From the NCBI GenBank assembly GCA_950295325.1, contig OX485805.1, positions 26,275,501 through 26,339,500 on the forward strand: 64,000 bases of DNA. Direction: 5' to 3'. Below, in pieces: positions 1 through 64,000 of this stretch. This DNA is from Polytrichum commune (lineage: Eukaryota > Streptophyta > Polytrichopsida > Polytrichales > Polytrichaceae). Made by a program: the position numbers and the translations under genes. How positions within the stretch are numbered: position 1 is the first letter of the stretch; the number at the start of each line of letters is the position of its first letter. Under the pieces are notes generated by a model. That model was not told where the DNA came from, did not search any database, and worked only from the letters and a program-made list of their open reading frames with translations.

Positions 1-228
1 AAATTAGGTTTGTATATTGCACAATAGGAAATCATTGCACAATAGAACTAACAATTAAATATGTTTGGACAAACCACTTGTCCAAAAATACTGAGAGATG
101 TGCACGTGTGGAGACAAAAACGTCAAATGACAACAACAAAAGCAACACCATAACAACCACAACTTTGAATGTTGTATTCCATGTTCACCAACCACCAAAT
201 TTGAGTAGTTTTGAGATCTACAGTACCC

Positions 229-259
<31 letters not shown>

Positions 260-1980
260 CTACATTAGCTCCAACAATCACATTTTGAAGCAAATATGCA
301 TAGTATTAGAATATGTATTTTTGATAAGTTGTCATGGGTTGCCCCCTAGGTCCTGCTACACATTCTGATAGGCCTACCTTCAAGAGTTGTTCTAAAAAAA
401 TTCCCTACAATCCCAACCAAGAATATCCATATTTGTCACGTGGGATTTTATGTAGAATTTTCATCCACTATAGATGTTATGGGTTGTAGTCCAAAATTGC
501 CCTGATGTAAACCTACAGCAAGGCATGTGACACCCAACCAATAAGAATTCAATAATCCTCAAGATTCATGGCCTAATGGCTTTTGTGTAAACATGCCCTA
601 AGCTAGTATTGGAGGAAGATGCAGTGGCGGAGATGCTTTGTATATCATGCCCATTGTGGTGAAACCCCCTAGTTCAAGGGTGTCCTATCACTAGTGTGGG
701 TCTATGCCATCCCGCCCCATTGCACCCATGCATATGAAACAGCGTCATAGGACATCCCCACATTGTCTACTAACATGTTGTCTCCAATGATAAGTTAACC
801 AACAATTTTGGAAAATTTGGCCAAAAAATTTGCAATAATGTCCTTGCACTCATGTTATTCGAAAGGTAAAGAATATGTATTAGATAGATTAAATATTGGT
901 AAGGCGGAAATGTCCGACTATATCAGTGCCCCAATTTTTATATTTGTTTTTTCTTCAAAGGAGGTAGCTACTATGTATTTCAAATTGAATACTAATGATA
1001 TTAGGATGATCATAAACACATTAATTTATTGGTTGCCAAATGGATAAAAAGTCAATAATGAACAATAAGCGTGACACGTGAGTCACCAACGAAAACACAC
1101 TTTTTGGGTCCATTTTGCATCAAGCTCTAAAATGGGAACAACCCTTTCCTTCATCAACAAGCTTTATGTGCATACAAGGTTTCAACACCAACCCCTTGGT
1201 AGGCCAAAGTATCACCCTGCCTTTGAAACATGCAATTTCAACACGTCCAAGAAGAAAACTTGGACTTTAGATAAAACTCACAAGAAAATCCTTGCAACCT
1301 GAAAGACATTGCAAGGCAAACTAGAGCATGAAATGAAGGGGGCGTAAAGCAACCAACCATCGACCCTCACCCCCCTATGTCCCATTTCCACAATTATAGG
1401 ACATTAGATACAATATGTACCAAAGGCCCTCAATGAAATGGTTTCCAATCTTAATAAGTGTAATATAGAGCCCCCTCTGACAACATGTCTAGGCAATACT
1501 CCTAGTACAAACTTAAATGTGGTGAATCCATTTGAGGTGAACGAGCTCTTAGTCATGCCGGGGCATAGTTTCGTGTTCATTTTCTTGTCTTTTCTTCTCA
1601 ATGCTAACCTCTATTTGCTTTCAAGGGAACTATATAATTACATTAAATCACAAATAACAAACAAGGACTTGCATATATCATGTTTGTATGACATGATGTT
1701 GAAATTTCTTGAACTCAAGTACATTAGCTCCTCATATATTCTCTATTTTTTTGTATCTCTAATGTTTGAACATATAAAAGACCTCAAATGCTCAAAGTAT
1801 CAATTATAGGTGCTTCTAATGACCTTAAGCCTTAATGCTTTAAACAACTCACTTTAAACCAGAAACTCTCACTTTCAAATGATTAGATCTTGCTAAAACT
1901 TAAGTCTTTTAAAGCAAACGAAATAAACTCTAGCTGTAGCTATTGAAGTTAACTATCACCTTTAAACGCTTGATCATGAA
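1..1980. other. AT-rich intergenic DNA, no gene recognised
   Basis: Short open frames occur here (for example 808-1047 and 1438-1809 on +), but none resembles a family I know and their composition matches the AT-rich surroundings. A pure adenine run lies at about 229-254. I see no splice-site-linked coding blocks, no RNA gene and no transposase motif. Confidence 0.6.
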
Positions 1981-2284
1981 ATGCCTCATGAAGTGCTCAC
2001 ATCTATAGTGCATTTATAGAGACATTTTGACAATTTTATCACTACAAAATAATCTTATGCTTGCAAAATTTCACCAATCTTATAATATCTGTAATTTTCA
2101 TCAATCCTACAAAGTTCCTCATAGAAGGAAAAATGCCTCATGAAGTGCTCACATCTATAGTGCATTTATAGAAACATTTTGACAATTTGATTATTACAAA
2201 ATGATATTATGCTTGCAAAATTTCACCAATCTTATAATATTTGTAATTTTCATCAATCCTACAAAGTTCCTCATAGAAGGAAAT
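1981..2284. repeat. Direct tandem duplication, two 152-bp units
   Basis: Unit 1 begins at 1981 and unit 2 at 2133, both with ATGCCTCATGAAGTGCTCAC. The units are nearly identical through to CCTCATAGAAGGAAA. They differ by a few substitutions, such as 'gagacattttgacaatttta' against 'gaaacattttgacaatttga'. High identity suggests a recent duplication. It lies about 0.85 kb upstream of the mutase start codon, outside any coding sequence I can recognise. Confidence 0.93.
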
Positions 2285-2479
2285 ATTTATTCTTAAATAA
2301 ATTCTCAAATTTCACTTAAAATATCATTATAAGAGTTTTTAAGAAACAATTTTTTTAATATTTTTAACCGTATGGATGTGATCCTTTGATGGTGTCCCAC
2401 AACTTCTCTTGTGTGATTTTTAGTTTTTAGAAAACCCCCAAAATAATACTTTATAAGACATCCTAGACAATGCTTTCCT

Positions 2480-3132
2480 CCTCACAACATTGTAGGTACA
2501 CGTGTGTGTTGTAAGTATGCAAGAAATGGAGTGTTGAGAAGGTGCCATATGTCGCCCCCCAAGGGGAACACGTTCCCAAGAGTTCCCAAGAGGTTCCCCA
2601 AGTCTCCCTTTGGCAAGTCTACTGATAAAGCACTAGTCGCCCCACTCTGTTCTCGCATTCTCCTTGTCCAGTTGCAGCACAGCAACGGCGACGACACGGG
2701 CATCGCATCCCCTCCTCTCCCATGGCTTGTATGATGATCCCTTCGCCTTTCTCACCATCTGCTCCCTCACCCTCTCTCCGAACCTGGTTTTTTTCCTCAA
2801 ATCGGTCCAGTTCTGCAAAAGTTGTCACCGATTTACTGCAGCACACTCTGTTTTCAGGGCTTGTTTGGAAGTCCAGTAATAATATGCCTTTGATTCTTTT
2901 CCCATTCATCGCAACAATCTTCTTCACTCGTTATTTCGCTGCTCCGATTCGAAAAATTGGATGAGAGGGATTGATTGGAAATGGTCATTGATTGATTGGC
3001 CAAAGTTCTCTGTGGTTCTGAATTATTTGGAAATATAGGAAATTTTGTGTGTTTGGAGGCATTAAATTTATTTCAAAATTTGATTTTAAATCCGTACTGT
3101 CAATTTATTCCGTACTTCGGAATGAATGTCTG
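2480..3132 (+). promoter_or_regulatory. Probable promoter / 5' leader of the mutase gene
   Basis: Base composition rises sharply from the AT-rich flank at about 2480, as expected for a transcribed 5' region. An open frame starts with ATG at 2722 and runs 80 codons. It is serine-rich at first and could be an upstream ORF or an alternative first exon, but I see no donor/acceptor pair joining it in phase to the next exon. I therefore place the main start at 3133. The exact transcription start is not visible. Confidence 0.45.
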
Positions 3133-6100
3133 ATGAAGAATGTATGCATTGAAATTGGTGCAGCTTCTTCTGTATGGCAGTTGTGTAAACCACTGGTACA
3201 TGCTTCTTCTTCTGTCTGTCAGAGTGGAGGAAATAATAAGCCTAAGCCTACGCGTGAAGGGTTTTATGCGCAAGGGTCTCTCTGTTTGCGATCGAAGTTT
3301 TTGGGTGGTGACAAAAACCTCACCCTCAGCCACATGCAGCTGAATCCTCCGTCGTCTCAGCGTCTCAAACAAAAATCGGCTACTCGATGTATGTTTTATC
3401 CTGAACCCTCTTGTCCAGTGCTTGATTTGAGAACCCCAACTTTTTTGTCCTCCACGATGAATTTGGAAGTAAGAGCAACGAAAACTTATCATTATCAAAA
3501 TTCTCATTGTTTCCATGGGAAGCTTGATAGGATTGGCTATTATTCTACAGATACTATAGATTGGTTGGTGGACAGTATAGTTGAAAGAATAAGATGATGT
3601 TGAAGTGATTTTGAAACTTTTGAAAATGTCTGTTGAAATGGGAACAATTTGTAAGGTGTAGAGAATAACCATCTATGAAAGTATATGATGAAGGTTTTGG
3701 AGGTGATAGACAATCTCAATAGCTACGTCCAGGGAAAACCACTTGCTAAAACCACTTGCTTTTGTTTAGCAAGACCTGATTATTTGAGTTGGGAGTCCCA
3801 TTTTGGGTTAATTGCTACAGCAATGATGTTTAGGGGTTAGGAACAGTGATTTTTGAGATTTTTCTTGTATTGAAGTTTTGTATGGGGGGTCCCTGCAGCT
3901 GCTGTGTCAACTGGAAGTGAAACCACAATGACAGAGACAGTGGACTTTAAGAAGCTGCAAAATGGCAGGTAAATCCTTGCGAATATCTGGTCCAAAAATT
4001 TGAGGTTTATTTTGAAGGCTGTGCGTCTCAGGAGTCTGACTTCCGCCAATTTATTTGAGAATGTGGTACCTTTCCCTGTTGTACCACACTAAATCTGGCA
4101 ATTCAGAGGGATGTTCTCTGACGACACTGTATTATAAGAAAAGATAGGAAAGAATTGAAGGTTCTTTATACACATTCAAGCCTTTTCAATGTGGGTTTAC
4201 AATGGAGTTAAATGGTTTTAAGCTGCCAATTGTAATCTTTGACCTTGCTCCAGAGTCAAAATGATGCAAGAGTCCAGTTTTGAGAAACTCCAGAGTCTTC
4301 CAGTTCACGAAGATCATACCATATTTCAAACAGCAACCCATAGCTTGATTGTTGTTTTGCACGGTGTTCAATCTGTGTGGTTATCTATCCATCTCTAACT
4401 GTTGAAGTTTTCTTTTTTTGGGGACTTTATCAAAAGGCACGGTGATGTGAACATCATGTCGGTCACTGGATAAAAATTTACCAATGATTTGATATATTTC
4501 TTTTTTGGGTTGGCACAGTGATATTCGAGGAGTAGCAGTGGAAGGTGTGGAGGGGGAGCCAGTTAATCTTACAGAGCCTGTCACTGAGGCCATTGGTGCA
4601 GCGTTTGCAGCCTGGCTTCTTGATCGGAAGACTTCCGATTTTTCGACCAAGCTTAGGGTCTCCATTGGACACGATTCAAGAATCTCTGCAAAATCTCTTC
4701 AGGTATAAATAGTCGATGTGGTGGATGAAAACCTGCATTCTGATTTTAGTGGCAGAATTTACTCCAAAGCAAGATATTCTGAACACTCTTTGTTACATTA
4801 TACATCCAGAATGCAGCGGCAAGGGGCATCACCGGGACTGGTTTGGATGTCATTGAATATGGGTAAGAGTTTCCCACTATTGTAGGCTTTTGGTCTTTCA
4901 GGAAAAAGTACATCCCATTTGTTTGCCATTATGGTGGGTTTATGGGTTTGAGTGATACTTTTTGCAGAGAATGGTAATTGACTCTTCTTTTTGTGACAAG
5001 ATGCTGTGGTTTCAAAGAGTAACGTTAATGTTCATCTGAAAGGGTCATTGAGTGATTCTTATGTTTTCATTTTTTGGCTGAACGTAAAAGACTCTCTATT
5101 TCATTCTGATTTGTGATGGTGTTGCTGAAAAGGCTGGCATCAACTCCAGCAATGTTTAACAGCACCATGACAAAACGAGACGATATCTTTTGCCCTGTTC
5201 AAGGAGCAATCATGATCACAGGTGAATGATTGCCCCATTGACCTTGTATGCAACTTTATTTGGAAGTTGTGCTGGTAGATGCTACATGTTTGATGTCGAA
5301 TTTAATGAAGCGTTCAAGTTTCTGATCTCAAGTGGCCTCATCATTGGAATTTTGAATGTAGTGGTTGCTGATAAATCAGGTTATTTTCAGATTAGACCCT
5401 GGTTTATGATCAACTGCTTGACAATTTATGTCTGATTGTTGTCACTTTCATTCCAGTTTCCATTTCTTGGAGTTAGATTTCTTACTGAACTCTTGAATTT
5501 CACACTCCTGTATCTGAGGGAACTACACACTTTTTTTAAAGTCTCTTTGTTCAATTCTTATACAGCAAGTCACCTTCCGTGGAATCGAAATGGGCTGAAA
5601 TTCTTTACAAGTGATGGTGGCCTTGGCAAGAAGGACATCAGTGACATCTTAGAGAGGGCCGACAAAATCTACCACGTCATGTCGAAAGACAGCATGGCAT
5701 CAGCTGACGCCGTGGCTAACAGAGTGGCACATACAGCCGATTACATGCAACAGTATACTGCAGATCTCGTAGACGCTGTTCGCAAAGGAGCGGGAGGAGT
5801 GGGTGAGTCAAGAATTTTTACTCTCTTAGATTCTAGAAGGGGAAGTTAATGCACTTCTCACTGTTGATGAGAATTGATGTACATACTTGGCCCCCTTTTC
5901 ACTAGAGAGGTTGAGAGCTCTAATAAATGATCCTGTATGCATGCTTGTTCACTCAAATCCACTTTACACAGGCTTACAACGCTTAGATTGTGCCAGAATG
6001 GATCCCATGGGAACGACTACAACAAGCTCTCGATTAATATTCTAACCTACCCCATGGAGGTAGGTCAGGAATGTTGAGCTCCCACATTGTGGGTCCCAAG

Positions 6101-9100
6101 CCAATGGCCTTTGAAGCATTCCTTAGCTTGTCATGAGTCTTTATTTCGTATCATTTCCCCCTTGATATCTCACTTCAAGCATGGCTACTTAATAATTGCT
6201 CAAACTATTGAGAGCTTGAAGATTGGTCAAGCTGTCAATAGTTTGAGCTTTGGATGAAAGCTTGTCAACTCCACGTGTTGACCTTCTGAAAACTGCAAAT
6301 TCAAGTTCTCAACTTGAGCTCTAGTGTAAAGGCGGCCTTAGTTCATGATCAACTTCAATTTATTGGGTTGTACATAAGTTTTCTGATTTAGAATGTTTGG
6401 TCATTATATGGTTGGACAGAGCGGCCATTGGAAGGCTTTCACATAGTAGTGGATGCAGGCAACGGAGCAGGCGGCTTCTTTGCAGTAAGTTATTCATTTA
6501 TATTGGCATATAGATGTACTTTAACGTTTGTGATTCGGGAACCATGTGTCAAAGGTTGATGTTGTGAGTTACCATTTGGATACCACAATGATTGTATCAT
6601 TATCATTTGGGTGTTAACCTTTTTTAAATCGCATGCAGGGACGTGTTCTGGAGCCATTAGGAGCAGTGACCACAGGAAGTCAGTTTCTAGAGCCTGATGG
6701 TAAGTTAATGTGTCCAGACTACCAGTCTGCTGGATGCACTTTATGCCATTTTTCTGATAATTATTTACTTGTTAGATATGTTCATATACAAGGGAAGACA
6801 CCTATGACGCGAAATGATGTTTTGATAGGATTCCTGTATATCTCACTCACGGTTTCTTAATTGTCTTGGTGCCTCTTTTATTTTTGAATTAGGGATGTTC
6901 CCAAATCATATTCCCAATCCTGAAGATAAGAAAGCAATGGAGGCCATAACTAAAGCTGTCTTGGACCAAAAGGCAGACTTGGGCATCATTTTTGACACTG
7001 ATGTGGATAGGTAAGCATCACAAACTTCTGGAGCATAAAATATCATGTACATCTATTAAATGTTGAAATATCAACATAAAGTCATGATTACTTTAGTAAT
7101 AATTGCATGGTTTTTTTATTTTCATCTGATATGTGCCACATTACGCTACTACAAAGCAAATAGTTACATAAGACTAATGCATGTAATTACATTATACACT
7201 ACTAGGTGTAATTTTTCCATAATGAATATAGAATACACCACCCTTGAGAATGTTGTGATAAGAAACTCATGTATATCACCACAACTTTGTCATTGTCCTT
7301 ATTGTGATATGTCAGGAATATACAAATCTCACTTTGTCGTTTTGTCACTCCATTAAGTAGCTCTCAATATCGTCTAAAAGTTTCACTGGTCTGGCAGAGC
7401 TGCTGCTGTAGATTCTAGTGGCCGAGAGCTGAATCGCAATCGGCTCATTGCGCTTATGGCTGCCATTGTTTTAGAAGAGGTATATAATGCCTTCCTTTAT
7501 ACGATCTAGCACTTCAGAGGTCTTATCTAGATGTTTGGAGCAAACTTATGATATTGTTCTCTATAAGGTGATTGTTATACCTATCTTACTGTGTTATTTA
7601 ATCTGGGCAGCATCCAGGGACAACAATTGTGACAGACAGTGTAACCTCAGATGGCCTCACCACTTTCATTGAAAAAAAGCTGGGTACACTCCACATCCTT
7701 TGGCTTCCTGAAGTAGAATAGATGTCCTCCTTTGTTGATATATTTAGTAGATATTCAAGGACTGGTTTTGTTCAGTGTTCTGGTTTGCTTTGTGTGTCTT
7801 TTAGACTTTAATTCCTGAAGCTGATGGTCGTTGACGATGTAAAGGCTCACCACCCTGTGGTGTCCAAATGGGATTACTGAAAAGACAAACTCACAAAATT
7901 GAGCCTTCTTTTTGGAAAAAGTGCAGATTTGTCGAACTTGGCTATATCTAATTGATTTGTTTTCATTACTAAAGTTATTTGTCTTGAACTGGAACAGGTG
8001 GCAAACATCATCGTTTCAAGAGGGGATACAAGAATGTGATCGATGAAGGCATTCGCCTGGTTTGTCTGCTCTACTGATCAACATTAAATTGGTTTACTTT
8101 GAATTGTGGTTCACATTGACTTACTCTATTTTCACATTACGTAGTGATAGTATTAGAATGTAGTTCTCCTGTAAATCTTACACTCAAATGGTGAATGGTT
8201 GTTGGTACCTAAAATGATGACAGAATACTGTTGGAGAGGAGACACACCTGGCAATTGAGACAAGTGGACATGGGGCACTGAAGGAGAACCATTGGCTAGA
8301 TGATGGTGCATATCTAATGGTGAATACGAAACCCTTCTAAAATATGAAAGTTCAAAGGACTGTACTGGTCTCGATCCATTTGTGCAAAGTTTAGGTTTCT
8401 TTTATGTTGTTGGCTCTTTTATTAGTATACAAGTTCGCTCAAGAATAAAAGCTATCAAATTTAGAGACGTGGTATCTTTAAGTTCAAAGATTGGATTGGA
8501 AGGTCAATATTCTCACATCTCAAAACTTATAATAATACTTAAAAGTCCTCTCCTATGCATATATTTACAATGACAAAATAGTGTGTTGAAGAGGTCAGTG
8601 GATATGATATGTCTTTGCATTCGCAAACAGCTATCACATTTCAATCTAGCATAATGGTATCCACATGGTTTTCACTACATCAATCTCTAGGCTATACTCA
8701 TCCTGTCCTGTACAAATGTTAGCTGAACAATCCTCTTGGTGGTGAGCATTGATGAGATTGTAAAAGATTGATGCTTATCTTATTTATCGTCTTTGGGTTA
8801 ATGAGAGATGGTCGCTTGAACCACATGAACGCTTCTTCCTTTTGAGTTCATAGAGAATCTTTGGGTCTTCTTGTTTGTTGTGTTTCAGTCAACAACAAGT
8901 ACTCTTGAATGTCTAGAATGATTCAGATTTCCTTAGGTGCAAAAGCTTCCAGTCTCCAAAATTATGTTCATATGGTTACTATACTATGTATTATGGGGTG
9001 GGGCTGACACAAAATGCCTTCACTCACAGGTGAAGTTGTTGATCAAACTGGCCGCTGCCAAAGTGGCAGGAGAAGGATCTGGAAGTAAAGTACTTTCTGA

Positions 9101-10727
9101 CCTCATTGGGGAACTTGAAGATCCAGCAATTTCTTCGGAGTTGAGATTCAAAATCAATCAAAATCACTCTGATATCGGGTCAGGGTAAGTTGATTCACTT
9201 TACAGGCTGATTTGTGTTCAATCAATTCCACTTTCTGTTCGAATTCTCATATTGACATTCTTCTGACACTAGTAATCTCCTGAATACACACTAACATTTG
9301 ACACTCGATTATCTGTTGACAGAGGGTTCAGAGAGTATGGGGAGCAAGTCCTGTACAAAGTGGACTCTGTGGTGGCTGCGGATCCCAATTTGAAGAAAGC
9401 TCCTGTTAACCATGAAGGGGTATTTCCTTATAAACAGTCTTTGTCATGGTAGTCTCAGATTCGTTTTCATTGTGTTAGTTAAGGGAAGAAAATCAGAAAT
9501 GTGAAGTCTAGAAAACACCATTGAGTAGAGTATCTCTGTCATAAGGTCGATTTTGTGTCCCAGTGCTTTTGAAGGGGTAGTTATCTCATTTTTTCACACA
9601 TTTCCTTTGGATCTGCAGATTCGTGTCTCTGGATATGGGGGTTGGTTCCTATTGCGTTTGTCGCTCCATGACCCTGTTCTACCTTTGAACATTGAGGTAC
9701 GTTCTCAATATAAGAAAACTAGATATCAAACAAGTGCCAGTAATCCCCCCCCCCCCCCCCTCCCCCATGTAGGGTATTTGATGCTATTACATAACACTCA
9801 AACAGAGCCCACCTACCACATGGTAGGCAGTAAATTCTATCATGCACCAGGAGGGCTCTTTGAGCGAGTTAGGGTGAATGGGCTCAAATTCACGTCAGTA
9901 ATAATACTGATGTTAGCTTTTCTTTTCTTGTCTTGAACCTTGAGGTAGAGTCCCCCATCATTAGCTGGCTGAGGCTGCTGATGGATGGCTTCTTGGCCTG
10001 TGCCATGCTCTAATGTTCAATAAATAATTTGATATTTCTTCTATAAACCGGTTTTATCCCCCACTCTTGAAGATCCAGCAATTTCTATGAAACAATTTTA
10101 TCGCCCAATAGTTAAGGTGATCCGCAAAGTTTCTCAAAGAGGGAACAAAGGAGTTCTGTGCCTCTTAGGACTTTTCTATGAAGAGCACATCAGAGCTTCT
10201 TGTGTAGGTGTTTAATTTTGAAACGTGGGTGACACTCCTTGGCCCTCCTTTTTCAATCCAAAAAGCTGAGAAATTTTTAGGATGTAAAATAGGTACGACA
10301 TGCTACTTAAATCCCGGCCCGACCTACGCAAGGCCTTAACTTGGCCCATCAATCCTAGGCCTGGCCCCACTCTTCAGGCATGTCCAACTAAGCCTTGATA
10401 TATCTTGGGCCACTTTATTCATATGCTCTCAAACTCATCTTTTAGCCAACTTGCTTGTGTTTGCCCAGACGGCAAAGACTTCATGAATAACTCCTTTGTC
10501 ACTTTTACTTTACTATTATTCTTTAATCTCATTTGTTTGATTACCTATCATGAGTGTGATGTCTTAGCTAGGTGATACACAGATGGTGTTTCTTGACACT
10601 TTGTATCTGTGATGAAATGTAGGCACCATCACAGGAAGCTGCGAAAAAGCTAGGTGATGCTGTCTTAGCAGCTGTGCAGGGCTTTGGGGCTTTGGATGTC
10701 TCACCACTTGAGAAATATGTTGCATAG
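3133..10727 (+). CDS. Plastid-type phosphoglucomutase / phosphoglucosamine mutase family protein, 17 exons
   Basis: Alpha-D-phosphohexomutase of the plant group that includes Arabidopsis At5g17530/At1g70820; the exact substrate is unsettled. Inferred exons: 3133-3388, 3899-3968, 4519-4702, 4810-4862, 5133-5221, 5566-5802, 6420-6484, 6639-6699, 6893-7010, 7398-7479, 7611-7683, 7998-8059, 8224-8319, 9030-9184, 9323-9419, 9619-9696, 10623-10727. All introns are GT..AG, phases close, and the total is 1881 bp (626 aa). The catalytic serine loop is ITASHLPWNRNG (exons 5-6), the metal-binding loop FDTDVDR (exons 9-10), the sugar-binding region ETSGHGALKENHW (exon 13), and the phosphate-binding region RVSGYGGW (exon 16). 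About 105 residues precede the conserved FKKLQNGSDIRG and look like a plastid transit peptide plus linker. Less sure points are the start codon and the first donor (GTATGT after 3388), chosen because it alone fits phase with a strong consensus. Confidence 0.94.
9747..9763. repeat. Poly-C tract in a mutase intron
   Basis: A near-pure cytosine run, interrupted once by T, in the intron after 9696. Similar C runs occur near 48830, 51320 and 53398. Confidence 0.85.
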
Positions 10728-13605
10728 GTAACAAGAAGAGGTTTCTGCACCAGCTCTCACACTTCTTGGGTATAAACTCCTTGCTTCGAGATCTGAGTTG
10801 CAGTCACACATTTGTACCAAATCTGTCTATCCTTCCTTCTCTTCAGTACATTCCGTTGGAATTTAGTCCATCCTCAGAATCGTATCCTAGGCAGAAATTC
10901 GGTTGTCTTACAAATTGACTTTTGAGTACCAATTTGACATAATATCATTACGAGCACATCATTACCAAAGTAGGTTTCTGCATTCAAGATCTATATAGCC
11001 GTAGTATTTGTAAAACATGTTTTCATGCAGAACTGATTTTCCTGGATATACTTGCAGGCACGTGACACTGCAATGATGATTCAATCAAATTCAGCAAGTA
11101 GTGAGCAATTTGTTTGAAAGTTGTGCAATCTATGCAAATTTGCATAGCCACTTCAAAGTGCTTATAAACTTGTGGAGTATGGTCAAGACTTCTAAATTTG
11201 TATATTGAAGGGCTACAGACTTTCTGTCCATATAGTGAAGCTGAGTCTTGGAGCTGCACCATGAATATGTCTAATATTCCTTTTGTGTGGGTTGTTCCAA
11301 AAGTGGCAACATATGCATTAAGCTGATTTATATTCCGATATGTTTGTGTGTATTTGTTGTGTGCGGAAATTGAGAAGCTGAAAGTAAGTGGATGTAGCTT
11401 TCAAATTATGTTAGATGAGCCTGTTACAGTTACTTCCAGGGGGTTTGGCCTCGTCTGATATGCAATCAAATACAGAAAAATCTCCAGTTGATTAGCAAAT
11501 TATATATGAGCCCAATGTAACATTATTCAACTCAGTGACTTGGTTGGGTGCGGCTGAGAATATGTCATGTAAGGTGCTAGAATTATACCTTATGGAAGCT
11601 TGTTAGTAAGTAGTACAGCTTGAATAATGAGTGAGATTTGGGTGAAGCATTGTCATGAAATATTATTAGAATGGAATAGTTGATAGCAATTGAATAATGT
11701 GATGAATGCCAGAAGAATGAGATCAAGGTGACAAAGTGGTAGTTTATGAAGAATTTTTGAAGAGAAAATATGCAGTTTTTATAAAAGGTTATATAGGTAT
11801 GCTCAAAGTGGTTAGTGGGGTAGCAAGTGGTAGGTGTTGAACATTGAGTGCTTGGCTATCCCAACCAATGAGGTGTTATATTTCATCTTTTGGAATAATA
11901 TTGGAGTTGTCACCTCCAACCACTTAAACATTGGGTATAAAGTGTTGGGTATGAAATGAATTGTGTTCATTGCAGGAGAAAATCAAACCATTTTACACCA
12001 AACACTAGGTGTTTGACTAAGACAGGAGAGAATGGGGGAATATGCACATTCTACTAGCCAAGACATGTTTTGGGCTAACCCACAAAACTTGTGCCTTTTA
12101 TCAACACACTAAGATAGAGGGTGTTGTAACCAACACTCCCACTCAAAACCACCATGTATGCATGCCTCTTAATCTTAACGGAACGCACTTTATGCTATCC
12201 AAGTGTCTCCTGCATAAACCGAGGGGAAATTTGGTTGTAAAGTGGGACAGTTTTGGAAAAATGCAAGAATGGTTTCGGACGAAAATGGGATTGGATTTTT
12301 TCAATCATTGGAACATAGCTAGGGGTGAGTTACTCATATGTTTGATTAAGAGTTCGCATCCTAAAGTTATGAGGCTCAAATATATTGATTGGTTGGAGTG
12401 TTGATTTCAATGTTGGGGTTGTTTGGACAAAAGGTTAGGGCAGTTTTGGGAGAAAGCAAGGATTCAAAAAGCATTTGTCACAATGGTATTGGGAGCCATT
12501 TGCAAGGAATAAAGAGTGGGTCTAGGGAGGAATCTAGGAAGCTAGGAGTAAGTGACTTCAAAATTTTGTAGGATATTCATATGATTTGCAATTTATTTTA
12601 TTTTTGTTCCTACCATGTCTAAGCCACACATGCATACGACTAATCCAAATGGACTCCAGAGTCCAAAAATAGGATAAATCACATAAAGTGCCAGTGTAGG
12701 CACCCTCTACCTTATGTACCTGTCAAGTGAAAAGTACCTCACGGTAACTAATTGACTGCAATCAATCCTAAAGAATGAGGTTCTTGACAGTTGAGGTGCT
12801 CAAAATTCATTCACACCTCGCACATGCTCATGAGTCAGAGCCACCAGCTACATTGACACCAGGCTAAGTTAGAAGTTGCAACAGAAAAGCCACTCATCTA
12901 CTAGGGATATAAATGCACATGAGCCAACGCATCTTCTTTTGCAATCACTACAGAGATCTGCACTTGATGCTACTATAGAAAGATGTCCAAGACCCAGGTC
13001 AAGAGCTGCACACAGTATTTCCCTAAAGGTACATATGTGGCCCTATTGTGGGCCCTTCCAAGTCCACATGCAAGTTTGACAGTTTCTCCAATTTTTTCTC
13101 ATCCAGTTAGCAATTACAAATCACAAAAAATGTCAATTTCACATTTCAAAACCAGAGTTGAGATGCAAGAGTTATACAAGGTGAAAGTGAAGTTTCTCTT
13201 TACCTTTAAGTGATCACACAGGCCCTCCCAACTGTGTTCACCAAATGAACCTAGAACAATTTGATTTATTTTGAGCACATAGTCCAATCTCACCGTGAGA
13301 AATGTCTTTTTGGTGTCCATTCTTACCATACCTTGTCGTATACCACTCAAATACAGGTATCCCACTAAGTAGAGTGATCACATAGCCTATGCATATTCAC
13401 TGCCTTCCTTGCAGAGTGCAGCATGTCTTCCACAGATAGTAGCCTCATTAGAGCTGCCAGTGTGATTCTCCATTTCCCAGTAACAAAACTCACAAAACAA
13501 GTGTCCCACTCCGATAATTTGTACATGAGCTTAATAAAGAATAAAAAATATACCGTATACAAAATAAGTGCAGGATTTTTTTTGCTGAATGGCGAATGTA
13601 TAATT
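10728..13605. other. Convergent intergenic region with repeat remnants
   Basis: This stretch separates the 3' ends of the mutase (+) and the phosphatase (-), so it should hold both 3' UTRs and poly(A) sites. I see no coding gene. The right part, about 12590-13380, belongs to the dispersed repeat family with core ATGTCTTTTTGGTGTCCAT (core at 13302-13320), which recurs near 17082, 39782, 45285 and 48231. Confidence 0.6.
13302..13370. repeat. Dispersed repeat family 'TTTTTGGTGTCCAT', copy 1
   Basis: The core at 13302-13320 is followed by 'accactcaaatacaggtatcccac'-type sequence and preceded by TTTTGAGCACATAGTCCAATC and, further out, GTGATCACA. Copies 2-5 keep the same order of blocks, so this is one dispersed element of at least 250 bp. 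No termini or coding content were recognised. Confidence 0.7.
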
Positions 13606-15539
13606 TTAATAAGCTGCTGTTGACCCATTTGTGTCTGCGGCATCCACCTTGTTTGCAAGCTCAAACCGACGTCTCAACCAAGCTGTTTCCATGTCGATCA
13701 TAGCGAGATCTGTTTCCAGCCATCTTTGGAAAGTTCGGGAGACCACAATCTTCTCTGCCTGACCCCAATCTAAAAGAGGAGTTCCAGGGGATCCATTCTC
13801 AAGCCGAGCCTCGTACATGCTTTCTGAGGTGCCTGTAATCTCCTCCGTTCTTCCGTCCAAGAGCCTTCTTCTGACTTCGTTCCAGCAATCGATGTAAGGA
13901 TGAGCAATTGGGCGGGCGGATTTCACAAACCTGACTGCATCGTCAAGCTCCATGCCCTGGACGAAGGTTAAGTGACCGACTGTAGTGAGTGTGGCTCGGT
14001 TGATTCCCGCAGTGCAGTGCACATACACCTTCATTCCTCTTGCCACCAGCATATTCAACATTCGGACGGCAACTGGAAGCATCAGTGACTGGTCTCCGTG
14101 ATCAAAGTCCCGAATCGCCACTCGTTCCAATAAAATTCCTCGCTCCACCTGTTGAGTACCAACAGAATCATCATCATCAAGCCTCCAAAACATACATAGA
14201 ATTCACACACAGAACATACTGAGTAACCCAAATGACATACGAAAAACTCCTCCATATGTAAGAGCGGTTAGGGGAAGGTTAGCTTCGGTGATCGGTGATG
14301 AGCTGCATAACTTCTTTACCTATGTTGAACCAAAGAGAAATGGAAAGGCAATTATGCAAAGTGAAAGGTGGAGCACCGCTCTATTACGGATGGCATAGAT
14401 TGGAAATTTAAGGACACCAAAGCAGAGGTCACTCTGGAGATTTGAGAGCAGAGAATAGACAAGTCATGGTCTTTCAGGAAACATAAGAGAGCATACAGAA
14501 CACAAAGTGTCCCAATGACAGACCGACTATTGCTGCATAATCCAGAGCGGAGATTACGAGATGGCAAGCTTCGGTAATCGGCCAGATGCAAAAGAAAAAA
14601 TTACCTATGTTGAAGCAAAGAGAGAATAGTATAGGCAATCCATTGGAAAATGGTGTTACCGCTCTATTGCGAATATGGCGTCAGATGGTTTTTTGAGGCA
14701 TCAGAGCAGAGGGCATTCCAGAAATTGAGAACATACAGAGAGCATACAAAACACGGGGCGTTTCCAATGACACACGAACGCTTGCTGCATAATCCTGAGC
14801 GCTTACGAGATGGCTAGGTTCGGTAATTGGTAAGCTGAAGACAAAATTAGCCATGTTGAAACAAAGAGAGAGAACAGCATATAGGCAATGCATGGAGAAA
14901 TGGTGTTACCGCTCTAGTGCGGATGGAGTCGAATGGAATTTTGAGTGCATCGAAGCAGAGATCACTCTGCAGATTAAGAACGGCATCAATGCCAGCTTCG
15001 TCCACCATGCGGTCGACGTCCCCAGGGCTTCGAGGGCACGAACCGACAACGATATTCGGTGTAATTTCATTCCAGTTGAGAGTCCATTGCCACTGGAACG
15101 GGCTTGCATCTTTGGCTTCGGCTGCCTCTTTCTGCCGCTGCTCCCAACCTTCCTTCTCCGCCTCGCTCATCGGCGGCAAGCTGTCTGTCTGCGCGCTACA
15201 CATCCACTCTCTCCTGCTCGAAACGGGAACAATTGTGTTCATTGACGAGACGAGTTTCGAACTCGCACCTCCTCCTCCACTTGCCCATGCGGTGCTGACA
15301 TTGCTAACCGCCCTACTCGGCGAGGTTTTTGATGCCGAATCTACGGCTGGAGAATAAATCATCGAAGAGGACATCGAGGAGGAAACGATTTTTACAGATA
15401 GAGGAGAAGGGATAATCCGGCTTGGAACACAAGAAGAAGAGCTTCCAAGGAGATTTGACGAAGTGCAGTAATTAGAAGAGACGGCCACTCTGGTGAACGA
15501 CATTTGGGAGAACGATGCGGAACAATGAGCAGCAGCCAT
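13606..15539 (-). CDS. Plastid-type dual-specificity phosphatase, SEX4/LSF2-like, 2 exons
   Basis: CX5R phosphatase of the plant DSP class that includes the phosphoglucan phosphatases SEX4 and LSF2; removal of phosphate from starch glucans is a family-based guess. Exon 1 is 15539-14910, exon 2 is 14148-13606, with a 761-bp GT..AG intron at phase 0; product 389-390 aa. Residues 1-45 are Ser/Ala-rich and look like a transit peptide. The LSF2-like recognition block NEITPNIVVGSCPRSPGDVD and DAVLNLQSD lie near residues 165-195. The probable general-acid Asp is in VAIRDFDHGD, and the P-loop is HCTAGINRA (Cys and Arg both present). PYIDCWNEVRRRLLDGR and an acidic, helical C-terminal tail follow. No CBM20/CBM48 starch-binding module is visible. 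The P-loop 'GINR' differs from the 'G(L/M)GR' I remember for SEX4/LSF2, so it is probably a separate subfamily. Confidence 0.9.
14203..14999. repeat. Threefold tandem duplication covering the exon-1 end and intron of the phosphatase
   Basis: Three diverged units on + share the blocks 'gaacatac..caatgacac', 'cttcggtaat', 'tatgttgaa.caaagaga' and 'accgctct.tt.cgga'. The splice-donor-equivalent points are at 14910 (real exon 1), 14660 and 14377, spacings of 250 and 283 bp. The copy at 14442-14377 (minus strand) keeps an open 22-codon frame matching NLQSDLCF..LK.P...IR.RA of the true exon, with 15 of 22 residues identical. It is followed by GT. The 14660 copy is broken by indels but keeps the donor GTAACACC. 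Confidence 0.88.
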
Positions 15540-16274
15540 AGCTTGCCCTCTCTTTTGTGTCCTACCTTCCTCGATTCACTGCATGAAGAAATGAGAACCG
15601 AGACAAATAATAAATTGGATAAATAAATATGTTAAGAAGACATGAGAAACCTATTGAGGAACAAGGGGAGATGGTCGTTTACGATTTCCTTCCCACACTT
15701 CCCCGATACAAGCTTCGTTCCTTCGAATCAGGAGGACCTACGACTTCAGCGAATCACATGCACGACATCAACAAGACCATAATATCTTTCTTATGTCTCT
15801 ACGCCATCGTCCCCTATGCGACCCATGCCGAGGATGCAAGCAGTCCAGTGCGCATCTTTCTCTTTTCGCGTACTTTCTCTTGCAGCCCCAGCTTTCCTTT
15901 CGAAAACAAAAAACATTCCACTTACCCAAATCTTCCCTTCCGCCACAACTAATCACTCGCTTATCACCCTCAATCTCCCTCTTGAGCATCCCCAACGACC
16001 GTTCTTGTGCACAAATCCAGACGCAGAGCATATCCTTCCTAAGGTACTGGATCTAGAGTCTTGGTGGACGACGTGGCGATGTCTCGTTGCAGGCGACCGC
16101 ATAGATTTGAGCTGGCAGGCCCTGGTTTCTCGCGTAGCGCCATGTGTCATATCCGTAACCGGTTCCCTTCTGTCTCAAAGGATAGATGAATAATGGTCTT
16201 TGTCTCTCCCCATCCTCGGGTAACCTCATCCGATCTCTGTTAGAATAAACAACTGATTAGGTTTCATCCTGCGA
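15540..16274. promoter_or_regulatory. 5' flank of the phosphatase gene
   Basis: This is the upstream region of the minus-strand phosphatase. It is C/T-rich on + near 15840-16030 and richer in GC than the DNA beyond 16200. Several overlapping open frames exist on both strands, but none is recognisable and they look compositional. I take it as promoter plus 5' leader. Confidence 0.4.
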
Positions 16275-16491
16275 CTACACCGTTTATGGTATTTAGTGTC
16301 ACTTACTATTTAGAATGACGCAATGCTATGATTTCTTACTATAGATTTCATTTTTTTACCAACAAAGCTCAAATAAGTTTTATGGATATCATACACCAAA
16401 ATTGATTTTACATTGTTACATTCTTATCAAAAAGTTATAGCAATGTGTAGCTCCAAATAATAAGCAACACTAAATACCATTAACGGTGTGG
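16275..16491. mobile_element. Palindromic MITE, family M1, copy A
   Basis: The left end CTACACCGTTTATGGTATTT pairs with the right end, whose reverse complement is CCACACCGTTAATGGTATTT. The inverted repeat extends inward through 'agtgtcacttactattt..aat.acgcaatgctat', so most of the 217 bp is a foldback. Two further copies lie at 17364-17846 and 54929-55159. No transposase is visible, so this is a non-autonomous element. Confidence 0.85.
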
Positions 16492-17081
16492 TACTAATTA
16501 GTTGCTAGGGAGAAGGATGAATTACTTAAAGGCGCTTTACACTATTCTTAAGCGAATTTGCATTATAAAGGGGGTAGCATGTTTGCAGTGAACGAGGTAG
16601 TGTATTTGCAGTGCCATCAAGGTTACGTTGCATTTTGAATTATTGAATACTTCGAATGTTGGCATGCATTTGTTCATCATAAGAGAAGTTGTCTCTCGGG
16701 AACATGTTGCTCTCACAAATTAACATTCATCATGGATTTATGGAGCTCATATGAATTGATAAAGCAAAGAATCGCACAATTTGAAGATGGTTTCGTGGAG
16801 CAATAAGGCAAGTGGGTCTTAAACAAACACTTTTTCTCTCTTAAACCATTTCTTATATGACATGAAACACGCAATTAGTGTGAGATGATTAGCAATTTCA
16901 AATTGTGCCCGCAACCATTTCTCTTATATTTTTCAAAGCTCGTATGAATGTCCTATCCAGTGTCAAAGTGAAGATTCTCCAAATAATTAAAATCTATACA
17001 TGTCCCCCTCGACTATGTTGACTATTGTGTCTAGAATGGTCAATAAAAATTGAGCATGTAATCTGATTTATTTTTGTAACG

Positions 17082-17165
17082 TATCTTTTTGGTGTCCATT
17101 CTCAAATCCACACCCAACCATTCACCACTCAAATGTAAGTGTCCCTTGAAGATGAGGCACCGAAT
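17082..17165. repeat. Dispersed repeat family 'TTTTTGGTGTCCAT', copy 2
   Basis: TATCTTTTTGGTGTCCATT is followed by 'aaatccacacccaaccattcaccactcaaatg', the same block order as near 13302. It sits between MITE copies A and C. The surrounding 16500-17360 DNA holds no gene I recognise. Confidence 0.65.
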
Positions 17166-17363
17166 TAGGTATATGATACATCTACCTTATATAATTGGCA
17201 ATTAAGTTACTACTAAATGATGAAAATGTTCCTAAATCAAAACAAGATCGGGGGTACACTACCACACTAAGTTCAAACTTTTGGTTTGTAAAGTGACACC
17301 TTCAAATTAAAATACAATTTTGCAAGATTGTACATCCATTGAAGTATAATCCTGCACGTATAA

Positions 17364-17846
17364 GTACATCGTTTATGATATTTAGTATCACATGCGTAAT
17401 AGTGTCACTTACCCTATATTCGAGGCGTATGCTAGGTTGCATTGATGATCAACAACTTTATCATAATTGTCACCTCATGGCACTTGGCGTTCAAGTGCAC
17501 TTACTGTTATCTTGGCATGATCATGTTCAATAATGTTATGAGGTGCATGACTATGTTACACAATGGTCTATAAGTTGACTAAAGTGTACATAAATGACGC
17601 TTGCCATTAGTACACTATAAAATATCTTCCCCTTGCATACTAAAACACAAGACTATCACCTAACATATCCCAATATGCTACTCTAAATGTCATTATGTAG
17701 ATATTTTTTCACTTAAAAAAGTTACTTATGTTGACGAATGGAATCATATTGGTAATTAGTAGGTGTGACACTTTGAGACCTCCAAGCATCTAGTTTAGGC
17801 CCTTCCCAAATAGTGTGTATGACACAAAATACCATAAACAATGTAG
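17364..17846. mobile_element. Palindromic MITE, family M1, copy C (older, longer)
   Basis: The left end is GTACATCGTTTATGATATTT. The right end has reverse complement CTACATTGTTTATGGTATTT, matching family M1. The interior is about 250 bp longer than in the other two copies and diverged, so it is either an older copy with an insertion or a longer relative. Confidence 0.65.
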
Positions 17847-19719
17847 TGGAAATCATGACATTTTCAATGTGTGGTGAGATATTTGGAATCCTTGCAAGTC
17901 CAACGGTCTCCATCATGATGCATAAATCTTGTAAAGCATGCATTTCCGACCTTTAGCCCTATGTTGTCAAAGGGTGCATTCCAATGAACTTAGAACTTTC
18001 ATATCATTATTGTTATCGATGGCGATTCAATCTTCTATCACCAACATTTGAGAGATATATAAATAAATAAAATGAACATCGGTGTAGTATATGAACGTGT
18101 GATGTCCCTTCATCACCTTCTACCCAAGCCCGCATGGCTTTTATGATCGGTTGCATGTCTATGAAAAGAACTCCATTATGAAGACTTAGAAGAAATAAAT
18201 CTCTTCAGTTCAGCAAAATTTGAGAAGATCCAATAGTTGCAAAGCTAAAGTTCTTAAGTTGGGGCATCAAGTGAAAGTATTGTTTTATAAAACATTCGGA
18301 TGATTGGATGGATGAAAATCCTCAATAAATTAGGAAAAATAAACATATTTAAAAAAAAGTGTGAGGATTTAAATTTCATAATTTGGAGGTCATAAGCCTA
18401 TTCTATAGGTGATCAAAGTCTGTTGAACAAATAATGAGTGTCTCTCACAATGAATATATGTTTATTCATTTTAATGGTGTAGCCAAAGTGGCTCATCATC
18501 AAAGAAAATTTCATAATTCACGGAAATATCGAGGTAGATTTTGGCATTCATACTAAAATAAAATGATAATAATAAGATGGTCAGATGATTTCATCTATTA
18601 TAAATTTGGGAAAATTGCCAAATGCCCCCATTTTTTTTGGCAAAATTTTCCCATTTGAGATTTGAGGTTGATATTTTGTGATTATTTTTTAGTAGTACAA
18701 AACATTGCTCACATTGAGCTTGTATGTTAATTTTAGAACACATGTTTGGTTCATGGTGTTGCATGTACTACTAAAGATGGCTAATCCTTACAATGGACAA
18801 CACGGATGCATGTCCATTCAAGTCTCAACACACCTTGTACATGCTTCAAAATCACTTTGGAGCATTGTTCTCCTTGAAACTAATACAATATCGAATGGAC
18901 TTACACCTGAATATTCTCAAAACATTAAAGAATCTCCATGTAGAGTGGGGGCCCCAGATGAAGACATGACGTGGCTCCATGGTGGCTTCTCTTTTCGAAA
19001 GAGACTAGTTCTCTTGGGCAAAAGTGGGTTTAGTTAACCAGATTGGACATTTGTGACAAGGGTTTCACAAATGATTGATAAATTTGAGAAATGTAATGAT
19101 GTCTTACTTTACATGTTAGATGTCGAATTCATACATTGCATAATTGCAAACCCATACATGTTAACTTAGCCAAGTTTCAAAATGGCACACACAATGTAAT
19201 TATGATTTTTTTCTTTATTTTATATTTAAAAGAAAGAAGTCTTCATTGTAAGGAAAGATGCAAATACAATCAAGACATACTCGTTTTAAAGTAAAACTTG
19301 ACATATTTCGAATATAAAATTTATGGTTATCTCAATTCTATGGGTAGAGGTGTCACCATTATTTCAATATACCCAAACTTTAGGGAGATATGTGAATTCT
19401 TGATGGTGAGTGTGAATTTTTAGTGATGATTTTGAATTTCATGATAATTGAAATTCCGTGAATTTCATAATGAAAATTCCAAAATATTACACTTAAGTGT
19501 TAATGTTATATAACTAGTTGATGAATATTGAAAATTCAATATTTTTTTTAATAGTATCATAATCATATGTACATATTCTATTAAAAGATACTACCATATA
19601 ATCCAACATGTTGTAAGCATGAACTGGATTGTGGTCTAATTTTAACTTAAATATGAGTTGTCACATTGAAACCTCTAAGAGATAGTTGTTCTCAAAGAGG
19701 ACCATGGCCAGGGACTTGA
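17847..19719. other. AT-rich intergenic DNA, no gene recognised
   Basis: There are no long coding blocks with splice borders. The longest open frame, 18705-19037 on +, is a 110-codon unknown with no recognisable motif. I treat it as chance or decayed repeat. Confidence 0.5.
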
Positions 19720-19951
19720 CCAATGCTCGGGAAGAACCGGTGGTTAGTTACAAATGAACCGGTTGAGTTGGAGAAATAACCAGTTGAAGTTGGAGACTTC
19801 AGGAGAACTACCGATCATTTTAGAAGAATCTCTAGAGAATATATCTCGAATGAATGAAAGCAAAACCGGAATATGTCAACATGTAACCAGCTGGATTTAG
19901 AATCACTAGGATCTTGACCAACTATGCCCCAAAGGACTTCCTGGGCAGTGG
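19720..19951. mobile_element. Small TIR element, family T6, copy 1 (232 bp)
   Basis: The ends are CCAATGCTCGGGAAG (19720-19734) and CTTCCTGGGCAGTGG (19937-19951), imperfect 15-bp terminal inverted repeats. Direct flanks are ACTTGA on the left and ACCTGA on the right, a 6-bp target duplication with one mismatch. The interior is rich in CCGGTT/AACCGG motifs. Copies at 49229-49434 and 57223-57449 share length, ends and 6-bp duplications. There is no coding capacity. Confidence 0.85.
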
Positions 19952-20014
19952 ACCTGACCACAGGAATTGAAAGGGCTAAGTAACCCCTTTGGGTCAAGAG
20001 GGGGAGGGAGTTAC

Positions 20015-20625
20015 CGGAATGAATGGGGAGAACTTACCGCTAGTTATAGATGGACCAGTTGAGTTTGAGAGTAACCAGTTGAAGTACAAGACTCCAGGAA
20101 AATTATCGTTCATTTTAGAGAAATTTATAGAATAAACCCAAATTAACAAGGAAAAACTGAACGATGTCAATGTGTGAATGATTTATTTAAGTAAATTTGG
20201 ACATATTTTCAAAATGTGGATTTTTTGGTTGCTTGAATTTTATCAATGGATTCGTCCATACACTTATGATGTATCAAGATATGTGAATGCTTAGTGATTA
20301 CTCGAATGTCATGCTATCAAGACATGATGGATAAAATCAACTATTTTTTTTATTAGGTATGTTACATCTATTTACATAAATGTTGAATTGTGAAAATAAA
20401 TTTGAAACAACTGCTATGAAATTATCATAATCAACTTTGCATATTTTATTGGAGCATCTTAGATATTATCCTATCATAAGATCCTACGATTGAAACTCAA
20501 CAGGCCATAGTTATGGATTCGGACTTAGTCTAGTTTTACTTAATATCAGTTGTAACATGTTGGACTTGGAAACATTAGGATTTGACCGATTATACCCAAA
20601 AATGTCCACAAACACTGATTTACTA
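20015..20625. mobile_element. Degenerate T6-family element, split by inserted DNA
   Basis: 20021-20120 matches the left half of copy 1 ('gaatggggagaac..accgctagtta..gaccagttgagtttgagagtaaccagttgaag..aggaaaattatcgttcatttta'). A match to the right half resumes near 20550 ('acatgttgga..aggatttgaccgattatacccaaaaa'). About 350-400 bp of unrelated AT-rich DNA lies between. The boundaries are approximate. Confidence 0.5.
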
Positions 20626-21320
20626 GAGATAATCATGTGAGTGCCATCTCCTTTAAACCCTCTGATCATAGAAATCTATGGCTAAAACTGAGGATAGAAG
20701 AAGACAAGGGTCATGCTCTAGAGAGGTCATCATCTTCACCAATCCTGAAAGGTGACCTCATGTGCCAAATGCTTATGAACTATAGAATCATACTCTAGTT
20801 TTATGTAGATTGTGATGAAGTGTTTTCCTTATCTTCCACTCTATATAAATGTAGGCACCTAATATATACAATCTCACCTCGATTATACGACCCATTTCTT
20901 GTTGACTAAACTTTCTAGTTTTAATTTACTTTGAAATTAGGATTACGATGCTTGTAATACAACATTTTCTAGGCCCAATTTGTCGTACTACATAGGCAAC
21001 TAATGTGCTTAAGTGATGGGACCCACACTACCTTGGGATTGGGTAGTTGCTCCAATTACAAAATGAATTCATCGGTGGGTTAACTTAACTTAACTCAAGT
21101 TATTTGTTCAAACATTGGTTCTAAAACATACATTGCATTCTTTTATCTTTGAGTTTGGATGGAGGTGGAAGGGTTTAGAGATTGCAGCTATTGAGATTGA
21201 ACTCTAGATCCAGGATGCCGTGTAATTGAGTAAATCAATCTAAGGTGAGAGAGATGCAAGTTGCTCATGATCGTTGTTGCCACCCTTGCCTCCTCGTGAC
21301 ATAGCATTGTAATTGAGTGA

Positions 21321-22207
21321 ATGTTTTTAGAGTTGGATGATGAGTCTCAATTGTACATTTCAAATCTTAAAAGCGGAAGATGTTTTTTATTTTATTTTAT
21401 TATGGACAATCTTGCTACTTATTCCCTTAAGCATGTTCGTAGTGGTAAATCATTTAATTTTTCAACCTTACAGTTGAGCAATATTACTATCGTTTTCTTA
21501 CTACCTGAAGTTACAAGTGTTGTACAACCCTTGGATTAGGAAATAATTGCTTCATTCAAAGTTATGAACAAGAATAAGCTTATATATGGGCCCTCGTTCA
21601 ATTTGATTCTTCTACTACTCATCAAGACTTGAGGAAAATAATGCCTAATGTAAGGCATGCTATTATGTGGAGCTCTCAAGTGTGGAGAGAGATGAATCCC
21701 CAAAGAATATGAAACAATTGGAGGATGCCCAGGATTTTACCTGCATACCGGAGTGCCAATTTTGACATGGATGATGAACATGAGAATTTGAGAATGAAGA
21801 AGCAACAAATGAACTAGCACGTCTCATTTCAACTTTGAATATTGGAAGAAGAAATGCCTATTGAAAATTATGTGCAATTGGCAGGGGAGGAAATTGTTGA
21901 TGCAAAGTACATCATGGCTGAGTTGATGGACTTGGCATGGGGTAGAGAAGTTCATTTGAGTTTAGATTTGTATGAAGAACTAATGAAGAGGAATGATGTG
22001 GATGACCAACCAACACCAATAAAGCTTCCTCAAGCCCACGAGTATGCCCAATTACTATCAAATTATGTAGTGGAGCATTCTTCAAAGTTTTCAGTTGTAG
22101 ATGTGATGAACTTGCAATCTTTTATGGATATATTGAACAAGATGTCAATATCCAACATCAACAAACATTATCAGATGCCAATAGATTCTTACTTTTGTAG
22201 TGTGTGA
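21321..22207 (+). pseudogene. Broken pogo/Tigger-like (Tc1-mariner) transposase
   Basis: This is a DDE_1-type transposase related to the jerky/CENP-B group. MDNLATYSL, then LSNITIVFLLPEVTSVVQPLD, is the catalytic-core signature (cf. 'LPP.TTS..QPLDQG'). It is followed, after a stop and a frame change, by MPNVRHAIMWSSQVWREM and NNWRMPRILPA, and then an acidic tail (21842-22207). At least three stops and one frameshift interrupt it, and the N-terminal DNA-binding part was not seen, so it is inactive. A likely right terminus is at 22462-22476, where the reverse complement CTGTTCTCCC next to TA resembles the end of the related element at 56111. Confidence 0.78.
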
Positions 22208-22479
22208 TTTTATGGGACTATATGTACATACATATATATTCTAACTCATATTGTGTGATGTGTGAGCATATTTCTTCAATAGAAATGTTCATTCATACTT
22301 ATGTACCTTCATTGTGTATACAAAAATGATAATTTACATTAAATAGGTCATTTGCTTGGAAAACTTTAATAATACAACATTTGAGGCCAAAATGTCATAT
22401 TATCAAGAATATGGCATTTGCATAATACGACACTTTCTTGGGCGACCAAACGTGCCATATTAGAGAGGGAGAACAGTAT

Positions 22480-24480
22480 TGGAAAATGTTCACCCTGGTG
22501 TTGAGGGAAAGTTACCAATAATTGAGCTGGCCACGTGTCTGGGCAGGACCTCGAACGGAGAGCAATCGAGGTCCCGATCGAGTCAAGCTGGTTGGGACAT
22601 GGATTGGATAAACGGGGGGTTCATGTCGGGCAGCCAGCTAGCGAAGAGTGTTTCGTGGGAATCCCGGATGGATCCCGCCCCTGAGGAACGACGACAGGCC
22701 GTAGCCAGTCTCAGTCTGTTGGCGTCGACGACGGTCTTCCGGAACACGAGTAGACGACGAACGATGACCCACTATGGGTGACGGAGGCAACGAGGAGACA
22801 GGGTGTATCCGGTCGCCGTCTTCCCTGACCTTGGGGGCTCGGGAAATAGCGATGCTGCTTCTCCCTCGCGGGCTACATACATGCCTTGCTTTTTTCTGAC
22901 ATACAGTTCAGCACGACGGGCTCAAGTCGTGTTGCAGGAATTCCTTCCAAGCAGTTGCGCCGTGACAGGACGCACGGAGACGTCATTGTGGGAGTTATTT
23001 TGCCGAATTTCTGATTGCGTTCTTGAAGGCTGGAAGACTTCAGCAGTTTCGGTAATGTTATTTATTTATTTTGAATAAAAAAATTCCGAGCCCGAGCCTC
23101 ATTGATTGCTTATCCGCCATATCCACTTGTGAAGTAGCCGCGATGGCGATGATTATGGGTGAAGCAAGATGCCTTCAGTTGGATTTGCAGTTGCGTACCG
23201 TCGTGGTCGGTATCCTTTTATTGTGGATCGGTGAATGTGTCCTTGTGAATCGTCGTTTCTAGGTGTGCTAGTTGTTCCAAGGAGCCTCCCTTCGAAGGGG
23301 TGGAGTCATGGCAGAGTAAGAGATCTGCTCGGTTGCGTTATCTCTAAGTACATCCATCTTCTGGTAGCACTTTCATTTAATGTTGCAGAGCTGCTCGAGG
23401 CCGTAATGAAATAGCTTCGGAAAGTATTTGTGCTGAAAGAACGAGTCAAGATCTGATAAAACTTCAAATACAAAGTACCTTTGTGGAGCGTTTGTTTGCA
23501 GATCAATTTCCCCTTTGATTGAAAACTGTGATGGGGATGAGTAGAGAGTTGGCTCCTTAATGTGCCACATCATCAATTATCTCTCCCGGAATTTGTTTTT
23601 GCCTTGATTGAGATGTCACCTGTGTAGGAGAGTTGTCTCTTTTACCGGTTCTAGAGCATTTGTGTAATTCTTTCTAGCTTTTTTAGTCCTTCTCATCTAT
23701 ATGCTCTATCATGGAATGCCTCATATCCCTCGTGATGTTAACCGTTTCAGTTTGTGTTTTCTGTAGCTTGTGTAATGAGCTTGATTGTATGGCTTATCTC
23801 TGATTTATCTTACATTTACCTTGAATGCAGGTTGCTATAGATTCACCATCCAGGTGAGCGTTGCATAGGGATTTCCACCATATGGATATCTTCTATCTCC
23901 ATGACGTTACTTTATTGCCATTTCCGCATCAAGAATTGCAAGGCGCTGACGAGCATGTACGGAGGAACGGCCATTGATTCTGCGTGACTCGTACGTCTCT
24001 CTCAAAACCGGCTCTTTCATCTTCTCGCAAGATGTGTGAGATGCCTCCTAAGGAAATCTCTGCTCAATTGGTTTTCCCACATGTCATGGTTTTGTAACGT
24101 GAGAGAACGTTATCTGAGGGTGACACCTGCTAAGGTTCAATATAACTTCGAAGCTTGAACACTACTTCTGTCTTCCTTTTTAGACTATTCTGTCTGTCTC
24201 ATGGATGTTCTGTTGTCATAATATTATCTAAACCAAGTTGTGTGTCAATTCCTGAGGATCATAGTTGAGGAAGAATGCCCCTCCAAGTTGATCATTAGAT
24301 CCTAGTTGAATATTGAGAAGAATTCGACTTTCTTGTCTTAACTAGTTCTTTATTGTGATGCAAATTGGCTTCTACAGTGGAGCACGAAGCAATGATCTAT
24401 ACGTAGTTGGCGTCAAAGTAGACAACAAGCTTCAACATTATCTATGACGGATTTTGTTTCCCTTTAGCTAGACAACCAAT
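22480..24480. other. GC-rich stretch then ordinary DNA; possible 5' leader of the next gene
   Basis: 22500-23270 is clearly richer in G+C than its surroundings, with a CACGTG box at about 22531 (ggccacgtgtctgg). Open frames at 22479-22781 and 22803-23078 on + have no recognisable motif. This could be promoter and 5' UTR exons of the small membrane-protein gene at 24481, or a decayed mobile fragment. I cannot decide from sequence. Confidence 0.3.
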
Positions 24481-25548
24481 ATGCAGCGGACGGTCTCAGG
24501 GTCTTCTTCTGCTCACAAGCCTCCGCGGCCCCCGAGCAGAATTAGAGCATCTAACATGGATACAAACTTACGGGACGAATTTCGAGATATCGAGAAAGGA
24601 GAAAAGGAGAAGTGGAAAATGAAGGCCGAGCAGTTTATTCATCTCATTCCCGCAGTCTTGTTGCTCTGCCTCCTGATTCTTTACATATGTTCATCTGTAC
24701 CTTTTCAAGGTGATGTTTCCACTCTATACTTCTATCCTGCACGGTGAAGTTTTCCTCCCTGTTAAGATTCTCTCGGGGTAAGAGTCTAAATTTTTCCAAT
24801 CTTGGCCATAAATATTTATTTCACTTTCGACGCATTCCTTCACAGAGTTGAAATTCTGAACGTGCACGCACACGGGGTAATAGCCAAGGTAAATGAACGA
24901 TAACATCTCAGTGTATAATCTGATCTTCCAATAATTTTCATCAAAATGATCGGTGATGAGTTAGCAGCTTTCTATACACGTGACGCCAATATGCGGACAT
25001 CATATTGTGGACATCATGCGTGCTAGAAGCGTGAGAACGAAGCAATGTTTCAAAATTCCCCTTTTGACAAGAGGGTGCGAGTCTCATTACGAGCACAAAC
25101 GTCGTTTTTTTTCTGCCTCAGCAGAAAATGGTGTCATACGGGGATGGTTGTCGTTTAATATGAGTGTAAATGTGGAAGCTTGCCCGGCTATTTTCATCTT
25201 GCACAGCTCAAGCGTATTTTGCACGGTAACGAATCCCTTATCTGTCCTAGACGAGAAGTTTCAGTGTTAGTTGGAGTCACTGTCTATGTGAATGATTAAC
25301 TATCACCTCTAATTTTGATTCGTACTGCTCATTGTACAGGGCATGACCTGCTACGTGACGATGCAACGCATTTGAAAAATAGTGAGAAGACCGTAGCTTC
25401 AGAAAGGCACCTCCAGCAAACAAGAGTACTGCAAGCAGGGATTAAAAGCACCAACTCAGGAACTGTCGAGCAGCCAAAAGTAGACTATCAGCGTTACCAG
25501 TCCAACTCGAAACATCAACCTCTGTTGCTACGAGGCACAGTAACGTGA
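24481..25548 (+). CDS. Small single-pass membrane protein, 2 exons, function unknown
   Basis: I infer exon 1 as 24481-24709 and exon 2 as 25340-25548. The splice CAAG/GTGATG .. TTGTACAG/GGCATG keeps phase and gives 145 aa. Residues 1-28 are basic and Ser/Pro-rich. Residues 29-52 form a charged helix (LRDEFRDIEKGEKEKWKMKA). Residues 54-72 are one strong hydrophobic segment (IHLIPAVLLLCLLILYICS). The rest, about 73-145, is polar. A basic cytosolic N-terminus followed by one membrane span suggests a type II or tail-type membrane protein. I recognise no family. The coherent TM segment and clean splice phase favour a real gene, but exon 2 is supported only by splice phase. Confidence 0.55.
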
Positions 25549-26824
25549 GAGAGATTGTTTTACTAACTAACTGAAGTGGTTCCACATAGACTCAAGTCTC
25601 AAGTGCAAACCAAGTATAGTAACTTTTTTAGATTATGACCTGTTCTCGGTCACACACTAACACCAATACCCATTCTTTAGTACTTTCTACTCTATTAGTT
25701 CGCCCAAAAATAATCAGATTCTACCTGCCAAGCGATTTTTAGACGACTTTGAGTACTTGATCTTAATTTGCTGCATGTGATGCTGCAATGTTGCACAACA
25801 TTCATCAGCTAATCTAGATGGCAGATAGGAAAAGTGCAGTTGAGATATGATAATTTATACATAAAATATATTCTCTAACCAAAAATCTGAAATTCTTGCA
25901 GATCTTTCTGCTCTTTGTATTTTTCTGGAAAAGTAGAGGCGTGAAGAGTTTACCTACACTCCCAAACCATTGGGATGCTACAAAATGGATGTTATGATAT
26001 GATATTTGTGTTGTCCACTTCCAATAAAATGTAATGGCAGCCTGAGCCTGTGCCACCAATGTCTTCTGAACGGTTGTTTGGGATTCAAGTGCAATCTTTC
26101 CTTGTTTCAGATGCCAGATTGTATTGGGAAAACCATCCACAAAAATCAAGCCGGAGTTAAATTCTGAGTTGTGGTCAATGCACAAGAACTTGAATTAAGA
26201 TCTTCAACAGTTTGTCTCAGGTCAGGATTATTCTCTGCAGATGTGCGTTGATATTACAGTACATTCAACTATTACAGGATATAGACACATTCAACTATCA
26301 TTTACTCACTATATCCGTCGAAAGTAATATCAATTCATTTGATGCTGTGACTGGCATGGCTTTCAATCTATTTACATCAGAATTTCCAACATGACAGGGC
26401 GTAAGCGGAGGCAACTTCTACAATCGGTCATCCCAACTGCTCTAAGATTTGCAATATACACACCGTATGTGTGCACAAGATGAGTCCTCATTTGTAGCTG
26501 GGGTGATCTGCTGAGTTGCTTGTAAACCTTGTCTTGAACTCAATGTGGCTAAACAGGGTGCTGCACAAAAAACTTAACCTAGCTCCCACACAAATTTTAA
26601 TATCTAATTAACTGAAGCATGCAAATTTTAAGTATTACTCTTATTTAAGACAATGGCAGATTGTTGATGCTCATTGACTACTGAGCTTTTGTGTTCTGGT
26701 GACTTGAATCATATTTGGGCGAAATTCATTGGCATTTGCAGAGAGGAAATGGATGGGATTGTATGCAGAGTTGCAGACTCGTGCCTACCTGCCACAGCTC
26801 CTTCACACACCTTTGTTGCTTTCT
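25549..26824. other. Intergenic region between the membrane-protein gene and LAZ1
   Basis: This should contain the 3' UTR of the + strand gene at 24481 and the 3' UTR of the minus-strand LAZ1 gene, which converge here. No further gene is recognisable. Confidence 0.5.
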
Positions 26825-29800
26825 TCATCTGGTTGTTGGAGAGGTGTGTACCTCTTTCGTTACAAGGTCCCCGTTTTTGTTGCGCTCTTCTTGTTCCTCC
26901 ATGACAATGTTATTCACCACATCCCCTTCACCAGTCTTCTCTGTCTTTTGTGCGGTTGTCTCCTTGCCTGCAACCTCACCCTTGCTGTTCAGTCTGAACT
27001 TTTCCTTCACATTCAAGCTTGCATCCTTTTCAACCTGTCCAGCTTCATTAGTCTCCTTGGTTGTGCTGGATGTTTTTCTCTCCTCCACTGAGTCCAACTT
27101 CTTCTTCTGTTGCCTGAAACTGATGGTTTCCTCACCATGTGGAAGTGATTCATCAGTACTTCGGCTCGTAGTAGTGCCTGAAACCTCTTCCTTGACAACC
27201 TCTGAAGCTTCACCAGTGCAGTGTTGCGATCCCTCATCCTTGCTCTTGTGTTCCAGTGCAACATGTTCATGTGTCTGCACAATTTCATCATCCTTGTCGT
27301 CCTCGTCTCGATTCACAAAATAGGTACCCTCTTTGGAAACTTCCTCAGTTTCTCTGCCACCCCACTTGTAAACCTTGTCCTGAACATTCTCATTCAATTT
27401 GGAGACGTTACCTTGAAGTTTGTCGTTCATCTTCGACACATTCTCGTGAAGGGTTTCATTCAAGTTTGTGAATCCAGACTCAACAGGCTCGGCCGCTTGT
27501 GCCATTGTTATTTTCACGTCCTCCACCACCTGCCCACACAACTCCAATAAATCTGAGCCCTCAAGTACAAGTCCATTACAGGAGGTGGAAAAGTTTCTAT
27601 AGAGTCATTGTATATTCCCATAACAAGGTCCACGCAATTTGAGCATTTCAAATGAGGTTCAAGGCTAGAAAGTCTTCCGATCCTGTGGGTCCTATTTGAA
27701 AATTTACATGTGGAGCCATGCAATGTTACTACATGTTGTTGACCTAATTTCACTTAGAGAATTGATCACTGACTAGGAATATGATCACATCTACAGATGA
27801 ACTAAGTGGGGTTTGCATTCTAATCTTTTGCAAAAACAACTATCAGTTCTTGAACGACAGACAGCCAACATGTACGGCATAGCTGGAATTATCTATATTG
27901 TAAATTTCTTTTCAGTTTGTCCACTTTGACTGGGTATCTTACGTTGTGTATGACTAATCTCTGTCATCAAGGACCTGACTTCCATCCACTTGTGACAGAC
28001 CAATGTACAATCGTTGACACGAAAGTCTTGAGGTTTGGACTTTCCTAATATTGAAGATAACCTCTACAATAGCAACCTAGACAAATGGTGTGTGTAGCTA
28101 CTGACAAAAAATCTTCATAAGCTCTACAATTCTTAAACATGTGTGAAGGACGTTCTCTTTCTATTCTAGCTTCAAGAATAAATTTTCAAGAATTAAGGTC
28201 CTTGAGTGCATGTATGAATACTGGGCATAGTCAAGTGGTACTAAGCTCTCGTTAGTTGACACCCCATCGTTGACTATCTTTGAACATAAAGCCTTCTTCA
28301 ATCTACCAAGATTCAATTGAAGAGGGGTGTCCCCAATGGAATCATTTTTAGGTTATCCAGATTACCTGAGAATTATTATCTGAGAGCTATTTTGCATTGG
28401 AACTTAAATAGGCTACTTAAGAACATTTATGTTTGGTTCCTTGAACTTTCAGTGAGCAGAAAAGAAGACTTACATGTTCACCACCACCGATGACCACATC
28501 TTTCACACTGTCCTTCACACTGGTCACAGCGCCCTCAACATCTTCCTCAAGCTCGTCAGCAACACTATCAATCTTGTTCAGATTGTGGTGTTTTCCTTGT
28601 CGATACGGAGTTGCTGGATACACATAAATATGCGCCACAGCTGCAATTGCCATCTGCACAGTTAAGGTAACATCAGGCAAGGTAGAGAACTCGAAAGTCA
28701 ATGCTTCATTTAAACCCTGGGGGTTCATCATGTCTTGAAATGATGAAGGTGGTGATAAATATTATTATACCATGAAAAAATCAAGCCTAAAAATACTGTT
28801 TTGAGAGTAATCATTTAGAGTACACTGGAGAACCCTATGCATTGGGTTGCCTCGTCAGGCCAGGGTTCAGTATATCTTCGTCTGACTAAAACAGGGACAG
28901 ATAGATACTTGCTGTTGAGACATGAAGAAAAAGAATAGATGACTCCAGTGTTGCTACCAGTGTCATGTCTTTGAGTTAGTCAATTCTATCTGTAATCCCG
29001 AAATGGGCATTGCAAGAATTAGAGGTCTTGAAGACTACTGCCGCCTTTCAAAGGTTAACATCTTAAACAGGTGCAAACAAACCGGCCTGCACCTAATCTT
29101 CCCCAAGGGCAAGCCCCTAGGTTCCCACATGATCGGTTGAAAATATCTGGTTCACTCAGATACCCCCACTGTGATTGGTTAGGCCATAGTGGTAGGGCGC
29201 ACCAGAAATCAAGTATAAGGAAGGTCACCCGTCCTAGCATGATTCCAGCCTTAGACGGGTTAACCTCGGAGTTCCCATGGGATCAAGGTTAAGGCCCTTG
29301 TATTTAGGCCACCCCTTGAGATATGAATGTGAACATTTGGTCGGGAATTGGTTGTTTTGCATACAGTACCTTCCATGTTCAGTAAGTTTTTGGTGGATGC
29401 TTGGAGGTCAAGTGGAGGTTTGATTGAAGAAAGTTCGATATCAGTTCAATTTGGGCCAAACTCACTCTGGCATGCCAAGAGATGCTAAAATGAGGTTGGC
29501 CCTCGATGAAACAACATAGGTTGCTCTTCATTCAAATTCAAACAGGACTTCTAAGCATGCACCACAAGTGGAAAGAAATTATTGATATTGTAGAGAAACA
29601 ACCAACTGAAAATCATAGGGGACTAACTCCTGACGTAAAGGTCATTAAGGTAAAGAATTACAATAATATATAGCGGAAACAGCTCATTGATGCTCTTGTT
29701 GGATAGGTATCTAGAGAACCAGCAGGTGGTGGCTTCAAGATGGAAAGAGATTACCTACCTCGATGCAAATAATGAAGTCTTGGAGATTGGTCTGGAGCAT

Positions 29801-32600
29801 GTCAGCTTGCTCTTCAGAGGGATGGAAAGGTAACCACTTCGCTGCGAGTCCTGTCGCAAAGACAAGGGCAATGACCACACCTTGCCACCATGTTACAAAG
29901 ACGACTGCCTTGAAACAAAGAAACTTTGCCAAAGGGTTGATCTCATGAAGCTCGTGCTTGGTTGCATAGTAGAACTGCACTAGACAGTAGAGAGCCCACA
30001 TCTGGCTGAAATTTTGCAGGATCGTGATGTATGGGTATCTGCGCAAGATGATGAGCCATAATTTGTTAGAGAGCTCTGAAGTGTAGTGCGAGTTATATAT
30101 AATAGTAGAGTCATCTTTTAATTCAATGGGACTTTTTGTCGGGAGTTCCCTACGATTTTGCAGTGGTTGTTCTGCATGCAATGTCAAAAGTTTCTTTCCA
30201 GTTTTGTTTCATCTTTGGAGGTAGAGTTTTAATTTGAATGAAGAGAAACCTATTTTGGTTCATGAAAGACCAAATTCATTGGAGCACCATTGACATGCCA
30301 AAATGAGTTTGACCCTTAATGAACCGATATAGAATGTTCTTCATTCAAACCTCCACACTACCTTCAAGCGTGCACCACAAATTTATTGAGGATTGGAAGG
30401 TGTTGCATGCAAATAATCAAGATCTGTGCATGCAGGGGTTAATGGGTCGAGGTAACTTACCCCAGGCTGAAGTCAAAATCTCCCTCACCATAGGCATCGA
30501 ATATACTCAGAATCAGCGCTGCCCAAGAGCAAGTCACCTTGATTATCACCTGACATGCAAGCAGTGGGCCTTGCAGATCAGAACTGAAAGTGATTAGACT
30601 CTAACAGAGGCGATCTCACGTCCTTCAAGTACGTTACCTTTAAAGGACCGGGGTCATGTTTATATGGGGCACGTGAAGATTTGTACGCACCCCAAACAAG
30701 TAATTTTGGGTCATTGGTATTGAATCCATATTTAGAACTACATATAATAGAGGAAGTGAAGAAAAAGTCATATGTGACGACAATGATTAGATATATGTGG
30801 TATATATTTGAGTCTAGGTCATTTATACAAGCTCAAATCCTCCTTAAATTCAGTTTACACACATATATGCTCTGATTGGAACCATGCATATGATAGATAG
30901 TAACTTACGTACTGCACAATACCGAATTTGGCAGTATCATAGAATGGGCGACCGAGTTCCCAAGGTCGAAGACACCATCTGAGTGGGATTGGATGTACCA
31001 CCGCAGGCGATTTTATGTTTTCGTCCAAGAGTGGTGTATGTGCTTCCTCAGAACCTTGCTTCTCTAACCTCTGGACAGCCATCTCCTCACCCCCTACACA
31101 GTTTCATCATGACTGTATATCAGCCCCAGTGTAAATTAAAAATTGTAAGTGCTACAGATTCTTTGACCTCATAGTTGCAAAGATGGAGCAGCAGATTTGC
31201 AGAATTGGCTTATCTCTAGTCATGGGTCATGGAACAATAGCCCACAACCATTAGAGTTATCCTCTAGCTCAACATGACTTTTGGTCCGGAGTTGATTGTT
31301 TTGGATACAACACCTTCCATTGTCTGGTAAGTTTCTGATGCATGCTTGGAGGGAGTGAGGAAGTTTGAATGAAGAACATTCTATATCAGTTCATTGAGGC
31401 TCAAACTCATTTTGGCATGCCAAGGAGTGGTAAATGAGTTTGGCCCTCAATGAACAAGAATAGGTTGGTCTTCATTCAAATTCAAAACTACCTCCAAGCA
31501 TGCACCACAAGCGGAAAGAAATTGTTGACATTATATGAAAACCAACCAATGGAAAATCGTAGGGGACCAACTCCCGACGAAAAGGCCCATTGAGTTAAAA
31601 GATAACTCTTTTGTGCCACACAGGAATTCTCTGAGCTTGAACTACTGTAGATTTAGTTCCATTGAATTCACGTTGATTTGATAAAGCTGAACAAAAGACC
31701 AAATTTTGGAGATGTTCCATACCCAGGCAAGCAATCAGGTAACAACCAAATGCATACAGAGCAAATGCTTCGTAGCAGTTGCCCATTATGGTGAAGTAGA
31801 TCGCCAGTTTGGGCAGCAATAGTGATAGAAACTGAGACCTACAGAAAAGTGGGCCAAATCAGATAAATCCTATGACAAGACCTGTTACACATTCTCACTT
31901 CACATAGAATCGACCTCTCCACACCAAAGTAGCTATTCTTGGGTCATTCACTTTTCATGCTCAAACCATGTAATTTGACAGGAATGAACACGTTACCGAT
32001 GTGACAGCATATATGGGAACCATGAGGATGATGCCTATCAGCCACTTTTGCTCCTGCAATAACACATCAAGACTTTGCGTCACAGTGAATAATGATCTTT
32101 AGGCTTCCAATCAAAAAGTGACAGAGGCCATATGGATGTACAAATCCTGATCCAAGGAGTTGCAGACAGCAGCAGGAGGTGAGGTGATGTGAGATATTAT
32201 ACACATTGCATCTGTCTAAGTAGGAATTAGATAGAGTAGAGAGGCTCTTGAGATTTCTTGGCAATATGGAGTTGAAAGAGTCACAGTTCAGATTAGTCCT
32301 GTTTATGCAAGAGTGCTTGGAAATGAAGGTTCAACTCAACCCATTATCACATATTTTACAACTTGACTACGCAGTGTTTAGGTTGGAAGAAATGAGTACC
32401 TTGGGTTCATTGTAGCCAGAGAGGTGCTCAAATAAGAGATAAAATGAGAGACTGAGTGCAAATAGCACAAAAGCCGAGGAAATAATGACTGCCCACAGTA
32501 GCATAGTGGCAGCCCCTGTTTGTGACATTGCCTTTTCAAGTATCTCTGGTACTCCTTGTTGCCAATCGCCCCTGCCCATCATTACAAGTGGTAATCCCAT
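26825..32600 (-). CDS. LAZ1: LAZ1 family protein (DUF300 / organic solute transporter Ost-alpha), 8 exons
   Basis: Multi-pass membrane protein of the DUF300/Ost-alpha superfamily; Arabidopsis LAZ1 acts in programmed cell death and at the tonoplast in brassinosteroid signalling. Inferred exons (minus): 32600-32400, 32053-31997, 31831-31723, 31093-30909, 30549-30461, 30038-29759, 28653-28474, 27529-26825. All introns are GT..AG, phases close, and the total is 1806 bp (601 aa). Family blocks in order: TM1 with SFYLLFEHLSGYNEPK, EQKWLIGIILMVPIYAVTS, NCYEAFALYAFGCYLIACLG, KFGIVQY, YPYITILQNFSQMWALYCLVQFY, KFLCFKAVVFVTWWQGV, LQDFIICIEMAIAAVAHIYVYPATPY, then DVVIGGGEHVVEDVKITMAQAAEPVESGF. Exon 8 adds about 235 residues of acidic, low-complexity, heptad-like tail, common in LAZ1 but variable. 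I recognise at least seven hydrophobic spans. Introns carry several mobile elements. Confidence 0.95.
28155..28430. repeat. Dispersed repeat D2, copy 1 (in LAZ1 intron 7)
   Basis: The segment 'attctagcttcaagaat..aaggtccttgag..catagtcaagtgg..agctctcgtta..caatctaccaagattcaattgaagaggggtgtcc..ggttatccagattacct' recurs in inverted orientation at 35845-36125. No termini were resolved. It lies between exons 7 and 8. Confidence 0.75.
29071..29334 (-). mobile_element. Candidate Cassandra-type (5S-bearing TRIM) LTR or 5S-derived SINE
   Basis: A 5S rRNA-like block (29219-29286) sits in a segment that on the minus strand starts with TGTTCACATTC at about 29334 and runs to about 29071. Cassandra TRIM elements carry a 5S sequence inside each LTR, and SINE3-type elements have a 5S head. 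I could not prove either boundary or a target duplication. The right edge abuts a foldback MITE. It lies in LAZ1 intron 6, on the same strand as LAZ1. Confidence 0.45.
29219..29286 (-). ncRNA. 5S rRNA-derived sequence (pseudo-5S with internal promoter boxes)
   Basis: On the minus strand it reads GATCCCATGGGAACTCCGAG, then GTTAACCCGTCTAAGGCTGG, then AATCATGCTAGGACGGGTGA and CCTTCC. This follows the plant 5S order GATCCCATCAGAACTCCG, AGTTAAGCGTGCTTGG, TACTAGGATGGGTGACC, with changes in the A-box region and loss of the 5' and 3' ends. The C-box-like GGACGGGTGACC is well kept. It is not a functional 5S gene, since about half the molecule is missing. Confidence 0.8.
29334..29645. mobile_element. 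Foldback MITE, family F1, copy 1 (LAZ1 intron 6)
   Basis: The left arm 'atttggtcgggaattggttgttttgcata' pairs with the right arm 'accaactgaaaatcataggggactaactcctgacg' read in reverse. The two halves are inverted copies of one another over about 300 bp ('gatgcttggaggtc..' against '..cttctaagcatgcacc'). Two more copies lie in other LAZ1 introns. No coding capacity. Confidence 0.8.
30129..30425. mobile_element. Foldback MITE, family F1, copy 2 (LAZ1 intron 5, right end truncated)
   Basis: It begins 'actttttgtcgggagttccctacgattttgcagtggttg' and runs through the palindrome centre ('caccattgacatgccaaaatgagtttgacccttaatgaacc'). It ends near 'ggaaggtgttgcatgcaaataatcaaga' without the outer part of the right arm. 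It lies between exons 6 and 5. Confidence 0.75.
31276..31588. mobile_element. Foldback MITE, family F1, copy 3 (LAZ1 intron 3)
   Basis: The left arm is 'cttttggtccggagttgattgttttggataca'. The right arm is 'accaaccaatggaaaatcgtaggggaccaactcccgacgaaaagg'. Almost the whole 312 bp is self-complementary. It lies between exons 4 and 3, in the same relative orientation as the other two copies. Confidence 0.8.
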
Positions 32601-32670
32601 GTCTTCAAATGTCTGAGGTTACTTTTGTTCGGGTTTTCTGAGAAAAAGTTTCGTGTGTACAGGATTTCAA

Positions 32671-32690
32671 AGGAGGTTAGTGAACCTCCT
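32671..32690. promoter_or_regulatory. Perfect 8-bp-arm hairpin in the LAZ1 5' leader
   Basis: AGGAGGTT-AGTG-AACCTCCT lies 71-90 bp upstream of the LAZ1 start codon. If retained in the mRNA leader it would form a short stem-loop. A 5'-UTR splice acceptor (TTCTCAG just before the start) may remove it. Confidence 0.5.
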
Positions 32691-32954
32691 GAGAACTTTC
32701 ATTGCTAGTGCTGCTAAGGAATCAGCAGACCTCAAAATCTCCAGGTGAGGTTCCACCTTCCGCTCGACTCCTCTGTTTTAATTGATGTGCCGGTATCAAC
32801 TTCATGAATTCGAGAAAGCTTGGAGGTCAATTGCAACAGTGGTAACATCACAAATTTTGCAACAAAATGTATTTGACAACAGGATCCCTGCAATCGAGGA
32901 GCCAGGTACAAATGTCATTAGAAAATAATATCCATTTTAAGCACTACGCATCTA

Positions 32955-33460
32955 TTCTGGAAACAATTTTTTACTGCCGATTGTAGTATTTCTTCACTCA
33001 GTTCTGATTTGGAAACACAAGTTCTGTTTTACCGTGACATCTCTTCCTCTCGATCATAAACCCTAGCATCAACTACCCTATAGACCAAACCCTGAACCTG
33101 ATTTAAGTCACAAACATCTGTAACGACCGCATTGAAACACATGCCTATCAACAAGCAAAGTACACATCGATTAAGCAGTTTGAAGCTCCGATCGAAGTAA
33201 TGGAGTTCTGGAAACAAATTGGCACTGATAATTATGGTATTCCACTGAGTTCTGTTTTGGAAACAAGTTTAAGTTTTCCTGAATACCTAAGTTATACCCT
33301 CGGTTTAACCCTGAAATCTCTTCCTCTCTACTAATAGGGAAAACCCTGGCCCTGATTCATTTCACAAACATTTGTACAGATAAAACCACATGCCTACTTA
33401 TAACCAAAATAAATATCGATTGAGCAGTTTAAAGCTCCGATCTAAAGTCATAGATATCTA
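32955..33460. repeat. Tandem duplication upstream of LAZ1, two units of about 250 bp
   Basis: Units start with TTCTGGAAACAA at 32955 and 33206. They share 'cactgagttctg.tttggaaac', 'atctcttcctctc..ataaaccct', 'ccctgattca.tcacaaacat.tgta', 'catgcctat' and 'atcgattgagcagttt.aagctccgatc'. Identity is moderate, so this is an older event than the one at 1981. It is presumably in the LAZ1 promoter or first intron. Confidence 0.82.
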
Positions 33461-34300
33461 TTTAGGCAACTGAAGCCTTCAGAAAGGTGAATTTTTTGGG
33501 GAAGTGGTCAGTTTGCGATTTGGCTGAGAACACATTACATTAAAATTTTCAAATAATTTCTGCAGGTAACCTACTGACACCTCCAAGAACATAGTGTGCA
33601 TGATTTCCAACTTTGAGTAAACAATCATTCTCTCCGAACAAGGTGTTCTAGAGCTTATCGAAACTGCAACATACCAAGTCCTTGTAGATTTATATTCTAA
33701 ATTAATAAGATTCCTTCAACTACTAGGTGTAGTTTGAGCTCTCACAACTTCCCCATCGAACCTAATACTTTCTTTCCACAAAACTGCAGGAGTACAGATT
33801 ACTGGAGATCTTTACGGGCCTACTCACCTGTATAATTTTCTGCTTGGGAGCTCATTGGTCATTTCCACCCTCGCACATCATCATCGTAAGTCCTCTCTGC
33901 CAATTCCTTGGAAAAATCTTGACATGTCTCAATCTTTCCCATTCCAAAAAGCCATCTCTACGCACGAAGAAATCACTCATACACGCACCGGTATCGGAAA
34001 CCTAACTTGAATCTCAAATCCTCTTCAGTTTCTGGTACATGGAGCATGATGATTTGCTAGGAGATGGAATTTGGCGGACCCCCAAAAAAAAAAATGGTTT
34101 CCAAACAAGGAAATGCACACTGCAGAGTGCAGTGTGCATTAGTTTCATTCCAAAATCGACGGCATTAAGTTAAAGCTGTTTACGAATGTTGGAGTCTGAT
34201 GGGCGATTGAATTGGAAGCATGAGATAAGAAAGGAAGAGCAGCTTTTTCGTACTAACCAAGTATGCTGAGCCAGTTGGCAGTGTCCCACGTGTCGTTAAA
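33461..34300 (-). promoter_or_regulatory. LAZ1 upstream region with G-box/ABRE-like site
   Basis: CCCACGTGTCG at 34285-34295 contains a perfect CACGTG core (34287-34292) in ABRE-like context. A perfect 13-bp-arm palindrome lies at 34112-34140. The transcription start is not resolved, so assignment to LAZ1 is by position only. Confidence 0.35.
34112..34140. repeat. Perfect inverted repeat, 13-bp arms, 3-nt loop
   Basis: AATGCACACTGCA-GAG-TGCAGTGTGCATT. The arms are perfect. It is too short for a pre-miRNA. It may be a cruciform or a binding-site palindrome upstream of LAZ1. Confidence 0.9.
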
Positions 34301-34339
34301 TTACTGGCACTTAAAGGTTTATACATGCATTCTTTCCAA

Positions 34340-35844
34340 GCTGGACCGGACACGTAGATGCGGACCCAGGAGACTTAGGGCAGACTTCCAGGAGGCGAAA
34401 ACAGCTAAATGAAGGAAATTTGAACCCACCCTCCACATGGAAGGGTGTGTTTATTTCTCAAGAGAGTGTGAATTGGAGGCCTACAAGATTGTAAGGGGAA
34501 GTTGAAGTTTAAGGGAGGGGGAGTTGACTGTCTTCTTTAATCCAGTACACTAAATAGGATACACCCTAAACTCCGTAATATCAACCTCCATAATGTCACA
34601 CACTCTCTAATATCCCGAAACCCTAGGGAACGGATGTTCGTAGTTCAAATCTCACTCCTTATTGTCACATTTCTCTCTCTTATATCATAAAATTTGTCAT
34701 TAATGCAAACCACCCAAGAAGTCAACCCACACCCTCACATTGCACCATGTGTCAACATGTGGAGTGTCACCTTCTTCTTCTTACTCTTTTTCTTCTTCTT
34801 ATGCCACTTGTTGAATGTTGGTGCATGCGTCCACCACATCACCCGGGAAGGCCAAGTGGAGTGGACCACACTAGCGTAGGTGACGGGAGAACGAATTCAA
34901 ATTGTCCTCACATCTCCTTTGTGTTATTCCATAATGTCACGTGCTACACTAATTCTATATTATCACACATTTATGTTAACACTACAAGACTCTATAATAT
35001 CACATGCGCTTTGGTTGCCATAGGTGTGATACTACGGAGTTAGAGTGTATTTAGTTTTTGATACACTACATACAAACACATACACTAAATGTCAATAACC
35101 CTATAAAAGTAAGTAACATTAAATGTAAACACAAACACTAAATATCAACTGTGGTAATATGTGGAAGTTACATGTTTGAATTTAGTGTTAGTAAGGATAT
35201 GAAAAAAAATTAAAAATAACAATGATGAAAGGAGAATTCGAGCATATATTCTAACATTAATTGTCAAAAAATCAAATATTAGTGTTAACAACATTAAATA
35301 TAATCAAACACTAGATATATTTATTTACTGTAATGAAATTGACTTTCATTTGAGTGAATTAATTTTGATTTGCATAAACATGTTGGTTTGAATGTTTGAG
35401 CTTGTGAATGTCTTGTTGATACTATTTTTTTTTTGTGATTACATATTCTTGTTAGTCACACCTTGCCCAAAATTTTCATATTATGGGGATTTTTTTCTCT
35501 TGTTTGTAAAATCTCAAAAAATATAGTTCAATAAGTTTATTCATGCAACATGCATTTGCGACAACAAGGCAAATCTATTTTGTCACATGTTGCCCCCCTA
35601 CTCCATATTTAAGTGCTCAATGAACAAGAAATACTACCCGAAGCTTCACCGACATCTACGTATTCGAAATTTAATTGCCAAAATAGCCGGCACATGAAAA
35701 CTTACCCTCAAATCTTGAGTTCCCTTAACTACCAAAATTGTTTATGGAGTTGGGATTGCCCACAATTAGACCACAAACCTTAAAATCAACTATGTTTTAA
35801 AAGATTGTCATGACATAAACAAGAATAAGCAAACCACCAAGAAC
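34340..35844. other. AT-rich intergenic DNA, no gene recognised
   Basis: Low-complexity 'aacactaaatat' and 'tatgtca' text is frequent around 34540-35330. I saw no coding block, RNA gene or transposase. Confidence 0.5.
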
Positions 35845-36125
35845 ATACATGACATTCTTAAGTAGCCTATTTACTAATTCCAATGGAAATGGATTAAAGC
35901 TTCCAAGGTAATCCGGATAACCTAAGAATGATTCCATTACTAGGGATGCACCTCTTCAATCGAACCTTGGTAGATGGAAGAAGACAACAATGAAGGCAAC
36001 AATGGGATGCTGACTAAATAATGAGAGCTTGCCACTTGACTATGGTCATCTTTCATGCATATACTCAAGGACCTTCATTCTTGAAATCCATTCTCGAAGC
36101 TAGAATAGAAAATGCGCATTTCAAT
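35845..36125. repeat. Dispersed repeat D2, copy 2 (inverted relative to copy 1)
   Basis: 'cttaagtagcctattt..ttccaatgg..ggtaatccggataacctaagaatgattcc..cctcttcaatcgaaccttggtagat' followed by '..gagagcttgccacttgactatg' and 'caaggaccttcattcttgaaat..ctcgaagctagaatag' is the reverse complement of 28155-28430. Confidence 0.75.
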
Positions 36126-37033
36126 GAACCTTTCTTTTAGATTCAAAATTGAACCCAAGCTTGAAGATTGATTTCTTAAACTAGGATGATTATTTTCTTG
36201 AGTTGGGGCCAATGAGATTTAGAAGTTGGATGCTGCAAATTTGGTGCCACTTCATTTATTCATACCTTGAACCCGGACCCTAGTGTAAACCAATAGGGAT
36301 CACTCGAGTTTGGAGTTCTCTTTGGTCTGGGACTGTAGTGTACTGGACTCACCCTAAGAATGATATGGAAGTTAAGAAATGAAGTTCACGAAATTCACAA
36401 TTGCATAAAAACAGTGGCAGTATCAGATAAGATAAGATTATTTGCGTATCATGCATAAAAACCAAGTAGATCTCATCCCAGTGCCATCATTTGGGAAAGC
36501 TACTAGACTCTTGCTGGTGCCACACAAGTTGACACTATCAACAAAGCAGGGATGTTGTTTAATTTAGTGGTACTGAAATCATCGTCTTGACTGCTTGGGC
36601 ATTATATGTACATGTGGGGAACATGCTTGGAACCATCCACCGCCGCGCAAAAATTGCCATAATTCCAAGTTTGTTGTTGTCGCATGTCCACCTAACCCGA
36701 TATATTGATTGTCATGTGGATCCACAATCACTGAGATGGATGATGATCGATGTAAAGGTAAGCTCATGCATAAGCACTGTGACTCGACACTCTTTGTGGA
36801 ACTTTTTTACAGGTATCCGAAAGGTGGCGAAGGTGTTTAGGGTCAGTCAAAGATCGATGATGATTGTAAATTCTCAGCATGAGAAATAAGCAGGTGCATG
36901 TTGTAGCTGGGCCTCGAGTTTCGCCTGCGAGTGGAAAGATGGAGATTCTTCGCAGTGGACTTTTTGGTGGAGTGGCATGCTTTGGGTTTTTGTTGGATAT
37001 GTCCACTGATGAGCCTTCAGGCAGCTGGCCAAC

Positions 37034-40000
37034 TCACATTTCAAGGACGAGAACTAGTAAACACCACAGACAATCCACAGATTAGCAATGTAAAGAATGC
37101 TAAAAGCTTGCAACACTATAAAAGCAAAAAAAATAAACAAAAAAATAAAAAATTTGCTTCACGTTTTTTGGCTCAGAAAATTCCAGGTTATTTCCAATCC
37201 AAAGCGCCCTATTTTCCATCCGTACAAAAAATTCGATCATCAAAATCAATACTGAAAAAAAACTAATACACAATTTTTGGATAATTTGCATTCATGGTAG
37301 AATGGCAGATACCAAAAATATTCTAGTTGTGAGGCCTGTCATAACAGACAAAGGGAATTAAAAAGAATTCGACTGCAAAGCTTGAATCCGACAGCACTCT
37401 TGGTGTTTTTAGTAGACAAGCTTAAAAGGTAGTGGACTCTAGCCTGCCCCAGTACCTGCGTATTGCTCACTTGTTAACCGTTTAAAAATTCCAAAGGCTT
37501 CCTCCGGAGGTGTTCAGGTTACAAACTGTTATTTCCAGCTGACGATGCGAGTCCACAGTGACAACATCTAGAATTTATTGATTGCATCATTTTAAAATTA
37601 AATATACAGAGATTTGAGCCCACGCAAATGACCTAGATTAAAAATAAAGTACGTGTATGTTTGATCACCATTGTCACTTCTAACCTGTAATTTCACTTCC
37701 TCTTGATAATAGGTTACGTTAATTATTGTTCCGATTTCAAAGACCAAGTGCCAGACGCTGGCTGAAATTCATACTTGCCGGGGGCTTGTAGACCATGCAA
37801 TGGCAGCTTGATGCCTTTTAAGGGTAAACAGTACTTGACCATGTAACATACTAAGATGAGTTTTGAAGAATCGTAACAAAGACTTAGAATCTCAACAACA
37901 ACATAGAAGTTGCGCAACGTTAGATTTTGTGTACGTAATACTGTAGGTGGGTGAATATGATTCCAGAAAGGGAATGGCTTTTGATCGATCGGTGCTTACA
38001 TTCGGAATCGGTTTTGATCCACTTCCCATCCTGGTCACAAGCCCAGCCTGCCGCTCCAGCGCCATTTCCTATCTTCCGCGGATCAACATCATCATCCAGG
38101 GACCAATTCTCCCTCAACGACCTCGAAAATTGCAAGCTCGCGGATGCGGACGAAACCCTAATTGGAGCCAAGCTACCGATGGGCAGGTTCCCGCAATTTG
38201 GGTCATTCTCACCTCCGCTGTCGCATCGATTTGCAATGCACGGCGGTCCCTGCAAAATCCCCACCAACACAGAAAATCAGGGTTAAGAAAGACTCACTGG
38301 GTATATGCTTCCGGCAATAAGAATAATTCCTTCATCGATTTGCTGCATTATGTGCAAGAACAAGGCTATAATCATTTTGGTTGAGAAACATCCAATTTCT
38401 TCGACTGACAAATTGAATCCTGAATGGATCCAAGTAATTGGATGGTTCATGCGATCAGGGGAAAATGCATCCCAAGTAGGTTGGTCACAGCGATGCAATG
38501 CAACTCTTCGATGCTTGAGAATGGAAAGCGACTGCCAACTAGATTACCAACCTAGTCACCGCACAAAACTTAGATGCTTGAGAGATGGAAGACGGTCGCA
38601 TCCATACATATAACATAGCAACCTTCTTAAAGAGGAACCCTCCTTTGCAATACATTAAATATCTAATTTATTGTAATTTATCATTGCATTAAAACTGGTG
38701 TGCTGTGTTAATTAGAGTGGTCTTCATGACTAGTTTCGTAACACCATGTGTAATGTGACACCTTCTCTAGTTGTCACCTAATGATTGCAAGACAAACAAT
38801 CAATGCGGGTCGATGATTCAAATAGTGTGGCCCATGCTCAATCAAATGTACAATGTAGTGCAATCACAAATTTGTTCAAGAATACTTCACTTTTCTCATG
38901 ACATGGATCCCTTGTTTTGTTTTACTCTTTGTGGCTTGGGAGAGGTATACTACTAGTGCTAATGAATGAATCGATGACTTAATGGACCTCAAAACATACC
39001 TGGACATGTGGGGAACCCAATTTCTTTTCAGGTGCAACTTTGGAAGCAGATCTATTGCAGCTCGGCCTAAAGAGGCGCCCAATCCTCCCAAGAGAAGAAG
39101 TTCCGCCTTTCTTGGTTATAACTGCCTTCTTATCATCCTTGGTCTCCTCACAAATTTCTGCCTTCTTTCTACCTCGCCTTGATTTGTCACCTCGAGAGCT
39201 TCTCTTGGAAGCAAAGAGACCACAAACTCTGGTAGAGTAATACTCCTCGCCCGAGAAAGGCTCCTCCGGAGTGTTAACAATCTATAGCAATCAACAAGGG
39301 AGCCAAAAAGCGTCTTTAGAAACTAAGTAAGTTTGGAGTTGCTAAAACATCACCATTGTTAAGGATCATTATTGAATTAATTAACATCATCTTTTAAGAC
39401 TAGTATCCTTAGTTTTAAAAAACTTCTATACATTTTCTTGCAAGTGAAAATGAAGATTTTACCTACTAAGGCCCCAATTTGGATGATGGCCCCCTCTTTG
39501 CTTTAGAAAAATTGCTTCTAATTGGTTCTTAAACACAAAGATGTTTGAAAGTCTAAAGCTTTACTACTTGACATACATAAATGAGATCATCCAAGTATCA
39601 CAAGCATTAGCCTACTCAATGGCTTGACCTTCCTTTCTCAATTGCAAATAAATGGAAAGAGTTGCCACCTACTCATGCTCATTACATGATCATATAGCCC
39701 ACTCCCCCAATTAGGTTGACCGTTTGACCTAGAATGATTATTATTATATTTTGAATACACAATCCTATCTCTTTACAATACATGTCTTTTTGGTATCCGT
39801 CTCTTAAGGCCACGTCATTTCACATACCAATCAAATGTCAATGTCCAATCAAGATATATAACCAAAATAGGCATGTCTACCTTAATGTTGCCACTTACTT
39901 GGAAGCCAATTCTCCTACTCACATACACACACATGCCAACTCAAATTGAGCTCCAAGGGACGCTTCATCCCCATAGTTCACATGGTTAAGTGAATTGATG

Positions 40001-40889
40001 ACCAATAGGAGATTGTTTTCCCCTCCACTTCTACTTCCCGCATTTAAAAAATAAAATAAAATACCATCTCACATTTAGACACCGTGTATGAAATAACAAA
40101 GTAGCATCAATTTAATTCATTAGAAGCATCATTTAAAGAAGTCGTTTAGAACAGCAGTTATGAAGGGGAGAGGTACCTTGGCAAGCGGCTCAATGGAAGG
40201 ATTATTGAGCTGCCGCTTAACCGTCGCCGGCGGCTCCAAGACGGTCACAACCGCAGGCTTGGGGCAGGCTCCTTTCTCACACACATTCTTGGCATCCGAC
40301 GAATCAACGAACGCCACGTCATGGTCTCCGAACACGGGCAGCTCGGGCCTCTTCCAGCCAAACAGCTGACGGTGGCACCCCAAAACCTCTTCCTCCTCCT
40401 CCTCGTCCGAGCTTCGAAGCTCGAGTTTGCGTCCGGCTGCGGCCGCTCCACTGCGGCAGGAGCTCGGAATGGTTGCCGCAACCGGGCCGCTGCAGGAATC
40501 CGTTGCGGTTGTGGTTGCGGCAGGCAGTTTCTCCAGCACCCCAGCGAGCTGGTCCAGTGCGAATGTGCCGATGGCAAGCAACCCTTCTTGCTCGTGGCTA
40601 AACACGAACCGGATCGTCTCTTGTAGCCTGTCTTCCCAAGAATTTTCTACAACGGTACCTGGAATTCCTGAATCCACCATCAATCCTTCATCCTCATCGG
40701 CCGAGTAGACGGTCGGATGATCTGAGAAATCCTTTAAAGGCCTCTGTAGGCGGCCAGGAGTTAGGCCGGTGGTTGATTCGACATTATATTTTTGGTGCCC
40801 AAAATCGGCTCCCCAACGTATGCCGACTCCCAGACGAGATGCCCCTCCGGGTAAACGATCCGACACTGGACCATGGCTGTTCCCTGGAT
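37034..40889 (-). CDS. LAZY1: LAZY1-like IGT-family gravitropism protein (first exon not located)
   Basis: LAZY/IGT proteins link gravity sensing to auxin redistribution in shoots and roots. I infer exons (minus) 40889-40177, 39281-39000, 38249-38000 and 37053-37034, all GT..AG with matching phases, giving 420 codons plus a missing start exon. The diagnostic IGT block is EGLLAIGTFALDQL in exon 2. Downstream come an acidic run (SSDEEEEEEVL), PEEPFSGEEYYSTR, a basic stretch and SLGRIGRLFRP. The C-terminus WIKTDSE-FLVLEM matches the conserved LAZY1 tail (WIKTD.EYLVLEL). It is split by an intron, and the last exon is only 20 bp (TTCTCGTCCTTGAAATGTGA). Exon 2 enters with two bases of a split codon, so a short first exon of the MK..W type must lie upstream, beyond or within the tandem arrays. 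Very small terminal exons are, from memory, usual in this family. Confidence 0.88.
39001..40176. other. LAZY introns with one dispersed-repeat copy
   Basis: The intron at 39282-40176 holds copy 3 of the 'TTTTTGGTGTCCAT' family (core 39782-39800, here TGTCTTTTTGGTATCCGT), preceded by 'cctagaatgatt..ttttgaatacacaatcc'. No other gene-like feature was seen in the intron. Confidence 0.6.
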
Positions 40890-40936
40890 CTGCAAAAGGA
40901 AGAACAAAAAAACAAAAAACAACAAATCTGAATACT

Positions 40937-41863
40937 GTTCATTGGAGCTGATCCATTCCTGTGTAGGTTAACATCATGTATATCAGTTCAGTTCAGTTCA
41001 GTTCAGTTCAGTACTTTGGGTTCTCATGGAGGACTCTGTGATCTAGCTGTGGGAGTGTTTAGGAACAGGGTTACTACAGGTTGACGAGCTGAACACATCA
41101 AATTCCAGTTGCAAATTTGGTCACCCGCGGCTCTTCCGTGAATCTTAACAAGCAAGACAAGACAAGAAAGAGAAACTCTGTTAATTGGAGCTGATCGATT
41201 CCTCATGTGTAGGTTGCTATTCCTATCATTCCAGTTCAGTTCTTCGGAGTTCCTTGGAAGGACTCTGTGAATCAGCTGTCGGAATGTTAAGAAACAGGGT
41301 TGCTGTATCTTGACAAGCTTACAGACCTATCAAAGTCCAGTTGCAAAGTTTCACTACAATTGCACGAGAAATATGGTGAGCTGTGGCTCTTCCCTGAACG
41401 TTAACAAGCAAGACAAGAAATTTTTATATGTTCATTGGAGCTGATTGACTCCTATGTATAACGTCAACGTTCCTATTCCTGCCCTTGAAGGGCACTGCGA
41501 TCTAGCTGTACTAGGAATGATAAGAAACGGGGTTACTGTATCTCGACAAACTTAACCCATCAGAGTCCAGTTGCAAACTCCACTTTCATTGCCCTCTAGA
41601 TGTAGTGACCCATGGCTCTTCCTTGAACCTAAACAAGCAAGGCAAGAAAAATATTTGTCTGTTCATTGGAGCTCATCAATTCCTTCGTAAGTTAACATTC
41701 CTATCATTTCAGTTCAGCTCTTCGGACTTCCTTTGAAGCACTCTGCGATCTAGCTGTGGGAGATTTGTTGAGAAATAGGGTTGCTACATCTTGACAAGCT
41801 TCACTCATCAAAGTCCTGTTGCAAAATTTCACTACCATGGAAATGTCACTCAATGTCGGTGAG
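40937..41863. repeat. Tandem array 1 upstream of LAZY exon 2, four units of 231-250 bp
   Basis: Units begin with GTTCATTGGAGCTGAT (or close) at 40937, 41180, 41430 and 41661. Each carries 'gactctgtgatctagctgt', 'aacagggttactacatcttgacaagct', 'ccagttgcaaa' and 'tggctcttccctgaa..taacaagcaagacaagaaa'. The first unit also contains about eight CAGTT pentamers (40984-41022). The units are clearly diverged. Confidence 0.9.
40984..41022. repeat. CAGTT pentanucleotide microsatellite
   Basis: Nearly eight perfect CAGTT units. The other units of the array show only one or two ('ttccagttcagttctt'), so this expansion happened inside unit 1 after the larger duplication. Confidence 0.95.
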
Positions 41864-42279
41864 GTTACCAATTTGGATTCTGAAACCTACAATCCACCCA
41901 GCCAAAATCACAGTTTTCTCGAAGCAAGCCAAGATTGTACTACATTGCATGGAGGACATGATCCGTGACTCACTCGGAGCAAAAGTGTTCAGAAACCTAC
42001 TAGAAACTAAGTCTGTGCCAGAGGTTGAGATAATTTAAGTTTAATCTACATCGTGTGAGGGCACTGAGTTCAAGTAAAATCCTCTGTACATAGTCGAGCT
42101 AGTCTGCAAGAGCGCAAATAGATGTTCTGTTTTGATGTTTAGAATGTACTGCACCTGGTTTGTTAGATTGCTGTAGATTCTGTAACGGCGGAGGGTCCTT
42201 CTTCCTCCCCCAACCGAAAAACTGCAGAACCAACAAGAGTCGACCAAACGGCGGTTAGTTAATCCCTTCTGTGCCACTT

Positions 42280-43150
42280 GGTGACCTTGAAATTGAGATT
42301 GCGACCCACAGTTTGCAAGTTCCAGGATTGTTTCCCACCCGCTCTAGAAATTGATTTCCAGCACTAGTTGGCCAGTTGCAGATGTTTGTGTCTAACCCCT
42401 CTGGGTAAAGGACACTCGTTTTGTAGCGACGGTGAAATAGTACCGGAAATCGACGCACAAAAAACAGATCATAAAAACTTTGTCACACTAGTTCACAAAC
42501 ATAAAATTTTCCTATACTCAAGTACAACCTGTACCTTCATCTTCTACTACCAAAAATTTCAAGTTCCAGAATCGCCTCCCACCAGCCTTAGAAACTGATT
42601 CTCCACCACTAGTAGACCAGTTGCAGCATGCTTGTGCCTAACCCCTCCGAAAAAAGGACACTTTGCAGGGAAGTTGAGATAGTACTGGCGATCGATCGAC
42701 ACACGAAAACAGATCATAAAAACTGGGCCACACTAGATCACAAACATAAAATTGTCCTACACAAGTGAAACCTGTACTTCCTTCACCTTCTACTACCGAT
42801 CGAGAAGTCAAGCTAATCCCTTGAAATTGAGAGTGTGACCCACAATTTGCAAGTTCCAGGATTGCCTCCCACCAGCCCTGCAAACTGAATTCCACCACTA
42901 GTTGATCATTTGCAGCATGCTTGTGCCTACGAAGCCCTCCGAATAAAGGACAATCGTTTTGCAGGGGAAGTTGGAATATAGTACTACCAGCGATCGACAC
43001 ACAAGACCAGATCATGAAAACAAGGTCACAGTATTTCACCAACACTTTTTTTGTCCCTACCCCCAAGTCTACGAGCTGTACCTTCATCTTCTTCTACCGA
43101 TCGACACTCAGCTCCAATCTTCAAGATGTTGTGGCCTCTGCTGGTGCATG
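42280..43150. repeat. Tandem array 2 upstream of LAZY, three units of about 245-290 bp
   Basis: The marker CAAGTTCCAG occurs at 42316, 42560 and 42850. Each unit also has 'gcctcccaccagcc', 'ccaccactagttg', 'ttgcagcatgcttgtgcctaac', 'aaggacactcgtttgca', 'cgatcgacacacg', 'acagatcataaaaac' and 'cttcatcttctaccg'. The text is unrelated to arrays 1 and 3 as far as I can see. Confidence 0.9.
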
Positions 43151-43334
43151 CTACATGTCGACACACAGAGTCTGGTGTAAGTTAGTTGCGGTTGCCTCTG
43201 TAGAAGTAACACAGAGCTCTCAATACTGCTTGCTTCAATACTTAGCCTTGAAGGAGTCGAAGTGTACTACTTAGGAACTGAGTGATCGATAGTACAGCAG
43301 CCGCCGCCCACACTCAAAATAGAACCTTGATCAA

Positions 43335-44580
43335 GAAAGGTCACCGCGGATCAACACGCTGTATCATGAAATTCTCTTGCTGGAAATTAGAACCTGCACT
43401 GCAATATCCACCAGGATTCACGAACTCAAAACGCAGTAAGTAGGTGACTCGCCCAGTTTGGAATGCCTCACAATCCGAGTCCTGGCAGGTTCTAGTTACT
43501 GAAGAATTAAACCAGGCTCGCAAACTTGGAGCTTTTCGACTAGCTAGTACTCTTCACCAGCAAACCTGCTTACCCACTTCAGAGGCTCCATTGAACTTGT
43601 AGAAACTGCGCCAGTACTAGAGTAAGAGCTTGATGAAAAGTCACTGCGGATCAACACATGCATAATGGAATTTATAGCTGGAAAAACCTACTTACATTGA
43701 AATATAATCCACCAGAAACTCAAAACTAGGTGACCCACCACCTAGTTTGGGTTGCCTCAGGCTCAAAGTCCACAATCTCCCAGGGGCATATTCTACTGAC
43801 TGAATTAGTAAAACTCACCGGCATAGAACTTTGGAACCCTAGTAGTCCTTCCCCAACAGCAAATCTACCCACTTCAGCATGTAGAGGTTCGAACTTGAAG
43901 GAGATGGATATTGCAGACTTACTAAAGAAAGAGCATGAAGAAAGCCACTCCGGATCAATTACACACTGCATCGACATGGAGTTCTGGCTAGAAAAAACTT
44001 ACACTGCAACATACATAATCCCCCAAGAACTTGACTCAAACCTAGCTAATTTTCCACCCACACTAATAGGACTATTTAGTGTAGGTTACAGGGTGACCCA
44101 CATGTTCGGTATCCCTCAGTCCACAATAATCTCCTGGCATGTGAATCTGACAAACTTGGAACTTTGGGAATACTTATTAGTACTCTTCACCAGCAAATCT
44201 GCCCACGTCTTCCGAGGTTCCAAACTTGGAGATGCAGACTGCAGTACTATTTATGGAAATATTATGCAGAAAAAGTGACCACTTCGGATCATCAACACAC
44301 TGCATCAATATGAATTCTGGCTGGAAAAACTTACACTGCACTATAATCTACCAGGAACCTGGCTCAAACCTAGGTTCGGAGACCCACGTCCCAGCTGTTT
44401 GAATTGCCTCACAGTCCACAATGATCTGCTGGCATCATGTTCTACTTACTGAATGAGTAAACTCTCGCTGCATTCAAGTTAGAACTGTGGGAGTCCTGTT
44501 CTTGATCACCAGCAAATCTACCCACTGATTCAGTGGTTCCAAACTTGGCGATGGATATTGCAGTACTGATAATAACAGCC
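43335..44580. repeat. Tandem array 3 upstream of LAZY, four units of about 300-335 bp
   Basis: The marker CGGATCAA (or CGGATCATCAA) occurs at 43347, 43647, 43951 and 44285. Each unit also has 'gctggaaaaacttacactgcaatataat..caccaggaac', 'gttgcctcacagtcca', 'ctggca..ttctacttactgaa', 'caccagcaaatctacccact' and 'ggttccaaacttggagatgga'. Open frames in this stretch (for example 43730-44278 on +) follow the repeat, not a gene. Confidence 0.9.
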
Positions 44581-44599
44581 CCAAGGCGAACCCATAGCC

Positions 44600-47500
44600 G
44601 CAACCTTTGCACCACCTTGCTGCAGACAAGAAGAGCTCATGCTTTCACGTGAGTGCAGGATTATGAGATCATCAAGTTTTGAGTTAAGAGGCTGCTCATC
44701 ATAATCTTTATTATCATGAACACATCCCAAGTTGGCACTCCCCATTACCGAAGAAGATGATGAATGAATGCATTGATGAGGCATATGCTAGGGTGAAGTA
44801 AGCCTGCCCGAGTTGGCAGAGTCATTAAAACCTAGTTTGGACCTGCTAAAACACCACTTTTAAGAAATCAAACTCATTTCAACTTGTATCATATATGGTT
44901 TTTTGATTTACATATGCAGAAGTACAAAATATTTAAGTGAATCTAGGATATCTAAATGGCGACCCGGCTTTAGAAGAACGGAGTCCACTTTTAGCTTGCA
45001 CCCACTTTGTCTAGGATATTAAACACATGACTACCCAGTACAAGATGAGTAGCAAATCCAAACCAAGGTTGTAGGCGATTTCCCTATCATTTTATAAGCT
45101 TCAGTACGAATATCTTATTCATTATCAAAATGAAGATTCTATCTCTTCTTTGAATGATCACATAGGTCCCGACCAACCCCGGTCCCCCACCCCAACCCAC
45201 CCCACTCAATTATGTGGAGTGATTGGACCTAGAATGATAAACAAATTTTGAGCGCATATTCCAATTTCCAGTCTTTTTTTAATGCATGTCTTAATGGTGT
45301 TCATCTACAATCCACACCTAACCACACAAATATAGAGGCCTGATGAAGATAAGTGACAACCCGCTTTGCCTTGGGGCAGTTACACGACATTAATAAATTC
45401 CCTAATCTTCTCATTGAGCATGTTGCTCCTCTTTATGAAAAACCAAAGCATCAAGTCATTAGATTCAGCATGTTGAAAGTGATTTTTTTGGAATCACCTG
45501 TTCTAGTATTGAAGGGGAGTGGGCATGGCTGTTGACGTTGATTCCCTGCAGGCTACCATCTACTTATGTGATTGATGCGTGAGTAGTATAGCTAGACTGA
45601 GCACCTGCACATGGGACTATCCATCCAGGAGCGAAGACAAATTACTTAAGAATTCCTTGCGAGTGACAATGGAAGAAATTCAGCGGGAATAAGAAACTTC
45701 GGATCAGCAGTGGCAGATGTCGTCAACGTTACCAAGGTTGATATCTTTGCCATTAAAGAACACCAACCCCAAAATCCTGAAAAGCTTGGGAGCCTGTCCA
45801 GAGTCCTCAAGAAGGAAATGAATTGTCCCCAGCCTTGGAATGTGAGAGCAAGAAAACAAACTCAAACCCTCCCTACACATTGGACAAGGAAAATTTGTCC
45901 TCGCCACATCATTTCCATTTTGTCCACTATTCCTTTTCACCTTTTCCTCTCAACCTTTTTTCATTCTCCATACCCTTTCCTCAGCGACAGAGGAATGTTT
46001 GTGCCGTCTCTTGGCTGGGCTATGAGTCTTTATACTGCACCCTAAGCTTGCTAAGTAGAATTGCCTATGAGGGGCACTTTGAGCACTTGAGATCCATGAT
46101 AGAGTTATGCGTTAATTCAATTGGAGCTTTGGTTGGGAGTGATCCCTAGTATCCAACTTGTTACTAGATAGAGATCAGGTGCATAATGAATGCAGCCGGC
46201 AAGATATAATAATTAAGTTACACCCACCTATCCACAACACATGATAAGAAATGGGGGAATGGGACATCTGGTGATCATTACAGCATGCAACAGGTCACAA
46301 AGAATGTACAAGACACGGAGGTCATGCTAGTAGCTATAAGATATATATCATGTAAGCTTAGTATATGTACCTTACCATTGAGTATGTTTCAGAGAAGGAA
46401 TTTCTGACTTCAGAGGCTTCTGACCAGATGGAACGTTTTTTTTTCTTTTTTTTTTTGACGAATCAAACGGTCCCAGAAGTTGCATAGTCGCGTCAAACTA
46501 CAATTGGTTTTCTTGAAATCATCAGGCTGGACCCTCAGTGTACGACTTGCTTGTGAATAGCCAGCCAAACCATATCAATCCTGACTGGAAGATGAATCAC
46601 CCCTCTCTGCAAGTTCAGGTGCCAGACAGCAAGTCACAGTGAAGTTGCAGGTACTTATATATGTTTCAGGGGGCCAAGGATTCGTGTCACTCAAGTAGTT
46701 GAAGGTGAAAACGTCGGGAAGCTCTTATAGCTTGGATATTCCTTTCCTTTTTGCAGATTTGACCTCAAGTTAGTTTAGTGAGATAAAGTTATGATGAATC
46801 AATCATAAACTTTATAGGAGTTAGGTTTATCCTAGACCTCTTTACTTGAGTGGCATGATTGTTAAGCCGCCTCAATGACATCATGATTTGGAGAGTGAAT
46901 ACGAGATGCATGCATTCAAAACACGAATTGAAAGAATTATACCATTCCAGGTTTACTAAAGGTGATATGCATCTTGGAGACAATTTTAATCCAAAGCTTG
47001 AGCCCCTTTTGAGCAAAGTGCCACATGTCACTTCTTGTTATTAGTTGAAACGTCTACAAAACCCCAAGTCCCCTTACTAAATTAGCAAGTAAGCACCAAA
47101 AGTGCTGAACTTGCTTATCACCTACATTATATGTGAGACTTATGTGGTCAAACTTCTTGATTGGACATCCATTAGACACCTATGTTTGAATAATAAATGA
47201 CAAGACTCAAAAGGGGCATCAAAACCACATCTTTTTGGATGAGAATGGGTTGTGTGCTCAAAATCTAGACACCAATCTAAGTTCAATTGCTAATGGAAAT
47301 GGGAGAACTTATGTGATCACTTCAAGAAAAAGAGAATCTTTACTTGCATCTCAACTCTGATTTCGAAACTTGACATGACAATCTACGTGATTTGCGATTG
47401 CTAATTGAATGAGAATTTGATTCCCGATTCGATTTAACAATCAAAATGTATGTGGAGTTGAAAATGCCCACAATGAGGCGACGTACCTTGCGTCACGTTT

Positions 47501-49228
47501 TGTAACTACTACTATTTTATGGCCTCCCAACAAACAAATTAGACTTTTAAATTCCACATAGTTTCGCCTGCGGACCACTAGCTATGACTCCAGGATTAAA
47601 GTCCTAACTTATTTACTAAATGGGTAACAGATTCTTTAGTTGTGTGAAGGTACCACTAGCTTATTAGAGGGATGGTACCTTACTGACAAACAGAATTTCA
47701 GGAATCAGGCCTATAACCTGATCTCACTTGGTGGATGGGAACTGACATCAACTGAAGTCAATCAAACCTTCCTCACCCAAATTTCAATAAGCTCTGCAAC
47801 ATTCCGTCTCACTTTGCATATCAAGACTCATGATTAAGTGTATTAGCTAAAACAAGTGCATGCTATAAAGCTTACTTATCATGCACACAGAGGTTACCAT
47901 ATCTGCCTTATGGGTTAGTGTGCTCTCACCATTACCAATTTACCAGCATTCGAGTCTAAGGTATGTGGGTGTTATTCAGTTCGTTTTTCGTGTTCTCCAC
48001 CTTCTGCTGATTAGATTTACGCAACAAAACTTGTGTTGCATTAACAGATCTATGATGAAGCAGCACCAAAAGTCAGAGTGAAAATCAGACCTCACATGAT
48101 TTGTTATGCTTAATTGAAGTGCATTTTTGGTTGATTTTTTACTTGAATACATAGATCTTCTCCATTGTGTTAATTTTCTGAGTGTGTAATAGTTTATAAA
48201 ATGTATAGGCAAAGTCCAATTCCTTTTAAACATGTGTCTTTATGGTGTTTTTTTGATCTCCTCCAAATGACACACCAATCAATATAGGGGTCCAATTGAG
48301 AAAAGTAACCAATTAATACCCATATGCTTATAATAGCCATAACATTCAAGATATTCAGCCCGTCTCGTCTAGTCTCTGTCCAAAAAAGCAAGCATGCAGT
48401 TTTTGCATACCACATTCCCTAAGAAAGGGAATTATGGCTTTATGAGTGTACCTCTCATGCATCCAACATCAAAACTTGAAATAATATGTGTTCCATAGGT
48501 TATTTATCTTAGTTTATTCAAGATGAATCAATCACAAACGTATAGGGGGTCAGGTTTTTAAGTTGGATGGATGAGAGGATGCTCATATGTGATAATTTTC
48601 TCTCTTTCCACATTCACCAATACATATAATGGTGTTTTCACAACATCTTACCATAATTTGTCTGTGCATACCTCCTTGGATATTATGGAAGTCCCTATAA
48701 GGGTCAAATAATGCTATGACACATATCTTGCATAACTACTCATCATAGCATAATCTATTACTAAAGAAATTTCCCATTCCCCCTACTCACACACATGTTA
48801 CACACAACACCAACACTAATACAAGCCCAACCCCCCCCCCACAACCTGAAACCCTAGACCCTAAATTGTGCCCTAAGTCCCCCCTAAAAGTTGCCCTTCT
48901 AAAAAAAATAAAGAATTTTTCATTTAAAAATTTATAAAGTTGGAGGACCTAGACAATGATCTCTGCATTAAAATAAACTTATAATAAGTTCTAAAATTCA
49001 TTTTTGAAAGTCCAAAACTTTTCTAATTTGAACATTTATGGTGTCATGAAATTCCTCTCAATGTCTTCTTTCTACGCATGTTATCTATCTTTACATGGTA
49101 TCGAATTAAAAAATCCTAGATGCATTAGAAGAGAAGAGCAAGAAGTTGTTTTTGAAAGAAGAGTTGCCACCCTGGGTCAAGACCACCTATATTTCCTACA
49201 TGTACACCTACAATACCAAGACATGGAA
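44600..49228. other. Intergenic DNA with repeat-family copies, no gene recognised
   Basis: Copies of the 'TTTTTGGTGTCCAT' family occur at 45285-45304 and 48231-48250, plus an inverted relative at about 47150-47400. A cysteine-containing open frame (45940-45704, minus) and a short frame at 47640-47837 have no recognised motif. Homopolymer runs (T near 46440, C near 48830) are present. Confidence 0.5.
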
Positions 49229-49434
49229 GCAATAATTGGGAAGATTTTTGGGCATAATCGGTTGAGCTCCTAGTGTTTACAAGTCCAACCGGGTACATGT
49301 TGACATCCTTCCGTTTTCCTTTATAAAATTGGGGTATATTCTATAAATTCCTCTTAAATGATGGGTATTTCTCCTGCTGTCTCCAACTTCAACTGGTTAT
49401 TTCTCAAACTCAACCGGTTCTCCCCGATCATAGC
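49229..49434. mobile_element. Small TIR element, family T6, copy 3, with perfect 6-bp target duplication
   Basis: The ends are GCAATAATTGGGAAG (49229-49243) and CTCCCCGATCATAGC (49420-49434), inverted repeats of each other. Both flanks are ATGGAA (49223-49228 and 49435-49440), a perfect 6-bp direct duplication. Compared with copy 2 it lacks about 20 bp near the right end. Interior motifs match copies 1 and 2 ('acatgttgacat', 'tcaactggttatttctcaaactcaaccggttc'). Confidence 0.92.
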
Positions 49435-49440
49435 ATGGAA

Positions 49441-51829
49441 GAAGGTGTTGGTCTTTATCTCCATCAACACCATCAGTGCACCTCCATGAGCAGACTCAAG
49501 TACTCCTAGATATTCCGCTCGACTTGCAAAGTAGATTTGGGGTTGATAATTTGATGAAACCGGGAGACAACTTTTTGGCATTTTTTTATTTATTTTTTGC
49601 TTCCTAACATGTTTACACCTGTGACCTGTGTAAACCCAATCTCAATGATTTTTAATGTCAGTGCCCACTGCGCCTTATAACAATTTTGTTTCGCAACACA
49701 TACCATACGGGGGTGCAAGGAAAACTTGCCATGTAGGTTTATCATTTATTTTTACTAAATTAACTTCAATAGAGCAATTCGGGGTCCTTGACCTCCATTT
49801 AGATGTTAGTTTGTCTTAAAGTAGCAGTCATGGGGCTCTATGTAGAAATCATTGATTTCACCCTCCCCGATAGTAGGTGTTGTGAACGTGTACTCACGTT
49901 ATAAGTTAGTAAGGGAGTTGTCCACCCATGTAGATTTTATAACCAATTAGTGGAAGAGAACCGGAAAACCCTTCGGTGTCCGTGCACTAACATGAATGAG
50001 AGCCCGTTTGTTTTATCGTGTATAATGTTCCATGATGCAACATAAAGTGTACGGTCTTCTTATTACAGGAAGAGTACCAAGGATAAGACCACGTAATCCT
50101 CGTAAGTTAGTCATGGCTTTAGGGTGAGTTTTCATGTAGGCTGCTCGTCCACTAGATTCTAGTGAAAATGTAGATTCCAATTGATGAAATTTACACACGT
50201 GGATTGTCCAAATCGTGTGCAAGTAACTTAGTCATGGGACCATATGCATGAGACTGAAGAAGTGCTACCCAGGTTATGCATATATTAGACTTAACTATTC
50301 TCGCAAGCTTGTCCTTGCCAAATGAACAAAGCGACGGCTCCTTTATGCTCGTGGTTGGGGACATAAACATCGACAGAAGGGAAAGGGCATTTGACGCTGC
50401 TAAAATTGCAGGTGACACGGCACACTGTGTATCAAACAAAATGGCCCCGTGGACTCTAAATAGTAGGTGAGAGAGGAGCTCCAAACCCTAAACAATACGC
50501 TGTTTGAAATGGCAAGGAAGCAGTGAGTCATCTGTGAGACTATTTGATTGTCAGGAATATGCCAGGTTTCGCCCACATCTCTACATGATGGGGAAGGTTT
50601 CATGGCCGTCTAATAATAAGCGTAAGCACTACCAACATGGTTGCAGGGTGTGATTTCAGACGCTGCCAGCACAAACTATGGAGCCATTTTTCACTTCCAT
50701 CATCCTCATGTGTATCCAAGTTAATCTACGTAAATGTGGACTGACCACAGTGCAGTAGTATACCAGTCTTCCTTGGCTCTTTGTGCATTGGCATTGGCTT
50801 GTTGGCCTTTTGTCATATGGATATATATGTGTATATGTAAGTTGGGAGTAAGGTAGAAAAACGGAAAATGATGAATGACTGGTACTAGTGCACCAGAGTA
50901 GGAGTAGGAGTAGAGTGATGCTTTGTATGGATTGAAATGGCTACTTGGAAAAGTGGTGGCCCGTAGAGGACGTAGTGATTGGTTGGATAGGTTTTGGTTC
51001 CCACCACCTGGGATCACTTTTGGGTGCTATTGAGTTAACCGTTTTGTGTGCAATCCTGTGCAGAGTGGGATATTTCAATGCCCAAATTATGGGGGTTCTA
51101 CTGTACAAGTAGGGGGGTTTGACTAACCTGCCTCTTTGGGAAAATGTAACTAGTTATTTACATGGAATAAAATTACGAAACAACTTGCAATCCTCATCAT
51201 TTCCAGTGCTCCAACTCTGCAAATTTATTGCACAGATTTCAAGCAACCCTTTCTAGCCGAATCAGCTAATTTTCACCGTTTTCCATATTTCTACCTTTCT
51301 CCACATTCATTACCTATCCCCCCCCCCCCCCCCACCTTACGTCGTAACATTGTTAAGGTCCTTGTGGGGCCACACCTAGATGAGGAATACAAAGTCACTG
51401 GAGCAAGAATATTGGGATTGTTTATTTCTTCATTTATTCATTCATTTCATCATAATATTATTAACTAATTAAGTTTGGCTGAGAAAAAAGGTCTAATAAG
51501 GTCAATGCAAAGAATGAATCACGAACCAAGAAGACACACTCACTTGAAGGGGAGGTGGGGCCCCTTAAGTGTGTCATATTGCCACGTAAAAGAGAACACA
51601 AGAAAACAAACCATCAAGGACAACCCCCAAACCCTACCACCAAGGACAACTCCCAAACCAACATCAACCCAACCCCACCCTAAAGATTCCAACGAATCTT
51701 GAGGTCCTTACACCCATAAAGGACCTCCCACGTGCCCAACGAATAGTCAAAGCCTTTGAGCAACCCTCCTTTGTGGTTGGAGAAGTCTTAATGTACTTAA
51801 GGACCCTCACCCACAGTCTGGGGAGTTTT
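49441..51829. other. Intergenic DNA, no gene recognised
   Basis: One 64-codon open frame at 50276-50470 on + (with VVGDINIDRRERAFDAAKIA) is not AT-biased like its surroundings, but I know no family for it. A C-run lies at about 51318-51333. Nothing else is supported. Confidence 0.45.
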
Positions 51830-52233
51830 ATATAAAAATCGGTACATTTCCGATCTTTTATAAAGACATTCGGATTTTTATTTTTTTTGCTCGGAAGCTA
51901 CCTAAATCCAATTTTTATTCTCAGTTAAAAACCGATATTTAACTTTACCATTCGGTAATTTTCCGACTTTCTGAATTTCATTTCGGTATGTTTCCGAAGA
52001 TTTGTATTGTATGTCGGATTTGTTTTTTTAAATATTGTAAAAAAAAATTGGTGTTATGCTTTTAAAGGGGTGAATTTGTGTTGATAGAAAATCCAAGTAT
52101 CCTTGGAAGGATTTGAACCTTGCCAAGCCCCCATCAACTTGGGGCCAAGGATTTAGCCTTTAAAAATATATATAAATCCAAAAAGGGTTCATACATTATT
52201 TAGAGGCTAGTTAGTACAACAATACATGCAACT

Positions 52234-52488
52234 TTAAACATCCGTATCCTCAGAATTAGAAAATACAGTTGAACTTACTAAACAAGATGCATCACTTGTA
52301 GAAGACACATAACGTGAAGGATTAGCATATAAAAACTGGTATTTGGTTCCAGTTTTCCACAAAAGAATTGCCTCTTCAATAATATTATCAAAGTTTTCAT
52401 TTGGTCCCTCTAAAGCAATTCTAAGCGTAGCTTCCAAATTTTTACTCCCAAGTTTGTTTCTCACTAGTGTTTTTAATAAATTTTGCAC
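52234..52488 (-). pseudogene. hAT-type transposase C-terminal fragment
   Basis: The frame contains LLKTLVRNKLGSKNLEATLR, then IALEGPNENFDNIIEEAILLWK. This resembles the C-terminal dimerisation region of hAT-derived proteins (pattern R-N-x-L/V-x(3)-x-L-E-x-x-x-R-I-A-x-E-G-P). Only about 84 codons remain, and no DDE core or BED finger was found nearby. Confidence 0.5.
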
Positions 52489-52564
52489 ACTAAATCCTAA
52501 ACTCTAAACCCTAAACTTCATCCCACGCTCTATACTTCATGGCGCCATGCACAAAACTGCAGTG

Positions 52565-52925
52565 TGATGTCACTGTGAAGTCTCAGAATCGTTGTGAGAG
52601 ATCCAGGAGATTCAAGAATCGCTGTGAGAGATTCAAGAGATCCAGGAGACGAGCATTGGTTCCGTACAAGTTTGTTTCCTACTCTTCAAGACTTATCTGC
52701 AAGATTTCAAGAGATTCACGACCTCCGAAACAGATGTCTCCGATTGGATCGCAGTGGATCGCAGTGGATCGCCGCACCGAAGTGGACCTCCAAAGTGGAC
52801 CTTCACCCTGGACCTCCAAAACATATGTCACCAACTGGATCGCAGGTGGATCGCCGCACCGAACTGGACCTCCGAAACAGATTTCTCCAACTAGATCGCA
52901 AGTGGATCGCCGCAGGTGGATGCAA
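52565..52925. repeat. Two short tandem repeats inside the hAT-like remnant
   Basis: First, two copies of 'tcagaatcg.tgtgagagat' about 36 bp apart (52583-52655). Second, three units of about 60-70 bp beginning 'acctccgaaacagat.tctccaact' and 'ggatcgcaggtggatcgccgcacc' (52718-52920), the first with an extra GATCGCAGTG step. The 137-codon open frame here is a by-product of the repeats. Confidence 0.8.
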
Positions 52926-53410
52926 AAACAAAGAGAAACGGAAGAGCAGTAGCGAAAGAGCACAGGGAAAAATCCCAGTAGAGGAGTGAGAGGAGTGAGA
53001 CACTTTGCACAAAGGACTCAAACTCCTTATACTCGTGAGAGAGGGTCCTTGGGTGCTTAGAGCCTCAAAACCCTAATCGGCCCAGTGAACGGAGCCAACC
53101 CTAAATTAATTAGCCTCCATGGTTCTTGACCTTATGAGTCATGACTCTAGTATTACCCTAGTAGAAATTTCTGCCCTATCCCTAGTCCCTTCGGCTACTT
53201 GCCTAAAATTTTAAAATTGGCTCGGTAAATATCCTAAAATATGATGCCTCAACCGGCTATATTGCGGATCTTTTCTCATTTGAACCGGTCAATTTCCGAC
53301 CTTAACAATTTTAAGTCGGTACCTCGTCTGAATCATTGCGAACTCATTCGGAAATCTCCAAAAAAATTCGGCTAGCTCGTAACTAAAGTTCGGTACCCCC
53401 CCCCCCCCCT

Positions 53411-54928
53411 TCATTGCCCTCACCCAAGTCATCATCATGTTTGAGGGTACAATAGTCCCAAGGAGTTTAATTGATCACCATATCATTACGCTCGATCTAG
53501 ATGGTCCAAATTTGATGTTGTAGAGAAGATGCCAAATCTCAAACCATTTCTCAACTTTCTTCCATATGCATGTGCCAAAGAGACTTGGTTCCTAAAGAAG
53601 ATCAAGTTCCCCATTGACCCAAATGTTGATAAGTTCCCACTCGTTCAACCATCTAAAGCCATAGTTCTAAGGGAGAAGACCACGCCACTTATGATTTGCA
53701 AGACGGTGATCAAGCCGCCTCCCCATTGAGGAGAGCTATGTTAATCTTTGTGGCATAATCCAAAAATGCAATCCCATCTTTTTGAACCTCTTGGTGTCCC
53801 AAGCGAGGGAGGGCACTTCACTCTAGAAGAAGGAAATGGGAAGTTTGTCAATGACACTAACCTCATGTAACATGCCTTCCACCTCACCATGTGATTGTTC
53901 CCATTCCACAAGACTACGAGTTTGCAAACCAATCCAAACGTATTTGCACAAGACCGGTAGGGTGTAATTCAAACTTGCATTTAAGAAAAGTCAAACGTAC
54001 AAGTCTCCAAATCTAGATTTTCTGGATATTTCAAATCTATGGGCATATATCCCGATACACTTCCAATACACTTGAATTTCATGGAAGAATTGTGATTCTT
54101 TAATGGGCACTTGAATGTTAATATGATGATAAAATAAAAATAAAAAATTCATGTCATATGTATATAATTAATTGATGAAATCTAAGAACATGATCATAAA
54201 GTCGTTATGATATTAATATAGTCATCTCTACATATCATATTGGAGGATCCTATGATATAATTCAATATGTTGTAATTTAGTCCAATTGCCTAAATAAAAT
54301 CTAAAGCAAAGTCAACCTGGTGGACAAAAGTTGCCGAGCATTTGACCACAAAGGATGGGCCCACATTGTGTTCACTATAGAAACCGACCCATACACCCGG
54401 TCTAGTGAGCTTGGAGACCTTCTCCAAAATCATGTGCCAGACATGCATGACTTGGACAGTACTAGTGAACCATTCATCCTCGTCATTTGGTGAAAAATCA
54501 AATCTCTACATGGCAACCTCCCAAGGTCAAAGTCCCTCATGTGACAATCCCATATGACTTTTGACTTTTTGAGACCTCTCCAATGAATCTCCTTGGCCCT
54601 TTCATAAGGAAAATTGTTCCCAATCAAAGACATATCATTGATCCACCAGATGTTAGTGTCAAGAACGGGATATGGAGGTCTATGGAGGCAACCAGACTAA
54701 ATTATGAACCATGAGATATCAAGTCTTTGATGACGTAACCCCATGCTTAAAAACAAACCATAGTGTGGTGTTTTCTCAAAGAGAACCATTCAACTTGTAA
54801 ATTAGAGGAGCCATGTTCCACGGCGTAGACAATCCATTTGCATAGAAGACTAGCTTTGGCCAAATCCCAAAATGTCAGTGTGCAACTCATTGATGGGAAT
54901 ATCTTTAATAAGTTTATCATTCATCTCT
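53411..54928. other. Intergenic DNA, no gene recognised
   Basis: It starts just after a poly-C run (53397-53410). Short frames only; no motif, RNA gene or terminal repeat was identified. Confidence 0.45.
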
Positions 54929-55159
54929 CTACACCGTTCATGGTATTTAGTGTCACTTACTATTTGGAATTACGCATTGCTATATCTTTTTTTTTGTATG
55001 TAAGTTATGACCCAATGAAGACATGAATGTTTTATAATGTCCAAACAACCAATTTCGCCTTTGTTGGTAAAAAAGAAGAAGAAGAATATCTACAGTAAAT
55101 AGATATAGCATTGCATAATTCCAAGTAATAAGTGACACTAAATACCATAAACCGTGTAG
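54929..55159. mobile_element. Palindromic MITE, family M1, copy B
   Basis: The left end is CTACACCGTTCATGGTATTT. The right end has reverse complement CTACACGGTTTATGGTATTT. The arms extend through 'agtgtcacttactatttggaattacgcattgctatatc', so it is nearly a full foldback of 231 bp. It is the best-preserved copy of the family (others at 16275 and 17364). Confidence 0.9.
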
Positions 55160-56110
55160 TAAATTTGGGTGGAAATCCTCCAAAGAACTTCTTCCATGGC
55201 TTCTTTTGGTGTCTCTCTACCTTTATAGAGGTCTCCATAGAATCGAAGATAAATCTCTTCTAGTTGTTGGGGATTGGATTATGCTGCCAAACACTTTGAA
55301 AAAAAACTCCTTTAAGCATCTATCACCAACTTTCTTCCATTTCACTCTAAAATCTGATAGCAACTCCTTTTTCTTTCTTTCTTTTTCCCTCTTTTTTAAT
55401 TTTTTTTTTATTTGGCCTTAAATCTCTCACATCCTATCTTTAAGCTCATTGACTCTCTACCTTGAAACCCAATGTTACAATTATCATCATGTAGAGTGGC
55501 AATGGTGTGCTCAAGATCAACCTTGACATCTAGTTCCTCTTTTACCAAAATCCATAGCCTTTCGCTTATTAAATACTCTATACCATTTAGAAATTTGTCT
55601 AAGTTTAAAGAAAAAGGAGGCCTTCACGGGAAAAAAATCCATTTCTCTTTCAGTTTGTTAATAATGTTTGAGTCTTTTAGATTTGTCCAATTCTTTTTAA
55701 ACAAGGATTTCCTCCTCTCTTCACTTCCAATACAGAAACTAAAAGAATTAAAAGGCAACATCAATGTGTTTTACATTGACACGCGATGTCCGTTTGCCAA
55801 CTCCGAGCCTTGTCCGCATGGACATGGGTAGGGTTGGGATAATGCTTGTGTTAATAGGTAGGCCTTGTGTTAGTTGTTAAAATAGGGGTTAGGGTTGTCA
55901 AATATGTTATTGTTATATAAGTTGTTTTACTATGAGTGTCATCAGTGGAGTTTTTATTCTAGTGGAATCGGAGCTTGTTTCTTTTTTAGTTTCCTCTTGT
56001 TTAGTATAATGTGTGCTAAATATCTTATAGATATTTGTGAGAAGATCTCCATTAATTTGTGGATTTTGGTGTAAGATATATTGAGTTCCTTAAGGTGGTG
56101 GATAGTTGTA

Positions 56111-57656
56111 CAGTGTTCTCCCGCTTAACCCCTAAGTGCCCAAGCCTTTCAGAATGCACTTTTCCTAAGAAATATGTGCATGGCTTTAATACAATCCCCA
56201 ATGGAGGAATTTGTCTTTTATCCAAAATCTAACCGTATAGATGTTTAAAGAACTTGTTTATTAGTATGCATACCAATTTTGAGACCGAGATTGCATAAGA
56301 GTTGTGAGATTTAAACAAGAGAAATGTATACATACTTTTTTTTGTACGCCGCCCCACCCCACAATGTTGGTATGCTTTGCTCATAAGTGTTTTTAGGAAT
56401 TTGAGGTGACACGAACAACTCCAACATGTGAAAGAATACAAAAATGTGATTCCGAAGACCCTATGTATGCATATAGAGCTATCCCAATCATTTCGCAATC
56501 CTCCTTGCAATTCTTGAAATGCATTTTCTTTATTTTAACACTTGACGATTTGATATTGCAAATTACTTCACATTGGTAATTGTGAATACTAATCGACGGT
56601 CAAAAATACGGAATTTTTTTACTCTTTCCACTATGACACTTTTCAAAAGAAATGAATAATGAGAACTCTTTGGATGTCAAAAACAAGCACAATAGTCCAA
56701 TTAGCTGAAACATTGAGGAAATAGTAAAGCACTTTCTCCACCCATTCCCTACATCACGGACATATATGCCTTTGCGACCCTCTCTAAAATCGAATATTTA
56801 CTCTTTTTGGTCAAAAATGCCTCAATCCAAAAGTTGCCCTTCCATACTGCCCGCCAAAAAAATTTACGCGGTCAAAGGAATTTACCTGCCCACACACAAA
56901 CGAGCCGAAATTTTTGGTCAACCATATATGGTTGCTCGGGCACTTAGGGGTTAAGTACACACTTGTTTCAGTACGCATCCCGGTTAAGTGCGCAATTTTT
57001 TGGACAAAAATCAATGTTCATACTTAAGTGTTTGAACATGTCGTGCAAAATCATTTGCTGTGAATGCATCATTTTTTTACACTTGACATCCAATGTTTGT
57101 TTGTTAACATTTCGTTGAATTGTCTCAAACAATCGTTGTAGTTCATCATACATTTGTCCAACTTCCATTTGAACATCAGAGCAAACAATTGGTCGTTGAT
57201 GTTGAGGACAATTTTTTGTAAACCATTGCTCGGGAAGTTTTTGGGCATAGTCAGTCAAGATACTACTGATTATATATCCAACCAGTTACATGTTGACATT
57301 GTTTGGTTTTGCTTTCTTCATTTTAGGTATATTATAAAGATTCGTCTAGAATGATCAGTAATTCTCCTGAAGTCTTGAACTTCAACTGGTTATTTTTCAA
57401 ACTCAACTAGTTCATTTGTAATTAACCGCCGGTTCTTCCCGAGTAGTGGTGTAGAGCTTCAAAGCCTTTGAAGTCGGTCGCACTTTCATATTCAACAAAT
57501 GTCTCGATAAGTTGGATTTCGTCATCGATAGGTGGTTCTTCTTCAATTCACATTGTTTTCATAACTTCAAATTACTGTAAAGTGCGCACCTATCAACTAA
57601 GTACACACCAATTAATGGCTCCTATTCAAAGTGCGTACTTAAGCGGGAGATTATTG
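56111..57656 (-). mobile_element. Pogo/Tigger-type DNA transposon remnant with TA flanks, carrying a nested T6 element
   Basis: The left end CAGTGTTCTCCCGCTTAA (56111-56128) follows TA. The right end TTAAGCGGGAGATTATTG (57639-57656) precedes TA. This gives inverted termini with a TA target, as in Tc1/mariner-pogo elements. Minus-strand open frames (57600-57450, with EEEPPIDDEIQLIETFVEYE, and 57222-56968, with VGQMYDELQRLFETIQRNV) look like the acidic tail of such a transposase. They are separated by the T6 element at 57223-57449. The catalytic core was not found, so it is defective. Confidence 0.72.
57223..57449. mobile_element. Small TIR element, family T6, copy 2, nested in the pogo-type element
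   Basis: The ends are CCATTGCTCGGGAAG (57223-57237) and CTTCCCGAGTAGTGG (57435-57449). Flanks are TGTAAA (57217-57222) and TGTAGA (57450-57455), a 6-bp target duplication with one mismatch. It interrupts what looks like the transposase tail of the host element, so it inserted later. Confidence 0.9.
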
Positions 57657-57659
57657 TAT

Positions 57660-60600
57660 TGTGTATTACTCCTTTGATTCATGTGGTGATTATGATGAGA
57701 GGTTTGACATTCCAAAGTTGGATGTCAAGAGGATTGGAGTATGTCATACTTTTCTAGTTTCCTAGTACTACTTTTGGTAAGAATATGTCATTGCAGTATG
57801 TGAAATCCATAAATTAAATCATGAGGTTTGGGGATTTTGCTATTGGTGGGGTTCCCAAGATGCATAATATGTATGGATTTAGTCTTGTGGGACATTTATA
57901 ACAAGGGAGATAACATGTACATGGGATGCACCATGAGGGGATGGTGTTGTCTATTGCTCTCCCTTGCATTTCCTTGCGTTAAATGAGAGTAAAGCAATGT
58001 TTTGGGGGGTGAGCCAGGAGGGCTTTGGCCAATGCATGTACGACTTTATTGTGTCTTTTGGTGTGGAGATTGATTATATTTTTGTTTGTACGACCTAATA
58101 ATAGGTGTAGGAAAAAAAAAGTGCCGAGGTTACAAATTGTTGAGATATTTTGTTTGAGGATGTGTTTTTTCGGTAGTTTTTCTAGGTACTTGTTGAAGTT
58201 GTGTAAGTTGTGCATTTGTGATCCAATGGGCTTCCAAAAGAGGTTGGACCATTTGTGGTGGATTTGGTTGTTCGTAAGTGTTCATCGAAGCACTAATAAA
58301 GCCTGTAGTTGTCATTCTAGATGCTCATGCATCCACATGTTCCCTAGCCCAATATTGTCGCTAGATTGTGGCATTTTTAATGAATACTTTATAATTTATA
58401 ATTCTTATTTGGTTGAAAGTTTCCAGGTGCGTGTATCCACACTTGCAAACGGAGCAATTGTCACCTCATAATGTACAAAGAAGATTTTGCCATTTATGAT
58501 GTTATTCTCGCTTTATTGTGTGATGCACCTCCTCCTCCCCTTTGGTATGCAAGTGGGGCCCATTCACACTCCCTTGTGGATGACGATACACCAGTCTGGA
58601 AAGTCGCTAAGCGCTCTCGCGTTAGTAAGTTAGTCATGTTTTATTATGCTTTCTAGTAGACCAGTGCATTTCGAACATTTTTTCGTTTGACATGGTACAT
58701 GATTGTTTCTGTGGCATCTTGTTGTTTGGTTTTCTATTTGTAGAATGTTGATGTTCATCAATCTCCTCCTAAATTGAACATGATTCTTAGATATGTGGAG
58801 GGTGTAAGCCAAGGTCATGGTTGCAACATCGACACCTAAACCTTGATGTAGATATACATATCTCAATAGCAATCCATTTGTGGATAACATAGGTCAAGAG
58901 TGTTATGAGGTGCGTAGACTTAGTGGAAAGTAAGAGAGAATGGAAGACGATATGGATAAGTAATGGTGCTTCAACACAAAATTCACATAGAGCATGTTCA
59001 TTACATTTGTTGTTTGGGTATTTGTGTGTTGTGTTGTTTCCTGAGTTCCCAATAACCACAATTGGTGGACATAAATTTAAATGTGTGTTTTCACCTTTTG
59101 TCTCAATCTTTGCCTATTAGCACCATTTATCTTATCTTCAACCATAAGCCCTGTATAAATTAGATTATATAACTCTACCATTATGGAGGAGTTCAGGTCA
59201 CTAATTTTTCTTTGCCCTTCCCATAAAGTTTCTCAATTCCACATGTATAGGGTACAAGTGCACCTATTGCCATGATTTTTTTTTTCGCTCACCGCTCACA
59301 TGATAGCATATCTCCCTCATGTGGAGAATGTAGCCACTGGTGCCACGGGGGGTGCACCTAGTGCAATGTATTGTACATACATGTGACATCTAACATACTT
59401 TTAAGGGGATATTATTATTTTTTGGCCTAAATTATGAGGACCCTTCAACAATGTATTACTGTAAATCAAGTCTTTTGATGGGATGGTATCTTAATTGTAA
59501 GTTTTTGGAGCATTCATATCCATAACTGTATGTTTATCTTAAGAAATGAAAGTAAGACTCTAGAAGAAATAAACACATTTTTCAAGATTTCAATACAAAA
59601 TTAGTCCTACAAATTCACCAACACCCCCTCCCCCTCCTAACTTGCCACCACCACAACCTAGTTTGCAACTTACCGAAAGATGTTTTCAAATTTGTCACCT
59701 CAAAAATATTGATACCCATAAACCCACCACCCATAATATGCATTGTGTGACTCTTGAGTTAAAATCCCTCTCCGTCCGGCATCCACCATATAGAACTTGC
59801 CTTGTGTGACCTTTGAGTTCTTCAACCCATGTCTTGTGTTTGAATCCCACCACCCAAAACTTGCGTTGTATGACTTTTGAGTTCTTTGATACCTCTCCTT
59901 TGTGTTTCAAGTGTGTTTCTTTGCTACAATGTTTCACGAAAAAAGGCCAAATTAGGCACCTATTTGTAATGGGGCGTGTACACCCCTTTGAGCTCGTCCC
60001 CACACACCCTTGTTTGCCGCATGACACAAGATAGGGAGGAGATCGAAATGAGCCCCCCCAATAGGCTTTAGGGAACGTCTTTCATACCTCCCTAAGGGTT
60101 GCCTTGAATGGATAAAATAAAGATTGTGATGAATGAAATCTACCTCACTTGTTGGAATGACGGAATAGAAATTATTAACATAACGCAAAGATTATAAGGT
60201 CTCCATAAGATTTAAACAACAATGTGGCCATTGTTGGTCATCTTGCAAACTATTATCTTAACCAAAGTTTGATTTTTCTCTTGGGATATTTGTACACGTA
60301 TGTTACTTGTAATATTTTCTTTAAATATCCTAATAAATAGTAGGCTAAGTTTTTTGAACATAAGTACTAGGTATAGATGCTATCCTTTGTTGATTATAAT
60401 CTTCTTATAATTATTTTTACTTTTGAAAAATGAATACCACCCTATCTTATATTCCACCCCCTTTTGGGAAATACTGGAAGTGCACCCTGTGGGTAGTGCT
60501 CGACTTACCCTGCCCACTGGCATGCCAAACTGACACCATCGCACTGCGCAGGGCAAAGCACAGAAATGCGGGGATCTAGATTCATTTTGTTTCCTTGACC

Positions 60601-60980
60601 CACCAAGGTGTGGAGGCCAACCGACTTATGTTGTGTGTGATCCTTGTCGTTTTGGAAGGCGTCATCTAACACACATACACATGCCCACCCACCCTTTCCT
60701 TGTAGTATCTTATCTCCTTGAAGAATTATTGGGTACCCATTAACAACAAGAAGACTTACGGTTGGTACAACGGAAGAGGCTCGAATAACCATGGCGTGTA
60801 AGTTGACAATGAAGCCATTGGGAACCACTCTTCAGAAGTCGGGATGAGACAATTACAAAGTCATAGGAGGTAAATAAGTTTTAACAGAAGCCCTTACATG
60901 CATGCCACGAAGCCCAATATTCCAAATAACCATTGGTGGGGTTAGTGGGTCTTCACTAAACATGTTTGGAGCACCTGTTC
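57660..60980. other. Intergenic DNA, no gene recognised
   Basis: The open frame 58025-58471 on + (148 codons) is cysteine- and leucine-rich from TG-rich text and has no recognised motif. 59695-60027 holds short internal repeats around 'acttgc.ttgt.tgac.tttgagttctt' (59750-59890). Nothing further is supported. Confidence 0.45.
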
Positions 60981-61490
60981 TTAGGGCCACTTCACACACG
61001 AGACTGAGAGCCCGTGACCATTACACCTCAAGCACTCTCATTGGTGGAAAAGGCGGAGCCGGTCCAAGTTTGCTTCGCACTACGCTTGAGGGACCGACGG
61101 AGTACGTGAATGCAAGATGGACGTAAAGTCTACACGGATTCCTACACGGCATCGAACGGATCATGTTTCATGATCACTTGGATTATTTTCAAAAACCCAC
61201 CTCTTGAAGGTAGGTCTAACACAAAACTGGGAGACCATGACACTCTGAACGCTCACAACCGTTGGTTTATTCTATTTTATCATGCGTGAGGACCCACGTG
61301 AATAGAAATTCATTGACATGGCATTTGGTTGAGAGTCCGGTCACATATGACTCCACACCATACTAGAGGGTCCGTGACCACACTACATGATGTTGGAGGT
61401 GTGTTGGGACGGCCTTTGGACACTTTCTTTTGGGCTCTCACAATTTCATGGTCACGGCTCTTGGCTCGTGTGTGAAGGGGCCCTTAATTA
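60981..61490. mobile_element. TIR DNA element, about 510 bp, possibly hAT-like
   Basis: The left end TTAGGGCCACTTCACACACG pairs with the right end, whose reverse complement reads TTAAGGGCCCCTTCACACAC and continues CGAG. Sub-terminal blocks 'gagagcccgtgaccat' (left) and 'atggtcacggctctt' (right) are also inverted, and 'gtgacca' recurs inside. The GGGCC start is hAT-like, but I found no clear 8-bp target duplication. No coding capacity. Confidence 0.68.
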
Positions 61491-63968
61491 CTAAGTTAAC
61501 GGAGGTTTGGAGGCCTGATCTTTATCACCAAGAAACATAGTTGAGCTGTTATTGGCTCAAAGTGTCGGTTGACAACACATTGCATGTTGGTTTTTACAAG
61601 GACGTCACCGGGCTTGTGCCCGGAGCAAGTATTTTTCTGACATGCCTCTGTCAATTGCTAAGGGTACACAGAGCAGGCCGTGCACCGCCCCAAGCAATTC
61701 TGTCTCATGCGGGTGACCGGGCCCTCCTCAGGCCTTTACACTAAGGCATGTGGCCCTGTTGTCGGCACATCCAACTTCACACACGATTGTGGACGTTAAT
61801 TAGATCGGATTGATCGTAACATTATTCAGCTTGAATGTGGGGAATGTTCTGTTGAATACTATCAGTCCCACAAAACACTGTTATGGATTTGAATATTGTT
61901 ATGATTGGGAATCGACATCTTCTCCGGTTAGCAACTGCACATCACAAAGATCGTCATGTTTCAAGTTCGAAACTCGGAGTGAAATCGCCACAAAGATCGT
62001 GTAGATAGGAGATTGGTTTGTGGTTCTAAATCTACTACTCCACTACATCTACACTGATATATGCAAATTAGGTTGTCTCACGCTGATTTATCGACATTCC
62101 ACATTAGTTTCAATACTTGTTACCACAAGAACGATATACAATAATTGTTTTTTTTGAAGTGTGGTTGCTATACGGATGGATAAAGAATTTAATGAGTTTT
62201 TGTGTGATTTGAAATTGACCCAAGATAATATGCACGGGTATATAGGCAACATACTCACAAAGGCAATTTAATTGCATGTATCAAAATAGATCATCTAGTG
62301 GCTGCGGACCAATGCTTTTTGTCCATGTAATTCTTGTAGTGAATGCAATATAGCTATGAGAGGTTGAAGATGAGATTCTTTTGCACTTTTGGCCATTCCT
62401 TTGCACTTAAATTTGTCCCTCTGATTGTGTTAAGTGTCGAACCCAAAATGGTGTAGATTACATGTTCCAAGCACAAAGTCCAATCTCGTTGTGACACGTA
62501 ACATCTTTTTTTATTTAAATAAATAAATATTGACAAGTTCAGTTTCCATAAACCATTCTAATATAGGTCTTTGATCAAGAAGAATGACCACAAATTTAAA
62601 GGCCCACACCTTACTTATAGTAGGCCTTTTGTGGTCATTTGAGGTAACATGCAGCCTACCAAAGAGAAGAATCATGCAATAGAGAAATGAGGTATCTACA
62701 AATTTTGCATTTTTTTTTCTTCTCATGTGGAGGTTATTTACCTAAGGTAGATGAGGCTAATTGAGTTAGCTACCTTAATTGGACACCTACTTTTGGCTCC
62801 TAATTGGCGATATAATCGCTTTAATTCGGTGGGTGAGGAATACATGGGGATTTAGCCACCGCCATGATGATATTTGGGTCAGTCACCTTCGCAAAAGGCA
62901 TACTCACCCACCATCCTCCATAATGAGGAGTACTATCTACCAAGTTATGACACACTTGATTTTTGTGCTTGAGGTAGGCAAATTAGGAGATGGCATGTGG
63001 CTATGAGGTGCCGACCAACTTGTATTGTGGGTATTCTATAATGAAAAAACAATTCGGCAACATTTATCTTACATGTGACCACACTTTAGAGACACGACAC
63101 AACCAATATTGGCATTAAACATGGTTTCATTGGCAAATGACCCGTGTAGAATTTGTTCATGATGTTGTCCACTTCCACAACATTAAATGATAAAAGAGAT
63201 CTACCCTATAACACCACATTGGGAAGTAGAGAATCTTTGATTCCAGAGCCTAGATCGATCAACACCTTCTTGAACTCTGACAATTTCAAATTATTTGGTC
63301 TTGATTCGCAAATTTTTAACTTGCTCAAGCTTCTAATGCTCAAATCCATCAATTGGATGATTCCGTAGAGCCGGATGTGTCTACGTTAACCTCGTCTACC
63401 TTAGTAAACATTCTAGGTCCTAATCATTAAACAAGTTAGTTCATCAAGTTCAAATATCGAGGTGGTTTCCATTACACAAGCCTCGTGATCGTGTCAAGTT
63501 TACGATTGTATTGTTTGCAACTGTGTTGTTTGGACCCATGTTTCCTACTAGTGATATAAGGTATGTGAATGTTGTATGGTTACTTTTCTTAGTCAGACCC
63601 TACATTTGATTAGTGCGTGATTAGGTGAAGATCATAGAACAAACACAATAAAAACACATGGTTAAAAGATATTAGACTACGTCTTCAACTTTTATCAATT
63701 ACTTCACACTTTACAATAAACACAATTGGGGAGGACCTATATATTTAGTTAAGTAATCAACAATCATGCAAGTCTTCCGAACAACCATACCTAAATAATT
63801 TGAAGCCTGATTTTCAGTCCGAAATTGCTGATGCTTCATCATAGATTCGCTAGAGCAGCACAAGTTTCATTATTGTGTGAATCAAATCAGGAGAAAGTTG
63901 GAGAACTTGAAAACCGAACCCACATAACACTTACACACCTTAAGTTCATCTTGAATCGGGCATGAGAT
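61491..63968. other. Intergenic DNA, no gene recognised
   Basis: Only short unrelated open frames. No motif, RNA gene or terminal repeat was identified. Confidence 0.45.
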
Positions 63969-64000
63969 CCAGTGATTGGGGAAATTCTTGGGCATAACCG
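63969..64000. mobile_element. Small TIR element, family T6, left end cut by the window edge
   Basis: CCAGTGATTGGGGAA followed by ATTCTTGGGCATAACCG matches the left end of copies 2 and 3 (CGGGAAG, TTTTTGGGCATA). The rest lies beyond the window. Confidence 0.6.

Follow-up and report, generated by a model that had tools for sequence, protein, structure and literature searches.

The question raised by this locus is why the intron of a phosphatase gene contains two additional, diverged copies of the end of the preceding exon together with its splice donor, and whether these copies serve as a working alternative exon or are what is left of a duplication. The explanation that we consider best, with a probability of about 0.86, is that the extra copies are ordinary decaying leftovers of an intragenic tandem duplication and not a working alternative exon. 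The window referred to below is the whole 64-kb stretch of DNA that was analysed. The DNA looks eukaryotic, and a plant origin is suggested by the relatives of the phosphatase and by its N-terminal extension. Its GC content is 40%, and neither a tRNA gene nor an Rfam family at gathering level was found in these 64 kb. Apart from the phosphatase gene, the ORF at 29738-30208 (minus strand) matches the Pfam family Solute_trans_a (organic solute transporter Ostalpha, 5.2e-29), which is also matched by one more of the 104 window ORFs scanned, and the longest other ORFs (40129-40938, minus strand, 269 aa; 26825-27604, minus strand, 259 aa) have no Pfam match at E up to 0.1.

The host gene and its predicted product

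The phosphatase gene lies on the minus strand and has two exons, whose coding parts (15539-14910 and 14148-13606) together encode 390 aa:

14910-15539, minus strand: coding part of exon 1, ending in ...SIRTRA, with an N-terminal extension and the start of the dual-specificity phosphatase (DSP) domain (from the ORF, the junction and LSF2 homology, gap-free through the junction)
14149-14909, minus strand: intron of 761 nt, phase 0, GT...AG
13606-14148, minus strand: exon 2, which includes the CX5R loop CTAGINR as well as the stop codon (from the ORF, Pfam and the alignment relative to solved structures)

The 390-aa product matches the DSP domain family PF00782 (2.8e-12) and, below their own cut-offs, two further DSP-type Pfam families; at E up to 0.1, Pfam returned DSP-type families only and no carbohydrate-binding module. 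Its best solved relatives are LSF2 (4kyq, 3.3e-18) and SEX4 (3nme, 6.4e-18), which are plant chloroplast glucan phosphatases, and the next ones are laforin (1.5e-12) and then LSF1 (2e-12). By sequence homology, the gene can be assigned to the DSP domain proteins related to LSF2 and SEX4, and plastid targeting of the product is suspected from the N-terminal extension. The alignment with LSF2 runs without gaps across the exon junction RA|VERG, with no intronic copy included, so that the plain splice from 14910 to 14148 gives a sensible product; SEX4 carries one extra residue four positions past this junction. Counted on the alignment to the solved relatives, the cysteine of the CX5R loop is residue 255 (C255).

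Three tandem units and their divergence

The repeated unit consists of the end of exon 1, the donor and about 180 nt of intron, and is present in three tandem copies, the real one (u1) and two extra ones (u2 and u3):

14733-14981, minus strand: u1, the true end of exon 1 and the first part of the intron (3' boundary approximate)
14451-14732, minus strand: u2, including the additional sequence at its junction with u3 (boundaries approximate)
14188-14450, minus strand: u3 (boundaries approximate)
14660-14728, minus strand: exon-like segment of u2, with indels (3 gap openings relative to u1), followed by GCG|GTAACACC; score reached by 0/1000 shuffles
14377-14442, minus strand: exon-like segment of u3, with 22 open codons, 15 of the 22 residues being identical to the true exon

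The units start at 14981 (u1), 14732 (u2) and about 14450 (u3), with a start-to-start spacing of 246 to 286 nt (measured on repeat families linking adjacent units), and their identity is 77% between u1 and u2 (E 5e-46), 69% between u1 and u3 (E 1e-15) and 68% between u2 and u3 (E 6e-7); no further copy of the unit was found within the window at E <= 0.1. In each of the three pairings of the exon-like segments (u1-u2, u1-u3 and u2-u3), all 1000 dinucleotide shuffles scored below the observed value, and the z values against the true exon end are 9.9 for u2 and 13.7 for u3; the resemblance of the 14377 block to exon 1, noted in the initial annotation of this DNA, is above chance. Adjacent, co-linear, in the same orientation and similar above chance, the three units constitute a tandem intragenic exon-intron duplication. 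Tandem Repeats Finder, applied to 14000-15200, gave two short arrays only and did not report the long units.

What the initial annotation had described for the two copies was found again in full: the coordinates, the 22-codon frame of u3 (NLQSDLCFGVLKFPIYAIRNRA, identical at 15 of 22 residues to NLQSDLCFDALKIPFDSIRTRA in the true exon), the GT behind 14377 and, in the other copy, a full donor kept despite indels (an intact GTAACACC behind 14660). Over its 66 nt, the exon-like segment of u3 is free of indels and stops; it differs from that of u1 at 14 sites (4, 3 and 7 at codon positions 1, 2 and 3), 7 of which are nonsynonymous, with 7 of the 22 residues changed. Both extra copies start near one common exon position, and the exon at the copy start (CCGTTCTTAAT) has a short GTTYT in common with the sequence past u3 (TATGTTTTGG), which could be microhomology. 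At the u2/u3 junction, about 14451-14485 on the minus strand, there are some 30 nt that have no counterpart at the u1/u2 junction and whose pyrimidine-rich end directly precedes the exon-like segment of u3.

In the intron parts, the differences at ungapped sites amount to 32/170 (u1-u2), 69/171 (u1-u3) and 67/169 (u2-u3), giving Jukes-Cantor (JC) distances of 0.22, 0.58 and 0.56, respectively. Since the difference is 40% for u3 and 19% between u1 and u2, these values indicate that, at least for the intron part, u3 branched off first and u1 and u2 separated later; by that measure, the copy that is still open would be the older one. The unique changes in the exon-like part (5 in u1, 11 in u2 and 8 in u3, of 65 columns) are distributed unlike those in the intron part (13, 12 and 47, of 166 columns), those unique to u2 and to u3 standing at 11:8 in the former and at 12:47 in the latter (Fisher P 0.003), a shift which hints at a mosaic u2 arising from unequal crossing-over. 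Relative to length, u2 carries unique changes more often in its exon-like part than in its intron part (11/65 vs 12/166, P 0.047), which is not predicted by a simple two-step neutral history. Given the unlike patterns of the two parts, such a mosaic is possible; on the other hand, if u2 were simply the sister of u3 in the exon-like part, one would expect more u1-unique changes there than the 5/65 observed, and this test is confounded by constraint on u1.

For the u1/u3 pair, the Nei-Gojobori method gives dS 0.72 and dN 0.15 (ratio 0.21), and if the real exon is constrained, a pair ratio below 1 is expected even with u3 evolving freely. The exon-like part of u3 is also closer to u1 than is the intron part (14/66 vs 69/171 differences, Fisher P 0.006), the u3-unique changes considered by themselves show the same (8/65 vs 47/166, P 0.010), and constraint on the real exon accounts for part of this lower divergence. 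Neutral decay was simulated in 12 settings, with u3 free, u1 constrained and the present u1 exon taken as the ancestor. Before indels, between 1.9 and 47% of the runs (between 4.9 and 8.0% for equal branches of 0.285) ended with a copy that was open and had kept 15 or more of the 22 residues; the additional demand of 14 or more nucleotide differences lowered this share to 1.4 to 21%. The probability of remaining free of indels introduces an additional factor of 0.21 to 0.56 (gap counts of 3 per 171 and 5 per 216, and a third setting, 8 per 171, assumed as a high value), which, applied to the runs with equal branches of 0.285, results in a neutral probability of roughly 1 to 5%, a value to be read with the fact that u3 was singled out because it is open. 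The open frame of u3 is compatible with neutral decay, and there is a weak hint of past constraint on u3 as coding sequence.

The initial annotation had read the array as an exon-intron duplication caught in decay, a reading that the three-copy alignment supports well, and intragenic tandem duplication in decay is a well-known kind of event. We infer that a segment reaching from the final ~70 nt of exon 1 into the intron would have been copied by successive local tandem duplications; alternatively, unequal crossing-over or slippage may have acted on the product of a single duplication. Since the two extra copies lie within the intron and past the original donor, splicing would remove them together with the intron, and their exon-like parts would decay under little or no selection.

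RNA candidates were examined and rejected at the same locus. A structured RNA in the intron is not indicated by its folding (z 0.39; 15 of 20 shuffled sequences were equally or more stable), and the sole Rfam match in 14050-15150 at E up to 5, a ctRNA, scores 15.4 bits against a gathering threshold of 50 (E 4.9), which leaves no known RNA for the repeat unit in that interval.

Splice sites, isoforms and alternative readings

The splice-site percentiles given here are rough values, calculated from approximate plant frequencies. Among the 7184 GTs on the two strands of the window, the true donor ranks at percentile 91.6, and among 7567 AGs the true acceptor ranks at percentile 98.6. The donor of u2 (GCG|GTAACACC) is equal to the true donor in sequence and score, the donor of u3 (GCG|GTGCTC) is at the 71st percentile, and the AG of u3 ending at 14434 is at the 87th, its homologue in the true exon being at the 97.9th.

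Reading through the true donor leads to a stop, as the initial annotation had said, TAA being codon 231, ahead of C255 in the CX5R loop. All four computed retention isoforms (up to the u2 donor, the u2 AG|GT or the u3 donor, or of the whole intron) end at this same codon, and joining the true donor to any of eight intronic acceptor-like sites (including 14433), with the rest retained to exon 2, gives stops at codons 212-249. The further claim that the decoy donors truncate the protein holds if the preceding intron is retained, but not if u3 is spliced in from the AG at 14434, in which case an in-frame exon results:

14377-14433, minus strand: hypothetical cassette exon of 57 nt, phase 0-0, 19 aa, with a weak donor and a mediocre acceptor

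This cassette possibility goes beyond the initial annotation, as do two AG|GTAA junctions in the intron parts of the extra copies:

14600-14628, minus strand: pyrimidine tract and CATAG|GTAATT in u2, junction 14605/14604
14315-14343, minus strand: pyrimidine tract and CATAG|GTAAAG in u3, junction 14320/14319

As decaying leftovers, the copies would leave the normal mRNA unaffected, with 14910 joined to 14148, and the extra donors would be at most occasional decoys whose use leads to the stop at codon 231, with mRNA decay as the probable consequence. We consider it quite unlikely that u3 serves, or until recently served, as a cassette exon of 57 nt (14433-14377) adding 19 residues at the exon junction, with an acceptor formed by the AG inherited from the exon (CTCCAG; CTGCAG in the true exon) behind the pyrimidine-rich junction. 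Its length, its 0-0 phase and the lack of a stop are what such an exon would need, splicing it in would give a 409-aa protein with no frame change, and the pair dN/dS of 0.21, the exon-like divergence below that of the intron part and a frame still open in the copy that appears older by intron divergence all point the same way. Against this, the donor and acceptor reach only the 71st and 87th percentiles (on the rough plant weights), strengthening of the acceptor is not evident, since the homologous AG of the true exon scores higher, 7 of the 22 residues have changed, and the insert would interrupt a stretch that aligns gap-free to LSF2. Functional alternative use, which the initial annotation had envisaged along with decay, is thus possible yet unsupported, the u3 donor being weak, its acceptor modest and its frame compatible with neutrality.

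A regulatory role of u2, in which use of its donor would retain the u1 intron part and, through the stop at codon 231, lower phosphatase output, agrees with the match between its donor and the true one in sequence and score and with the common stop of the four retention isoforms. We regard this as very unlikely, considering that with a 19% difference between the u1 and u2 intron parts short identical stretches are expected by chance, and that the same outcome could arise in any intron that has a usable donor further downstream. The AG|GTAA junctions, in turn, would allow the intron to be removed stepwise through ratchet points in u2 and u3, deleting the decoy units successively. At 14604 and 14319, the donors are at the 98.6th and 97.1st percentiles and the acceptors at the 93.0th and 94.1st (again with rough weights), each behind a pyrimidine tract; the best-conserved block of the intron part falls on these sites in 12 of 12 tests (three comparisons, four widths); and in u1, the unit nearest the true donor, where the counterpart of CATAG|GTAA is CATGGCTAA, both the AG and the GT were lost, by parsimony. 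The block permutation P values, however, range from 0.0012 (u2-u3, width 25) to 0.145 (u1-u3, width 20), uncorrected for the 12 tests, and vary with width (at width 30 they are 0.065 to 0.076), and the two sites, being copies of each other, count as one event. With the scores of these two sites as thresholds, AG|GT sites are not enriched, the window having 26 of them and ten Markov controls between 24 and 39 (mean 33.6), and sites of such quality occur about 0.066 times per 250 nt on one strand. Stepwise removal of this kind is extremely improbable, and it is highly improbable that u3 is a real 19-residue cassette, with its acceptor derived from the coding CTGCAG, in combination with AG|GTAA ratchets that remove the decoy donors stepwise.

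Comparison with known systems

The locus is a tidy case of pseudo-exons and spare splice sites being introduced into an intron by tandem duplication, in which copies of apparently two ages stand side by side, and use of u3, if true, would be a documented instance of coding sequence giving rise to an acceptor following partial exon duplication. Titles and beginnings of abstracts, searched without the species name, contained no published description of it. The host gene has in common with LSF2 and SEX4 the DSP domain, the CX5R loop and, at the position of the intron, the gap-free LSF2 alignment; it differs from both in its P-loop, CTAGINR, and in its Pfam content, which is limited to DSP-type families (one above the cut-off and two below) without a carbohydrate-binding module.

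With intron gain by tandem duplication, the array shares a duplication across an exon-intron boundary that provides duplicate splice signals. Unlike in that process, the copies are within one intron, and its last 42 nt, with the acceptor, show no duplicated counterpart: in a comparison of these 42 nt with the u2 tail, 346/1000 shuffles were as good, which makes a duplication of the acceptor region improbable, and duplicated segments flanking a new intron on both sides are not evident. A longer tail comparison (86 vs 82 nt), in which 14/1000 shuffles reach the score (z 2.7), includes repeat sequence, to which we attribute this result. Recursive splice sites, or ratchet points, as presented in PMC8605326, have a pyrimidine tract followed by AG|GT, as do u2 and u3, but here the intron is short and the density of sites is not above chance. 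Compared with tandem exon duplication, as described in PMC6071210, the phosphatase copies include the 3' part of the exon only, and for this reason lack its native acceptor, and one of them has indels; what they share with it is the copying in tandem of exon and adjacent intron, which that source proposes as the origin of duplicated and mutually exclusive exons.
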